Positions 1 through 64,000 of a stretch of DNA of 64,000 nucleotides are shown here, in pieces. Where the stretch lies: assembly GCA_945881845.1 (NCBI GenBank), contig CAMCVN010000004.1:1-64000 (forward strand), in the 5' to 3' direction. Numbering within the stretch: position 1 is the stretch's first letter; each line of letters opens with the position of its first letter. The notes beneath the pieces are model-generated. The model worked only from the letters and a program-made list of their open reading frames with translations, did no database searches and was not told the DNA's origin. Source of the DNA: Bifidobacterium breve. GTDB lineage: Bacteria; Actinomycetota; Thermoleophilia; Solirubrobacterales; Solirubrobacteraceae. A program made the position numbers and the translations under genes.

Positions 1-1283
<1,283 letters not shown>

Positions 1284-1289
1284 CGGCTA

Positions 1290-2288
<999 letters not shown>

Positions 2289-2367
2289 TTAGAGGCAATC
2301 CTTCGGGTCGATTGACCGACCTAGGCTATCTGAGCAGCGCCGCTGCCCGCTTTGCGATCCCGCACGC

Positions 2368-3279
2368 TTAAAGGTCGATGTCGCGGTGAACGACGTCTAC
2401 GGTCAGCCCATCGCCGCCGGAGTAGCGGCGACTCAAGCCTTCGGCGACAGTAACCGAGCGGTGGTGCCCGCCGGTGCAGCCGATCGCGATCGTCAGGTGC
2501 GACTTACCTTCGGCTACATACTGCGGCAGGAGGAAATCGAGCAACGACAAGAGGTGCTCGTAGAGCTGCTCAAGACGGCCGTCGCGGCCGACGTATTCGA
2601 CGATCGACTGATCGCGGCCGGTCAGCGGCCTGAGTTCATCAACGTAATGCGGGTTGGGTAGGAAGCGAACGTCGAAGAGCAGGTCGGCGTCACGCGCCGG
2701 GCCGTGTTTGAAACCGAAACTCTCGAATGTCACGGCGAGCTTCGCGGCGCTGCTGCGCGGGAGTAGGTCTTCAATCAGCTTGGCGCGCAGCTCGGCCGCT
2801 TTCAGCCCGGTCGAATCGACGACAAGGTCGGCGCGGGCCTTGATTGGGTTGACGAGCTTGCGTTCTGCAGCAACGCCCTGCGGCACGCTTCCCTCGGGGC
2901 TGAGCGGATGGCGCCGGCGCGTCTCTTGGTAGCGCGTCAAGAGCTCCTGGTCTGAGGCGTCGAGGAAGAGCACCCGGTAGTTGATGCTGGCCTGTGCCAG
3001 CTCGTCAAGCACGCGCGACATCTGATCGAAGTACTCACCGCCGCGGGCGTCGGAGACGACGGCAGCGCGCCGCACCTTCGAGCCTTCGTGGAGAAACACA
3101 TCAACGAGGCCACCAATCATCTCCGGCGGCAGGTTGTCGACACAGAAGTAGCCTGCGTCCTCGAAGGCTTCCATCGCGGTGGAGCGACCGGCGCCGGAGA
3201 CTCCGGTGATGATCACGAAGTCCTCGAGCGGGACTGGCTCGATGTCCGGCTGCGAGCTGGATGGAGTTTCAGCGCTCAT
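2368..3279 (-). CDS. rapZ: RNase adapter / nucleotide-binding protein RapZ (YvcJ family)
   Basis: ITGVSGAGRSTAMEAFEDAGYFCVDNLP Walker A region; C-terminal IGCTGGHHRSV. Confidence 0.95.
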   Translation of the reverse strand: MSAETPSSSQPDIEPVPLEDFVIITGVSGAGRSTAMEAFEDAGYFCVDNLPPEMIGGLVDVFLHEGSKVRRAAVVSDARGGEYFDQMSRVLDELAQASINYRVLFLDASDQELLTRYQETRRRHPLSPEGSVPQGVAAERKLVNPIKARADLVVDSTGLKAAELRAKLIEDLLPRSSAAKLAVTFESFGFKHGPARDADLLFDVRFLPNPHYVDELRPLTGRDQSIVEYVGRDGRLEQLYEHLLSLLDFLLPQYVAEGKSHLTIAIGCTGGHHRSVTVAEGLSRRYSGGDGLTVDVVHRDIDL

Positions 3280-3327
3280 CGCCTACTGAGTATTGCGCCA
3301 CCGGCACGGTGGCCCGCAAGCGCTCGC

Positions 3328-5223
3328 TCAGTTACCGGTGCGGCGCATGTGGTGGAGCAGGTCGTTGGCGACCTTGGTCGGCAGGCCGGGGACCTGCTCA
3401 AGCTCCTCGCGGCTGGCCGCCATTACCGCTTCAGGCGAGCCAAACTGCTTGATCAACGCCTTCTTCCGTTTCGGGCCTACGCCGGGGACGCTGTCCAGCG
3501 CCGATGCCGTCATCGCGCCGTCGCGGCGCGCGCGGTGGTGGGCAATCGCGAAGCGGTGGGCCTCATCGCGAACGCGCTGCAGTAGCTGCAGGCCGGCGCT
3601 AGCGGGTTCCAACATCAGCGGCGCGTTTTGGCCCGGCTCGAAGACCTCCTCGATCCGTTTTGCCAGCGAGATCACTGCCACGCCGCGCTCGCGGAAACGG
3701 TCGAGCACTTCAAGGCCAGCCGATAGCTGGCCCTTGCCGCCGTCGATCACGATCAGGTTCGGCAGCGTCGCGAACGACTGGTTGTATGCCGGGTCGTGGG
3801 GCGACAGGTCGGCTTGGCTCTCCCAGGCATTTATTCGTCGCTCGAGCACCTCACGCATCGCCGCGAAGTCATCTGGTTGCCCGTCCTCGAGCGAGCGGAT
3901 CGTGAAGCGGCGGTAATCGGCCTTCTTCGCCGCTGCCGATTCGAAAACGACCATCGAAGCGACAGTGTGCGTACCCATCAGGTTCGAGATGTCGAAGCAT
4001 TCGATCCTCATCGGCAGCGATTCGAGTTTCAGTTCCCGCTGCAGCTCGTCAAGTGCTTCGACGCGGCGGCGGCGCGTCTGCTCGCTGCGCAGCCGCTCAT
4101 GATCGAGCGCCAGCGCAGCGTTCCGTTCGGCGAGCTCAAGGATGCGGCGCTTGGCGCCACGTTCGGCGGCGCGGATCTCGACCCCTGCCCCACGCCGCTC
4201 GGCAAGAACTTCAGCGAGCGCGCCACGTTCAGATTCGGCGAGCTGCTGCTGCACGATGATCTGCGACGGCACTCCTGGACGGCCGGAGTAGTACTGCGCA
4301 ATGAACTCGATGGCCACTTCACCACGGTCCAGCTCTCCGGGGTTATCGAGGTAGAACGACTGCCGGTCGGCCAGCACGCCGTCACGGACCTGAAACACCT
4401 GCGCGTTGGCCTCTATCCCATCGGCGGCTACGGCGATCGCGTCGAACGATCCAGCAGCTTCGTTGACGACACCCTGGCTCTCGAGCAGCGAACGTACTGC
4501 CGTCAGGCGGTTGCGCTCGGCGGCCGCGCGCTCGTACTCGTGGGCCGCGGCGGCGGCCTTCATCCGCGCTTCGAGTTGATCCTCGATCTCACGGAAGTTG
4601 CCGGAAAGAAAGGCGATCACGCCCTCGACATTCTTGCGGTAGTGCTCCTCAGTTACGTAACCAACGCATGGTGCTTCGCAACGTTCGATGTGGTAATCGA
4701 GGCACGGCGAACCGGTCCGCCTGCCTGGCTCAGGCCCGCGGCAGGAACGGATCTGGAAGACCTTCTCCAGCACTTCAACGGTGCTGCGCGCGCGGCGCGG
4801 ATTGGAATAGGGGCCGAAGTAGACGCGGCCATTGCGGCGGCGTTCGCGAGTCAAGTAGATGCGCGGGTACTGCTCGTCGGTTGAGACGGCGATGTAGGGA
4901 TAGCTCTTGTCGTCGCGCAGCCGAATGTTGAAACGAGGTTCGTGGCGCGTGATCAGCGTCTGCTCGGTCAGCAGCGCTTCGGCGTCGGAGCTGAGCAGGA
5001 TGAAGTCGATTGCCTCAACCGAGTCAACCATCCGCACGCCGCCGCGGGTAACCGGCGAGCTGAAGTGGCTGCTGACGCGCTTTCGCAGCGAGAGCGACTT
5101 TCCGACATAGATCACCTCGTCATCAGCATTCTTGAACAGGTAGACGCCGGGTCCGTCAGGAAGCGCCAAGCGCTGCTCACGCAGGCGCTGCTCGCGTTCG
5201 CTGATCTGCTTCTTCTCGGCCAC
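3328..5223 (-). CDS. uvrC: Excinuclease ABC subunit C
   Basis: GIY-YIG N-terminus (GPGVYLFKNADDEVIYVGKS), UvrC homology region (IECFDISNLMGTHTVASMVVF), C-terminal HhH. Confidence 0.97.
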   Translation of the reverse strand: MAEKKQISEREQRLREQRLALPDGPGVYLFKNADDEVIYVGKSLSLRKRVSSHFSSPVTRGGVRMVDSVEAIDFILLSSDAEALLTEQTLITRHEPRFNIRLRDDKSYPYIAVSTDEQYPRIYLTRERRRNGRVYFGPYSNPRRARSTVEVLEKVFQIRSCRGPEPGRRTGSPCLDYHIERCEAPCVGYVTEEHYRKNVEGVIAFLSGNFREIEDQLEARMKAAAAAHEYERAAAERNRLTAVRSLLESQGVVNEAAGSFDAIAVAADGIEANAQVFQVRDGVLADRQSFYLDNPGELDRGEVAIEFIAQYYSGRPGVPSQIIVQQQLAESERGALAEVLAERRGAGVEIRAAERGAKRRILELAERNAALALDHERLRSEQTRRRRVEALDELQRELKLESLPMRIECFDISNLMGTHTVASMVVFESAAAKKADYRRFTIRSLEDGQPDDFAAMREVLERRINAWESQADLSPHDPAYNQSFATLPNLIVIDGGKGQLSAGLEVLDRFRERGVAVISLAKRIEEVFEPGQNAPLMLEPASAGLQLLQRVRDEAHRFAIAHHRARRDGAMTASALDSVPGVGPKRKKALIKQFGSPEAVMAASREELEQVPGLPTKVANDLLHHMRRTGN

Positions 5224-5264
5224 TTAGGTGAGGATAAGAGCGCCGACGCGTATAGGCTTAGAAG

Positions 5265-7514
5265 ATGGCAACGACGGCTTTGCGCACCTGCCCACTCTGC
5301 GAAGCGACTTGTGGCCTTGAGCTGACGATCGAGGAAGGCAAAGTGACGAAGGTTCGCGGCGACAAGGACGACGTCCTCAGCCACGGCTTCATCTGCCCGA
5401 AGGGCGCCAACATTGGCGCGCTCCATGACGATCCAGACCGCCTGCGCACGCCGATGATGCGCGGCGCCGATGGCGAACTTGCGCCCTGCAGCTGGGACGA
5501 AGCCTTCGCCTTCATCGACGAGCGCTTCAAGGCGATCGATGCCGAACACGGCCGCCAAGCCTTCGCTGCCTACCTCGGAAACCCGACCGCCCATTCGCTG
5601 AGCGGGCTGATGTACATCCGGCCGATGCTGAAGGCGATCGGCACGCGCAACATCTTCTCCGCCAGCAGCGTCGACCAGGCTCCGAAACAGGTTGCCTGCG
5701 GCCTGATGTTCGGTAGCTCCCTGAGCATCTCTATTCCCGACATCGACCGAACCGACTACCTGCTGATTCTCGGCGCCGACCCGCTCGTCTCTAACGGTTC
5801 GATGATGACGGCGCCCGATTTCCGCGGCCGGATGAAGAAGATCGGCGAGCGCGGCGGCAAGGTCGTCGTGATCGACCCGCGCCGCTCGCGCACCGCCGAG
5901 GCCGCCGACGAGCACCACTTCATCCGTCCCGGCGGCGACGCGATGCTCTGCTTCGCGATCGTCAACGCGCTCTTCGACGAAGGGTTGGTTGCGCCCGGAG
6001 AGCACCTCGACGGCCTGCTGAACGGGATCGAGCAGGTTGAGGAGGCGGCGCAGCCGTTCACGCCCGAGGCCGTCGCGACAAGCTGCGGGATTGAAGCCGA
6101 GACGATCCGGCGCATCGCGCGCGAATTGGCGGCCGCGCCGAGCGCTGCCGTGTATGGCCGAATTGGAACGACAACGCAGCCGTTCGGCACCGTCACGAGC
6201 TGGCTGATCGACGTGATCAACACGCTGACCGGCAACCTCGACCGCCCCGGCGGCGTGATGTTCACCAAACCACCGGCCGGTTCGCCGAACACGCAGGGAG
6301 AGCCGGGCAGCGGCCGCGGCATGAAGATCCATCGCTGGGCGACGCGCACCAAAGGCCGCGGTGAAGTGCTTGGCGAGCTTCCCGTCAACTGCCTCGCAGA
6401 GGAGATCGAAACCCCCGGTGAAGGCCAGATCCGTTCGCTGATCACGATCGGCGGCAACCCGGTGCTATCAACCCCGAACGGTGACCGCCTTGCGAAGGCG
6501 CTCGGCACGCTTGACCTGATGATCAGCATCGACATCTACCGCAACGAAACCTCGCGCCACGCTGATGTGATTCTCCCCGCGCTTTCAGCGCTTGAGCGTT
6601 CGCACTTCGATCTGGTTTTCACGGTCTTCGCGATCCGAAACTTCGCCAACTATTCGCCTCCCGTCTTTGAGCAGCCTGAAACGATGCTCGACGAATGGGA
6701 GATCTTGCTGCGACTGACGGGAATCGCCAGCGGCGCCGGCGCCGACGCCGCGATCGGGCCGATCGACGACTTCTTCGCGCTTGAGCTGGCGAGCCGCGAA
6801 ACTCGCAGTGAAACGTCCCCCGTCTCCGGCCGCGAGCCAGCCGAACTGGTCGCCGCCGCTGGCGACCGCGTCGGCCCCGAACGACTGCTCGACATCATGC
6901 TCCGCTGCGGCCCCTACGGCGACGGCTTTGGCGCCAACCCCGACGGCCTCACGCTGGACAAGCTAGAGGCCAGCCCGCACGGGATTGATTTTGGCCCGCT
7001 TGAGCCGCGGATCCCGGAGGCGCTGCGCACCACCAGCGGCCTCGTCGAATTGGCGCCGGAACCGATCATCGCCGACGTCGCAAGACTGCGTGCCGAACTG
7101 GAAAGCGGTCCGACCAACGGCAACGGTCTACTGCTGATCGGCCGGCGCCAGCTGCGCTCAAACAACTCCTGGATGCACAACGTCCCCAAGCTCGTCTCCG
7201 GCCCCGAGGGCTGCACGGTGCTCGTCAACCCTGATGACGCTGAGCGCTGCGGCGTAGCCGACGGGCAGCGCGCCGTGCTCAGCTCAAAGCGCGGCTCGAT
7301 CGAGCTGACCGCCGTTCATAGCGAGGCGATGATGCCCGGCGTCGTTTCGGTGCCACACGGCTGGGGCCACGATGGTGAGGAGACAGAAATGAACGTCGCC
7401 AGCGCGCACGCCGGCGCCAACGTAAACCTGCTCGGCGACACCGAACGCGTCGACGAGATCTCCGGTACAGCGGTACTCAACGGAATCCCCGTCGAGCTCG
7501 CCGCCGCCGGTTAG
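5265..7514 (+). CDS. Molybdopterin-dependent oxidoreductase (formate dehydrogenase/nitrate reductase-like, single subunit)
   Basis: N-terminal CPLCEATCGLEL...CPKG 4Fe-4S motif, GADPLVSNGS, molydopterin-dinucleotide C-terminal domain (GRRQLRSNNSWMHN). Confidence 0.9.
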   Translation: MATTALRTCPLCEATCGLELTIEEGKVTKVRGDKDDVLSHGFICPKGANIGALHDDPDRLRTPMMRGADGELAPCSWDEAFAFIDERFKAIDAEHGRQAFAAYLGNPTAHSLSGLMYIRPMLKAIGTRNIFSASSVDQAPKQVACGLMFGSSLSISIPDIDRTDYLLILGADPLVSNGSMMTAPDFRGRMKKIGERGGKVVVIDPRRSRTAEAADEHHFIRPGGDAMLCFAIVNALFDEGLVAPGEHLDGLLNGIEQVEEAAQPFTPEAVATSCGIEAETIRRIARELAAAPSAAVYGRIGTTTQPFGTVTSWLIDVINTLTGNLDRPGGVMFTKPPAGSPNTQGEPGSGRGMKIHRWATRTKGRGEVLGELPVNCLAEEIETPGEGQIRSLITIGGNPVLSTPNGDRLAKALGTLDLMISIDIYRNETSRHADVILPALSALERSHFDLVFTVFAIRNFANYSPPVFEQPETMLDEWEILLRLTGIASGAGADAAIGPIDDFFALELASRETRSETSPVSGREPAELVAAAGDRVGPERLLDIMLRCGPYGDGFGANPDGLTLDKLEASPHGIDFGPLEPRIPEALRTTSGLVELAPEPIIADVARLRAELESGPTNGNGLLLIGRRQLRSNNSWMHNVPKLVSGPEGCTVLVNPDDAERCGVADGQRAVLSSKRGSIELTAVHSEAMMPGVVSVPHGWGHDGEETEMNVASAHAGANVNLLGDTERVDEISGTAVLNGIPVELAAAG

Positions 7515-7538
7515 CAACGGAGCGCCAGCAAGCTCCGG

Positions 7539-9584
7539 TCAGTAAGGCCAGATCGAAAGACGACATGCCTGCTTGAGCGGGCAGACGTCGGTGAAGCGGC
7601 CATTGAAGAAGTCCGCTGCCTGCTGGCCGCGAGAGATGTCAAAGAGGCCGTGGGGATCCTGGCCCGCACGCGGAGGCGTGTTTGTCAGCGGCGGCACGTT
7701 GGTGCCAATTGTCGCCCCTTCAAACTGGCGGATCGGGCCGCTGTCGAAGATCACAAGCCGCGAATCGCTGCTCTTGCCTTTACTGCGGATCCCCCAGAAC
7801 GGCACCTTGTCGAAGCTGCGGCCGCTGCTGTAGACAGGCCTGCGACCTACGGCGCCAACCGTCCGCGCGAGGTTCTCTGCCGCCACCTGAGGAACCTGGT
7901 GGTCGCCGACGACGGCCTCCAAGAGCACTTGGTGCGATGGAGTTCCCGGGAGGGGATCATCGGTTGCGTGCAGCGCGTAGCCATTGCCTTCGCCTCTGTC
8001 CCATAGGTTCTGAACCGCGCCGAGGATCAAGAGCCGCTTGAGCCGGTTCGGGTAAGAGGGAGCGAAGAAGCCGTCGGAGTACTCGTCAAAGTCAACGCTG
8101 CGCGGGAGCAGGAGCGAGTAGTTCATGCCAGGCACACCAAGAACTGCGCGCGTGAAGTCGGGCGCAAGGGCAGTGATCGCAGGCCCAAGAATGCCTCCCT
8201 GACTGTTGCCGTTGAAGGCCAGCTTCGAGCGGTCGATCAAGGTTCGACCTGAGGCTCCCGGGATCGAACGCAGCGATGGGTGCGAGGCGAGCCCTTCCGC
8301 GTGGATCATCAAACGTCCGAGCATCAGCCCGTTCAGAAGCCCCTGCTGAAGACGGTCCGGGAAAGAGGCGAAGAGCGACATGTCGCCGAGCAGCCTGATC
8401 GCGTTGAGGGCGTCACCGCCAGCCATTCCGATCTCATCGGTGCCGCAGAAGAGAATCCCGTGCTTGTTGCCGAAGAACTGATTCTTCTCGCCCAGAGCTT
8501 CGCGTGACGACCCGAGCAGACCATGGCCGTAGATGACCGGTCGAGCCGGCTTATCGAGGGCGCTGCGAGGGATACCGCAGACGAACTTTGCCTTCATCGT
8601 CCCTTGCTGTTTCGGAATCCAGTTGAACTTGCCCGCCTTGCGTGGCTGGTAGCGGAAGGTTCCTCCTGGCGCGCAGTCCGGCGTGCTCAGGTAGCAGGGA
8701 ACGGTCATCGTTCCTTCTAGCTGGCGCAGCTGCAGCGGGTTCTGCTGCTCGGTGAAATTGATCGTCTTGTCGATCTGGAACTTGGGCGAGCGGCCGGCGA
8801 CCTTTTGATCGGCAAGGTTCTTGTCCCCGAGAGCAGCGAAGCTGGCATTGCGCATCGCGAGCGCTCGCTCGGTCAGGTTTGTCTCGCTGACAACCGTGAA
8901 GTCCCAAGCTAGATAGAGCGTTGAACGCTTAATGCCGATCCGTCCAAGGAGGTCAAAATCAGGCTTCATTCGGCGCGCACGAACCGCCAGCGCCCCGCTT
9001 GCTTTGCTGTCTCGCACCGACGCGAATGCCGCGCCGGCCCGGATTGTGGCGCCCGATCCGTTCTTCAAGTTGCGCAGCGCGACGATGTAGCGACGCCCTT
9101 CCGGCAGGTTGCGCGCCGGCCGAATCATCACGAGGTAGCTCCCGTCGGCCTCGTTATCGGGATTTGCGTCGAGTTCGACCCAGATTGGCTGACGCTTGCC
9201 GGTCTTAGCGTCAACGAGAACGATCGGCGCATTGGTGGCGCTGTAGCTGCCGATGTCGGTGATTGGGGTTGCGCCGCTGCGCTGGAGGCTAATCCCATCA
9301 ACGTAAGTCATGATCGCCGCGCCGGGGCTAAAGCCGTCGTTGTTGTTTAGGTCAGGCGTAAAAGACGAAACCCCGCCGACGTTCTTCGGGAAGAGAGCAG
9401 CGTTGAAGTTGAGCCTCAAGCCGGTCGCCGAACCACGCTGAGGGGTCGTGAAGTGGTTGCTGGGGAACGGCAGCAGGCAGTCGCGCGCGTCGAACGGTTC
9501 GCAGCTCGCCTTCGCGCTGGCGACGCCGCTAAGCGCCATGAGGCTGCAGGCGGCAAGCGCAAGTGTTGCGACTAGCTTGTTCAA
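7539..9584 (-). CDS. Secreted alpha/beta-hydrolase-like protein; paralog of 56488..58584
   Basis: Signal peptide; GNSQGG elbow-like motif; extended similarity by eye to the 698 aa protein at 56488. Confidence 0.75.
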   Translation of the reverse strand: MNKLVATLALAACSLMALSGVASAKASCEPFDARDCLLPFPSNHFTTPQRGSATGLRLNFNAALFPKNVGGVSSFTPDLNNNDGFSPGAAIMTYVDGISLQRSGATPITDIGSYSATNAPIVLVDAKTGKRQPIWVELDANPDNEADGSYLVMIRPARNLPEGRRYIVALRNLKNGSGATIRAGAAFASVRDSKASGALAVRARRMKPDFDLLGRIGIKRSTLYLAWDFTVVSETNLTERALAMRNASFAALGDKNLADQKVAGRSPKFQIDKTINFTEQQNPLQLRQLEGTMTVPCYLSTPDCAPGGTFRYQPRKAGKFNWIPKQQGTMKAKFVCGIPRSALDKPARPVIYGHGLLGSSREALGEKNQFFGNKHGILFCGTDEIGMAGGDALNAIRLLGDMSLFASFPDRLQQGLLNGLMLGRLMIHAEGLASHPSLRSIPGASGRTLIDRSKLAFNGNSQGGILGPAITALAPDFTRAVLGVPGMNYSLLLPRSVDFDEYSDGFFAPSYPNRLKRLLILGAVQNLWDRGEGNGYALHATDDPLPGTPSHQVLLEAVVGDHQVPQVAAENLARTVGAVGRRPVYSSGRSFDKVPFWGIRSKGKSSDSRLVIFDSGPIRQFEGATIGTNVPPLTNTPPRAGQDPHGLFDISRGQQAADFFNGRFTDVCPLKQACRLSIWPY

Positions 9585-9701
9585 GACTCCCCCTTTGCGC
9601 CTGCTCCACAGGCGACGTTTTAACCCTCCGGCGGGAAGCTACCACGCGGCGGCGCTGGCTCGCGCCAGCTCAGGTCCGTGCTGAAAGGCCGGCGCGGCGC
9701 G

Positions 9702-10115
9702 CTAGGCGGGGCCGAACTTGGCCATCGTCTCGCGGATCGGATCAGGGATCGGCGTCTTCTCCCAAGTCTCGATGTCAACGAAGACGTAACGAAGCTCAGC
9801 AGTTACCAGCGCCTCTCCATCTAGGGAGATCAGCGATGAGACTTCCATCGACGTATTGCCGAGCCGCTCGACCGTGATTGAGACCTCAATCTCATCATCA
9901 AAGCGAGCCGGAGCAAAGAACTTCAGATTCGCCTCCGCCACGACGACGTCGACCGCATTGCTCTCCATCACCGCAGCGTAGGAGTCGTCAAAGTGCTGTC
10001 GGTAGAGATCGGTGATCGCAATGTCGATGTAGGTCAGATAGTTGGCGTTGAAGGCGACGCGCTGCGGGTCGCACTCGTTGAACCGCACGCGCAGGTTGTA
10101 GGTGAAGGAGGGCAT
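9702..10115 (-). CDS. Acyl-CoA thioesterase, hotdog fold (4HBT/YbgC-like)
   Basis: RVRFNECDPQRVAFNANYLTYID motif. Confidence 0.88.
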   Translation of the reverse strand: MPSFTYNLRVRFNECDPQRVAFNANYLTYIDIAITDLYRQHFDDSYAAVMESNAVDVVVAEANLKFFAPARFDDEIEVSITVERLGNTSMEVSSLISLDGEALVTAELRYVFVDIETWEKTPIPDPIRETMAKFGPA

Positions 10116-10146
10116 TCAGCTAGAGAGTCTGCCGAAGCCGGCCAGC

Positions 10147-10190
10147 GAGTGCGCAGCGCGTACGCAGCACGTACGCAGCGCGTGCGTTGT
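10147..10190. repeat. Short tandem repeat, about 11-bp unit (gagtgcgcagc/gcgtacgcagc/acgtacgcagc/gcgtgcgttgt)
   Basis: Direct reading of the intergenic region; the last copy is degenerate. Confidence 0.8.
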
Positions 10191-10357
10191 CTCGCACCGA
10201 ACGGGCGGGGAAGAACGCTGAGCCACCCCGCCTAACTACGCATCGTGACGTGGCCAAACCGTGAAATGCAGCGGCAACGAACGTCTGATTTGTGCGCCAA
10301 TCAACCGAGATCCAGGGTCTGAGGACTGCGAGTGTTTCTCGAAACCAATTACGTCTA

Positions 10358-10387
10358 TATGACGGCGACCGGCGTCGGTATGACGGC
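10358..10387 (+). promoter_or_regulatory. Direct repeat TATGACGGC x2, 21 bp start-to-start, upstream of the TasA-like operon
   Basis: tatgacggc at 10358-10366 and 10379-10387; function inferred. Confidence 0.45.
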
Positions 10388-10415
10388 AGTCGATCAGATA
10401 AGGAGAAGTTCGTAA

Positions 10416-11006
10416 ATGCACTCGATTAGCCGCAAGATTCTTACAACTACAGCGATACTCGGAGTCTTCGGCGCTATCGCCGGGGCCGGCGTGTTCGCGC
10501 TCTTCACCAGTCAAACTGAGAACACGGCAAATGCCGTTACGGCCGGTACCGTTGCCATCTCGGACAACGACGCCGGCAGCTCGATGTACACGCTGCCGGA
10601 CGCCAAGCCGTCCGACACGAAAGTCTCCTGCATCCGAGTGAATTACACCGGAACGCTCGACGCTGACGTCAAGCTCTACATCGGCGAAACGATCGGCGCA
10701 CTCGGCCCGTACGTGAAGCTGAAGATTGAGTCGGGGACGCAGAGCTCACCAACGTTCCCAAGCTGCACTGGGTTTGTGCCCGACGCGACAGCAATCTATG
10801 ACGGCACTCTCAGCGCGTTCGCTACGGCGCACTCGTCGTACACAAACGGACTGGCCGACAACCCGGGCACTGTTGCGACCAAGTGGGCAACCAGCGACGC
10901 GGTTATCTACCGGGTTACGGCAACGCTCGATCCCGCTACACCGGACGCCCAGCAGGCAGGTATCACCAACGCGCACAAGTTCACCTGGGCGGCGAAGAAC
11001 CAGTAG
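10416..11006 (+). CDS. TasA/CalY-like protein with SipW-cognate class signal peptide
   Basis: Signal GVFALFTSQTENTANAVTAGTVAISDND resembles the SipW-cognate consensus; adjacent SipW-type signal peptidase; SD aaggagaag. Confidence 0.8.
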   Translation: MHSISRKILTTTAILGVFGAIAGAGVFALFTSQTENTANAVTAGTVAISDNDAGSSMYTLPDAKPSDTKVSCIRVNYTGTLDADVKLYIGETIGALGPYVKLKIESGTQSSPTFPSCTGFVPDATAIYDGTLSAFATAHSSYTNGLADNPGTVATKWATSDAVIYRVTATLDPATPDAQQAGITNAHKFTWAAKNQ

Positions 11007-11029
11007 CCGCAGCTGGCTACGCGGCCGCC

Positions 11030-11569
11030 ATGGCATCTGCCTCTCGCATCGACAGCGCACGCTGGGCCGGGCTCCTCGCGGGGCTCGGCCTGGTGGTCGC
11101 CGCATTCGTTGCTTGGCAGATGCCGGCCTCGGGCCAAGCGCTGGGAGCCGACGTGACGGTCATCGCTACCCCGCACGGGGAACTCGTCGCCGCACCGCTC
11201 TCGCCAACCCTCGCCGCGCGCGGGCTGACCCCCGGCGATGCGCGCCATCACTCGCTGACACTGACGAACATCACCGGAGTCCCGCTCAGCGTCAGATTTC
11301 GGGCCTTGCCATCGAACAGCGACCTCGATCAGACGGTGGAACTGACGCTCAGCGACAACGGCCGCACCGTTGCGGCCGGAACCCTCGCGTCGCTGCGGCA
11401 ATGGACAGCGCCACTTCTGCGCCTTCCGGTTCGAGCCGTGCGCCGTTTGATGCTGACTGTGCGACTACTCACGCCCAGAGAGCAAGCCGGCATCGGCGCG
11501 AGTGCGCAGACGGCTGGCATGGTCGTCGACGTCCCGCTTGAGATCAGCGCTGCCGGTGAAAAGCGATGA
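11030..11569 (+). CDS. TasA-like beta-sandwich secreted/membrane-anchored protein
   Basis: N-terminal hydrophobic segment; LTPGDARHHSLTLTNITGVPLSV resembles TasA/CalY N-domain; start chosen at ATG 11030 after the previous stop. Confidence 0.6.
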   Translation: MASASRIDSARWAGLLAGLGLVVAAFVAWQMPASGQALGADVTVIATPHGELVAAPLSPTLAARGLTPGDARHHSLTLTNITGVPLSVRFRALPSNSDLDQTVELTLSDNGRTVAAGTLASLRQWTAPLLRLPVRAVRRLMLTVRLLTPREQAGIGASAQTAGMVVDVPLEISAAGEKR

Positions 11570-12105
11570 GCTCCGGCGCTGTGCACACGGCCCGGTTTCT
11601 CGGCTGGCTGCTGCTGGGGGCGATTGGAACGGTGATCGTGATGACCGTAGTCGGGCTCTTCATCGGACAGCGCCCGTTCACGGTCCTGACAGGCAGCATG
11701 TCGCCGACGATCGAGGCGGGCGACGTCGTGGTAGTCAAGAAGATCAGCCCGCTCGACGCGCAGGTCGGCAACATCGTCTCGTTCACAGACCCGGGAGGAA
11801 GCGGTGAGATGATCACCCACCGCGTCCGTTCTATCCGTTCGCGCGGAGCAGCCGTCGACTTCCAAACCCAAGGCGACGCGAACAATGTCAGTGAGCGATG
11901 GACGGTTGCCCGCAGCGGCGCAGTCGGGCTTGTGACAGAGCGCATTCCCGTAGTAGGCAACGCCTTGGTCTACCTCAGCGGTCGCCCGGCGCGGCTGCTG
12001 CTGATTGTGATCCCTCTCTTGCTGCTGGCATCACTCGAGATCTGGCACGTATGGAAACCACGAGATTCTGCTGGCGCTGATCGGCCGATCGATGAAGCGG
12101 CGTGA
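11566..12105 (+). CDS. sipW: Signal peptidase I, SipW/ER type
   Basis: LTGSMSPTIEAGDVVVV and ITHRV (His in place of the bacterial Lys), TQGDANN; hydrophobic N- and C-terminal segments. Confidence 0.9.
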   Translation: MSSGAVHTARFLGWLLLGAIGTVIVMTVVGLFIGQRPFTVLTGSMSPTIEAGDVVVVKKISPLDAQVGNIVSFTDPGGSGEMITHRVRSIRSRGAAVDFQTQGDANNVSERWTVARSGAVGLVTERIPVVGNALVYLSGRPARLLLIVIPLLLLASLEIWHVWKPRDSAGADRPIDEAA

Positions 12106-13090
12106 ACTGCTCTCAGGCGCGGCGCTCGGGCTCTGCCTGATCGGCGCGGCGGTGCTCGCGCTGACGGGCCTGACAGGGGTCACCTACAGCGCATTCACAT
12201 CGAGCACGAATGACTCCGGCAACCTCGTTTCGGCTGCGCCCGATTTCAGCGCACCGTTGATAACGGCAAGCGTTATCGGCAAGAGCAGCGGCAGGGCGAC
12301 AGGCGCGATCAAGCCAGGCGCAACCTACTACGCCTATGCGAACCTGACCGAAGACGGCAACCCGTCGAGCGGTGTCGCAGCGGTCACTTCGGACCACAGC
12401 GCGTTTGACAGCGGGATAGCGGCAGCTCCATTGACCGCTGGCAGCTACACGGCGGGTGGAGTTAGCTACGGCTACCGCAGCGCACTACTGACTGCCGACA
12501 CTCCGAAGGCCGATGGAACCTACGCATATAGCTTCGCGACCAGCGACATAGCTGCCAACACGCGCGCGCAGACAGGCTTCAGCGTCAAGATTGACGGCAC
12601 GGCCCCGAGCGCCAGTGACATTCAGACCACGAATGGCGGCGCGATTGCCGGCCGGCCGGAAGCCAACGACACGATTGTCTACAGCTTCAGCGAAGCCGTC
12701 GACCCAGAGTCAATCCTCGCTGGCTGGAGCGGCGGCGCGACCGATGTCGTCGTTCGGATCGACAACGACGCCGCGGCGGGAAGCAACGACCGAGTGACCG
12801 TCTACAACGCCGCCAACAGCGCACTGCTGCCGTTTTCGTCGGTCAACCTCAGCCGTAACAATTACGTCTCAACGAACCGCACCTTCGGCCGCACCGGGAC
12901 GAAATCAACGATGACGATGAGCGGCGCAACGATCACGGTCAGGCTCGGAACGCAGAGCGGCAACGCGACAACCGCTTCAGCGGGGGCAGCGATGATCTGG
13001 TCACCTGCCGCCGGCCCGACCGACATTGCTGGCAACGCAATCTCACTGACCGCGCGTAGCGAGACGAGCGGCTCCGACCGGGAGTTCTAA
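12092..13090 (+). CDS. SipW-cognate-signal secreted protein
   Basis: N-terminus TGVTYSAFTSSTNDSGNLVSA; Ig-like/beta-rich composition; 14-bp overlap with sipW. Confidence 0.7.
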   Translation: MKRRELLSGAALGLCLIGAAVLALTGLTGVTYSAFTSSTNDSGNLVSAAPDFSAPLITASVIGKSSGRATGAIKPGATYYAYANLTEDGNPSSGVAAVTSDHSAFDSGIAAAPLTAGSYTAGGVSYGYRSALLTADTPKADGTYAYSFATSDIAANTRAQTGFSVKIDGTAPSASDIQTTNGGAIAGRPEANDTIVYSFSEAVDPESILAGWSGGATDVVVRIDNDAAAGSNDRVTVYNAANSALLPFSSVNLSRNNYVSTNRTFGRTGTKSTMTMSGATITVRLGTQSGNATTASAGAAMIWSPAAGPTDIAGNAISLTARSETSGSDREF

Positions 13091-14352
13091 CGCACCAGAC
13101 GAACCGGTGGCTCACCGCTGCCGGAGGTGACGCCCGCGCCGCGCGCGATCGCGACGATCCGCGCTACGTAAGCCTGCGTTTCGGCGATCGGCGGCACGCA
13201 CCAGCAGGCAGCAACGCGGCCGGGGCCAGCGTTGTACGCGGCGAGCGCCAGTGGCACGGAGGCAAAGCGGCGCAGCAGGTCGTGCATCATATGAGCCTGT
13301 GCGTTGATCGCGGCAACCGCGTCGAACGGGTCGCTGAGGCCGTAGCTGCGCGCCGTCCCCGGCATGAACTGCGCGATCCCCTGCGCGCCGGCGGTGGAGA
13401 CGGAGCGCGGATCAAAGCCCGACTCTTGCTGAAGCTGCGCCGCCAGCAGCGCCGCGCCGACCGACCAGCCCGAAGCGGCGCGGCGCAGCGGCTCGCGGTA
13501 GGCGACCGGCACGAAGTTCGGGACAGCGCTGGCCGCGCCAGCGCCGGGAGGAGCGAACCCGACCGAGGCGCTGCCTGGGTTCGAGATCAGGCCGTAATGC
13601 CAAGCCTCCCAAGAATACCTCTGCACGAATCCAAAGCGCTTGGCGTTCGCCGCTAGCCAGCCATAGGCAGCGGGCGGGCCTAGATCGAGCTCGGTTCCGA
13701 GCCGGTGCAGCGACTGACCCGGAGGAGCGACCCACTTCGGATCGGGGTGAGCGGCGAAGAGCCGGGCCTGTTCGGCATTGGAGCGGTAGCCGCTGGTAAC
13801 CGTCAAGCCGATGCCGCTTCGCCGCGCCGCGGCGGCCATCCGGTCAAAGGCCAGCGCCGTATCTGGCCGCATCGGCTTGCCTTGGCGATAGGCGTACGGG
13901 CCGGGGTATTCGCCATCTCCGATCGGAACAGCGAACGCCGCTAGCTGCGCCTCGGCGGTCACCGGGCCGGAAACGAGGCCGCCGCCGGGAACGCGAATCG
14001 GGTCACTGACGGTAACGACAACGCGGTCCGGCAGCGGCCCCGACGCGAAGCGCACCGCGACGCGGCGCGCGCCGTTGCGGCCCGCCGTCCGCTGCGCGAC
14101 CGAGCGAGCCAGCGCGAGGTAGGCACTGGCGCTGAGATGACGGCCAGAGCCCGGTGGCTCGAGCGCGCGCGGAAAGGCGTCAACCAGCGCCCGCGCGCCG
14201 GCCAGCGCGGCCAGATCGGCGGCGCGCTGATGGTCGGCATGGGCGCCAAGCCCGCGCGCCAACATCCCCAGCCCGCCGGCGCCAACGAGCAGCGCTGCGG
14301 TAGCTCCGACGACGAGAATCAGCGCCTGCCCATCCTCCTCCCCTGCTCTCAC
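13087..14352 (-). CDS. TadG/Rv3654c-like N-terminus fused to VanY/M15 peptidase and SLT lytic transglycosylase
   Basis: N-term DGQALILVVGATAALLVGAGGLGML...DLAALAGA; SGYRSNAEQARLF...SLHRLGTELDLG...WEAWHYGL; QQESGFDPRSVSTAGAQGIAQFMPGTARSYG. Confidence 0.88.
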   Translation of the reverse strand: MRAGEEDGQALILVVGATAALLVGAGGLGMLARGLGAHADHQRAADLAALAGARALVDAFPRALEPPGSGRHLSASAYLALARSVAQRTAGRNGARRVAVRFASGPLPDRVVVTVSDPIRVPGGGLVSGPVTAEAQLAAFAVPIGDGEYPGPYAYRQGKPMRPDTALAFDRMAAAARRSGIGLTVTSGYRSNAEQARLFAAHPDPKWVAPPGQSLHRLGTELDLGPPAAYGWLAANAKRFGFVQRYSWEAWHYGLISNPGSASVGFAPPGAGAASAVPNFVPVAYREPLRRAASGWSVGAALLAAQLQQESGFDPRSVSTAGAQGIAQFMPGTARSYGLSDPFDAVAAINAQAHMMHDLLRRFASVPLALAAYNAGPGRVAACWCVPPIAETQAYVARIVAIARGAGVTSGSGEPPVRLVR

Positions 14353-15197
14353 GCGGGCGGCCCGGCGTTTGCGCGGGCCTCAACGCTGAGCAGCCGCGCA
14401 AGTCCGGGCAGCAAACTCGGTGGACTGATTGCCACACGCAGCTCACGGCCGCGGCGCGTAACGCGAAGCTGAGCGTGCGACCAGCCGGGCAGGGCGCGCC
14501 GGGCAGCGGCCTGCGGATCGCGGCTCTGCAGCAGAGCCGTTGCACCGGCGCCGGCTGCATCGCCCGCAAGCTCGCGGCAAAGCCCCGCTGCCAATAACTG
14601 AGCGGCGGCCAGCGTGACGGCCAGAAGAATTGGGATCGCCGCGACAAGCTCGACCGAGGCCTGCCCTTCACTGCGCGCCAGCCAACCCCAGCTAAGGCCC
14701 GCCCCGCAGATGCGCGCCGATGCCGAGCCCGGAGGATCAAGCAGCTCAGCGTCGGCGCCGAGCTGCGCCAGCTCCGTGATCGCAAGCTGGTCTACGCGGT
14801 CATCGCTCGAACGAGCAAGCACAACCCGTCTGGCGACGCTAATCAGCGCATCGAGTTCAGCCTCGCGCGGCCGCAGCGCTACGACGACGACCGGAATCCG
14901 AGCAGCAGCGATCAGCCGCTCCGCGGCAGCGACAGCGTCATCCCCGTCGCACTCCGTCATCACGAGCCGCCCGCGCGCGCTGGCGACCACACCCTGCTCG
15001 GCAAGTTGCTCGCAGTAACGGGCGGCGGCGGCCAACGGCGGAGCGGCCCAGCGCCGACGTGGCCGGGTCGGGCCGAGCAGCGTAATTACCAGCGCCGCAT
15101 TCTCTGAGCAGTCGCGCGCGAGCGCGACGGCCTCGGTCGGGGCGAGCATCTCAACCTCGTCCTCCCCGCCGAGCACGACGAGCGCCGCCTCCAGCAT
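14349..15197 (-). CDS. TadE-like pilin domain with unusual ~180 aa N-terminal domain
   Basis: SEGQASVELVAAIPILLAVTLAAAQLL is TadE-like; preceded by a soluble-looking domain. Confidence 0.65.
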   Translation of the reverse strand: MLEAALVVLGGEDEVEMLAPTEAVALARDCSENAALVITLLGPTRPRRRWAAPPLAAAARYCEQLAEQGVVASARGRLVMTECDGDDAVAAAERLIAAARIPVVVVALRPREAELDALISVARRVVLARSSDDRVDQLAITELAQLGADAELLDPPGSASARICGAGLSWGWLARSEGQASVELVAAIPILLAVTLAAAQLLAAGLCRELAGDAAGAGATALLQSRDPQAAARRALPGWSHAQLRVTRRGRELRVAISPPSLLPGLARLLSVEARANAGPPA

Positions 15198-15541
15198 CAG
15201 TTTCCTTCCGATTGCTCGCCGACTCGGGCCGTCGCACTGCCGAGCCGCAGTCCGCCGACAACGGCCGGGACGGCGAGGCGCACGGTCAGCCCACCGCCAG
15301 CGCGACGAGCGAGAACGAGCCGCCCACGAGCGCCGCGTGGCAATGCGCGCCGCGCCGCGCGGCCAGGGTCAGTACCAACGATCTGGGCTCGCGCTGCGGC
15401 CCGCGCCGCGATCCCCGCGAGCCACCACGATTGCCCGACGACGACGGCCTGCCAGGATCCAACTACTAGCGCTGCTATCAGCGGTAGTAGTGCCACCAAT
15501 TCGACGGTTGTTTGACCGCTCGTGTCGCGCAGATCAGCCAC
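15197..15541 (-). CDS. TadE-like protein
   Basis: SGQTTVELVALLPLIAALVVGSWQAVVVG. Confidence 0.75.
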   Translation of the reverse strand: MADLRDTSGQTTVELVALLPLIAALVVGSWQAVVVGQSWWLAGIAARAAARAQIVGTDPGRAARRALPRGARGRLVLARRAGGGLTVRLAVPAVVGGLRLGSATARVGEQSEGN

Positions 15542-15580
15542 ACCGCGATCGTTACTAGCGCCACGTCACGCCGCTACTAC

Positions 15581-15608
15581 GGCAGCGTTACGGCGCCGCA
15601 ACGCTGCC
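15581..15608. other. Inverted repeat GGCAGCGTT-N10-AACGCTGCC
   Basis: Perfect 9-bp arms; loop contains the palindrome cggcgccg; intergenic. Confidence 0.75.
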
Positions 15609-15641
15609 CCGCGCAACCCCGCGCCGCAACGGCGCGTCGCG

Positions 15642-15995
15642 CTAAGCGATCGCGCGGTAGCGCTGCCAGACGACGAATAGCGCCGCCCCGCAGGCGCCCA
15701 GCAGCAGCAGCGCAGTCAAGACACCTCCCGGCCCGGCAAGCAGCCGCGACCAAGCAGCGAAGGTCAGGACGAGCGCGCCGACCGCGCCCAACCCAAGCGC
15801 GCGAAAGCCAGCCGGCAGCCGCTCGAAGTCTGAGCCATAACGGCGGTAGGCGAACGAGAAGCCGAGCGCGAAGACCAGGATGAAAGCCAGTGACAGGGCC
15901 CGCGCAGCAACGGCGCCAACCTCACTGCCGGCCGGCAGGAAGGCCAACGCAGCGGCAGCGAGCAAGATGATCCCAACGTTGACCGTGTTGCGCAT
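15642..15995 (-). CDS. Small integral membrane protein, unknown function
   Basis: Multiple TM-like segments; ATG start 6 nt after TAGGAT. Confidence 0.6.
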   Translation of the reverse strand: MRNTVNVGIILLAAAALAFLPAGSEVGAVAARALSLAFILVFALGFSFAYRRYGSDFERLPAGFRALGLGAVGALVLTFAAWSRLLAGPGGVLTALLLLGACGAALFVVWQRYRAIA

Positions 15996-16053
15996 CAAGC
16001 AATCCTACGCGGAGCCAAGCGGCACCGGCGCGTCAGGCAGAAGAACTATTGAT

Positions 16054-16893
16054 TCAGGCTTCGAGCGCAGCGGCTTCGTTGGCCGGCTCGGCGACGAAGT
16101 CAGCTGGCGGAGCGTCCGGCACGATGTCGGCGCCCTCGCGCAGCTCCGCGGCAAAGCGGTAGCCGACGCCGAAGTGGGTGTGGATGTAGCTCCAGTTCGG
16201 CGAAGCTGCTTCAAGCTTGTGGCGGAGCTTGCGGACGAAGACGTCAACCGAGCGGTCGCCGCGAACCATCGCGTAGCCCCAGACGCGCTGGTAAATGTCT
16301 TCCCGCTCGAGCACGCGGCCGTCAGCATTGGCAAGCAGCTCAATCAGCTCAAACTCGCGCCGTGTCAGTGCGACCGAGCGGCCTTCAACGAAGGCCTGGA
16401 AGTGATCGTTGCGAATTACCAGCTCGCCGGCCTCAACCGGGCCGGCGCTGCGGCGCTCATCAACTTCGCGGCGGCGACGGACGACAGCCTCAACGCGAGC
16501 AATCAGCTCTTCCGGGTGACAAGGCTTGGTCAGCCAGTCGTCGGCTCCAAGTCGCAGACCGCGGACGCGCTGAGCGACGCTTGAGCGGCCGGTGCAGACG
16601 ACAACGCCAAGGCCAGGCATCGCTTCGCAGAGCCGCTCGAGATACTCCCAAGCCTGCGGCCCGAGGATCGCAAGGTCGATCACGATCGCACTGAGACGCA
16701 TTGCGACAACCTCGTCAACCGGCGCCGGGCCAGCCAGCGTGCGGTGTTCCCAGCCGAGACGATCGAGACGCTTATCAAGCACCTGAAGGAAGCCGGAGTC
16801 GTTGTCAATTACAGCGATCCGTAGAGCTAGTGAAGCGGCTCCCTGCGAATCGGTTTCGGGCCGGGCGTTCGGAAGCTCGTTCATGTGGAGCAA
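16054..16893 (-). CDS. Response regulator, OmpR/PhoB family (start may be ATG at 16884)
   Basis: Receiver (AVIDND, VIDLAI, VCTG, LTKP) plus winged helix (RGDRSVDVFVRKLRHKLE...GVGYRF); downstream of phoU. Confidence 0.9.
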   Translation of the reverse strand: MLHMNELPNARPETDSQGAASLALRIAVIDNDSGFLQVLDKRLDRLGWEHRTLAGPAPVDEVVAMRLSAIVIDLAILGPQAWEYLERLCEAMPGLGVVVCTGRSSVAQRVRGLRLGADDWLTKPCHPEELIARVEAVVRRRREVDERRSAGPVEAGELVIRNDHFQAFVEGRSVALTRREFELIELLANADGRVLEREDIYQRVWGYAMVRGDRSVDVFVRKLRHKLEAASPNWSYIHTHFGVGYRFAAELREGADIVPDAPPADFVAEPANEAAALEA

Positions 16894-16956
16894 AGGTTAG
16901 GGACTCGTAGCGGCGGAAGCGAGCGTATTTGATCCTCGATCACCGAATGTTCACAG

Positions 16957-17631
16957 CTATTCGGAGGGAAATTCCTTGAAAAGCCCGGTTTCAACGAAGA
17001 CAACCTGTTCGCCTACTCCCACCGCATTATCGCCAATACGCTCAATTGCCCGCGCCATCAGCGTCATAGTCATCGCCCATTCGCGGCGATCAATCTCATC
17101 GCCGACATTGACCGCGAGCCTGAAGACCTCAATATTGAGCCGGTTAACTTCGCGATCCTGCCGGGAAAGGTCGTTCGCAAGCTCGACGTCGCGCCCGCGG
17201 AATGCGAGCCGTGCCTCCTGCACCTCGGCCCGCGCGGCAGTACCCATCCGCAGCACACGGTCAAGCAGCTCCGGCACGATCGGCGGCTCGCTGCCGACGA
17301 TCGGGATCAGCTTCGCGATGTTGACGCACTGATCGCCCATCCTCTCGGCGTGCTTGATCAGGTGAAGCAGCGCGGCGACCAAGCGCAGGTCACTGGCGAC
17401 CGGCGCCTGCAGCGCCAGCAGCGACAGGATCCCCTGATGGACTTCGAGGTAGCGGCCGTCAATTCGGTCATCGTCGGCGATCACGAAAGTCGCCAGTTCG
17501 ATGTCTTGATTCTCGACCGCTTCCATCACGCGGTCGATCTGCTCAACGACGAGGTCGAGTGCTCCGAGCGCCTGCTCTTCGAGCAGAGCTAACTGATCGT
17601 GGAACTGCGGCCGGGCACTCTGCCGCTCCAC
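16957..17631 (-). CDS. phoU: Phosphate transport system regulator PhoU
   Basis: PhoU repeats; position after pstB; GTG start at 17631. Confidence 0.93.
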   Translation of the reverse strand: MERQSARPQFHDQLALLEEQALGALDLVVEQIDRVMEAVENQDIELATFVIADDDRIDGRYLEVHQGILSLLALQAPVASDLRLVAALLHLIKHAERMGDQCVNIAKLIPIVGSEPPIVPELLDRVLRMGTAARAEVQEARLAFRGRDVELANDLSRQDREVNRLNIEVFRLAVNVGDEIDRREWAMTMTLMARAIERIGDNAVGVGEQVVFVETGLFKEFPSE

Positions 17632-17635
17632 TGGA

Positions 17636-18604
17636 TCAGCCGAACTTCCCGGAGACGTACTCCTCCGTGCGAATGTCGTGCGGGTTGGTGAAGATTCGGT
17701 CGGTCGGGCCGTACTCGACGAGGCGGCCGATCCGCGCCTCCTCCGAAGAGCCCATGTCAACGATGAAGAAGGCCGTGCGGTCAGAGACGCGCGCGGCCTG
17801 CTGCATGTTGTGCGTGACGATCACGATTGAGACCGTCTCTTTCAGCTCGTGCATCAAGTCTTCGATCCGCCCGGTTGAGATTGGGTCGAGCGCCGAGCAC
17901 GGTTCGTCCATCAGCAGAACATCCGGGTTGGTCGCCAGCGCGCGGGCGATGCAGAGCCGCTGCTGCTGACCGCCGGACATTCCGAAGGCATTGTCTTTGA
18001 GCCGGTCCTTGACGTCATCCCAGAGCGAGGCGCGGCGCAGAGCCTCTTCGACGATCTGATCCATCGAGCCCTTCATCCCCAGCACCTTGGGGCCAAACGC
18101 GATGTTGTCGTAGATCGACTTCGGGAATGGGTTCGGCTTCTGGAAGACCATGCCGATCCGCTTGCGGACCTGGACCGAATCGATGTCGCTGCCGTAAAGA
18201 TCAACTCCGTGATAACGGACCGTCCCTTCGACGTGAGCCCCTGGAATCAGGTCGTTCATCCGGTTGAAGCAGCGAATGATCGTTGACTTGCCGCAGCCGG
18301 AAGGCCCGATGAATGCGGTTATCTGCTTCTCGGGAACGCGCAGCGAAACATCAAGCACGGCTGGCGCGGTGCCGTAGCTGACGGAGAGCTTCTCGGTGAT
18401 GAAGACGGGGTTGTCGATTGCGTCATCGATCACGTCGGCGTGGGCAACCACCGGTACCGGCGCGTGCGGCTGCCCTGCCGGCACAGCCGGAACCTCGCCG
18501 GGGACGGCTGGAAGACCCGGCTCGTCGCGCGGTTCTGAGGATGAGGAATCTGAATCGCTCACTTCGCGAAGGGTACTGGCCGGGGTTAGCTCGTCGTCTG
18601 ACAC
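17636..18604 (-). CDS. pstB: Phosphate ABC transporter ATP-binding protein
   Basis: [39 protein letters not shown] start after the pstA stop. Confidence 0.95.
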
Positions 18605-18606
18605 TT

Positions 18607-19509
18607 CTACCACCTCTGTTGGTATCGATTGCGCAGCCTGATCGCGACAGCATTGAGAATTACGAGAATTACCAGCAGCACAATGATCGCCGCCGCCGCC
18701 AGCATGCGGAACTCGTCGTTCGGCTGCGAGATCCAAGAGAAGATCTGCAACGGCAGAGCGGTGAACGGCGAGTCGAGCCCGGTCGGATTGAATGCGACGA
18801 AGGTCGCGGCGCCGACGAGGATTAGCGGCGCCGTCTCGCCGATAGCGCGCGAGATCGAGAGGATCACGCCGGTAGCGATGCCGGGGATTGAGGCCGGAAG
18901 GATCTGCCGCCAGATCGCCTGCCAGCGCGTCGCGCCGAGTGCCAACGCGCCCTCCTTGATCGACGGCGGCACGGCGCGCAGCGCCTCACGGCCGGTGATG
19001 ATTACGACCGGCAATACAACCAGCGCCAGCGTCAGGCCGCCGGCCAACACGGTGCGACCAAGCGAGAGCGGCCCACGGACGATGTAGGCGAGACCAAGGA
19101 TTCCGTAGACAATCGAAGGCACGGCAGCGAGGTTCTGAATGTTGACCTCGATCGTGCGATTCCACCACCGCGTACCGTCGGCGAACTCCTCGAGATAGAG
19201 CGCACTGGCAACGCCGAGCGGCACGATCACGAACGCCACCACAGCCATCAGCCAGAGCGTGCCGGTGATCGCCGACTCAATCCCCGCCTTGGCTGGGAAG
19301 GCTGACGGGAAGCTGGTCAGGAATGAGATGCTGAGCTGCGGAATGCCATCGATCGCGGTGTCGATCAGCAGCACCGCGAGCACGATCAGAGCGATGCTGG
19401 TGAGCACCCCCAGCAGCAGAATGAAGCTTCTGTCGCGCAGCGTGCGTGCGGCCGGCGGAACGCCAAGTACCTCGCTGGATGGGCGCGCACTGGCCTCGGC
19501 GCTGGTCAT
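18607..19509 (-). CDS. pstA: Phosphate ABC transporter permease PstA
   Basis: Pst permease motifs, operon position. Confidence 0.95.
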
Positions 19510-20462
19510 TCGTAAACCTGCCGGTAGCGACGGACAAAGCGAATCGAGATCATGTTCAGGATCAGCGTCATCAGGAAGAGCGCGAAGCCGACCGCGAAGA
19601 TCGCCTTGTACCCGGTTGAGCCTGTCGGCACGTCGCCTTTGCCGGTCGCGCCGATGAAGGCCGTCATCGTCTCCATCGGGTTGCGCGGATCGAGCGAAGT
19701 CGTCGGTACTTGGCCGGCCGCAATCAGCACGACCATCGTCTCACCGACAGCGCGCGAGGCGCCGAGTACGACTCCCGCCGTGATCCCCGAAAGCGCTGCG
19801 GGAACAACCACCCGCACCGTCACCTGGCGGCGACTTGCGCCGAGGCCATAGGCGCCTTCGCGCAGGCTCTGCGGCACGGCCGACATTGCGTCCTCGGCGA
19901 CCGACGCGACCGTTGGCACGATCAGCACGCCGACGATGATGCCCCCAGCGAGGCCGTTGAAAACCGAAACGTCCATTCCCAAGAACCCTTGGAGAACCGA
20001 TGGGGTGAAGAAGGTAAGCGCGAAGTAGCCGAAGACAACGGTCGGCACTCCGGCAAGCAGCTCAAGCGTTGGCTTTACTGCCTTGCGGACCCGCGGGCTC
20101 GCGTACTCACTGAGGAATGCTGCCGTACCGATGCCAAGCGGGATTGCCACGATCAGCGCAATTCCACTGATTATCAGAGTTCCTTGGACTAGCGGACGGA
20201 TTCCAAACTGCGGGTCAGAGAAGAGCGGCGTCCACTGCCCATCGGTGAGGAAGCCGCTGGCAGTGACCGCATCGTCGGCGAAGAAGGCCAGCGTCTCGCC
20301 GGTCAGCGAGACGACGATCCCAACAGTGATCACAACCGATGTAGCCGCCGCGCAGAAGAGCGCGAAGGCGATCGCCTTTTCGCCAATACGGCGGCGCGCT
20401 GGGCCGAATACCGATTCGGCAGTCGGCCCAGCTACACCACTCGCGATCGAAGGGGTCGCCAC
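19506..20462 (-). CDS. pstC: Phosphate ABC transporter permease PstC
   Basis: Pst permease motifs (SLREGAYGLGASRRQV), operon position. Confidence 0.95.
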   Translation of the reverse strand: MATPSIASGVAGPTAESVFGPARRRIGEKAIAFALFCAAATSVVITVGIVVSLTGETLAFFADDAVTASGFLTDGQWTPLFSDPQFGIRPLVQGTLIISGIALIVAIPLGIGTAAFLSEYASPRVRKAVKPTLELLAGVPTVVFGYFALTFFTPSVLQGFLGMDVSVFNGLAGGIIVGVLIVPTVASVAEDAMSAVPQSLREGAYGLGASRRQVTVRVVVPAALSGITAGVVLGASRAVGETMVVLIAAGQVPTTSLDPRNPMETMTAFIGATGKGDVPTGSTGYKAIFAVGFALFLMTLILNMISIRFVRRYRQVYE

Positions 20463-20474
20463 AGGTGCGACGCC

Positions 20475-21419
20475 TTAGCTGCCTTCGGCCTTCGACAACG
20501 CGGCCTTGGCCTCCGTCAACTGAGCGGCCGTGAGCGGCACGATCTGCGCCGTCTTCGCGGACTCGTCAGCGTTAGCGACGACGTAGTCGATGAACGCCTT
20601 GACCTGCGGCTTGTCGGCCAGTGACGCTGTGTTGACGTACATGTAGAGCATCCGTGAGAGCGGCTTGTAAGTGCCATTCTGGATCGTCTCAACCGATGGC
20701 TTGATGCAACCATCGCCGCCGTCTACGCCAACTAGGTTCAGCTTGTCGGCATTGGTCTCGTAGTACGAGAAACCGAAGTAGCCGAGCGCGGTCTTGTCGC
20801 CCTCAACACCCTGAACAAGAACGTTGTCGTCCTCAGATGGCTGGTAGTCGGTCCGCGTGTTGCCCTTCTCGCCGTTGATCTCCTCGGTGAAGAAGTCGAA
20901 CGTGCCGGAATCGGTTCCTGGGCCGTAGAGCGAAACCTTGCCGGCCGGCGTGCCGCTGCCGAGCTGGCTGTAGTTGCTGACGGTTGAGCCCTTCTTCCAG
21001 AGCTGATTTAGCTGATCGGTCGTCAGGCAGGCGATCTTCAGATCCGGGTTTGTGACGATCGCGATGCCATCATTGGCAACCGCGATCTGGGCGTACTCAA
21101 CGTTGTTCTTCTTGCAGATCGGGACCTCATCAGCGTCATCGATCGGCCGTGAAGCGTCAGCGATGTCAATCTCTCCAGCACAGAACTTTTCGAAGCCGCC
21201 GCCAGTGCCGGACTCACCGACCGTGATCTTGACGTCCGGGTTTTCACCCTGGAAGCCCTCGGCCGCAGCCTGAGCGAATGGGAAGACGGTGCTTGAGCCG
21301 TCAACGGCTACAGCACCAGAGACGGAGCTAGTGCTGCCGCTGTCGCTACTACTGCCGCAGGCCGCGACTGAAAGAGCGAGCGCGCCAGCTAGAACGGTGA
21401 TGATCAATCGTTTCTGCAT
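20475..21419 (-). CDS. pstS: Phosphate ABC transporter substrate-binding lipoprotein
   Basis: Lipobox LSVAACG; VDGSSTVFPF, GESGTGGGF, YGPGTDSGTFDFF ligand motifs. Confidence 0.95.
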   Translation of the reverse strand: MQKRLIITVLAGALALSVAACGSSSDSGSTSSVSGAVAVDGSSTVFPFAQAAAEGFQGENPDVKITVGESGTGGGFEKFCAGEIDIADASRPIDDADEVPICKKNNVEYAQIAVANDGIAIVTNPDLKIACLTTDQLNQLWKKGSTVSNYSQLGSGTPAGKVSLYGPGTDSGTFDFFTEEINGEKGNTRTDYQPSEDDNVLVQGVEGDKTALGYFGFSYYETNADKLNLVGVDGGDGCIKPSVETIQNGTYKPLSRMLYMYVNTASLADKPQVKAFIDYVVANADESAKTAQIVPLTAAQLTEAKAALSKAEGS

Positions 21420-21452
21420 AGGAGAATTGAGCCTCTCTAATCGGGTTCATTA

Positions 21453-21506
21453 ATTGTACGGGACACTGGCACGTCGGCCGCCCGAGGTTATGAACGTGCT
21501 GTTAAC
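21453..21506 (-). promoter_or_regulatory. Putative pstS promoter: -10 TACAAT with upstream PHO-box-like 11-bp repeat
   Basis: Minus strand GTTAACAGCAC/GTTCATAACCT (21485-21506), then TACAAT (21453-21458). Confidence 0.6.
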
Positions 21507-21552
21507 TGCAACAACGAGATCTTGCGCTGGCGATCAGCCAGCGATTTGCTTG

Positions 21553-22512
21553 TCAGCCCGTGATTTGCTTGTAACGGCCGGTCTCGCGCAGCCAGCGGGC
21601 TCGCTCGTCGATGATCTGCTCAGCTGTTAGCGGCACAAGGAAGTAACTGCTTGCAAATCGAGCGGCGTTGGCCATCGTTACTTCGACAAAGGTCCCGACC
21701 GCCGTCGCCGGACCGGAAGTCGCGCGGTCGAAGTAGTAGTAGAGCGGCCGTGAAGGCTGGTAGCTGTGATCCTGGATCGTGGACAGTTTCGGCGCAACGC
21801 AGCCGCTGCCGTCATCGACCGCGACCGTGCTGACCGGTGACAGTTGATCGCGAACCCAGGCGTAGTCGAAGTAGCCAAGCGCGTTCTTGTCGGCCGCGAC
21901 CGCTGCGATCAAGGCCGCAGCTTGCGGATAGACGTAAGGCTTGTAGTCGCTGCGTGAATCGCCGGCCCTGCCGCTGATCGTTGACGTGAACAGTTCGAAT
22001 GCGGCCGAGCTTGCCGTCGGCCCAAAGAGCGACACCGGCGCCGCCGACAGGCCGCCGCCGAGTTGGTCGTAGTTGTCAACCTTCGAACCGCTCTTCCAAA
22101 GCGAATTGAGCTGCGAGCTAGTCAGGCAGCTGGCGCCGAGCGACCGGTTGGCGATCACGACCGCTGCCTGATGGGCGACGATCAAGCGTTGGTAGTTGAC
22201 GCCGTTCTTGGCACAGGCACGCTGTTCGCTTGAACTCAGCGGCCTCGTCACGGCAGCGATTTCGACCTTCCCAGCACAGAACCGCTGCAACGCAGCGCTA
22301 TCGCCCGACGCCAGCACCGCGGTCGTCGAGTCGCCGGTGACTTCGCGGAAGATCTGCTCAGCTTTTTCATTGAAAGGTTGCATCGATCGCGAGCCATCGA
22401 TGACAACGCGGCCGCTCACACTCTGCAGCTTGGCCGCCGAGTCAGCGCCGCAGGCGCCGAGCGCAAGCACGAGCGCTGCACAGATGACTAGCCCAACAAA
22501 CCTCCGCTGCAC
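21553..22512 (-). CDS. PstS-family paralog with altered ligand motifs
   Basis: Colinear with pstS (IDGSRSMQPF, SGDSAALQRFCAG, LFGPTASSAAFELF, NALGYFDYAW); lipobox ALGACG; GTG start. Confidence 0.88.
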   Translation of the reverse strand: MQRRFVGLVICAALVLALGACGADSAAKLQSVSGRVVIDGSRSMQPFNEKAEQIFREVTGDSTTAVLASGDSAALQRFCAGKVEIAAVTRPLSSSEQRACAKNGVNYQRLIVAHQAAVVIANRSLGASCLTSSQLNSLWKSGSKVDNYDQLGGGLSAAPVSLFGPTASSAAFELFTSTISGRAGDSRSDYKPYVYPQAAALIAAVAADKNALGYFDYAWVRDQLSPVSTVAVDDGSGCVAPKLSTIQDHSYQPSRPLYYYFDRATSGPATAVGTFVEVTMANAARFASSYFLVPLTAEQIIDERARWLRETGRYKQITG

Positions 22513-22514
22513 GT

Positions 22515-22551
22515 GAATACCCCTAGGTCGCCTTGTAGGCGAAGAGTATTC
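22515..22551 (-). other. Nested inverted repeat in the leader of the pstS paralog
   Basis: GAATAC...GTATTC outer arms and TCGCC-TACAA-GGCGA inner arms (minus strand). Confidence 0.6.
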
Positions 22552-22570
22552 GGGCCGCGGCGGACCTCAC

Positions 22571-22960
22571 CTACAGGGCAGCGTCGAGCGCGCCGTTTTC
22601 GTCGGCCGACTCAAGCATTGGCGCGAAGCGATAGCCGAAACCGACGTGGGTGTGGATGAATGACCAGCTCGGCAATGCGCGAGCCAATTTGACCCGCAGC
22701 CGGCGCACGTAGACATCGACGGTTCGATCACCGGGGCGAAGCGGTTCGCCCCAGACGGCCTCGTATAGCTCTTCGCGGCGGACGATCCGGCCGTCGTTGC
22801 GTGCCAGTTCGACGAGTAGCCCAAACTCACGGACCGAGAGATGAAGCGCAACTCCACCGGCCGACGCCAAACCTTCGCTCGGGTGCAGCTCTAGCGGGCC
22901 GAAGCTGAAGACGCCGATCGATTCTTGCCCGTCAACGGCTTCGGATTGATGCAGGGTCAC
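22571..22960 (-). CDS. Receiver-less OmpR/PhoB-type winged-helix DNA-binding protein
   Basis: REFGLLVELARNDGRIVRREELYEAVWG...RPGDRTVDVYVRRLRVKLA...SFIHTHVGFGYRF; no receiver motifs; GTG 22960 assumed start. Confidence 0.75.
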   Translation of the reverse strand: MTLHQSEAVDGQESIGVFSFGPLELHPSEGLASAGGVALHLSVREFGLLVELARNDGRIVRREELYEAVWGEPLRPGDRTVDVYVRRLRVKLARALPSWSFIHTHVGFGYRFAPMLESADENGALDAAL

Positions 22961-23000
22961 GCTCAGGAGTTTGAACGCCGCGGCCGCGCCACTCTTTACC

Positions 23001-23032
23001 GAGGGGTGAAGCCACTGTGAACGAGTGGTGAA
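23001..23032 (-). promoter_or_regulatory. PHO-box-like triple direct repeat at 11-bp phase
   Basis: Minus strand CTTCACCACTC GTTCACAGTGG CTTCACCCCTC; GTGAA at 23006, 23017, 23028 on plus strand. Confidence 0.75.
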
Positions 23033-23084
23033 GAAAACTCTGCTCAACAGCAGCCACGACGGCCGAGGCGCTAACTTGCCGCCG

Positions 23085-23711
23085 ATGGCTATGCGAACAG
23101 GATCAAACGACGACGCCGTGCTTGCACTGCTCGAAGAGTCGGGCCGCAACATCGAGCGCACAGCGATGGTGCTGCGTGACTTGATCGCCGATTACCCGCT
23201 GCACGCCGAGCTGGCGCGCGAGCTAGTTGTGCTCGAACACGAGGGCGACCGCATCACGCACGACCTGATCGTGCAACTGGGCAGCCAGAAGAAGACGGCC
23301 GTTGTGACGGCCGAAGACGGCTACGCGCTGGCGACGACACTTGACGACATCGTTGACTACGCCGAACAGACAGGCGACATGCTCGGCGTCTACGGCGTTG
23401 AGGCGCCGATGGAGCAGGCCGTGCAGATGTCGGAGGTGCTCGTCGGCGCCTGCGAACAGGTTGCCGAGGCGCTCCGTTCTTTGCGCTCAGGAACCGATAT
23501 TAACCCTGCCCTAGTTGAGATTCACAGGCTCGAGAACGAAGGCGACACGCTCCATCGCGCCGCGCTCGCGGCGCTATTCACCGGCGGCATCGACCCGATG
23601 GTCGTGATCCGCTGGAAGGACATCTTCACCTGGATCGAGGGCAGCATCGATTCATGCGAGCAGGTAGCGCACCGGCTCGAAGGCATTGTGCTGCGCGCCG
23701 GCCGCAGCTGA
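23085..23711 (+). CDS. DUF47 family PhoU-like protein (Pit accessory type)
   Basis: LEHEGDRITHDLI, DDIVDYAEQTGDML, RLENEGDTLHR, RWKDIFTWIEGSIDSCEQVAHRLEGIV; ATG 23085 preferred over upstream GTG. Confidence 0.88.
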   Translation: MAMRTGSNDDAVLALLEESGRNIERTAMVLRDLIADYPLHAELARELVVLEHEGDRITHDLIVQLGSQKKTAVVTAEDGYALATTLDDIVDYAEQTGDMLGVYGVEAPMEQAVQMSEVLVGACEQVAEALRSLRSGTDINPALVEIHRLENEGDTLHRAALAALFTGGIDPMVVIRWKDIFTWIEGSIDSCEQVAHRLEGIVLRAGRS

Positions 23712-23807
23712 ATAGGCGCTTCTCGGCGCCAAACACGGCCCGCATCAAAACAGGATGTTCACACCAACCGCGTGCTTTCCGGCCCCAGTTGCCGTATAAT
23801 TGGGGCA

Positions 23808-25992
23808 GTGGCACGCTCGACAAACGCAGCGACGGTCTCTGCAGCCGCAATCGCGGTCGCAGCAGCGATCGCCGGGCCAGCAGCGGCCGCTGACACGGGG
23901 ACCTCGACGGAGACGACGCCGGCCACGACGCCGACGACAACTACGCCGACGACGACGCCCACCACGACGACGCCGGGCGACCTAGGAACGATCCCAGGCA
24001 CAGTTGAAGTCACGAAGCCGCCGAAGGTCAAGAAGCCGAAGCAGACAGCAGCCGACAAGCGCCGCGAGGCAGCAAGACTGTTCCTGATTGAACGCCGTAA
24101 GGCAAGCCAACGGCTTAGCGACCAGACGAAGCTTGACATCGCCTCTTCCCCCTTCGCGGGTCTCGGCTCGCCGCTGATGACGGCGCCGCTGGCGAATGTT
24201 TCAAACGCCGTCCTCGACAGCTTCCGCGTGCCGCCATTCCTTCTGCCGATTTATCAGGCAGCCGGTGTTGAGTACGGGATCCGTTGGGAAGTGCTCGCCG
24301 CTATCAACGAGATCGAAACCGATTACGGCCGCAACCTCTCGATCTCAAGCGCCGGGGCAATGGGCTGGATGCAGTTCATGCCTGGCACTTGGGAGAGCTA
24401 CGGCGTTGACGCCAACCGCGATGGCGTCAAAGACCCGAACAACCCTGTCGATGCAATCTTCGCCGCTGCCCGCTACCTCAAGGCCTCGGGCGCGAACACC
24501 AGCATCGAGAAGGCAATCTTCTCCTACAACCACGCCGACTGGTACGTCGCCGATGTGCTCAAGCGCGCCAAGGCGCTCGCGGCGCTGCCAGCCGACCTGA
24601 TCAGCGCGCTGACCGGGCTGACGATGGGCCGCTCACCGATCACCGGCGCCAACAGCTACTCGAAGGGAAGCTCGAGCGGCGTCGCGATCTACGGCCAGAC
24701 GGGTGCCGCCGCGGTCGCCGTACAGGATGGCCAGATCACCGAGATCGGCCGCAACAAGAAGCTCGGCAACTTCATTCGCCTGCGCGACGTTTACGGCAAC
24801 ACGTACACCTACGGTCAGCTCGATTCGATCGCTGCCAAGCACGTTGTGCCGCGCTCCGATGCGACGACAGCCCGGGTCAGTAGCGAGTCGGCCGCAGTTC
24901 CAGTTCAAGCGAGCGCTGCAACGGCTAGCGCCGCGGGCGGCAAGGAACGGCTCTTCGCAGAACCTCAGCGCCCAGCCTCCTACAGCGCCGGCGGCTCGGC
25001 TCAGGTTGCCGCGACCGGCGCCATGACAGACGGAGGAGCGACCACCAGCGTCGCCTCCGGTGAACTTGGCCTCTACCTTGCGGCGCCCTATTCGCTTCGT
25101 CGCTCCCAAGTTGCGCTACGTCCGCTACGCAAGGGCTCGCAGGTGATCGCTGGGACAATCCTTGGTCGCATCGGCGGGGCATCGTTGGCATTCGACAAGA
25201 ACGACAGCGCCACCCGAAAGGCGGCGAAGAAGCTCGGTCTCGCGCAGCCTCCGCACCTGCGCTTCGAGGTTCGTCCTGCCGGAACCGGCGCGCCAAGGAT
25301 CGACCCAACACCGATCCTCGATGGCTGGAAACTGCTGACAACCAGCGACGTCTACCGCGCGTCCAGCCCAATGCTCGGCTCGAGCGCTGGCAAGGCGACG
25401 ATCGGTCAGATCCTGCTGATGAGCAAAGAAGCACTCGAGCGCCGCGTGCTAGCCAACCCGGCGCTCGACATTTACGAATGCGGCCGCCAGGACATCCAAG
25501 CCGGCGTGATCGACCGCCGCGTACTGGCAACGATGGAGTTCCTCTCCTCCTCCGGTGACAAGCTCAGCATCACGAGCCTGAACTGCGGCCACGGCTTCTA
25601 CACCGCCAGCGGCAACGTCTCCGAGCATTCATCCGGCAGCGCTATGGATATCGCCTCCGTCAACGGGATCTCGATCATGGGCAACCAGGGCGACGGCTCG
25701 GTTACCGATAAGACCGTCCGCAAGCTGCTGACGCTGCAGGGCACGATGAAGCCGCACCAGATCATCACGCTGATGCAGTACGCCGGCAGCGACAACACCT
25801 ACGCGATGGGTGATCACGATGACCACATCCACGTCGGCTTCCAGCCGGGCGTTGGTGCTACCGGCGCCGCCGGGGCGAGAGTTGCAGCGGTACTTGCGCC
25901 TTCACAGTGGGGCCGCCTGGTTGGCCGCCTCGACGCGATCGAGAACCCCGACGTCTCGATGACGCCGAGCCGTTACTCGGTCAAGGTTCGCG

Positions 25993-26012
<20 letters not shown>
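23808..26012 (+). CDS. Secreted multidomain cell-wall hydrolase: SLT lytic transglycosylase, degenerate M23-like, M15-like C-terminus
   Basis: GAMGWMQFMPGTW; M23-like GNFIRLRDVYGNTYTYGQL...HLRFEVRP; SEHSSGSAMDI and HDDHIHVGF; Thr/Pro-rich linker. Confidence 0.85.
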
Positions 26013-27987
<1,975 letters not shown>

Positions 27988-28011
27988 GGGGAGATGGTAC
28001 GGTGCCGCGTT

Positions 28012-29418
28012 ATGCGCACTCTCAAGACCTTCTCAGCCCTGACCACCGCTGCCCTCAGCCTGACGCTCGCCGCTTCGGCTGGAGCGGCCGCACCGACCGT
28101 CGTCAAGGTCGGCTCGCTGCCCGGCACGCCAGCCAAGTACAACAAAGTCTTCATCTCCAAGTACGGGCCGAGCAGCGCGAAGAAGGTGCTGCTGCTGATT
28201 CCCGGAACCAATGGCGGCGCCGAGAACTTCGCGCTCATCGGGCCAGAACTCGCGAAGAAGGTTCCTGGCCTTCAGGTCTGGGCGATGGACCGCCGCGAGC
28301 AGGCGCTTGAGGACAACTCGATGATGCAGAAGGTGCTGGCAAACAAGGCGACGGCGCAGCAGGCGCTCGACTACTACCTCGGCTGGGTTCTCAACCCGGC
28401 GCAGAAGGAGAAGTTCACGCCGAAGCAGGCGAAAGATTTCAGGTTCATGAAGGACTGGGGCATGAAGATGCAGGTTGAAGACGCCCGCGCCGTGATCCTT
28501 CAGGCCAAGAAGCAGGGCAAGACCGTGATCCTCGGCGGCCACTCGCTCGGCGCCTCGATGGCCGCCGCTTACGCCGCTTGGGATTTCAACGGCAAGCCCG
28601 GTTACAAGGACATCGCCGGCATCGTCGCGATCGACGGCGGTCTGGCCGGAACCTTTGACGCGACCGACACGGCCGCAGGCGCCCGCGCCAGTCTTGCCAA
28701 GCTCGACGTCACTGCGGCCACCCCCGACGGCCCGTGGGCAAACCTGCTCGGCCTCACGGGCTTCGCTTGGGCAACAGGGCCGTTCGCCCAGATCGGCGCG
28801 CTTGCCGCGCTGAAGGCGCCGAACGCACTCTCGGTGCTTGCCTCCTTCCCGCTGCTCCCTTCATACCTGAAGGCTGATGTGCCGACGACGAACGAAGGCG
28901 CGCTCGGCTTCGCCTTCGACAACGACACCTCGCCGAAGGCGCTCTCGCTGATTCAGGTTCGCGCCGGTCAGCTGGCGACGAGCGGCGATCCGCGCGGCTG
29001 GCAGAACGGCGAAGTGACGCCGGTGCAGAACATCGCCAAAGGCTTTGCCGGCAACCAGTACGGCACCAACAGCGTTGACTGGTACTACCCGGCGCGACTG
29101 AACGTTGACACCGGCGGTGCCAGCTCAATGGATCGCAACAGCCCGGCCGCCAAGGTGCTCGGGCTACGGGTATGGCACATCAAGGACGTCAACGTTCCCT
29201 ACTACGCCTTCCAGACCTCGCTGAGCGGCTCGCGCGACGGAGTTGTCAACGGCGCAAAGAACTTCGCAGCGCGCTCGAAGGTGCCAAAGAGCGGCCTTGT
29301 AATCGTTGACGCGAAGACAACGACAAGCCACCTGGACCCGCTGCTGGCAGCGCCGGCAACGAACGATTTCCTCAAGACCGTGATTCCGTTCTTGAAGTCG
29401 AAGATCAAGACCCGTTGA
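28012..29418 (+). CDS. Secreted alpha/beta hydrolase
   Basis: Signal peptide; GGHSLGAS nucleophile elbow; LLIPGTNGG oxyanion region; C-terminal TTTSHLDPL. Confidence 0.8.
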   Translation: MRTLKTFSALTTAALSLTLAASAGAAAPTVVKVGSLPGTPAKYNKVFISKYGPSSAKKVLLLIPGTNGGAENFALIGPELAKKVPGLQVWAMDRREQALEDNSMMQKVLANKATAQQALDYYLGWVLNPAQKEKFTPKQAKDFRFMKDWGMKMQVEDARAVILQAKKQGKTVILGGHSLGASMAAAYAAWDFNGKPGYKDIAGIVAIDGGLAGTFDATDTAAGARASLAKLDVTAATPDGPWANLLGLTGFAWATGPFAQIGALAALKAPNALSVLASFPLLPSYLKADVPTTNEGALGFAFDNDTSPKALSLIQVRAGQLATSGDPRGWQNGEVTPVQNIAKGFAGNQYGTNSVDWYYPARLNVDTGGASSMDRNSPAAKVLGLRVWHIKDVNVPYYAFQTSLSGSRDGVVNGAKNFAARSKVPKSGLVIVDAKTTTSHLDPLLAAPATNDFLKTVIPFLKSKIKTR

Positions 29419-29438
29419 GCATTCGATAAGCTTTCGGC

Positions 29439-29732
29439 GTGACCTTCCGAGTCCTCGCCGTACTCCCAGCTTCAGCCGTCAGCGTGCTGCTGCTTGCCCC
29501 GGCTGCGCTCGCCGCGACGCCACAGGAGCCGATCAGCGGCGAAGGAACCTACGGTGCGGCCACCGACCGCGTCGTGACGATGACGGGCTTCATGGTTATC
29601 GCCTTCTTCCCACTCTTCATCCTCTGCATGAGCCTGCTTCAGTGGCGCCTAGAGAAGCGCAAAGAGGCTCGCAAAGACGCCGCCAAGCGTCTCAAGGCTG
29701 CAGCCGGCGACAGCTGGCAAGCCGGCTGGTAG
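29439..29732 (+). CDS. Small membrane protein, unknown
   Basis: 97 aa, signal-like N-terminus and one more TM, basic C-terminus; TAAGCT-N6-GTG upstream. Confidence 0.6.
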   Translation: MTFRVLAVLPASAVSVLLLAPAALAATPQEPISGEGTYGAATDRVVTMTGFMVIAFFPLFILCMSLLQWRLEKRKEARKDAAKRLKAAAGDSWQAGW

Positions 29733-29740
29733 CACTTCTC

Positions 29741-30493
29741 TTAGGCGCTGATCGCGGCGACGTCGCCGATCTCACCGAAGCTGACCGTGCGGCGTTCGCA
29801 GGCACGATCGAAGAGTCGTTCGAATGAGTTGACGGCGCGGCTGTCGTCAAGGTCGCTAGGGCGCAGATCGACGCGCAGCAGCGGCGCCTCCTGAGCGGCG
29901 CGTGCACTCCAGCGGCTGATGTTCTTCGCGCTGACCGCGCGCGGCATCGCCACTCCCCTAGCGCCGGTCAGCGGCGTGTGCAGGCGCGACTCGGAGATCC
30001 ACCACTTGAAGCGCGTGGCAAGCGACTGATGGAGCGCCGCCGTGTAGCCGTAGCCAGGCGCGACGAAGCCCTCAGGCTCAAGGTCGGCGAGATGAAGGAT
30101 GCGGCGACCAGCGCTGAGCGCACGCCTTGTCTCGGCCGGATCCAGGCTGGCGAACTCAGAGGCGCCCGAGCGCAGTCCGGCGCGATGCCATAGCCGTGGC
30201 CGCGCCTGGCGCGGGCGGTCGACGTTGCAGAGGCCGAGCTGTGCCACGCAGGCCCCGGCGTTGCGCTGCTCTGAGAGCCATTCGACGAGGCCATCGCTGA
30301 GGTGGTTAACCGGGTGAAGATCGGGCGCGGGCACTACCAACAATGTTGTCCGCTCAATTCCCTGGTCGGCGAGCCAGTCGCAGATCAGCGCGACGCGCTC
30401 AAAGCAATGCGGCTTGATGTCGTGGATCGTGACGCTGATCTGGTCGCGCCGCTCAGCTCCAGTGGAGGGCCGCCGCAGGGTCGTCGCGTTCAT
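29741..30493 (-). CDS. DUF2334-like polysaccharide deacetylase
   Basis: SVTIHDIKPHCFERV, PGYGYTAALHQ pattern; coupled to PHP-GT4 gene. Confidence 0.7.
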   Translation of the reverse strand: MNATTLRRPSTGAERRDQISVTIHDIKPHCFERVALICDWLADQGIERTTLLVVPAPDLHPVNHLSDGLVEWLSEQRNAGACVAQLGLCNVDRPRQARPRLWHRAGLRSGASEFASLDPAETRRALSAGRRILHLADLEPEGFVAPGYGYTAALHQSLATRFKWWISESRLHTPLTGARGVAMPRAVSAKNISRWSARAAQEAPLLRVDLRPSDLDDSRAVNSFERLFDRACERRTVSFGEIGDVAAISA

Positions 30494-32796
30494 GCCGCGA
30501 TCGCCTCAGCTTGACTAACGTGACGATCGAGCGCCCTGCTGTAGCCATCGGCGAGGCGCGTTAGCGAGGCTGTCCAAGTCCGCTCAGCAACATTCTCGAG
30601 CCCCCCGCGCGCGAGCCGCTGGGCGAGTAGCGGCTGGCTCGCCAGCGAGCAGAGCGCCTCAGCCAGCAGCTCGGCGTCGGCCGGGCGAAGCAGCCCCGAC
30701 ACACCGTCGCTGACGATCCCGCTCGGGCCGCCCTCATCGACGGCAACGATCGGCAGTCCGCTTGCCTGGGCCTCCAGCAGCACCTGCCCGAAGGTGTCTG
30801 TGCGGCTGGCAAAAAGGAAGGCGTCGGCGCTGGCGTAGGCGCGCGCCAGCTCGTCACCTTCGAGCCAGCCGAGAAAGGTTGCATGCTCTCCGAGGCGTTC
30901 ACGCAGCAGCTCCTCCTCCGGGCCGCCGCCAGCCAAGCAGAGGTGCAGCCTTGGGTCGCGGAGGCGCGCTGCCGCGAATGTTTCGGCCAACAGATCGGCG
31001 CCCTTCTCGAGCGTCAGGCGGCCAGCGTAGAGCACGTTTACGCGCGCGTCCGCTCGCGAGTAGAAGCCATCGTCGCGCAGCAGCGGGCTAAAGCGACCGG
31101 TATCCACGCCGCGATCCCAGCGACCGACCTTGTCGGCTTCAACTCCAAGTTCGTTTAGCGCAGTGTCCGACGCTTCGCTCGGTGAGAGGACGACGTCGCA
31201 GCGGCCGTAGAAGGCGGAGAGGGCGGCACGCACGGCCCACTCCAACCGTTGGTCGCCGCCGCGGAGGGCGGCGTAGCTGGCAAGTTCGGTGTGATAACTG
31301 CCGACGACCGGCAGGTTGATCAGATGGCCGACGACTGCGCCGGAGATTCCACACGGCCCGGGGGCGCAGACGTGGATCAGGTCGTAGCGGCCCTCGGCGA
31401 GTGCTTCGACGATTCCCGGCATCGAGGGAACGCCGATTTTCATTCCTTCGTAGAGCGGAAGGTCAACGTCGCGAACCGACGGCAGCCGCCGGTCAACGTT
31501 GGGGTCGGTTCCGATCACCTCGACTTCAAAGCCTGGAACCCCCCGCGCGCGCAGCTCCTCCAGCGTGTGCGTAACGCCGTGCATCGAGCCGACGCCGTCA
31601 GCCATCAAGGCGACCCGCGGTAGCTCTTCCTGACGGCCGACCAACTTGCCCTTCTCACGGCCGAGAAAAGCCGCCGCTGGCGCGTATGGAAGCACCGGGA
31701 CGGCCGCGTCGAAGAGATCTTGAGCGGCCTCCAAGTAGCCGCTCTGGCGATTAACTGCTTCGACCGTTCTGTCGACCGCGGCGCTGAGGCGGCGCTCATG
31801 GACGTGGCGGGCGTGCCGATAGAAGTCTGCGTGGCTGCGATCATCGCTCTGCAATACGGCGACCAGCTCAGCAGCGCTGAGGTTGCCAAGACCAACTGCC
31901 GCGAGGTGCGTGCCGATCAGCGCGCGCCCATCGTCGGGGCCGAGGTCGCCGCCACCTTCCGGGTCGCGCTGATCTGCCTCACGCATGAAGCGGCTAACGA
32001 GCGACATCACACGGGCGGGATCAATCTTGCCCGCGCCCTCGCAGCCGAGCGTCCGTGCCGCCAGCGCGAGCGCAGCATGGGCCCACTTCTCGGCGCTGCC
32101 CTGCTCGCCACGGGCTTGCGCGTTGCCGCGACGGATCTGCGCGAGGAACTCTTCGACCGTCGCTACCGCTGGCGTCTCGGTGAAGGTTCGACCGATGTCG
32201 ACGCCGGCATGATCGTCGCTGCCGCCAACGCCAACGCCGCCGTGAGTCTCGATGTAGATCGCGGCCGGCTCGTTGAGCTCACGTGCGCGCGAGCCGTTGC
32301 GCGTCTCCCAGACCGGAAAAAGCTCCGCTAGGCGGCGCCGGTGGCCCGGCGTTAGCGGCGCGCGCACTGCGTAGAACGGATGCGCCAGTGCGCAGGCGAT
32401 CTCATTTTCGAAGAGGTAGCCAGCGCAACTAACGATGTCATCGGAGTGGGCCTGCAACCACTCGTGGTCGTCAACCGTAATCCCCCAGCAGAGGACGTGA
32501 GCTGCATGCGGCTCGCCTTTGAACCGCGCCGTCAATTCAACCGAGATGAAGACGTCCGGCCGGTCGGCGATCTCAAGTGCACCGTCGATCGTGTCGTGGT
32601 CGGAGATCGTTACGAAATCCATCCCGCGGCGCTTCGCCAGCTCGTAGACCTCTTCCGGCGGAGTTGCGCATTCCGGCAAGCCGAGCGCATTTTGAACTCC
32701 CAGTGACGCGATCGCAGATGCGGTCGAGTGGCAGTGAAGGTCTGCTCGCGAAAAGAGCTCACGCTCTACCCCTAACGAAGCTGGTTGATTGCTCAT
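30490..32796 (-). CDS. PHP-domain / family 4 glycosyltransferase fusion
   Basis: DLHCHST, ISDHDTIDG, GGSDDHAGVD (PHP); VLYAGRLTLEKGADLL, SRTDTFGQVLLEAQASGLPIVAVDEGG (GT4). Confidence 0.92.
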   Translation of the reverse strand: MSNQPASLGVERELFSRADLHCHSTASAIASLGVQNALGLPECATPPEEVYELAKRRGMDFVTISDHDTIDGALEIADRPDVFISVELTARFKGEPHAAHVLCWGITVDDHEWLQAHSDDIVSCAGYLFENEIACALAHPFYAVRAPLTPGHRRRLAELFPVWETRNGSRARELNEPAAIYIETHGGVGVGGSDDHAGVDIGRTFTETPAVATVEEFLAQIRRGNAQARGEQGSAEKWAHAALALAARTLGCEGAGKIDPARVMSLVSRFMREADQRDPEGGGDLGPDDGRALIGTHLAAVGLGNLSAAELVAVLQSDDRSHADFYRHARHVHERRLSAAVDRTVEAVNRQSGYLEAAQDLFDAAVPVLPYAPAAAFLGREKGKLVGRQEELPRVALMADGVGSMHGVTHTLEELRARGVPGFEVEVIGTDPNVDRRLPSVRDVDLPLYEGMKIGVPSMPGIVEALAEGRYDLIHVCAPGPCGISGAVVGHLINLPVVGSYHTELASYAALRGGDQRLEWAVRAALSAFYGRCDVVLSPSEASDTALNELGVEADKVGRWDRGVDTGRFSPLLRDDGFYSRADARVNVLYAGRLTLEKGADLLAETFAAARLRDPRLHLCLAGGGPEEELLRERLGEHATFLGWLEGDELARAYASADAFLFASRTDTFGQVLLEAQASGLPIVAVDEGGPSGIVSDGVSGLLRPADAELLAEALCSLASQPLLAQRLARGGLENVAERTWTASLTRLADGYSRALDRHVSQAEAIAA

Positions 32797-32899
32797 GAGC
32801 GCTATTTTCCCTGCAAACGGGTGTATTTCGTGAAGATTATGTCGCCCTAACGTGACGATGCGGTGAGCGCGGCGGCCAGCGCTGGGCTAATCTCGGCCG

Positions 32900-34885
32900 A
32901 TGGCGACTTACCTCGTAACGGGCGCGACAGGATTCATCGGCCGCAACCTCACGCAGCGCCTCTTGGCGCGCGGCGGCACGGTTCACGCGATTGTTCGCGA
33001 AAGCTCACGCGAACGTTTCGAAGCAACCGCGCAGCACTGGCCGGGCGGCGAGAATCTGAAGGTCGTCAGCGGCGACCTGCTAGAGCCGCGCATGGGCGTC
33101 AGCGAAGAGTGGATAGGCGAGCATCGCGGCAAGATCGACCACGCATTCCACCTCGCTGCGATCTACGACATGACGGCCTCGGAGGCTCGCAACGAGGAGC
33201 TCAACACCGGCGGCACCGCCCACCTCTTGGAGTTGGTCGTCGAGCTTCAGCCGGGCACGCTCCACCATGTTTCATCGGTCGCCGTCGCCGGCTCCTACGA
33301 GGGCGTCTTCACGGAGCAGATGTTCGACGAAGGACAGGCGCTGCCGTCGCCATACCACCGCACCAAGTTCGAGTCCGAGAAGCTGGTGCGTGAGCTGAGC
33401 GCAGTGCCGTGGCGGATCTACCGGCCGGCAGTTGTGATCGGCGATTCGCGGACCGGCACGATCGACAAGGTCGACGGCCCCTACTACTTCTTCAAGGCGA
33501 TCCGCCGCGCGCGCAACGTGCTCCCCTCCTGGCTGCCTCTGATTGGGCCTGAGATCGGCGAGACGAACATCGTGCCGGTTGATTTCGTCGCCGACGCGCT
33601 CGTTGAGATCGCTCACAAGCCAGGGCTCGACGGCAGCGCCTTCCACCTTGCATCGCCGCAGATGATCTCCTCGGCCGAAGCACTCAATGATTTCGCCAAG
33701 GCCGCCAACGCCCCTCACCTTGCGTTGCGACTGCCGCCCGGCCCGCTCGACCCACTGACGGCACAGACCAACGCGCTGCTTCGATCGCTGCCTGGCGTGA
33801 CAACCGTTGCCGAAACGGTGCTCGACGAGTTCGGCATTCCGCCCGAGGTAATCGAACACACCGGCTTCACCTGCTCGTTCGACACAACGCAGACCAATGC
33901 GGCGCTCGCTGGCAGCGGCATTGAAGTCCCGCCTCTGGCGGATTACGCGCAGGTGATCTGGGACTACTGGGAGAACCACCTCGACGCCGGTGGCTTCGCC
34001 AGCAGCTCGCTACGCGCAGCGCTGAACGGGCGAACCGTCGTGATCACCGGCGGTTCAAGCGGCATCGGCCGCTCGGCGGCTTTGGAGATCGCTGCCGCCG
34101 GCGGCACGCCGCTGCTGGTAGCGCGCTCGCTCGACAAACTTGAAGAGGTCAAGGCCGAAATCGAACTGGCCGGTGGCAGCGCCTACTGCTACTCAGCCGA
34201 CCTCTCGGACATGGAATCGATCGACGAGCTCGTCACGACGATCCTCTCGCAGCACGCCTCGATCGACATGATCGTCAACAACGCTGGCCGTTCGATTCGC
34301 CGTTCGATGGCCAACAGCCTCGACCGCTTTCACGATTACGAGCGGACGATGCAGCTCAACTACTTCGGCGCAATCCGCCTCGTGATGGGCTTCATTCCGC
34401 ACATGCAGCAGCGCCGCTTCGGCCACGTCGTCAACGTCTCATCGATCGGCGTTCAGGCCAGCCCGCCTCGCTTCAGCGCATACGTCGCTTCCAAGGCTGC
34501 GCTCGATGCTTGGACTCGGGTCGTCAGCTCGGAGCTGATCGGCGACAACATCACCTTCACGACGATCCACATGCCGCTGGTGCGCACGCCGATGATCGCG
34601 CCGACGAAGATGTACGACCACTTCCCGGCGATCTCACCGGACGAGGCTGGCTCGATGGTCTGTGACGCGCTGCAGCGCAAGCCAAAGCAGATCAACACGA
34701 AGCTTGGAACCGTCGCCGAGGTCGGTTACGCGCTGGCGCCGAAGCTCCTCGACCAGGTCCTCAACGCCGCCTTCCGCGTCTTCCCCGAGTCGGCGGCATC
34801 CTCGGGCCGCGACGCCGCACCTGAGCAGAAGGCCAGTATTGAACAGATGGCGATGGCGAACCTGATGAAGGGCGTTCACTGGTAA
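32900..34885 (+). CDS. Two-domain SDR: extended (acyl-CoA reductase-like) plus classical SDR, AcrA1-like
   Basis: TGATGFIGRN N-terminal; VITGGSSGIGRSAAL and YVASKAALDAW C-terminal. Confidence 0.88.
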   Translation: MATYLVTGATGFIGRNLTQRLLARGGTVHAIVRESSRERFEATAQHWPGGENLKVVSGDLLEPRMGVSEEWIGEHRGKIDHAFHLAAIYDMTASEARNEELNTGGTAHLLELVVELQPGTLHHVSSVAVAGSYEGVFTEQMFDEGQALPSPYHRTKFESEKLVRELSAVPWRIYRPAVVIGDSRTGTIDKVDGPYYFFKAIRRARNVLPSWLPLIGPEIGETNIVPVDFVADALVEIAHKPGLDGSAFHLASPQMISSAEALNDFAKAANAPHLALRLPPGPLDPLTAQTNALLRSLPGVTTVAETVLDEFGIPPEVIEHTGFTCSFDTTQTNAALAGSGIEVPPLADYAQVIWDYWENHLDAGGFASSSLRAALNGRTVVITGGSSGIGRSAALEIAAAGGTPLLVARSLDKLEEVKAEIELAGGSAYCYSADLSDMESIDELVTTILSQHASIDMIVNNAGRSIRRSMANSLDRFHDYERTMQLNYFGAIRLVMGFIPHMQQRRFGHVVNVSSIGVQASPPRFSAYVASKAALDAWTRVVSSELIGDNITFTTIHMPLVRTPMIAPTKMYDHFPAISPDEAGSMVCDALQRKPKQINTKLGTVAEVGYALAPKLLDQVLNAAFRVFPESAASSGRDAAPEQKASIEQMAMANLMKGVHW

Positions 34886-34963
34886 ACCCCCGCGCGACGG
34901 GCTAGCATTTCTATTCCTGACTTTGTCGTCAGTAGTCTGACGCGTTACCGAGGAGCGAGAGAG

Positions 34964-36136
34964 ATGCCCGAAGTTGCCTTCCCCTTCACAGCAGCCGACG
35001 TAGAGCGCACCTGCACGCGCCTCTCCGAAGCAACGATGCTGCCAGGCAGCGCCTTCACCGACCCGTCGGTTCTTGACTGGGAGCAGAAGAACTTCTTCCA
35101 GTCCGGCTGGGTCTGCGTCGGCCACACCGGCCAGCTGCGTGAGCGCGGTCAGTACATCTCAGCCCAAGTAGGCTCAACCAGCGTGCTCGTCGTTGCAGAC
35201 GATGATGCTCTGCCGCGCGCCTTCATCAACAGCTGCCGCCACCGCGGCGCAAAGATTGTTGACGAGCCGGAAGGCCAGGTTCGCCGCCTTCGCTGCTCCT
35301 ACCACGCCTGGTCGTACGGCTTCGACGGCTCGCTTACAAACGCGCCGTTCACCGACGACCTCGACAACTTTGACGCAAGTTGCATGGGCCTGCTGCCGGT
35401 TGACCTCGCGGTCGTCGAGGGGCTCGTGCTGATCGACCTCTCGGGTGAGGCTGGCCCACCGGCCGAACACATCGGTGACCTCGCCGAAAGGCTCGCGCAG
35501 TACCGCCTCAGCGAACTCAACCGCGGCGCCAAGGTTGTCTACGAGGTGAACGCGAACTGGAAGACGATCGTCGAGAACTACAGCGAATGCCTTCACTGCC
35601 CCGGCATCCACCCCGAACTGAACCGTCTGTCGCACTACTTGACCGGCGAGACGATGAGCGGCGACGGCGACTGGTGCGGCGGCTCGATGGACTTGGCCGA
35701 GGACGCCGAGACGATGGGCAAGAATGGTGGCGGCAACCACCGCGAGCCGATCGAAGGCCTCGGCGAAGCGGACCTGCGCACGGTCCTCTACTTCACGATC
35801 TTCCCTAACGCGATGGTCTCGCTTCACCCCGATTACGTGATGCTGCACACGCTCTGGCCGAAGGCGCCAAACCGCACCGAAGTGACCTGCGAATGGCTCT
35901 TTGAGGACCGCACGATCGCCGCAGCCGATTTTGACCCAAGCGACGCCGTCGAGTTCTGGGATCAAGTCAACCGCGAAGACTGGGGCGTCTGCGAACTGAC
36001 CCAGAAAGGTCTCGGCGACGGCACGCTGCCAGCCGGCCGCTACACGAAGCAGGAGGATGTAGGTCACAAGTTCGACGTGATCGTCGCCCACCGCTACCTC
36101 GAAGCACTCGGCGCAGCGATCCCTGCCCGCAATTAA
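34964..36136 (+). CDS. Rieske-type ring-hydroxylating oxygenase alpha subunit
   Basis: CRHRGAKI...CSYHAWSYG; mononuclear iron motif ENYSECLHCPGIHPE. Confidence 0.93.
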   Translation: MPEVAFPFTAADVERTCTRLSEATMLPGSAFTDPSVLDWEQKNFFQSGWVCVGHTGQLRERGQYISAQVGSTSVLVVADDDALPRAFINSCRHRGAKIVDEPEGQVRRLRCSYHAWSYGFDGSLTNAPFTDDLDNFDASCMGLLPVDLAVVEGLVLIDLSGEAGPPAEHIGDLAERLAQYRLSELNRGAKVVYEVNANWKTIVENYSECLHCPGIHPELNRLSHYLTGETMSGDGDWCGGSMDLAEDAETMGKNGGGNHREPIEGLGEADLRTVLYFTIFPNAMVSLHPDYVMLHTLWPKAPNRTEVTCEWLFEDRTIAAADFDPSDAVEFWDQVNREDWGVCELTQKGLGDGTLPAGRYTKQEDVGHKFDVIVAHRYLEALGAAIPARN

Positions 36137-36185
36137 GCGAATTCCCGGTTGACAGCGAACCCCGCTGGAAGGTAGAAGTACACCT

Positions 36186-37499
36186 CTGACCCCGGCGCCT
36201 GAAGATCCAAAGCCCGGCCTCTCGCGCCGCTCACTCTTCGCCCGCACGGGTGCGGCTGCGCTCGGCGCGACGACGCTCGCGGGTCTTGCTGGCTGCGAGA
36301 ACACAACGACGCCAGTTGCGGCAGATGGCGCCGCCAGCGGCGGGCCTGGACTGCTAGGCGACCCAACCGCTGGTGGCCCGGTCGATTCTGCAGGCATTCC
36401 GCTCGCGCGGCGTGACTATCCAGTAACTCTCCCCCGCTTTCAGGAGCCGGTCTCAGCCTCGGGTAAGCCTGAGACCGGGGGCGTTTTTAAGATTTATAAT
36501 TACGCCGACTACCTAAACCCCGACGTGCTGAAGGAGTTCGGCAAGCGAGAGGGCGTGGAGGTCAAGGTGACGACCTTCGACAGCGTCGATGAAGCGTTCT
36601 CGAAGCTGAGCACAGCCGGGTTGGAGTTCGACGTGATCGTCTCAACCCCAGACCAGCTCTCAAAGCTCGTTGGACGCAAGCTGCTCCAGCCGCTCAACGA
36701 AGAGCTAGTGCCAAACCTCAAGAAGAACATCTGGGAAGAGATCCATAGCCCCTTCTACGACGTCGACTCGCGCTACACGGTTCCTTACGTCGTCTATACG
36801 ACCGGAATCGGCTGGCGCAATGACAAGGTCAATGTCGATCCAGCCAGCCTTGAGAACGGCTGGAACGCGCTCTGGGACGCGACCAGTCAGCGCGGCAAGG
36901 TTCAGCTGCTTGACGACAAGCGCGAGGCGCTTGGAATGGCGATGCTCCGTGCCGGTCAGCCAAACATCAACACCGGCTCGCCAGAGATCGTCAACCTCGC
37001 CTTGGAGGGACTTGACGAACTGGCAAAGAACGTGCGCCCAAAGGTGCAGATCTCGGCCTACGAGACGCTGCCGGCGGGCCGCATCACGATCGGCCAGATG
37101 TGGTCGGGGGACCTGCTCTCCGGAGCGATCAATTACCTACCCGAGGGCACCCCCGCCTCTGTGATGTCGTACTGGTACCAGCCTGAGGGCGGCCCGGTCT
37201 TCAACGACATCCTGACCGTCGCCGCCGCCTCGAAGAAGCCGATCATCGCCCATCGCTTCCTCAACTACATGATGGAACCGCAGGTCGCCTACGACAACTT
37301 CGTCAATTACGTCGGCTACCAGCCGCCACAGAAGTCGCTCAACGCGGCGAAGCTCTTCGACGAGGGAATCCTGCCGAAGTCGCTGAGCAACGCGGTCGTC
37401 ACGCAGGAGGCCTACGCGGCCGGCAACGGCTTCCTAACGCTGACCGCTGAAGGTGAGCAGACTTGGGAGAAGGCCTGGTCGAAGTTCCGGGCGGGCTAA
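36186..37499 (+). CDS. Polyamine-type ABC transporter substrate-binding Tat lipoprotein; start codon uncertain (CTG?)
   Basis: In-frame upstream sequence encodes SRRSLFARTGAAALGATTLAGLAGCEN Tat/lipobox signal; no ATG/GTG/TTG between the in-frame TGA at 36150 and GTG 36525. Confidence 0.8.
   Translation: MTPAPEDPKPGLSRRSLFARTGAAALGATTLAGLAGCENTTTPVAADGAASGGPGLLGDPTAGGPVDSAGIPLARRDYPVTLPRFQEPVSASGKPETGGVFKIYNYADYLNPDVLKEFGKREGVEVKVTTFDSVDEAFSKLSTAGLEFDVIVSTPDQLSKLVGRKLLQPLNEELVPNLKKNIWEEIHSPFYDVDSRYTVPYVVYTTGIGWRNDKVNVDPASLENGWNALWDATSQRGKVQLLDDKREALGMAMLRAGQPNINTGSPEIVNLALEGLDELAKNVRPKVQISAYETLPAGRITIGQMWSGDLLSGAINYLPEGTPASVMSYWYQPEGGPVFNDILTVAAASKKPIIAHRFLNYMMEPQVAYDNFVNYVGYQPPQKSLNAAKLFDEGILPKSLSNAVVTQEAYAAGNGFLTLTAEGEQTWEKAWSKFRAG
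36447..36488 (+). terminator. Intrinsic-terminator-like hairpin inside CDS
   Basis: CCGGTCTCAG-N12-CTGAGACCGG perfect 10-bp arms followed by gggcgTTTTT. Confidence 0.55.
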
Positions 37500-37501
37500 A
37501 G

Positions 37502-38413
37502 ATGGCAAACCGCAGGATCTGGGGCTTCTTTGCCGCGCCAGGAATGGTCTGGCTTGGGCTTTTCTTTGTTGTCGCCTTCTATGCCGTTATCAGCGTTGGG
37601 CTCGGCAACATCAACACGCTCTACCAGCCGATCCCGCACTGGAACCCGCTCGACTGGAACGTTGGCTACCTAATTCAGGCAATCGAGTCGGTAATCCCCG
37701 GCGGCCAGAACTGGCCTGTAGTCGTTCGCACCGTGATCTACATCACAGCGGCGATCATCGGTGCGCTGCTGATCGGATACCCAGTCGCCTACTACGCATC
37801 GCGCCACGCTGGCCGCTGGCGCGGGCTGGTTGTCGTGCTGCTGATCCTGCCGTTCTGGATCTCCTACATCATGCGTATGTTCGCTTGGACCAACCTGCTC
37901 GCGCCCGACGGTTATGGCTCAAAGTTCCTTAGCGCGCTTTCGATCGACTCGCTCTTCTCATCGCTCGGACTGCTCGATGGCACCGACTGGCTCGGCGGCC
38001 AGGGAATCACCGTGGTCATCGCCTTGATCTACGGCTATGTGCCGTTCTTCATTCTGCCGCTCTTTGCTTCGCTCGACCGCATAGACCAGCGCGTGATCGA
38101 AGCCGCGCGTGACCTTGGTGCGCCGCCACCGAGCTCATTCTGGCGCGTGATCCTGCCGATGTCGAAGCCGGGAATCCTCGCCGGGCTGGTGCTCGTTGCG
38201 CTGCCGATGGCAGGCGATTACTACACGCAGACGCTGATGAGCGGCTCGCCCTCGACGAGCATGATCGGCAACACGATCAACGATTACATCCAAGGCGGGC
38301 CCGATAAGTCGCTCGGCGCGGCGATGACGATTCTGCTCTCAGTCGTGCTGCTCTTCTTCATGCTCTATTACCTGCGCACGCTGCGCCGTGAACAAGGCGA
38401 GGTGGCGGCATGA
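37502..38413 (+). CDS. Polyamine-type ABC transporter permease (PotB-like)
   Basis: EAARDLGAPPPSSFWRVILPMSKPGI permease motif; operon context. Confidence 0.92.
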   Translation: MANRRIWGFFAAPGMVWLGLFFVVAFYAVISVGLGNINTLYQPIPHWNPLDWNVGYLIQAIESVIPGGQNWPVVVRTVIYITAAIIGALLIGYPVAYYASRHAGRWRGLVVVLLILPFWISYIMRMFAWTNLLAPDGYGSKFLSALSIDSLFSSLGLLDGTDWLGGQGITVVIALIYGYVPFFILPLFASLDRIDQRVIEAARDLGAPPPSSFWRVILPMSKPGILAGLVLVALPMAGDYYTQTLMSGSPSTSMIGNTINDYIQGGPDKSLGAAMTILLSVVLLFFMLYYLRTLRREQGEVAA

Positions 38414-39342
38414 GCTCCGCACCGACCGAGCAGGCTGCCACAACCCAGCAAGCGAAGAGTCCACGATTCTCACTCGGCAACCCGTGGAGCAAGCCGCGCT
38501 GGCTCACCGGCATCACCTGGGTCTACATCCTTTGGTCGCTACTGCCGGTGCTGCTGGCGATCCGCGTGGCCTTTAACGAAGGGCGCTCGCGCACGGCAAT
38601 CGACGGCTGGTCGCTGAAGTGGTTCTTTGGCGACAACAGCTTCAGCGTCTTCGGTGACCCGGCGCTGCAAGACGCGCTGACCCACAGCCTCTTGCTTGCC
38701 GGACTGGCGATGCTGATTGCCACTCCGCTTGGAATAATGCTCGCGATCGGGCTGCAGCGCTGGCGCGGCCGTGGTTCCGGGCCGGCCAATGTTGTGGCGC
38801 TACTGCCGCTCGTCACGCCGGAGCTGGTATTCGCAGTTGGCCTCTTCCTGCTCTTCACAACGCTGCTCTCAACGATTGGACTGGGCACCACCGCACAGGT
38901 GATCGGCCACGTGACCTTCTCAATGTCGTTCGTCGTCGTGATCGTGCGCGGCCGCCTCGTTACGGTCGGCCCCGACGTTGAGGAGGCCGCCGCCGATCTT
39001 GGAGCCCCTCCCCTGGCTGTAATCTGGCGCGTCCTGCTGCCGCTGCTGGCGCCAGCGATCGCGGCCAGCGTGCTGATCGTCTTCGCGCTCTCGATCGACG
39101 ACTTCGTTGTCAGCCAGTACCTCGCTTCAGGCGCCGACACGGCGACCGTCCCAATGCGAATCTACGCTCAGGCGCGTGCCGCACCGCTGCCGTCGCTGAA
39201 CGCGTTGGCAACGCTGATGCTTCTCTTCACGCTGCTGGCGTTGGTGCTGGCCTACGTTGTTTTCCGATTCATGACGCGTGGCGAAAAGCGTGGCTCGGCG
39301 ATCGAACAGATCGCCTCAATCGATTCTGGAGGTGGACGATGA
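38410..39342 (+). CDS. Polyamine-type ABC transporter permease (PotC-like)
   Basis: EEAAADLGAPPLAVIWRVLLPLLAPAI; SIDDFVVSQY. Confidence 0.92.
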   Translation: MSSAPTEQAATTQQAKSPRFSLGNPWSKPRWLTGITWVYILWSLLPVLLAIRVAFNEGRSRTAIDGWSLKWFFGDNSFSVFGDPALQDALTHSLLLAGLAMLIATPLGIMLAIGLQRWRGRGSGPANVVALLPLVTPELVFAVGLFLLFTTLLSTIGLGTTAQVIGHVTFSMSFVVVIVRGRLVTVGPDVEEAAADLGAPPLAVIWRVLLPLLAPAIAASVLIVFALSIDDFVVSQYLASGADTATVPMRIYAQARAAPLPSLNALATLMLLFTLLALVLAYVVFRFMTRGEKRGSAIEQIASIDSGGGR

Positions 39343-40460
39343 GTGAAGGAGATATCCGGCTCGAAGGGCTGGTTAAGAACTACGGTGATGTGGTTGCAGT
39401 CGACGGAATCGACCTGCACATCCCCTCCGGCGAGTTCTTCACGATGCTCGGCCCATCGGGCTGCGGCAAGACAACAACGCTGCGGATGATTGCCGGATTT
39501 GAGCGCCCAACCGAGGGCGAGATTCTGCTCGACGGTGTAGACATGTCGTCAACGCCGCCACACAAGCGCCGCGTCAACACGGTCTTCCAAAACTACGCGC
39601 TCTTCACGCACATGACGGTCGCCGAGAACGTTGGCTTCGGCCTGCGCTACCAGAAGGTCGGTAAAGACGAAGCGATGCAACGCGTGCGAGCGGTGATGGA
39701 GATGGTTCAGATCAGCGAACTCGGCGAGCGGCGCACTTCGGAGCTCTCGGGCGGCCAGCAGCAGCGCGTCGCGCTGGCAAGGGCGCTGGTGCTGGAAGCG
39801 CCGGTGCTGCTGCTCGACGAGCCGCTTGGCGCGCTCGACGCACGTTTGCGGCTTGACCTGCAGGTCGAACTGAAGCGGATTCAGGAGCAGCTCGAAGTGA
39901 CCTTCATCTACGTCACCCACGATCAGGACGAGGCGCTGACGATGAGCGACCGCGTCGCCGTGATGAAGGGCGGAAAGATCGAGCAGTGCGACGTGCCACA
40001 GAAGCTTTACGAGGAGCCGAACACGGCCTTCGTCGCCAACTTCCTCGGCTCAGCAAACCTGCTCAGCGTTGAGGCGAAGGCAGCGGGCGCAGGCTGCGAT
40101 GTGATCCTCGGCAACTTCACGCTTAAGAGCGACAGCAAGCCTGAGCAGGCTGGCGTCGGCACGGCGATGATTCGCCCCGAGTACGTCAAGCTTGAGCCGC
40201 ACGGCAGCGAGGGCGAGAACCGCGTCCCCGGAATGGTCGAAGAGGTCGTCTACATGGGCTTCCACCAGGATGTCCGCGTGCGACTTGCCAACGGTGACCT
40301 GGTCCGCGCTGACGTCCCCAACGATGGCGATTCGCCGGAGTACGAGCAAGGTAACGCGGTTGCGGTTCACCTCCGCGCAGCAAACCTGCGAGTGCTCGAT
40401 GACTACCCCGATGAAGCTGCTGACGACACCGCTGACGACGCAGATACCGCCGCCGTCTAG
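39339..40460 (+). CDS. Polyamine-type ABC transporter ATP-binding protein (PotA-like)
   Basis: GPSGCGKTTTLRMIAGFE, LSGGQQQRVALARAL, TOBE-like C-terminus. Confidence 0.95.
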   Translation: MSEGDIRLEGLVKNYGDVVAVDGIDLHIPSGEFFTMLGPSGCGKTTTLRMIAGFERPTEGEILLDGVDMSSTPPHKRRVNTVFQNYALFTHMTVAENVGFGLRYQKVGKDEAMQRVRAVMEMVQISELGERRTSELSGGQQQRVALARALVLEAPVLLLDEPLGALDARLRLDLQVELKRIQEQLEVTFIYVTHDQDEALTMSDRVAVMKGGKIEQCDVPQKLYEEPNTAFVANFLGSANLLSVEAKAAGAGCDVILGNFTLKSDSKPEQAGVGTAMIRPEYVKLEPHGSEGENRVPGMVEEVVYMGFHQDVRVRLANGDLVRADVPNDGDSPEYEQGNAVAVHLRAANLRVLDDYPDEAADDTADDADTAAV

Positions 40461-40475
40461 AGCGAGCCGGTGCGC

Positions 40476-41051
40476 TCAGAGACCGAGCTCGGGCGCGGCC
40501 GACGACCAGATCTGTTGGCGCGCGAGCTCAAGCGTGATTGCCGGGTCTCCGATCAACACTCGAATCCCGTAGCCGTCGATCAGCGCCAACAGGTGGTTGG
40601 CCACTTGCTCGACGTCGGCGATCTTGAACTCGCCGCTCGCGATACCGGCGCGCAGCTCATCGGTGAACCAGTCATGCAGCTTCGCGTAAAGGCGGGCGCC
40701 AAACTCGCGCAGGTCGGGTTCGCGCGCGGCGCGCAGCCAAAGCTCTACCCAGAGAACAAAGTCGTCGTGGAGGGCGTCGGAGCTGGGCAGGCAGATGTCG
40801 ATCATCTCGGCCAGCCGCTGCGCCGACGTGGCGTCAGCGCCGAGCTCTTCGCCAACGCGCAACTGCGCGGCATGGTCGTAGGAGTACTCGAGCGCTTCGG
40901 CCAGCAGCAGATCGCGCGTTTCGAAGTGGTAATGGACCAGCGCGGTCGAGACGCTGGCCTCGTTGGCGACGCGGGCGACCCTCACGCCATCGGTTCCCTC
41001 TTGGGCAATACGCTTAACGGCCGCCTCGAGAATTTGATCGCGCATCGACAT
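40476..41051 (-). CDS. TetR family regulator (BetI-like)
   Basis: HTH ILEAAVKRIAQEGTDGVRVARVANEASVSTALVHYHFETRDLLL; BetI-like C-terminal domain. Confidence 0.9.
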   Translation of the reverse strand: MSMRDQILEAAVKRIAQEGTDGVRVARVANEASVSTALVHYHFETRDLLLAEALEYSYDHAAQLRVGEELGADATSAQRLAEMIDICLPSSDALHDDFVLWVELWLRAAREPDLREFGARLYAKLHDWFTDELRAGIASGEFKIADVEQVANHLLALIDGYGIRVLIGDPAITLELARQQIWSSAAPELGL

Positions 41052-41091
41052 TGTTCAGCGAAGCTTAGTCCCCGACCGGAATGAGAAGACG

Positions 41092-42294
41092 ATGACCACC
41101 GCAGCCAACTCCCCAGCCCCCGCCGACGTGCTCAGCCTCAGCGAATCAGAGCTTGAGCTTCAGGCCCGCGCGCGCAAGTTCGCCGACGAGATCCTCCAGC
41201 CGCTTGAGGTCGAAGCTGAGATGAACGGCGGCCACCTTCCAGCAGACGCGCTCAAGACAATCAAAGAGGAGTCGCTGAAGCGCAAGCTCAGCGGCGGCCT
41301 GCACGCCGCCGAGCACGGCGGCAACAGCTGGACGCACGTCGAATGGTTCCTCGTCGAGGAGCAGCTCGGGCGCATCACGAACGCCGTCTCTTGGCACATG
41401 CCGACGGCCTATAACGTGCTTGCCCACGGCTCGCCCGCGCAGATCGAGAAGTACCTGCTGCCAGGGCTCCGCGGTGAGACGCATGACGCTTACGCGGTGA
41501 CAGAAGAGCACGCCGGCTCCGACCCGTCGGGGATCACGACGACGGCGGTGAAGGACGGCGAAGGCTGGACGATCAACGGTGAGAAGTGGTTCGTCACCTA
41601 TGGCGACGTGGCGGCCGTCTTCATCGTGATGGCCAACGCAATCGTTGACGGGGAGCCGCAGGGGACGCTCTTCTTGATCGACGCCGATACAGACGGGATC
41701 GAAGTAGTCGACAACCCGCCGTTCACGCACACCTATCCACACGGCCACCCGACGATTCGCTTCAACGACGTGAAGGTCGGCGACGACGCGATCATCGGCG
41801 GCCTCGGCGGTGGCGACAAGCTGCAGCAGGACTGGTTCTCCGAAGAGCGGCTCGGAATCGCGGCCCGTTGCGGTGGCGCGATGACGCGACTGCTGGAGGA
41901 AACGACCGCGTGGGCGATCGAGCGCGAGCAGGGCGGCTCGCGGATCATCGACTATCAGGGCGTCTCGTTCCCGCTCGCTGACTCGGCCGCCGACGTAGCT
42001 GCCGGGCGACTGCTTGGCCTCTATACCGCGCGTCTCGCCGACGCCGGCGCCGACCCGAAGCTGATCCACGCCAAGTCATCGATGGCGAAGCTCTTCATGA
42101 GCGAAGCAGCAAACCGCTGTGCCGATCGTTGCCTGCAAATCTTCGGTGGCCGCGGCTACATGCGCAGCAACGTTGCTGAGCGCTTCTGGCGCGAGCTGCG
42201 CGTCGATCGGATCTGGGAAGGCACGAGCGAAATCCAGCGGTTGATCATCGCCCGCTCACTCGAGCGCCGCGGCGTTGAGCGAGTAATTAACTAG
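41092..42294 (+). CDS. Acyl-CoA dehydrogenase family protein
   Basis: YAVTEEHAGSDPSG, QIFGGRGYMRSNVAERFWRELRVDRIWEGTSEIQ. Confidence 0.95.
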   Translation: MTTAANSPAPADVLSLSESELELQARARKFADEILQPLEVEAEMNGGHLPADALKTIKEESLKRKLSGGLHAAEHGGNSWTHVEWFLVEEQLGRITNAVSWHMPTAYNVLAHGSPAQIEKYLLPGLRGETHDAYAVTEEHAGSDPSGITTTAVKDGEGWTINGEKWFVTYGDVAAVFIVMANAIVDGEPQGTLFLIDADTDGIEVVDNPPFTHTYPHGHPTIRFNDVKVGDDAIIGGLGGGDKLQQDWFSEERLGIAARCGGAMTRLLEETTAWAIEREQGGSRIIDYQGVSFPLADSAADVAAGRLLGLYTARLADAGADPKLIHAKSSMAKLFMSEAANRCADRCLQIFGGRGYMRSNVAERFWRELRVDRIWEGTSEIQRLIIARSLERRGVERVIN

Positions 42295-44366
42295 TGGATC
42301 TCAGCAGGCTCCTGGACCCGAAGTCGATCGCCATCGTCGGCGCCAGCGAACGCCCCGCGTCGTACGGCGGCGAGGCGCTGCTGAACCTCAAACGGATCAA
42401 TTACGGCGGCAAGGTTTACGCCGTTAATCCAGGCCGCGACGAGGTTCATGGATTCGACTGTTTCGCATCGCTGGCCGATCTGCCTGAAGCGCCTGATGCA
42501 GTAATCGTCGCGATCCCCGCCGAGCACGTGGCGGCTGTGATTGAGCAGGCCGGCGCGCTCGGCTGCGGCGGCGCTGTCGTTTTCGCGGCCGGCTTCTCCG
42601 AATCGCGCGAGGGCGAGCAGCACGAGGCCGAACTCGTCGCCGCCGCGGCCGCCCATGATCTGCCGGTCTGTGGCCCGAACGGCAATGGAATCGTCTCTAT
42701 CGCCTCCAACTTCGCGCTCTGGGGCGACATGGTTGGGCCACGCGACGCGGGGCCGGTGGCGCTCGTATCGCAGTCCGGAAACGTCGCCGTCAACGCGATC
42801 GCGTCGCGACGCGGACTACGGCTCCACACCGTCGTCTCCTGCGGCAATCAGGCCGTACTTGACGCCGCCGACTACCTCGAAGCGTTCTGCCAGCTCGACG
42901 GGGTTCGCTCGGTCGCCTGCTACTTGGAAGCGGAGGGTGACGGCGCTCGCTGGTGCGCGGCGCTAGAGGCCTGCGCGCGGGCCGACGTTGCAGTGACGAT
43001 TCTCAAAGCCGGATCATCAGAGGCTGGCGCCGCCGCCGCGCAGGCCCACACCGGAGCGGTCGCCGGCGACCAGCGTGTATTTGAGGCGATGGCTGAAGCG
43101 GCGGGCGCAGCCTGGGCGCGTGACCCTCACGAGCTGCTCGAGACAGCAAAGGCGCTAGCCGTGAGGGGCCGCGGCGGCCTCGCAGCGGGCGTTGCCGTGA
43201 TGACCTGCTCCGGCGGCGACTCCAGCGTCTGCGCCGACCTCGCAGCCGAGATCGGCGTCTCGCTTCCGCCGCTACAGCCTGAAACGATCGCCCGGCTCGA
43301 AGAGCTCCTCCCCAGCGCGGCAACGGCCGCCAACCCACTCGACTACACGGCACTGCTGTGGGGCGACCCGGGCGCGATCGAAGGGCTTGTGCGGGCACTT
43401 GCTGACGACCCCGGCATCGGCCGCGTGCTGGTGCTCTACGACCAGCCCGACGGGCTCGACGGCGACGCAGTCGAATCGTGGGCGCAGGCGATTGAAGGGG
43501 TGCGCGCCGCGACCGACTGCCCGGCGCAACTAATTGTTTGCTCGACGCTGCCTGAGCTAATGCCAGACGACGTCGCCGCTTCGCTAATTGACGACGGGAT
43601 CGCAGCCTTGGCGGGCCTGCAGAGCGGGCTGCAAGCGATCGCCGAGCTAGTCAAAGAGCCGGTCGCGCCGGAGCGGATTGCCGCGATCGGCGCCGCCTGC
43701 CAGCGTGCAGCCGCCAGCGAACGCGGCGGCGAGCTGGAGTGGCTTTCAGAGCATGATGCGAAGGCGCTGCTGGCGACGCACGCGCTCGCCGTGCCTGAAG
43801 GGCGCGTCGTCGGCGATCAAGACGACGCTGTCGCGGCGCTCAGTCAACTTGGTGGCCGCGTCGTAATCAAACTCTCCGGTACTGAGCTGCGCCACAAGAG
43901 CGAACTCGGAGCATTGGCGCTCAACCTTCGCAGCGAGGACGACGTGCGCTCTGCCTACTCGCGACTGAGCGCGCTACCGGCCGCCGCTTCAGCCTCCGTA
44001 TTCGTCGAAGCGATGGCAGAGCCGGGGGTCGAGATGATCGTCGCCGCGCGCACCGACGCGGTTGTTCCAGCGCTGATCGTTGGCCTCGGTGGAATCTGGA
44101 CCGAGCTACTGAGCGACGCGGCAGTGATCCCGCTCCCTGCCTCGGCAAGCGAGATCGAAGCTGCGATCCGCGGCCTGCGCGGCGCAGCGCTGCTCGACGG
44201 CGGCCGCGGCGGCGTGAAGCTGGCAATCGGCGCACTTGCCGAGTTCGCGGCCGGAGTCGGCGAACTGCTGCTCGAGCGAGGGCTAGAGCTGATCGAGTGC
44301 AACCCTGTCATCGTCAGCGAGCACGGCGCAGTCGCCGCCGACGCACTAATCGCCCGACGCACGTAA
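42294..44366 (+). CDS. Acetyl/acyl-CoA synthetase, NDP-forming, alpha-beta fusion
   Basis: CoA-binding SIAIVGASERPASYGGE; succinyl-CoA ligase-like domain; ATP-grasp C-terminal; TAGTG overlap with previous gene. Confidence 0.92.
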   Translation: MDLSRLLDPKSIAIVGASERPASYGGEALLNLKRINYGGKVYAVNPGRDEVHGFDCFASLADLPEAPDAVIVAIPAEHVAAVIEQAGALGCGGAVVFAAGFSESREGEQHEAELVAAAAAHDLPVCGPNGNGIVSIASNFALWGDMVGPRDAGPVALVSQSGNVAVNAIASRRGLRLHTVVSCGNQAVLDAADYLEAFCQLDGVRSVACYLEAEGDGARWCAALEACARADVAVTILKAGSSEAGAAAAQAHTGAVAGDQRVFEAMAEAAGAAWARDPHELLETAKALAVRGRGGLAAGVAVMTCSGGDSSVCADLAAEIGVSLPPLQPETIARLEELLPSAATAANPLDYTALLWGDPGAIEGLVRALADDPGIGRVLVLYDQPDGLDGDAVESWAQAIEGVRAATDCPAQLIVCSTLPELMPDDVAASLIDDGIAALAGLQSGLQAIAELVKEPVAPERIAAIGAACQRAAASERGGELEWLSEHDAKALLATHALAVPEGRVVGDQDDAVAALSQLGGRVVIKLSGTELRHKSELGALALNLRSEDDVRSAYSRLSALPAAASASVFVEAMAEPGVEMIVAARTDAVVPALIVGLGGIWTELLSDAAVIPLPASASEIEAAIRGLRGAALLDGGRGGVKLAIGALAEFAAGVGELLLERGLELIECNPVIVSEHGAVAADALIARRT

Positions 44367-44372
44367 CTCAGC

Positions 44373-45287
44373 TCAGTAGCCGCCGGTAACGCCGGCGCCG
44401 CTGCGGACGCGCCCGGCGACGGTTGCCGCCGAGTCGGTGCCGTTTACGCGGATCCGCGGCAGCAGGTATGGGTTGTCGCTCTTCGAGGCGACGCCGGGCT
44501 CAACGGTCGTAGCGCCTTTGTACCCGGCAGCCTCGACGGCGGCGCGCACGCGGGCGTCATTCTTGCCAGCCGGATAGCAGAAGAAATTGACCGGAATCTT
44601 GAACTTCTCTTGCAAGAGCTTGCGCGAATCAACGAGCTCGGTTTTTAGGCTTGCGTCGTCGCTGGTCGTCAGGTCGGGATGGCTAAGCGTGTGCGAGTCG
44701 ATCTCCCAGCCGGCCGCAATCAGCCCTTCAACTTGGTTTGTCGTCAGGCCGCCCTTGCCGATGTTCTTCCCTTCGAGGTTGAGCACGCCGGGCCAGCCGG
44801 CCGCCTGCAGGATCGGTTTGGCGGTAACTGTGTGGCTGAGGTAGCCGTCGTCGAAGCTGATCACGAGCGGCTTGGCGGGAAGGCCGGGGCCGCCGTGCCA
44901 CGCCTGCCAAACCTGGTCGAGCGTGACGCCGTTGTAGCCATCCTTCTTCAGCAGCTCGATCGTCGCTTTGAATGTTTCAGCCGGTGTCCACAGCTCAGCC
45001 ATCGGTGTGCTGGCAGTCGGTGCCTTGATCACGTGGTACATCAGGATCGGGACGGGGCCTCGGTAATCGCCGGTCGCCGGCTTCGGCGCGGCAGGCGTGG
45101 CGGCGGCTGGTTTCGATGCCGAATCGGTGTCTGCGGAAGTCGTCACCGCTGCCGAGGAGCTTCCAGCGCTCCCATCCCCCGGCTTCAGTGGCCCAGTGAA
45201 GAGCACGAGCGCAATCGCTACTACGACCAAGCCGGCAACGATGATCGTCAGGCGCCGCTGGCGGGCAGCGGCCGAGTCGCCCGTCAC
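44373..45287 (-). CDS. Polysaccharide deacetylase, membrane-anchored
   Basis: ILMYHVI, VISFDDGYLSH, SHTLSHPDL, FCYPAGKND (NodB domain). Confidence 0.92.
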   Translation of the reverse strand: MTGDSAAARQRRLTIIVAGLVVVAIALVLFTGPLKPGDGSAGSSSAAVTTSADTDSASKPAAATPAAPKPATGDYRGPVPILMYHVIKAPTASTPMAELWTPAETFKATIELLKKDGYNGVTLDQVWQAWHGGPGLPAKPLVISFDDGYLSHTVTAKPILQAAGWPGVLNLEGKNIGKGGLTTNQVEGLIAAGWEIDSHTLSHPDLTTSDDASLKTELVDSRKLLQEKFKIPVNFFCYPAGKNDARVRAAVEAAGYKGATTVEPGVASKSDNPYLLPRIRVNGTDSAATVAGRVRSGAGVTGGY

Positions 45288-46096
45288 AGGCGGAACACCG
45301 ACACAAGCCGCTTCTCGTGCTCGCCCTCGATCCGTGCCACGACTTCGATGTGCGACTCCAGCGGAGTGCCGCGCAGCTTCGTGCCGAGGCCCTCGTCGAC
45401 TTGGAAGATTCCAGCGCTGTTGCTCATCTCGATCTCAACACGGACGGCGGTATCGCGGCCGGGGCTGATCTTGACCTCTTCGATCGCGTAGGCCGAAAGC
45501 GAGTGGATGTTCGTCTCCCCCGCCTCGAACGGCAACCGCGCACGGCCCTTCGCCATGTCGAGCGCGTCGGCAACGCGGACGATGGCGCCCTCAATCGTCA
45601 GCGGCTCGCCCTTCGAGCGGTGCGAAATAATTGCGTGCATCGCTTCACTCGCGATCACCGTCCGTTCGGGCTCCTCGTAGATCCCTTCGAGCAGCCCAGG
45701 AAGCAGGTCGGCGGCAAGAAATAGCGAGTAGGTCTCATGGTCTTTGCGGTTGATTGAGAGGCCGAGGTCGTGGAGCATCGCGCCGGCAGCAATCACAACT
45801 TCAGCATCTCGCTCGGTCATTCCATGGTCGGTGACGATGCCGGCCTCAACTCCGCGCTTTGCCAGCAGCCGCGTCAACCGCAGCGCGATGTTGGTGACGA
45901 TCTGGATGTGGACCCAAGAGTGGTCAGACATCCCCAGCCGGTTGGCGTTCAAACCGGCCATGTACCAAGTTGACTTGATCCGCTCGCTCGAGTTGACGGC
46001 CTCGATTAGCTGGCCGAGTTTGCGATTGCCGCGCGTTGGAACCTTGATCTCTGCTTCGAGAACGCGTTCGCGTAGCGTCTGATCGTCTTCGCTCAC
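45284..46096 (-). CDS. HD-domain phosphohydrolase
   Basis: SWVHIQIVTN, AGAMLHDLGLSINRKDHE, ISHRSKGEP, VADALDMAKGRARL. Confidence 0.85.
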   Translation of the reverse strand: MSEDDQTLRERVLEAEIKVPTRGNRKLGQLIEAVNSSERIKSTWYMAGLNANRLGMSDHSWVHIQIVTNIALRLTRLLAKRGVEAGIVTDHGMTERDAEVVIAAGAMLHDLGLSINRKDHETYSLFLAADLLPGLLEGIYEEPERTVIASEAMHAIISHRSKGEPLTIEGAIVRVADALDMAKGRARLPFEAGETNIHSLSAYAIEEVKISPGRDTAVRVEIEMSNSAGIFQVDEGLGTKLRGTPLESHIEVVARIEGEHEKRLVSVFRL

Positions 46097-48291
46097 GGTG
46101 CCTGCGTAGCGGCTTCAGCGGCGCGCGCGGCGGTCAGTGCGATTAGCTCGCGCTGGACCGAGCGCGGCTCGTCGTCTGGGCCTGCGATCACCGGCGTCCA
46201 GTTTCCGTCGCTTTGAAGCTCCCAAGCATTGACATTGTCAGCTAGGCACCGCGCGAGCGTGTCGAGCACTTCGGCGCGGCAGATCGGGTCGTGGACCGGT
46301 GTCAGCAGCTCAACGCGGTTGTCGAGGTTGCGCGGCATCAGGTCAGCGGAGCCCATGTAGACCTCAACCTCGTCGCCGTGTTCGAAGCTGTAGATCCGCG
46401 AGTGCTCAAGGAAGCGGCCGACAACGGAGACGACGCGGATGTTCTCCGACATCCCTGGAACGCCTGGAATCAGGCAGCAAATGCCGCGCACGTTGAGCTC
46501 GATCGGAACCCCGGCCTGCGATGCGCGGTAGAGCGCTTCGATTACCTCGGGGTGAACGAGCGCGTTCATCTTCATCCGAATCCGTGCGTGGCGCCCCTCG
46601 ACCTTGGCGAGGATCACGCGTTCGATCCGCTCAAGGATTCCTTCGAGCATGAAGTGCGGCGCGGCGAGCACTTCGCTGTAGTTGGCTGGGCGGCCGTAGC
46701 CGGTCAGGAAGTTGAACATTTGTGCCACATCGGCGCCGATCTTCTCGTCGCAAGTGAAGAGACCAAAGTCGGTGTAGAGGCGAGCAGTGGTTGGGTGGTA
46801 GTTGCCGGTTCCGACGTGGACGTAGCGACGAACACCATCGCCTTCGCGGCGAACGACGAGCACACACTTGGCGTGAATCTTGATTCCCGGCATGCCGTAG
46901 ACGACGTGTACGCCAGCACGCTCGAGCTTGCGCGCCCAGGAGATGTTGGCGCGCTCGTCGAAGCGGGCCTTCAGCTCCACGAGGCAGACGGCCTGCTTGC
47001 CCTTTTCGGTCGCGCGGATCAGCGACGGGACTAGCGGTGAATCGTCCGAGGTGCGGTAGACCGTCTGCTTGATCGCCAGCACGTCAGGGTCCTCAACGGC
47101 CTCCTGCACAAAGCGCTCTACCGAGGTCGAGAATGATTCGTACGGGTGGTGCACGAGCACGTCGCCTTCGCGGATCACAGAGAAGATCGAACGCTCGTCG
47201 GCCTCGGCCTCGGCCAGCCGTGGCTGAGTCAATGGCGTTGCCGGAGCGTCGCGCAGCTCGGAGTGGCCCGGCAGCTTGACCAGCTGCCAGAGGTCGGTCA
47301 TGTCGAGAAGCCCCGGAACGGAGTAGATCTGACGTTCCTCAACCATTAGCGCCTCGACCAGCTGCTCGCGGATCACCGGGCTAATTCCGGCCTCAAGCTC
47401 GAGCCGCACGACCTCACCGAACGGACGCTGGCGCAGCTCGGCCTCGATCGCTTTGAGCAGGTCGTCGGCCTCATCGGAGATGTCGAAGTCGGCGTCGCGC
47501 GTGACGCGGAAGCAGCCGTGATCGAGGACCTCCATCTCGGGAAAGAGTCCTTGAAGGTTCGCGGCAATCAGCTCTTCGAGCAGGACGAAGCGCGTTTCAC
47601 CCTCGCTGATCGGGAAGAAGCGCGGAATCAAGCCCTTCGGCACCTTCACGCGAGCGAAGATCGTTTGGTCTGTCTGCGGGTCGCGGACGAGCACGGCAAG
47701 GCTGAGCGAAAGGTTTGAGATGTAAGGGAACGGGCGGCCAAGGCCGACGGCAAGCGGTGTCAGCACCGGCAGGACCTGCCGCTTGAAGCGCTCGGCTAGT
47801 TCGGCGCGCTCCTCGTCTGAGAGCGAGCTGAGGCTCACCACTTCAATGCCGTGCTCGGCGAGTTCCCCCAGCAGCGTCTCTCCGACCAGGTGGGCTTGGC
47901 GCTCGACATGGGGAACGACGCGTTCGTGGACCTCGTCGATCGTCTGCGACGGCGAGTAGCCGCCGCGCTCACGGTCGACACCTGCGTCGACCTGATCGAG
48001 CAGGCCGGCGACGCGAATCATGAAGAACTCATCAAGGTTTGACGAGTAGATCGCGGAGAACTTGACGCGCTCGAGCAGCGGCTGGTCGGAGCGCTCGGAG
48101 AGCTGCAGCACGCGGTCGTTGAAGTCAACCCAAGAGAGCTCGCGGTTGAGAGCTACGGCGGGGTCGGCGAGGTCGAGTGACTCGCGCGGCGGTGGGAACG
48201 GATCCTCGGCCGTTGGGCGAGCATCGAACGGCTCGTGACCGCCGAGCGCCTCGTTGGCAAGTGGATCTGTGCCTGTTTCGGTCTCACTCAT
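46093..48291 (-). CDS. ppk1: Polyphosphate kinase
   Basis: LNRELSWVDFNDRVLQLS, SSNLDEFFMIRVAGL, HPYESFSTSVERFVQEAVEDPDVLAIKQTVYRT, GTGNYHPTTARLYTDFGLFT. Confidence 0.97.
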   Translation of the reverse strand: MSETETGTDPLANEALGGHEPFDARPTAEDPFPPPRESLDLADPAVALNRELSWVDFNDRVLQLSERSDQPLLERVKFSAIYSSNLDEFFMIRVAGLLDQVDAGVDRERGGYSPSQTIDEVHERVVPHVERQAHLVGETLLGELAEHGIEVVSLSSLSDEERAELAERFKRQVLPVLTPLAVGLGRPFPYISNLSLSLAVLVRDPQTDQTIFARVKVPKGLIPRFFPISEGETRFVLLEELIAANLQGLFPEMEVLDHGCFRVTRDADFDISDEADDLLKAIEAELRQRPFGEVVRLELEAGISPVIREQLVEALMVEERQIYSVPGLLDMTDLWQLVKLPGHSELRDAPATPLTQPRLAEAEADERSIFSVIREGDVLVHHPYESFSTSVERFVQEAVEDPDVLAIKQTVYRTSDDSPLVPSLIRATEKGKQAVCLVELKARFDERANISWARKLERAGVHVVYGMPGIKIHAKCVLVVRREGDGVRRYVHVGTGNYHPTTARLYTDFGLFTCDEKIGADVAQMFNFLTGYGRPANYSEVLAAPHFMLEGILERIERVILAKVEGRHARIRMKMNALVHPEVIEALYRASQAGVPIELNVRGICCLIPGVPGMSENIRVVSVVGRFLEHSRIYSFEHGDEVEVYMGSADLMPRNLDNRVELLTPVHDPICRAEVLDTLARCLADNVNAWELQSDGNWTPVIAGPDDEPRSVQRELIALTAARAAEAATQAP

Positions 48292-48881
48292 TGGGTCGTC
48301 TCTACCCTTCCGGTTTCGTTGGCGTCCACGCTGGGCCGCTCAGCTATTGCGTACTCTAGGCGCGCGCGCAGTGCGGAACGCTCGATGTCCTGCCAGACGG
48401 TCAAGAAGCGCTCGTAGAGCAGCCCGCGACGGACGGCAAGGTAGTGCTCAAGCGCCGCTAACCCGTCCCAGTCGTCACTGTGGGGAAGGCCCGAAGCGAG
48501 CGCCGGGTCGAGGTCGGCTGCGCCGCCCGCGCGCCGGACTAGCTCGGCGACGGCGTCGTCGCTCAGCTCAGCGCGGATCTGCTGCACGCGCGGCAGCTGA
48601 ACGTCGCAGTCGTGGATTTCGCCGAGCAGATCTTGCAGTTCGCGCACACGCTTGGTTGCCGTCAGCGCGTAGGGGCCAAAGCAGACCGAGGAGCTCACCT
48701 CGAGCACGTAGCGCAGCCGCTTGGCGGCTATCCGCATGTTGTGCAGCTTCTTAACGCGGCTTGGGTCGAGCACGGCTGGAACGAAATCGAAGAGCTCATC
48801 GATTCGCACAGCGACCACGCGCTGAGCGTTGTCGGCCAGCGTGCCATCGGGGTCGAGATGTCTTACTTTGCGCGCTTTCAT
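48288..48881 (-). CDS. CHAD domain protein
   Basis: VHNMRIAAKRLRYVLE-type His-rich helical motif (KKLHNMRIAAKRLRYVLE); start at ATG 48881. Confidence 0.85.
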   Translation of the reverse strand: MKARKVRHLDPDGTLADNAQRVVAVRIDELFDFVPAVLDPSRVKKLHNMRIAAKRLRYVLEVSSSVCFGPYALTATKRVRELQDLLGEIHDCDVQLPRVQQIRAELSDDAVAELVRRAGGAADLDPALASGLPHSDDWDGLAALEHYLAVRRGLLYERFLTVWQDIERSALRARLEYAIAERPSVDANETGRVETTQ

Positions 48882-48885
48882 CGCC

Positions 48886-49515
48886 TTAACGCCTCCGCAG
48901 CCAGCCGCTCTTGGCTGGCGGGGCAACAGCTTGAGGCGGCGCAGGAACCGCGTCGTCGCCTGGCTCGTCAGGCTGCTCAGCATCGGTGGCGACGGCCGGC
49001 TCAAGCTGCTCAGCATCGGTGGCCACGGCCGGCTCGGGTGGCGCAGGCGGCGCTGCGATCAGCGCCGCGAGGCGACCGCGCAGGTCATCGCTTTCGATCT
49101 TCTCGAGCATCTGCGCTAGCTCAGCGTTGGCCTGCTGCTGCTGCTCGCTGGTGCGATCGATGAAGCGTTCAATCCCTGGCCGCTCAGCCTCGCTTGCAGC
49201 GGCCGCGAATCCGGCCAGCGCTTCGAGCTCAACGTCCGGGTCGCGGCGCTGCCCAAGCACGTCGGCTAGGTCGCAGACCTCCTCGAGGATCGGGCTGAGC
49301 TGGTCGCCGTCAAGGCAGGGCTCGTAGAACTCCAGCACCGAGCGCAGCCGGCGCGTTGCCACGCGCATCGCATGAACCGCCTCAATCTGCGTCACATCAA
49401 GCACACCGGCCGCGTGTTCGAAGAGTTCATCGCTGCGCACGGCAATCGTCGCTGTCGCCGCGTCCGAATAGCGCATCTGTGCACTAAGCCCGGGAATTGG
49501 TCTTGCCTTTGCCAT
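48886..49515 (-). CDS. CHAD domain protein (second copy)
   Basis: IEAVHAMRVATRRLRSVLEFYEP; start at ATG 49515. Confidence 0.88.
   Translation of the reverse strand: MAKARPIPGLSAQMRYSDAATATIAVRSDELFEHAAGVLDVTQIEAVHAMRVATRRLRSVLEFYEPCLDGDQLSPILEEVCDLADVLGQRRDPDVELEALAGFAAAASEAERPGIERFIDRTSEQQQQANAELAQMLEKIESDDLRGRLAALIAAPPAPPEPAVATDAEQLEPAVATDAEQPDEPGDDAVPAPPQAVAPPAKSGWLRRR
48972..49037. repeat. 33-bp in-frame tandem duplication in CHAD gene (EPAVATDAEQL x2)
   Basis: gctgctcagcatcggtggcgacggccggctcaa at 48972 and a near-identical copy at 49005. Confidence 0.9.
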
Positions 49516-49566
49516 AGCGTCAGTATCGCGCTCTGAGCACGACTCTGCGCTGCCGATAACCGAATT

Positions 49567-49581
49567 GCAGCATCGTGCTGC
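49567..49581. promoter_or_regulatory. Inverted repeat GCAGCA-tcg-TGCTGC between divergent genes
   Basis: Perfect 6-bp arms between the CHAD start (49515) and ABC start (49594). Confidence 0.4.
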
Positions 49582-49593
49582 GATCATTGCGCG

Positions 49594-50475
49594 GTGCCCA
49601 GCGCGTTAGCTGCAATAACGGTGGACGATCTCCACAAGTTCTACGACGACCACGAGGCCGTTGGCGGCGTCAGCTTCGAGGTCGCAGAAGGCGAGATTTT
49701 CGGCCTGCTCGGCCCCAATGGCGCCGGCAAGACAACGACGGTTGAGATCCTTGAGGGCTACCGAATCAGCAGCAGCGGCAGCGTCTCGGTGCTCGGCTTT
49801 GACCCTGCCGAGCGCCCGCGCGCGCTGCGCGAGCGGGTTGGCATAGTGCTCCAGAGCTCAGGGATGTATCGCCACGTTCGCGTCCGCGAAGCCGTCGCCC
49901 ACTGGGCCGGGCTTTACCCCCACCCGCGCGATGTTGACGAGGTGCTGCGAATCGTCGGGCTCGACGACGCCGCGCAGGCAACGGCGCTCGTGCGGACGCT
50001 CTCAGGCGGCCAGCAACGCCGGCTTGATCTCGCACTGGCGCTGATCGGCGACCCCGACCTGATCTTCCTTGACGAGCCGACGACCGGCTTTGACCCCGCC
50101 GCGCGCCGCGCCGCATGGGAAACGATCAAGCGGCTGCGGGAGCTTGGCAAGACAGTCCTGCTGACGACTCACTACCTCGAAGAGGCGCAGGAGCTTTGCG
50201 ACCGAGTGGCGATCATTAAGGACGGCAAGATCCTCGCCGAAGGCCCTCCAGGCGAGCTAAGTGAGGCGTCTGCCCGCTACCGCGTTAGCTGGCGGGGCGA
50301 AGACGGCGCGCTGATCAGCGAGGAGGTTGATGACCCGACCGAGCTGCTCCATCGTCTAACCGGCGAAGCGATCGCTCGTGGAGAGTCGCTCGTCGACTGC
50401 TCGGTTGTTCGCCCGTCGCTCGAGGACGTCTACCTCGAACTAACGGCCGACGAAACCAGCGAGGCGCAACGATGA
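49594..50475 (+). CDS. ABC transporter ATP-binding protein (drug/antibiotic export type)
   Basis: GPNGAGKTTTVEILEGYR, LSGGQQRRLDLALAL, LDEPTTGFDP. Confidence 0.95.
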   Translation: MPSALAAITVDDLHKFYDDHEAVGGVSFEVAEGEIFGLLGPNGAGKTTTVEILEGYRISSSGSVSVLGFDPAERPRALRERVGIVLQSSGMYRHVRVREAVAHWAGLYPHPRDVDEVLRIVGLDDAAQATALVRTLSGGQQRRLDLALALIGDPDLIFLDEPTTGFDPAARRAAWETIKRLRELGKTVLLTTHYLEEAQELCDRVAIIKDGKILAEGPPGELSEASARYRVSWRGEDGALISEEVDDPTELLHRLTGEAIARGESLVDCSVVRPSLEDVYLELTADETSEAQR

Positions 50476-51215
50476 GCGACACAACACTCGCCTGGCGCCA
50501 GTACCGCCTTGAGCGCAAGATGTTCTGGCGCAACCCGACGGCCGCATTCTTCAGCTTCGTGCTGCCGCTGATCTTCCTCTTCCTCTTTGGCGCGGTCTTC
50601 AGCGGCAGTCAAGCCAACCTCAACGTTCTGATACCGGGGATCGCCGGGCTCAGCGTGATGGCAACAACCTTCAACGCGCTGGCCACGCAGATGACCTTCC
50701 TGCGCGAGCAGGGCGTGCTCAAGCGGGTGCGCGGCACGCCGCTCCCCGGCACCTCGTATCTCTCGGGAATCATCGGTAGCGCGGCAACCAACGCCGTGAT
50801 TCAGATCCTGATCATCATCGTCGCCGGCAAGCTCTTCTTTGGCCTGGGATGGCCGAAGAATTGGTCCGAGCTGGCGATCTTCACGATCCTCGGCGTCTCC
50901 TGCTTCGCTGCGATGGGCGTCGCCTTCTCGCACATAATTCCAAACTTCGAGGCCGCGCCGGCTTACACCAACCTCGTCTTCCTGCCGATGATCTTCATCT
51001 CCGGCGTCTTCTTTGATGTCGACAACGTTCCGACCTTCCTACGCGACATCGCCAACGCACTGCCGCTGGTTCACGTGATCAACGGGATCAGCGCCGCGCT
51101 AGTGACTGGAGCACCGCTCAGCGAGCACTTATCCGACCTCGCCGTCGTCGCCGTCTGGACGCTGGCCTGCGTGATCCTCGCGGTCCGCGGTTTCAGCTGG
51201 AGCGCGCGCGACTAG
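50472..51215 (+). CDS. ABC-2 type transporter permease
   Basis: ABC-2 membrane topology; coupled to the ATPase. Confidence 0.92.
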   Translation: MSDTTLAWRQYRLERKMFWRNPTAAFFSFVLPLIFLFLFGAVFSGSQANLNVLIPGIAGLSVMATTFNALATQMTFLREQGVLKRVRGTPLPGTSYLSGIIGSAATNAVIQILIIIVAGKLFFGLGWPKNWSELAIFTILGVSCFAAMGVAFSHIIPNFEAAPAYTNLVFLPMIFISGVFFDVDNVPTFLRDIANALPLVHVINGISAALVTGAPLSEHLSDLAVVAVWTLACVILAVRGFSWSARD

Positions 51216-51814
51216 GAGCTCTGCAGGAACGCGCTCGGCGGCGTTCCGTCGCTGCTGATCTCAATCTCGGCCTGCTCGCTCGCGCGCCAGTCGTCGCGCA
51301 ACATTCCAAAGATGTTCACGTCGAGGTAGCGCTCGCCGTGATGGTGCCACTGGCGAAGCACGCCTTCACGCGAGTAGCCAACTGCCTCAAGCGCGCGAGT
51401 TGAGCGCTCGTTCTCGGGGTTCGAGTAGGAGCCGATCCGGTTCATCCCGAGCAGCTCGAAGCCAAGGTGAGCGATCATCGCCTTCGATTCGCGGTTGACC
51501 TGAGTGCCCCAGAAGTCGGCTCCCAGCCAAGTGCCGACGATGCAGCGACGGTCGCGGTAGCTGAACTCGCTAAGGCCAGTGATCCCTGCCGGGCCGCGTT
51601 CGCGGTCGATGATCAGCAGGTCGAGCTGCTCGCCGCGCTCGCGCTGCCAGGCGCAGCGCTCGATGTAGTCGCGCGGCTGCGCGATGTCGTTATACGGCCC
51701 CCATGAGAACCAGCGCGTCACCTCGGGGTCGCTGGCGAGCGCGAGCAGAGCTTCCGCGTCGCCGGGCTGCGGAGGGCGCAGAGTCAAGCTTGGTCCTGTC
51801 AGCGTGAATCCCAC
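51212..51814 (-). CDS. GNAT N-acetyltransferase, RimJ-like
   Basis: LRPPQPGDAEALLALASDPEVTRWFSWGP; NERSTRALEAVGYSREGVLRQW. Confidence 0.9.
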   Translation of the reverse strand: MGFTLTGPSLTLRPPQPGDAEALLALASDPEVTRWFSWGPYNDIAQPRDYIERCAWQRERGEQLDLLIIDRERGPAGITGLSEFSYRDRRCIVGTWLGADFWGTQVNRESKAMIAHLGFELLGMNRIGSYSNPENERSTRALEAVGYSREGVLRQWHHHGERYLDVNIFGMLRDDWRASEQAEIEISSDGTPPSAFLQSS

Positions 51815-51867
51815 GGCTACAGCTTCGCAGGCCGACCCGCGGCACCTTCACTGATAGCTTCAAAGCG

Positions 51868-52383
51868 ATGGATGAACCCGCAGCAGACGAGCTGGAAATG
51901 GTCGAGAGCGTCGGCGAACTCGATTTCGCCGTCGTCACGCTGCGCGAGTTTCTCCATCACTCGAACGCGATCCGCGCGATCGCCGTCGTTGACCGCGAGC
52001 CTGGCGTTGGGCCAGCAACGGTTGACTGCGAACGCTTCTGCGCTATCGAAGTCAACCTCGGTGACCGCGTAGTGCTGATCGACCACGCAGCCGAATTGGA
52101 GCCGCGGCCGCCAACACTGCCTGAGGTTAAGCCGCTGCCGCCGTTCAACGTTGATCCCACCAGCGGTGAGATCGCGGGAACGATCGGCGGAATCGAGCAC
52201 CTCGTCGACGGCGTAAGCGCACTCGCCACCGCGCTCGGCGGGCGCAACATCGCGATGGCCGTCTTCGAAACCGACAGCGCCGATCACCCGCTCTCGATTA
52301 CGGCCCGCGCCGACGGCAGCGAGGAGCCGGTGATCGCCATCGGCAGCGAAGCCTTCACGCTGCCGCCGGCCGCTGGCGCATAG
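51868..52383 (+). CDS. Hypothetical protein
   Basis: 171 aa, acidic; TAGCTT-N7-ATG promoter-like upstream; no family recognised. Confidence 0.6.
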   Translation: MDEPAADELEMVESVGELDFAVVTLREFLHHSNAIRAIAVVDREPGVGPATVDCERFCAIEVNLGDRVVLIDHAAELEPRPPTLPEVKPLPPFNVDPTSGEIAGTIGGIEHLVDGVSALATALGGRNIAMAVFETDSADHPLSITARADGSEEPVIAIGSEAFTLPPAAGA

Positions 52384-52392
52384 GCTTGCCGC

Positions 52393-52764
52393 ATGCGCCT
52401 GATCCGATTCCTCTGCGGCCCCGCTCTCGTCTACGCCGGAGCGATGCACTTCATCCGCCCTTGGTCTTACAAACCGATGATGCCGGCCTGGCTGCCGGCT
52501 CATGACGAGCTGATCGTCGCCAGCGGCGTGACTGAAGTCGTTGCCGGTGCGGCGCTGATCTGCCCCGACCCGCGCGTTCGTCGCGCCGGCGGCGTGCTCG
52601 CAATCCTGACGCTGATCGGTGTCTTTCCAGCCAACGTCGAGATGGCAACCCACCCCGAGCGCTTCCCGAAGATTCCACCGGCGGCGCTGTGGGCGCGGCT
52701 GCCGCTGCAGGCCGTGATGCTGGCCTGGGTCGCCGCGGCGATGCGACCGCCCCGGCGCGACTAG
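52393..52764 (+). CDS. DoxX-like membrane protein
   Basis: GAMHFIRPWSYKPMMPAWLP; four TM-like segments. Confidence 0.75.
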   Translation: MRLIRFLCGPALVYAGAMHFIRPWSYKPMMPAWLPAHDELIVASGVTEVVAGAALICPDPRVRRAGGVLAILTLIGVFPANVEMATHPERFPKIPPAALWARLPLQAVMLAWVAAAMRPPRRD

Positions 52765-53526
52765 CTACAGCTCGGTAGTGGCGCCGGGTTCGAGAATCCG
52801 CACCTCGCACTGAGGCGCAAGCTCGCTGGCGTAGCGCCTGAAGAGATGAGGCGGGTCGATCAGCGCGCGTGGGCGCAGCCGCTCAAGCGCGAACGGGTAG
52901 AGCGTTCCCCAGTGGATTGGAACGGCGATTCGCGGAGCAAGCAAGGCCAGCGCATCGGCCGCCGAGCGCGGGTCGAGATGGCCGGGTCCGAGCGTTGGCC
53001 CCCAGCCCCAGACTGGGATCAAAGCAAGATCAAGCGGTGGCTTCGCGATCGAGGCCATCGAGTCGAAGATGTCGGTGTCGCCAGCGAAGTAGATCCGCCT
53101 CTGGCCTTCGATCACGTAGCCGACCGGCTGCGCCTGGTGGGCGCTGCGCGGCCCGCGACCGCCCTCGTGCTCGGCGTGAACGACGAGCACGCCGAGCGCG
53201 CCAAAGTTGACGCGGTCCCCGGCGACGACCTCCTCGACCCTGGTGAAACCGAGCTCGCGCACGATTGCGCCGCCACCCTGTGGCACAACGATTCGTGTAG
53301 CGCGATCGAACAGTTCAAGTGAGCGGCGGTCGAAGTGGTCGTGGTGGAGGTGCGAGAGCAGGATGCCATCAACGCTGACCCAAGAGGCTGCGACGACCGG
53401 GGCGCCGTGGCGGCGTAGATGGCCGATCCTTCCGCGCAGCACAGGGTCGGTCAGCAGCCGTACGCCGGAATCCTCAATCGCGACGGTCGAGTGGCCAAGG
53501 AAGCTGACGCGCGAACCGCTCAGCAC
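52765..53526 (-). CDS. Metallo-beta-lactamase-fold hydrolase (UlaG-like)
   Basis: LGHSTVAIE, SHLHHDHFD, YFAGDTDIF, PIHWGT. Confidence 0.9.
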   Translation of the reverse strand: MLSGSRVSFLGHSTVAIEDSGVRLLTDPVLRGRIGHLRRHGAPVVAASWVSVDGILLSHLHHDHFDRRSLELFDRATRIVVPQGGGAIVRELGFTRVEEVVAGDRVNFGALGVLVVHAEHEGGRGPRSAHQAQPVGYVIEGQRRIYFAGDTDIFDSMASIAKPPLDLALIPVWGWGPTLGPGHLDPRSAADALALLAPRIAVPIHWGTLYPFALERLRPRALIDPPHLFRRYASELAPQCEVRILEPGATTEL

Positions 53527-54152
53527 GTCAATTTGCGCAGCGCGGCGCGGTACTTGCGCATTGAGCTGGTAGGGAAGTCATCGTGCGTCTGGGTCCGCAG
53601 GCGAGCCACGCGCTCGTGGTGGTAATACGACTGCACGCTTTCGTTATGGCCGATCACGTTCTTGATCGCGATTCCTTCGCGGCAGCGCAGCCAGTTTGTT
53701 AGGCGCAGCGAAGCGGCGCGCACCTTTGCGCGGCCGAGCACGTCTGACGGCTTGAAGCCAACGTGCTCGATCCCAATCGCCGTCCAATTGAGGCCGACTG
53801 TGTGGCGGCACATCAAGCTGATCGGTACTAGCTGATGGATCTTGCCGTTCTGGTCGATGATGAAGTGCGAGCAGACGCCCGGCAGCTCGCCGAGTTCACC
53901 GTCGGCAACATCTTGGGCGAACATCGTCCAGATCGGGCTGTACGTCGATGACTCGGTTAGATGCTGAACGATCACCTTTGGGTTGTGCAGCCCATAGCGG
54001 CGAAAGCCATAGTGCCGCTGCGAGTAAGAGGCCATCTCGGCCTTGCGCTTTGCCGGGTAGGGAATAGCGTTCCACGCGATCGGCGGCCGATCGGCCGCGG
54101 CCGAGTTAACGCTTGCGGCGAGGGCCACGGTTGCGAGAGCTACTCCTAACAC
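53520..54152 (-). CDS. N-acetylmuramoyl-L-alanine amidase / PGRP-like, secreted
   Basis: VIVQHLTESST, SHFIIDQNGKIHQLVP, IGIEHVG, VIGHNES. Confidence 0.85.
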   Translation of the reverse strand: MLGVALATVALAASVNSAAADRPPIAWNAIPYPAKRKAEMASYSQRHYGFRRYGLHNPKVIVQHLTESSTYSPIWTMFAQDVADGELGELPGVCSHFIIDQNGKIHQLVPISLMCRHTVGLNWTAIGIEHVGFKPSDVLGRAKVRAASLRLTNWLRCREGIAIKNVIGHNESVQSYYHHERVARLRTQTHDDFPTSSMRKYRAALRKLTC

Positions 54153-54213
54153 TCAGAACAAGATACGGCTTTGACCGCTGGACGCCCGCCGATTGATCCG
54201 CTATCGTGCTCAC

Positions 54214-54228
54214 TTGACACACTGTCAA
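54214..54228. promoter_or_regulatory. Inverted repeat TTGACA-cac-TGTCAA upstream of P450
   Basis: Perfect 6-bp arms, 22 bp before the ATG at 54251. Confidence 0.55.
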
Positions 54229-54250
54229 ATACGCCTCGGGAGAGCATCCA

Positions 54251-55519
54251 ATGACGACGACAGCCGGCGCAGACCTAGCCCAGATTGACCTCAGCGACCT
54301 TTCTCTCTGGGAGGACGGCCCGCCGCACGAGGTTTTCGAGCGGCTACGCAACGAGCAGCCCGTTCATTGGAGCCCACTCGAAGGCTTCGCCCACGAGGAG
54401 GGCTTCTGGTCGGTCACACGATTCGAGGAGATCGCCTCAGTTGGGCGCGACTTCGAGACCTTCTCGTCAGAGCTCGGCGGCATCCTCGCCGTCAATCAGT
54501 TCCTGCCCGACGATCAGGTCCCCGAGGACGCGCCAGACGAGCCGCTCTACTTCATGCGGATGATGCTGATCGCGCAGGATCCGCCGCGCCACGACCGTCT
54601 CAAGGCGCTGGTCCAGAAGGCCTTCACACCGAAGCGCTCGCTCGACCACGCCGACCGGATCCGCGAGATCGTCAACCTCGTCTATGACAACGCTCTCGAG
54701 CGCCACCCGGACGGCAAGATCGACCTCGTTCAGGACGTTGGCGTCTACGTACCGGCGATGGTGATCGGCGACATGCTTGGCGCGCCGCGTGAAGACGCCG
54801 ACAAGCTGGTCGATTGGACCAACCGCACGACGGCCTTTGAAGACCCGCGCGTCGTCGGCGATATGAGCGACACTTGGACGGCGCTGAAAGAGGTCTTCGA
54901 GTACGTCTGGAACCTCGTCGAGGCGCGCGGCGCTGAACGCCAGGACGACCTAACCAGCGCGCTGCTCGACGCCGAAGTTGACGGCGAGAAGCTGACTGCG
55001 GAAGAGATCTGCATGTTCTGGTTCCTGCTGATGGTGGCCGGCAACGACTCAACCCGCGCGACCTTCTGCTCAGGCCTCTTCAGCCTGCTCTCGGATCCAG
55101 AACAGATGGAGCTGGTGAAGAGCGGATCGGTGCCGAGCGAGCAGGTCGTCGAAGAGTTCGTCCGCGTCCACCCCGCCTTCGCTTACATGCGCCGCACGGC
55201 GACGAAGGACACCGAGATTGCCGGCCAGCCAATTGCCAAAGGCGACAAGGTCTTGATGTGGTACGTCTCTGGCAACCGCGACGCGAGCGTCTTCGATGAT
55301 CCCCACCACTTTGACGTTGGCCGCACGCTGAACGAGCACCAGGGCTTCGGCGGCGGCGGTCGCCACTTCTGCCTCGGCGCCGGGCTGGCACGGCTAGAGA
55401 TGAAGATTTGGCTAGAGGAGACTCTCCGCCGTTTCCCTGAGATGAAGCTCGACGGTCAGCCAACACGGCTCAGCTCGACCTTCCTCAATCAGTACCGCAC
55501 GATCCCTGTGGCGGTCTGA
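54251..55519 (+). CDS. Cytochrome P450
   Basis: I-helix AGNDSTR, FGGGGRHFCLGAGLARLE heme motif. Confidence 0.97.
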   Translation: MTTTAGADLAQIDLSDLSLWEDGPPHEVFERLRNEQPVHWSPLEGFAHEEGFWSVTRFEEIASVGRDFETFSSELGGILAVNQFLPDDQVPEDAPDEPLYFMRMMLIAQDPPRHDRLKALVQKAFTPKRSLDHADRIREIVNLVYDNALERHPDGKIDLVQDVGVYVPAMVIGDMLGAPREDADKLVDWTNRTTAFEDPRVVGDMSDTWTALKEVFEYVWNLVEARGAERQDDLTSALLDAEVDGEKLTAEEICMFWFLLMVAGNDSTRATFCSGLFSLLSDPEQMELVKSGSVPSEQVVEEFVRVHPAFAYMRRTATKDTEIAGQPIAKGDKVLMWYVSGNRDASVFDDPHHFDVGRTLNEHQGFGGGGRHFCLGAGLARLEMKIWLEETLRRFPEMKLDGQPTRLSSTFLNQYRTIPVAV

Positions 55520-55532
55520 GCGAGCCGCGCGC

Positions 55533-56360
55533 TCAGTGCGAGGCGACGAGCCTGAGCTGGCCGTCCTCGCGAATCTGAAGCGCCCAGAAGAGCAGCGTCA
55601 GAGCGAGGCCGACTGCGATCAGCCCCCAGCCGACAGCCGGCGGAGCGCTGTTAAAGATCAACGACAGACAGCCGCTGGGGATAAACCAGAAGCTGACGTC
55701 CCGCAACAGCGCCCAGATGCCGGGGAACGGAGGCTCGCCTGCCTGCCGCGCCAGCGCGCGGCGGTCGAACCAGATTGTCGCGTTGAAGGCGATGATCAGC
55801 GGCGCCGTCTGCAGCACCCAGCCTGTCCAAAGGTTGGTCGAGAGGTCGGGCAGCACGAACTCGCCATAGAAGCCAGCCAGCGCCGCGAATGTGAGCGCCA
55901 AGGCCCAGATCGAAGTTCCCACAAGGTCGAGGTGCGCGCGCAGCTCCGCGCTGGCGTTCGGGAAACGGCTGATCGTGTACTGACTCGTGAAAGGTCGTCC
56001 AATCACAAGCGAGCCGTAGGCCAGCAGTGCAACGGAAACGTTCGCAACCTCATCGGCGTGGTCGGTGAGCCAGCCGATCACGCTCGGCCCGGCGAAAGCA
56101 GCAACGGTCGTCAACGCGATGAAGAAGGCGAGATCCGAGATTTCGAGGATTCTTGCCTCCTCGCCGCGCAGCTTCGACCCCGTCACCAACCCGGCTGAGA
56201 GCAGCAGTGAAACGACTGAGGCCCAGAAGAACGTCAGCGGCCCGACCAGGAAGGCGATCGCAAACCACGGCAGCAGCCCGGTGACCGGATCGTCGAGGAA
56301 GAGCAGCAGGCCGTCAGGGCGGTCCGGGTCTGCATCGTGGCGGCGGGCAGTTAGGCGCAC
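55533..56360 (-). CDS. Multi-pass membrane protein, unknown function
   Basis: 275 aa, about 8 hydrophobic segments; GTG start; no family recognised. Confidence 0.6.
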   Translation of the reverse strand: MRLTARRHDADPDRPDGLLLFLDDPVTGLLPWFAIAFLVGPLTFFWASVVSLLLSAGLVTGSKLRGEEARILEISDLAFFIALTTVAAFAGPSVIGWLTDHADEVANVSVALLAYGSLVIGRPFTSQYTISRFPNASAELRAHLDLVGTSIWALALTFAALAGFYGEFVLPDLSTNLWTGWVLQTAPLIIAFNATIWFDRRALARQAGEPPFPGIWALLRDVSFWFIPSGCLSLIFNSAPPAVGWGLIAVGLALTLLFWALQIREDGQLRLVASH

Positions 56361-56452
56361 TCGCCACTTCTAGCACTGCACGATGGCCTTGTGGCGAAAG
56401 AGCCAACGAACTGCCACAGCGCGTGCGCTCGAGTGGTAGGTTTCGATTCTGT

Positions 56453-56468
56453 TCGGCGGGGGCGCCGA
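56453..56468 (+). other. Hairpin TCGGCG-gggg-CGCCGA in leader of secreted hydrolase-like gene
   Basis: Perfect 6-bp arms immediately upstream of the SD (agggagagaag). Confidence 0.55.
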
Positions 56469-56487
56469 CATTTACTAGGGAGAGAAG

Positions 56488-58584
56488 ATGCTTAAGAATC
56501 GTTTTGCTGTTGCCGCGATCACTGTCGCTGCGCTAACGCTGATTCCTGCTGCTGGCGCAGCCGCGTCGGGCTGCGATCCGCTCGACACGCGCTCCTGCAT
56601 CCTGCCGTTCCCAAGCAACTTCAACACCGTCGCGCAGAAGGGTTCCGACACCGGCCTTCGGCTCAACTTCAGCGCCAACCAATTCCCAAAGAACGTCAAG
56701 GGTAAGTTCGGCTTCCCACCCGAACTGAACCGCAACGACGGCTTCAGCCCAGGCAGCGCGCTGCTGACCTACGTTCCAGGGATCGACATGGCCAAGACCG
56801 GTGCCGCGCCGATCACCGACATCGCCCAGTACTCAAAGGCCAACGCCCCGATCATCGTGATCGACGCTAAGACCGGGCAGCGCCAGGCGATCTGGGCTGA
56901 GCTCGACACCAACGCCGACGCGATCAGCGAAGCAAAGGGCCAGCTGCTGATGATCCACCCGGCAAAGAACTTCCTTGAAGGCCACACCTACATCGTCGCG
57001 CTGCGCGAACTGAAGAACAGCGCCGGGAAGACAATCGCCCCCGGCGCCGCCTTCGCCTCGCTTCGTAACGGCAAGCCAGCCGCGGCCGTCAAGGGCCGCC
57101 GCGCAAGCTACGAGAAGATCTTCAAGGCGCTAAAGAAGGCCAAGGTCTCGCGTTCGTCGCTCTACCTCGCCTGGGACTTCACGATCGCCAGCGAGCGCAA
57201 CCTTTCGGAGCGCGCGCTCTCGATGCGCAACCGTTCCTTCAGCGCGCTCGGCGACAGCAACCTCGCCGACGGCAAGGTTGCCGGCAAGGCACCCGTTTAC
57301 AAGATCGACAAGGTCGAGGATTACACGACTGGCCAGAGCACGCGGATCGCGCGCCAGATCACCGGCCACGTGACCGTCCCCTGCTTCCTGACGAAGGGCT
57401 GCGCGACCGGCGGCACGATGAGCTACGCGAAGTCGAAGAAGGGCAAGTTCGATTCGATCCCGAACCAGCAGGGAACGATGGAAGCGCTCTTCATCTGCCG
57501 CATTCCGCGCGCAGCGATGACGACGCCCGCACGCCCGTCGCTCTACGGCCACGGGCTGCTCGGCTCACCGGACGAGATCGATGCCGGCAACGTTGACGAC
57601 ATGGCCAGTGAGCACAACATGATGTTCTGCGCCACGCCGGAGATTGGGATGGCCGACGAGGACGTTCCAAATGCAATCGCGCTGCTCGGCGACATGTCGA
57701 AGTTCAGCTCGATGGCCGACCGCCTCCAGCAAGGGCTGCTGAACGAGCTGATCCTCGGCCGCTTGATGATCAATCCGGCCGGGTTCGCTGCAGCCGAGGC
57801 ATTCAAGGGCTCGTCGCCATCACAATCGGCAATCGACACCAGCGCTCTCTACTACGACTCCAACAGCCAGGGCGCAATTCTCGGTGGCGCGCTGACTGCG
57901 CTGTCGCCGGACTTCAAGCGCGCCGTACTCGGCGTCGGCGGAATGAACTACAGCCTGCTGCTGCCGCGCAGCGTCGACTTCGACACCTATGAGCTGATCT
58001 TCAAGCCGGCCTACACGAGCCGTCTCGACCGGATCCTGCTGCTGTCGGCGATCCAGAACCTCTGGGATCGCGGCGAAACGAACGGTTACGGCCAGCACGT
58101 AACGAACAAGCCGCTGCCGGGAACGCCGAAGCACAACGTGCTGTTGCACGTGGCGCTCGGCGACCACCAGGTGGCTCAGGTTTCGGCCGAGGTCGAGGCC
58201 CGAACGCTGGGCCTTGTCGGCCGGCGCCCGGCTTACGACGCAGGCCGCTCTGATGACAAGACGGCGCTTTGGAACATTCCGTCTCTGAGCAGCGGCAACG
58301 CCGGCGGCTCGGGGCTTGTGATCTGGGACAGCGGCCCATGCCGAATCGGCAGTGTCTTCGCAACCTGCCTTGAGAACGACGCTTTCGACAAGCTCGGCGG
58401 CATCGGCAACCCGATCGCGCCGATCGGTGATCTTGCGCCGCGGCTCGGGCGTGACCCACACAGCCGCCCGCGCTCATCGCCGGACGCGCGCCAGCAGAAG
58501 TCAGAGTTCCTCAAGCCCGCTGGCAAGATCACCGAGGTCTGCCCAGCAAGCAGCGCCTGCCACAGTGTTGGCTGGGCCTACTAG
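56488..58584 (+). CDS. Secreted alpha/beta-hydrolase-like protein; paralog of 7539..9584
   Basis: Signal peptide; long colinear similarity (CDPLDTRSCILPFPSNF, NDGFSPGSALLTYVPGI, VLGVGGMNYSLLLPRSVDFD). Confidence 0.75.
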   Translation: MLKNRFAVAAITVAALTLIPAAGAAASGCDPLDTRSCILPFPSNFNTVAQKGSDTGLRLNFSANQFPKNVKGKFGFPPELNRNDGFSPGSALLTYVPGIDMAKTGAAPITDIAQYSKANAPIIVIDAKTGQRQAIWAELDTNADAISEAKGQLLMIHPAKNFLEGHTYIVALRELKNSAGKTIAPGAAFASLRNGKPAAAVKGRRASYEKIFKALKKAKVSRSSLYLAWDFTIASERNLSERALSMRNRSFSALGDSNLADGKVAGKAPVYKIDKVEDYTTGQSTRIARQITGHVTVPCFLTKGCATGGTMSYAKSKKGKFDSIPNQQGTMEALFICRIPRAAMTTPARPSLYGHGLLGSPDEIDAGNVDDMASEHNMMFCATPEIGMADEDVPNAIALLGDMSKFSSMADRLQQGLLNELILGRLMINPAGFAAAEAFKGSSPSQSAIDTSALYYDSNSQGAILGGALTALSPDFKRAVLGVGGMNYSLLLPRSVDFDTYELIFKPAYTSRLDRILLLSAIQNLWDRGETNGYGQHVTNKPLPGTPKHNVLLHVALGDHQVAQVSAEVEARTLGLVGRRPAYDAGRSDDKTALWNIPSLSSGNAGGSGLVIWDSGPCRIGSVFATCLENDAFDKLGGIGNPIAPIGDLAPRLGRDPHSRPRSSPDARQQKSEFLKPAGKITEVCPASSACHSVGWAY

Positions 58585-58615
58585 CCACCACTAGCGAAGC
58601 AGCTTGGCCGTCCGC

Positions 58616-59923
58616 TCAGGATTGAGCGGCGGCCAGCGCTTCGGCTGGGTCGTTCTTCTCTTCCCACCTGTCGAGCGCGACGCGCAGTAGGAAACCGATC
58701 GTCGCGCCGAAGATTGCTAGCGCAGCGGCATGACCGGCGCCGGCGGTGGTGGCCAGCATCAGTGCAAGTACGGCCGCGGTGAAGGGCACCCGAAGCGCCG
58801 CCGCGACCGCCGCCGCGACACCGGCGACGACGAGAGCGGTAAGCGACGCGGAAGGGAAGACCAGCGTGCCGGCCACTGCAACACCAACGCCGAGGAATAC
58901 AGCGGGGAAGATTGGCCCTCCGCGGTAGCCGGCGCCGAGCGCGCCGCCGTAGGCGATCAACTTCGCCACGATGATCAGCGCGACGGCTCCAAGTGAAGTT
59001 TCAGCAAGGATTTCGGACGTGCCCATTTGGCCGCTGAAGAGCACGAGGTTGACCGAACCGCCGGTGATCTCACGGACCGCGATCGCAAGGGCCGAGGTAA
59101 TCAGCGCGACGCCGATCAAAACAGCCGGTGGGTTGCTCCGTGCCATCAGCGCAACGCGCTGGCCAAACTTGCGCGCGATCAGCGTGACAACCGCTGCGAT
59201 CAGGGCGACCGCCAAGCCAACCAAAATATCGGTGACCGAAGTTGAAGTTAGCTGCGGGAGCCCAGGCACCGCCAGCGACGAGGCGCCAAGCCCAGACCAG
59301 CTCCCCACCCCGGTTTCAGCGACGTAGGCAACGCCGAGCGCAACGAAGCCTGGCATCAGCGCCGCCGCCGGGATCCGCCCCAGCGCCGTGAACTCAGCCA
59401 GCATCAGCACGACGACGATTGGGCTGCCGAAGATCGCTGCGATCGCCGCCAGCGCCGTCATCAGCATGCCGAACTTCATCACCGGGTCTGGCTGGCGGCG
59501 CAGCACAAAGGCGCCGGCCGCCGTGCCGCAGGCCAGCAGTGGCGCTTCAGGGCCGAGCACGAGGCCGAAAATCAGTGTGCCGAACGCAGCGAGAATGACC
59601 GAAGCAAAGATCGCCGGGGTGACGTCGAAGTGAAGCCCCTCCAGCGGGCCCGAACCGGTCCTGCCCGGAAGCCGCCAGGCAATCATCACGATCGCGGCGC
59701 CGATCAGCGGCAGCAGCACAACTAGCCACCAGGCCGGCTCGGTCATTCCCAATGCCTTCGGTAGGTCCTCCCAAACGGCGGTGATCAGGTGGCCTTCGAG
59801 GAAGAGGAAGACGGTCGCAATGACTGAGCCCAGCAGCGCGAACGGAATTGCCAGAACGATCGCCTTGACTGGCGATGGGAGATCTTCTGCGGCGATCTGT
59901 GCGCTTGCGTTGGTGGAGGCCAT
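58616..59923 (-). CDS. ClC-family chloride channel/transporter-like protein
   Basis: LGPEAPLLACGTAAGAF (Glu-containing motif), GYRGGPIFPAVFLGVG; multi-TM. Confidence 0.82.
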   Translation of the reverse strand: MASTNASAQIAAEDLPSPVKAIVLAIPFALLGSVIATVFLFLEGHLITAVWEDLPKALGMTEPAWWLVVLLPLIGAAIVMIAWRLPGRTGSGPLEGLHFDVTPAIFASVILAAFGTLIFGLVLGPEAPLLACGTAAGAFVLRRQPDPVMKFGMLMTALAAIAAIFGSPIVVVLMLAEFTALGRIPAAALMPGFVALGVAYVAETGVGSWSGLGASSLAVPGLPQLTSTSVTDILVGLAVALIAAVVTLIARKFGQRVALMARSNPPAVLIGVALITSALAIAVREITGGSVNLVLFSGQMGTSEILAETSLGAVALIIVAKLIAYGGALGAGYRGGPIFPAVFLGVGVAVAGTLVFPSASLTALVVAGVAAAVAAALRVPFTAAVLALMLATTAGAGHAAALAIFGATIGFLLRVALDRWEEKNDPAEALAAAQS

Positions 59924-60006
59924 CGCGACAGCGTATCTGGCGGTTCAGCGGGCGACCCGGTGATCAACTGCTGGCACTCTCGGCGCACAGCAATTAGGCT
60001 CTGCCA

Positions 60007-61152
60007 GTGACCGTTCGAAGGCCGATCCTCGCGCTGCTGTTGGCGCTCGCGCTAAGCGCCACCGCGCTCCCAGCTTCCGCGTCAGCGAAACTGAAGCCGT
60101 GCCCACGCAGCGGCTCGGGATGCACTCTGGCGCGGGTTGCCGCCGAGACCGGCATCTTCGTCGGAACGGCGCTCTCGAACCAGATCACCGCTACCGAGAA
60201 GGCCGATATCAGCGCCAACTTCAACGCCGTTACGAGCGAGAACGCTTTCAAGTGGAGCGAGATGTCGAAGACTGCGGGCGCGATCGACTTCGCGACCACC
60301 GACCGCCTAGTCGCTTGGGCGAGCGCGAAGAAACTGCGCTTGCGAGCGCACACGCTCTTTTGGCACCGCATCCAAAACGCTCCTTGGCTAAAGGCCGAGC
60401 TTGCGGCAGCCGCCGACCCGGCCGCTCGACTGCGCCAGCTGATCGCTGAGCGAACCGCGAAGGTCGTAGGCCGCTACCGCGGCAAGGTTGCGATCTGGGA
60501 CGTGATCAACGAACCGCTCGCGCTCTTCGGCGCTGGCTTCGACACCGAGGACTCCAGCGTCACACCAAAGAACATCTTCTACACAACGCTCGGCGAGAGC
60601 TACATCGCTGACGCCTTCCGCCTGGCCCACAAGGCCGACCCGAAGGCCAAGCTGTTCCTCAACGAGCTTCTCTGGGACTCGCGGATCGGCGACCCGAAGA
60701 GCGACGCACTGCTGGCGCTAGTGGCGCGGCTGAAGAAGGCCCGCGTCCCGATCGACGGCGTCGGCATCCAGGCCCACGCGATGCTTGGCACGGCCAGCCC
60801 CTGGTTCCCGTCCAGCACGGCATCGCTGAAGCGCTACATCGACGCGCTCGGCAAGCTCGGCGTGAAGGTCGAGATCACCGAGCTTGATGTTCGCCTGCCG
60901 CTACTGGCCGATCAGCCCGACCCGCTTGCCGCGCAGGCCGCGGTCTACCGCCGCGTCGCAAGTGCCTGCGCCCAGGCCCGCGCCTGCAGCGGCCTGACGG
61001 TCTGGGGCCAGCGTGATTCCTCCTCCTGGCTCGACAGCTACAGCCTCACAAGTGCAACCGCACCGAACAGCCCACTACTGCTGGACTCTGGCGGCAAGCG
61101 CAAGCTCGCCTACCAGGCCGTCGCCGCCGGGCTGCTCGAGCGCCGCCGCTAA
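60007..61152 (+). CDS. Glycoside hydrolase family 10 endo-1,4-beta-xylanase, secreted
   Basis: TSENAFKWSEM, LRAHTLFWH, IWDVINEPL (acid/base), EITELDVRLP (nucleophile). Confidence 0.95.
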   Translation: MTVRRPILALLLALALSATALPASASAKLKPCPRSGSGCTLARVAAETGIFVGTALSNQITATEKADISANFNAVTSENAFKWSEMSKTAGAIDFATTDRLVAWASAKKLRLRAHTLFWHRIQNAPWLKAELAAAADPAARLRQLIAERTAKVVGRYRGKVAIWDVINEPLALFGAGFDTEDSSVTPKNIFYTTLGESYIADAFRLAHKADPKAKLFLNELLWDSRIGDPKSDALLALVARLKKARVPIDGVGIQAHAMLGTASPWFPSSTASLKRYIDALGKLGVKVEITELDVRLPLLADQPDPLAAQAAVYRRVASACAQARACSGLTVWGQRDSSSWLDSYSLTSATAPNSPLLLDSGGKRKLAYQAVAAGLLERRR

Positions 61153-62219
61153 CTGCCGTCGGGCGCGCTCCACGGCATCTTGCCGCGACCGAGCCGCGCC
61201 ATCAAAGTTCGAAAGCCCCACCACTGGTAGAGGATGATCACGGGGATCATCACAACCGCCGCGACCGTCATCACAACCAGCGTGTAGTGCGACGACTGCG
61301 CATTCTCAATCGTGACCGAATCACCGAGCGAGATCGTCGAAACGATGATCCGTGGGAAGAGACCGATGAAGAGCGTCGCTACCCAGCCGACAATCGTGAT
61401 GATCGTGCAGATGAAGGCGCGTGCGAACTGGCCGCGCTGAGCGTTGATCACGGCAGCGATCAGTGCGATCAACCCGAGCGCCGCGGGGATCGCGACAGGC
61501 AGGATGCTGCGCGCGTTGAGGGAGTGGGCCACAAACGGGGTCGCGACAAGGAAGCCACCACCCAGCAGCAGTGCCGGCAGCGTCAGGTTCGGCAGCAGGT
61601 GACGGGCGTCGAGCTTGACGATCCGCTGGCGAATTCGCTCGCCAAGTTCACCGTCGAGACGGAGCGAGAGGAAGAGCGCGCCGTGGAAGGCGAAGAGTGC
61701 CGTAAGTGACAGCGCACCGAGCACTGAGTAAGGCGTAATGAAGGCGAGGATGTTGCCGAAGTAGCGCATCTCCCCCACGCGGCCCGAGCCGGCGACCGGT
61801 AGACCCGCAAGTAGAGCTGAAAGAACGAGCCCCCAGATCAGCGGCGCAGCGACGCTGGCGCCGATGTTGATAGCCGACCAAAGCCCGCGCCAGCGCGGAT
61901 TCACGCGACCGCGCCACTCGAACGAGATGATTCGCATCAGCAGCGCGATGATCAGCACCACGAGCCCAAGGTAGGCGCCCTCAAGCCAGGTGCCGTACCA
62001 AGCCGGGAACGAGGCGAATGTGAGGCCGCCGACGACCAGCAGCCAAACCTCATTGGCATCCCAGACCGGGGCGATTGTCTCAATCATCTCGCTGCGCTCA
62101 TCCTCATTGCGCGCTGCGACGCCCATCATCATGCCGACGCCGAAATCGAAGCCTTCGAGTACGAGGTAGGTCGACCAGAGGCCGGCGATGACGAAGAACC
62201 AGAGCTCAGCGAGAGTCAT
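61149..62219 (-). CDS. cydB: Cytochrome bd ubiquinol oxidase subunit II
   Basis: LVLEGFDFGVGMM, ETIAPVWDANEVWLLVVGG. Confidence 0.97.
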   Translation of the reverse strand: MTLAELWFFVIAGLWSTYLVLEGFDFGVGMMMGVAARNEDERSEMIETIAPVWDANEVWLLVVGGLTFASFPAWYGTWLEGAYLGLVVLIIALLMRIISFEWRGRVNPRWRGLWSAINIGASVAAPLIWGLVLSALLAGLPVAGSGRVGEMRYFGNILAFITPYSVLGALSLTALFAFHGALFLSLRLDGELGERIRQRIVKLDARHLLPNLTLPALLLGGGFLVATPFVAHSLNARSILPVAIPAALGLIALIAAVINAQRGQFARAFICTIITIVGWVATLFIGLFPRIIVSTISLGDSVTIENAQSSHYTLVVMTVAAVVMIPVIILYQWWGFRTLMARLGRGKMPWSAPDGS

Positions 62220-63634
62220 CAGTAGACCGGGGTTGGGTCGGATTTGGCTTCTTCGTCTTCAGGCAGAATCGGCGGCGGGTCAAGGATCGCGTAACGGCGC
62301 AGCAGCACGAAGGCCGTGATGCCGATCGCGATGTACAGCAGCATGAAAGCGGTCAGGCTGGCGATGATCTCGCCCGCCCCGACCGATTGCGAAAGGCCGT
62401 CGGCGGTTTTCAGCACGCCATATGCGACCCATGGCTGGCGCGCCGTCTCGGTGAAGACCCAGCCGATCAAAGCGGTGATGAACGGAAGTGCGATCGCGCC
62501 AACGGCGATCTTCAGGAACCAGCGCGACTTCTCCAGCGTTCCACGCCAGTAGAGGAAGCCACCGAGCAGCGCGATCATCATCGAGAGTGACCCGAGATAA
62601 GCCATTCCACGCATTGACCAGTAGGCAAGCTTGACGTCGGGGATGTAGTTCCCTGGCCCAAACTTCGCCTGCGAGCTGGCCTGGACTTGGTTCATTCCCT
62701 CAACCTTGCCGGTGAAGGTGTTGGTCGCCAGAAAAGAGAGCAGATACGGGATGTCGAGTGAATACGAGGGCTCCTGATCATCTACCGAGAAGCCACCAAT
62801 CTGAAATAGCGAGAACGACGCCGGCTGCTCCGAATTCCAGAGTGCTTCGGCGGCGGCGATCTTCATCGGCTGCGGCCCGGTGAGTGCAACGCCAAACTCG
62901 CTGCCTACCAGCAGCGTCAGCGTTGTAATTGGGATCGCCATGTAGAGGCTGAGCTTCACGACCGGGCGGAACAGCTCAACGTTGCGGCCTTTGAGGATGT
63001 GCCAGCAAGCGACGCCGAGCAGCAGGAACGAAGCGACCATCAGCGAGGCGAGCAATGTGTGGGCGACCGCCCAGATCGCGATCGGATTTGTCAGAACCGC
63101 CCACAGATCAACCATTCGGGCCTGCCCGGTTACCGCGTCGATGCTGTAGCCGACCGGGTTTTGCATCCACGAGTTGGCCATCAGGATGAACGTTGTTGAG
63201 AGCCACGTGCCAGCAACTACGAGCCAGATTGAGGCAAGGTGCATCCGCTCTGAGAGCCTGCCCCAACCGAAGACCCAGATGCCGATGAAGGTTGACTCGA
63301 GCATGAATGCGATCAGTCCTTCTAGCGCCAGCGTCGAGCCAAAGACATCGCCGACGAACTGCGAGTACGACGACCAGTTCATCCCGAACTGGAACTCCTG
63401 CAGCAGGCCGGTCGCGGCGCCGATCGCAAAGTTGATCAGCAGCAGCGTGCCGAAGAACTTGGTCAGCCGCAGCCACGATTCGTCGCGCGTTCGATACCAC
63501 TTCGTCTGCATGTAGGCGATGACCGGCGCGAGGCCGAGCGTCAACGGGACGAAGATGAAGTGATAGAGCGTCGTCGTCGCGAATTGCCAGCGGGCAAGTG
63601 TCAAAGCTTCGGCGGCTAGTGGCAAAGAGTCCAT
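62219..63634 (-). CDS. cydA: Cytochrome bd ubiquinol oxidase subunit I
   Basis: ARWQFATTTLYHFIFVPLTLGL, NPVGYSID, GWVFTETARQPWVAYGVLKT. Confidence 0.97.
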   Translation of the reverse strand: MDSLPLAAEALTLARWQFATTTLYHFIFVPLTLGLAPVIAYMQTKWYRTRDESWLRLTKFFGTLLLINFAIGAATGLLQEFQFGMNWSSYSQFVGDVFGSTLALEGLIAFMLESTFIGIWVFGWGRLSERMHLASIWLVVAGTWLSTTFILMANSWMQNPVGYSIDAVTGQARMVDLWAVLTNPIAIWAVAHTLLASLMVASFLLLGVACWHILKGRNVELFRPVVKLSLYMAIPITTLTLLVGSEFGVALTGPQPMKIAAAEALWNSEQPASFSLFQIGGFSVDDQEPSYSLDIPYLLSFLATNTFTGKVEGMNQVQASSQAKFGPGNYIPDVKLAYWSMRGMAYLGSLSMMIALLGGFLYWRGTLEKSRWFLKIAVGAIALPFITALIGWVFTETARQPWVAYGVLKTADGLSQSVGAGEIIASLTAFMLLYIAIGITAFVLLRRYAILDPPPILPEDEEAKSDPTPVY

Positions 63635-63694
63635 CGCGGGCGAGCCTATCGCTAGCGGGGGCAGTGCGGCGTTGAGCTGGCGCTCAGCCGCCGT

Positions 63695-64000
63695 CTAGTC
63701 ACGCACAACGTGGGTCGAGCAGATGAAGTCCTGCAGAGCTCGGTTCTCGCTATCCCAGAGCGGCCAGAGATAGGCGAGCGCGATCGCGATTGTTCCGCCG
63801 ATCACGGTGAAGGCATTGCCGATTCCCGAGATCACGCCGTAAAGCACGCCCATCACGAGAAATTGCCGCACCAGAGCCGGGCCGTAGGTCATCGCCGCGC
63901 CGCTCTCACGAACAACGCGAATTCCTAGCAGCTGCATTCCCCAGGTGCGCCCGTTCTGCTCGCCCGCCCGGGCCATAGTTATCGGCTGGTAAGTGAATGC
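63695..64000 (-). CDS. RDD family membrane protein (partial, runs off window)
   Basis: GRTWGMQLLGIRVVRESGAAMTYGPALVRQFL; frame stays open to window end. Confidence 0.85.
   Translation of the reverse strand, partial: AFTYQPITMARAGEQNGRTWGMQLLGIRVVRESGAAMTYGPALVRQFLVMGVLYGVISGIGNAFTVIGGTIAIALAYLWPLWDSENRALQDFICSTHVVRD

Follow-up and report, generated by a model that had tools for sequence, protein, structure and literature searches.

The window, that is, the whole stretch of 64,000 nucleotides analysed here, comes from a freshwater actinobacterium (Actinomycetota) and carries at positions 10416-13090 a cluster of four open reading frames, all on the + strand. The first, P1 (10416-11006), encodes a secreted TasA/camelysin-like protein of 196 aa with a probable SipW-type leader, recognised through Peptidase_M73, its family profile A1, and Foldseek. 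It is followed by P2 (11030-11569), a protein of 179 aa for which an AF2 model and Foldseek predict an N-terminal membrane helix and a TasA-like beta domain. P3 (11566-12105), also of 179 aa, is a SipW-like signal peptidase of the S26B type, assigned by TIGR02228, a SEC11 match, and its catalytic residues, while P4 (12092-13090) is a secreted, probably Ig-like protein of 332 aa with a SipW-type leader and a conserved C-terminal domain, identified with the family profile A4. The preliminary description of the locus had listed four tightly packed genes here; its coordinates are right and all four reading frames are present. P2 and P3 overlap by 4 bases (ATGA), P3 and P4 by 14 bases, and a clear Shine-Dalgarno site is found only in front of P1, where AAGGAGA (10400-10415, + strand) closes a 5' region of approximately 270 bases. 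The overlaps and the single Shine-Dalgarno site indicate that the genes probably form one operon with coupled translation. Scanning upstream of P1 revealed no sigma-70 consensus, and the terminator scan gave nothing clear either. The sequence ATGACGGC occurs twice just upstream of P1 (10356-10390), with the copies approximately 22 bases apart; it is present in one copy in G008, a genome of the same genus.

P1 scores 22.5 bits against Pfam Peptidase_M73 (camelysin), exactly the gathering cut-off of 22.5, which places a camelysin/TasA domain in its sequence; the same model is matched by 13 of 19 P1 relatives (best 2.8e-9). Taken at its word, the Pfam name would make P1 a camelysin-type metalloprotease, to which the score at the threshold and the 13 matching family members lend some weight. 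However, the match spans only approximately 70 N-terminal residues, the P1 alignment contains neither a conserved HExxH nor any other evident metal site, and Peptidase_M73 also covers the structural TasA/CalY proteins; a protease is considered highly improbable. When the P1 family profile A1 was compared with the PDB, TasA (5of1/8aur) ranked first, with E of approximately 7e-5. The NCBIfam TasA model NF046066 does not match the P1 of the window at E 0.01; it matches six of the 19 P1 relatives, the best at 7.9e-6. In the AlphaFold2 model of P1 (pLDDT 76) residues 18-41 fall below 50, a very low confidence in a monomer model that is expected of a free donor strand. Against solved structures, Foldseek placed the TasA fibre 8aur first (E 3.5e-5, probability 1.00, TM-scores 0.50/0.44) as the sole match with E < 0.001; the archaeal bundling pilus 7ueg came second. 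The presumed cleavage, FA|LF, lies before residue L29, and the donor-strand-like segment LFTSQTENTANAVTAGT comes next.

The AF2 model of P2 (pLDDT 79) consists of an N-terminal helix at residues 7-29, predicted to be a membrane helix, and a beta domain, and its top Foldseek match is again the TasA fibre 8aur (E 5.8e-4, probability 1.00). P2 matched none of the protein family models and has no direct sequence link to TasA; a direct profile comparison between P1 and P2 was not significant (probability 4.7%). P2 would be TasA-like by its predicted fold alone. In the preliminary description the TasA-like domain had been assigned to this second gene: the fold appears to be there, but by sequence it is the first gene that is clearly homologous to TasA. 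A structural match to TasA was one of the points on which that description had made its reading depend, and the models of both P1 and P2 have the TasA fibre as their best match. With TasA the two models reach TM-scores of only 0.50 and 0.45, modest values that count against the interpretation as a fibre. The relative G018 has an additional gene downstream of the cluster that was included in neither alignment; the profiles of P1 (5e-7) and P2 (9e-8) both match it, at one and the same position, and so link P2 with the superfamily of P1. Judging from the model, P2 is likely to act as an anchor or a nucleator.

P3 reaches 84.7 bits with TIGR02228, the archaeal/ER-type signal peptidase model (cut-off 51.85), and stays below the cut-off of the general bacterial model TIGR02227 (32.3 bits, cut-off 47). 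A profile of the P3 family, built from 19 relatives, matches SEC11C/SEC11A with E from 6e-18 to 2e-16, far ahead of the LepB-type enzymes. Ser44 (GSM), His85 (THRV), and Asp104 (GDAN) are invariant in the 19 relatives, and the marks of the S26B signal peptidases can be recognised, as His replaces the Lys base and Ser-His-Asp is intact; the ER-type peptidase with a His base in THRV, proposed earlier, is confirmed by these data. The S26B type is upheld by TIGR02228, whereas the score with NF046067, the Bacillus SipW equivalog model, is 64.7 bits, far below the cut-off of 190. By that model P3 is not a SipW equivalog, but it may work in a SipW-like manner. A general LepB is encoded apart from the cluster, on contig 8 (140.9 bits, above the cut-off), and general secretion therefore probably does not depend on P3.

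The presumed cleavage sites of the putative substrates of P3 share a feature: an aromatic residue occupies position P2' in all 19 P1-type and all eight P4-type sequences, and in the proteins of the window position P2 is aromatic as well, F in P1 and Y in P4, the presumed cleavage of the latter lying at TYS|AFTSSTNDSGN. Aromatic P2' residues reportedly make cleavage by the E. coli LepB inefficient, and the tryptophan at position P2 of TasA was found to block the LepB active site (PMC10269814). The TIGR04088 model of the SipW signal (cut-off 19 bits) gave 13.6 and 17.3 bits for P1 and 13.6 bits for P4. Since single proteins remain below the cut-off, the evidence for SipW-type leaders comes from the families; the SipW-cognate leaders ascribed earlier to P1 and P4 stand on the aromatic P2' residues but not on the model scores of the individual proteins. 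A position-specific matrix, derived from the 17 residues that follow the presumed cleavage in P1, was applied to the eight P4 proteins. Each of these has 308-319 offsets, and in all eight the equivalent site outranked every other; its score was good in seven of them and poor in that of G018. The highest score of the matrix in any P2 protein was 2.1, and a SipW-type leader is absent from P2. The segment after the leader is thus common to P1 and P4 and belongs to the most constant parts of both; in TasA this segment is the donor strand (PMC9674648). A third candidate substrate, encoded on contig 25 among copper-resistance-like genes, scored 15.0 bits with the SipW signal model and was taken as a chance match.

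The similarity of P4 to Pfam Big_13 is weak (17.8 bits, below the cut-off of 27), and the family profile A4 finds the Ig-like domains of 2yn3, an entry for the giant adhesin SiiE, with E 2.9e-6. P4 orthologues adjoin P3 in relatives.

P1 is present in 16 of 61 relatives, and all 16 encode an S26B peptidase (E < 1e-10), which was found in only one of the 45 relatives lacking P1. The two genes lie no more than 2 kb apart in 15 of the 16 genomes. Strong P2 matches (E < 1e-30), searched for in the 61 relatives and 247 sampled genomes of the phylum, all directly adjoin a P1 gene. P1-type genes were detected in 43 of the 247 phylum genomes, six of which, five of them outside the class, have strong P2 matches. 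Their occurrence outside Firmicutes is accordingly not new in itself, and the suggestion that such a set would be unusual there found no support. A scan of a genome-contig collection returned a single near relative, an Actinomycetota MAG. In four relatives (G018, G046, G052, and G054) the gene order is P1a-P2-P1b-P3-P4, where P1b is an additional gene of the P1 type that the window and G008 lack. The version in the window could therefore be reduced, and it might be asked whether a formerly larger fibre cluster is decaying here, with its second TasA-like gene already lost. This is improbable: all frames are open and have been kept under constraint since the split from G008 (dN/dS values are given below), and full-length P1b is also missing from G037, G040, and G059. 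In L036-L043, loci of the relatives, the second P1-type gene separates P2 from the peptidase gene; some also have a longer TasA-like gene downstream, and L043 has on the opposite strand a gene for a protein of 600-700 aa with a P1-type leader.

Within the genus the cluster was found in two of 17 genomes, that of the window (G000) and G008; two others, G006 and G016, contain a different SipW-type cluster. In six congeners (G005, G007, G011, G012, G013, and G014) the flanking genes are approximately 30 bases apart and the site is empty, with the motif AGTCTGCCG.AAGC at the junction of the flanks, and both the window and G008 have the operon at this site. The short distance in the congeners identifies the operon as a clean insertion: an island of approximately 2.95 kb (10139-13086, ends approximate), comprising the whole operon, lies between the thioesterase gene and a TadG/VanY/SLT gene. 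In the thioesterase tree G000 and G008 group together with a support of 0.86, and the other flank groups them weakly, which fits a single gain without proving it; the loss of the cluster from the other congeners is the alternative course of events. The dN/dS values between the window and G008 are 0.18 for P1, 0.12 for P2, and 0.13 for both P3 and P4, indicating purifying selection on all four genes and conservation beyond chance.

Taken together, these features make it fairly probable that the cluster is a TasA/camelysin-type surface-fibre operon in which P3 matures P1 and P4, P1 polymerises, P2 anchors or nucleates the fibre, and P4 provides an adhesive end, with a putative role in adhesion or biofilm formation. 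Besides the modest TM-scores, this reading is weakened by the lack of significance in the comparison of the P1 and P2 profiles, by the results of P1 with NF046066 and of P3 with NF046067, by the possible reduction of the cluster through the absence of P1b, and by its presence in just two genomes of the genus. P3 would cleave off the leaders of P1 and P4; with aromatic residues around their cleavage sites, both would be processed poorly by the general LepB. Once matured, P1 would polymerise head to tail, its freed N-terminal strand entering the next subunit as in TasA. P2, with a TasA-like predicted fold and a membrane helix but no leader strand, would anchor or nucleate the fibre, and P4, with a P1-like leader strand on an Ig-like body, would join it as an adhesive end piece. 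Our assignment of proteins to the two ends of the fibre is an inference that takes TasA as its guide, in which each subunit receives the N-terminal strand of its neighbour (PMC9674648). A more specific arrangement, a three-part donor-strand fibre with P2 as a membrane base that only accepts a strand, P1 as the shaft, and P4, able to donate a strand but devoid of a TasA-like domain, as the distal adhesive tip, is put forward tentatively; if true, it would represent a pilus free of sortase and usher that has both its anchor and its tip adhesin built in. It is also possible, though rather unlikely, that P1 and P4 are SipW-dependent secreted surface proteins that form no fibre, the cluster only giving soluble or wall-associated proteins an export route of their own. 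In favour of this, TasA exists as a folded monomer too (PMC9674648), P1 is short and only distantly homologous, the same leader occurs on P4, which is not TasA-like, and fibres have so far been unseen in this lineage. Against such an export route speak the top fold matches of P1, a TasA fibre and an archaeal bundling pilus, and the constancy in P1 and P4 of the segment that is the donor strand in TasA.

The fibre operon envisaged here resembles tapA-sipW-tasA of Bacillus subtilis in having a TasA-like secreted subunit, an adjacent ER-type signal peptidase, a leader with an aromatic P2' residue, and accessory secreted proteins. It differs in that P2 has a predicted membrane helix and lacks a SipW-type leader, P4 is probably Ig-like, with a domain content other than that of TapA, the gene order is different, and the phylum is Actinomycetota. 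The sipW-tasA/capP/calY genes of Bacillus cereus and sipW-bsaA of Clostridium perfringens likewise unite SipW with accessory factors and at least one TasA-like or polymer-forming protein, and the parts of the two reports consulted describe no counterpart of P2 or P4 (PMC13082335, PMC7395162). The bundling pili of Pyrobaculum calidifontis, represented by 7ueg, are also TasA-like fibres outside Firmicutes; unlike the present case they are archaeal. The types of leader and peptidase are already modelled in NCBIfam (TIGR04088/TIGR04089 for SipW-dependent exported proteins, and TIGR02228), although P1 and P4 are below the cut-offs of the leader models and P2 has no model. A search of the open literature, with most subscription papers outside its scope, found no work on TasA/SipW fibres of Actinomycetota. 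The gene set is real and conserved but of an already recognised kind, known mainly from Bacillus biofilms; its apparent novelty lies in the constant combination with P2 and P4. The fibre reading would add a conserved operon of Actinomycetota to the TasA-type donor-strand fibres studied in Bacillus and archaea, and with it two additional parts, a membrane-anchored protein of TasA-like predicted fold and an Ig-like protein bearing the fibre leader, and would offer a small, testable system for studying the anchoring and capping of donor-strand fibres.

Several other features of the surrounding DNA were recorded. The product of the gene at 7539-9584 (- strand) is secreted and lipase-like, and it weakly resembles VolA/Pla-1; its identity to the congeneric counterparts varies from 94% to 58%, so that this flank looks mosaic too. 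On the other side, at 13087-14352 (- strand), a single polypeptide joins a Tad/TadG-like N-terminus to VanY carboxypeptidase and SLT lytic transglycosylase domains, and it has matches over most of its length in most congeners. Two TadE-like genes adjoin it (14349-15541), and the sequences suggest that together they make up a locus for a Tad-type pilus that brings its own peptidoglycan hydrolases. Further along, at 16957-22512 (- strand), the translated reading frames comprise Pst phosphate uptake genes together with a gene for a PhoU-like protein and a tandem pair for substrate-binding proteins; winged-helix response regulators are encoded at the flanks.
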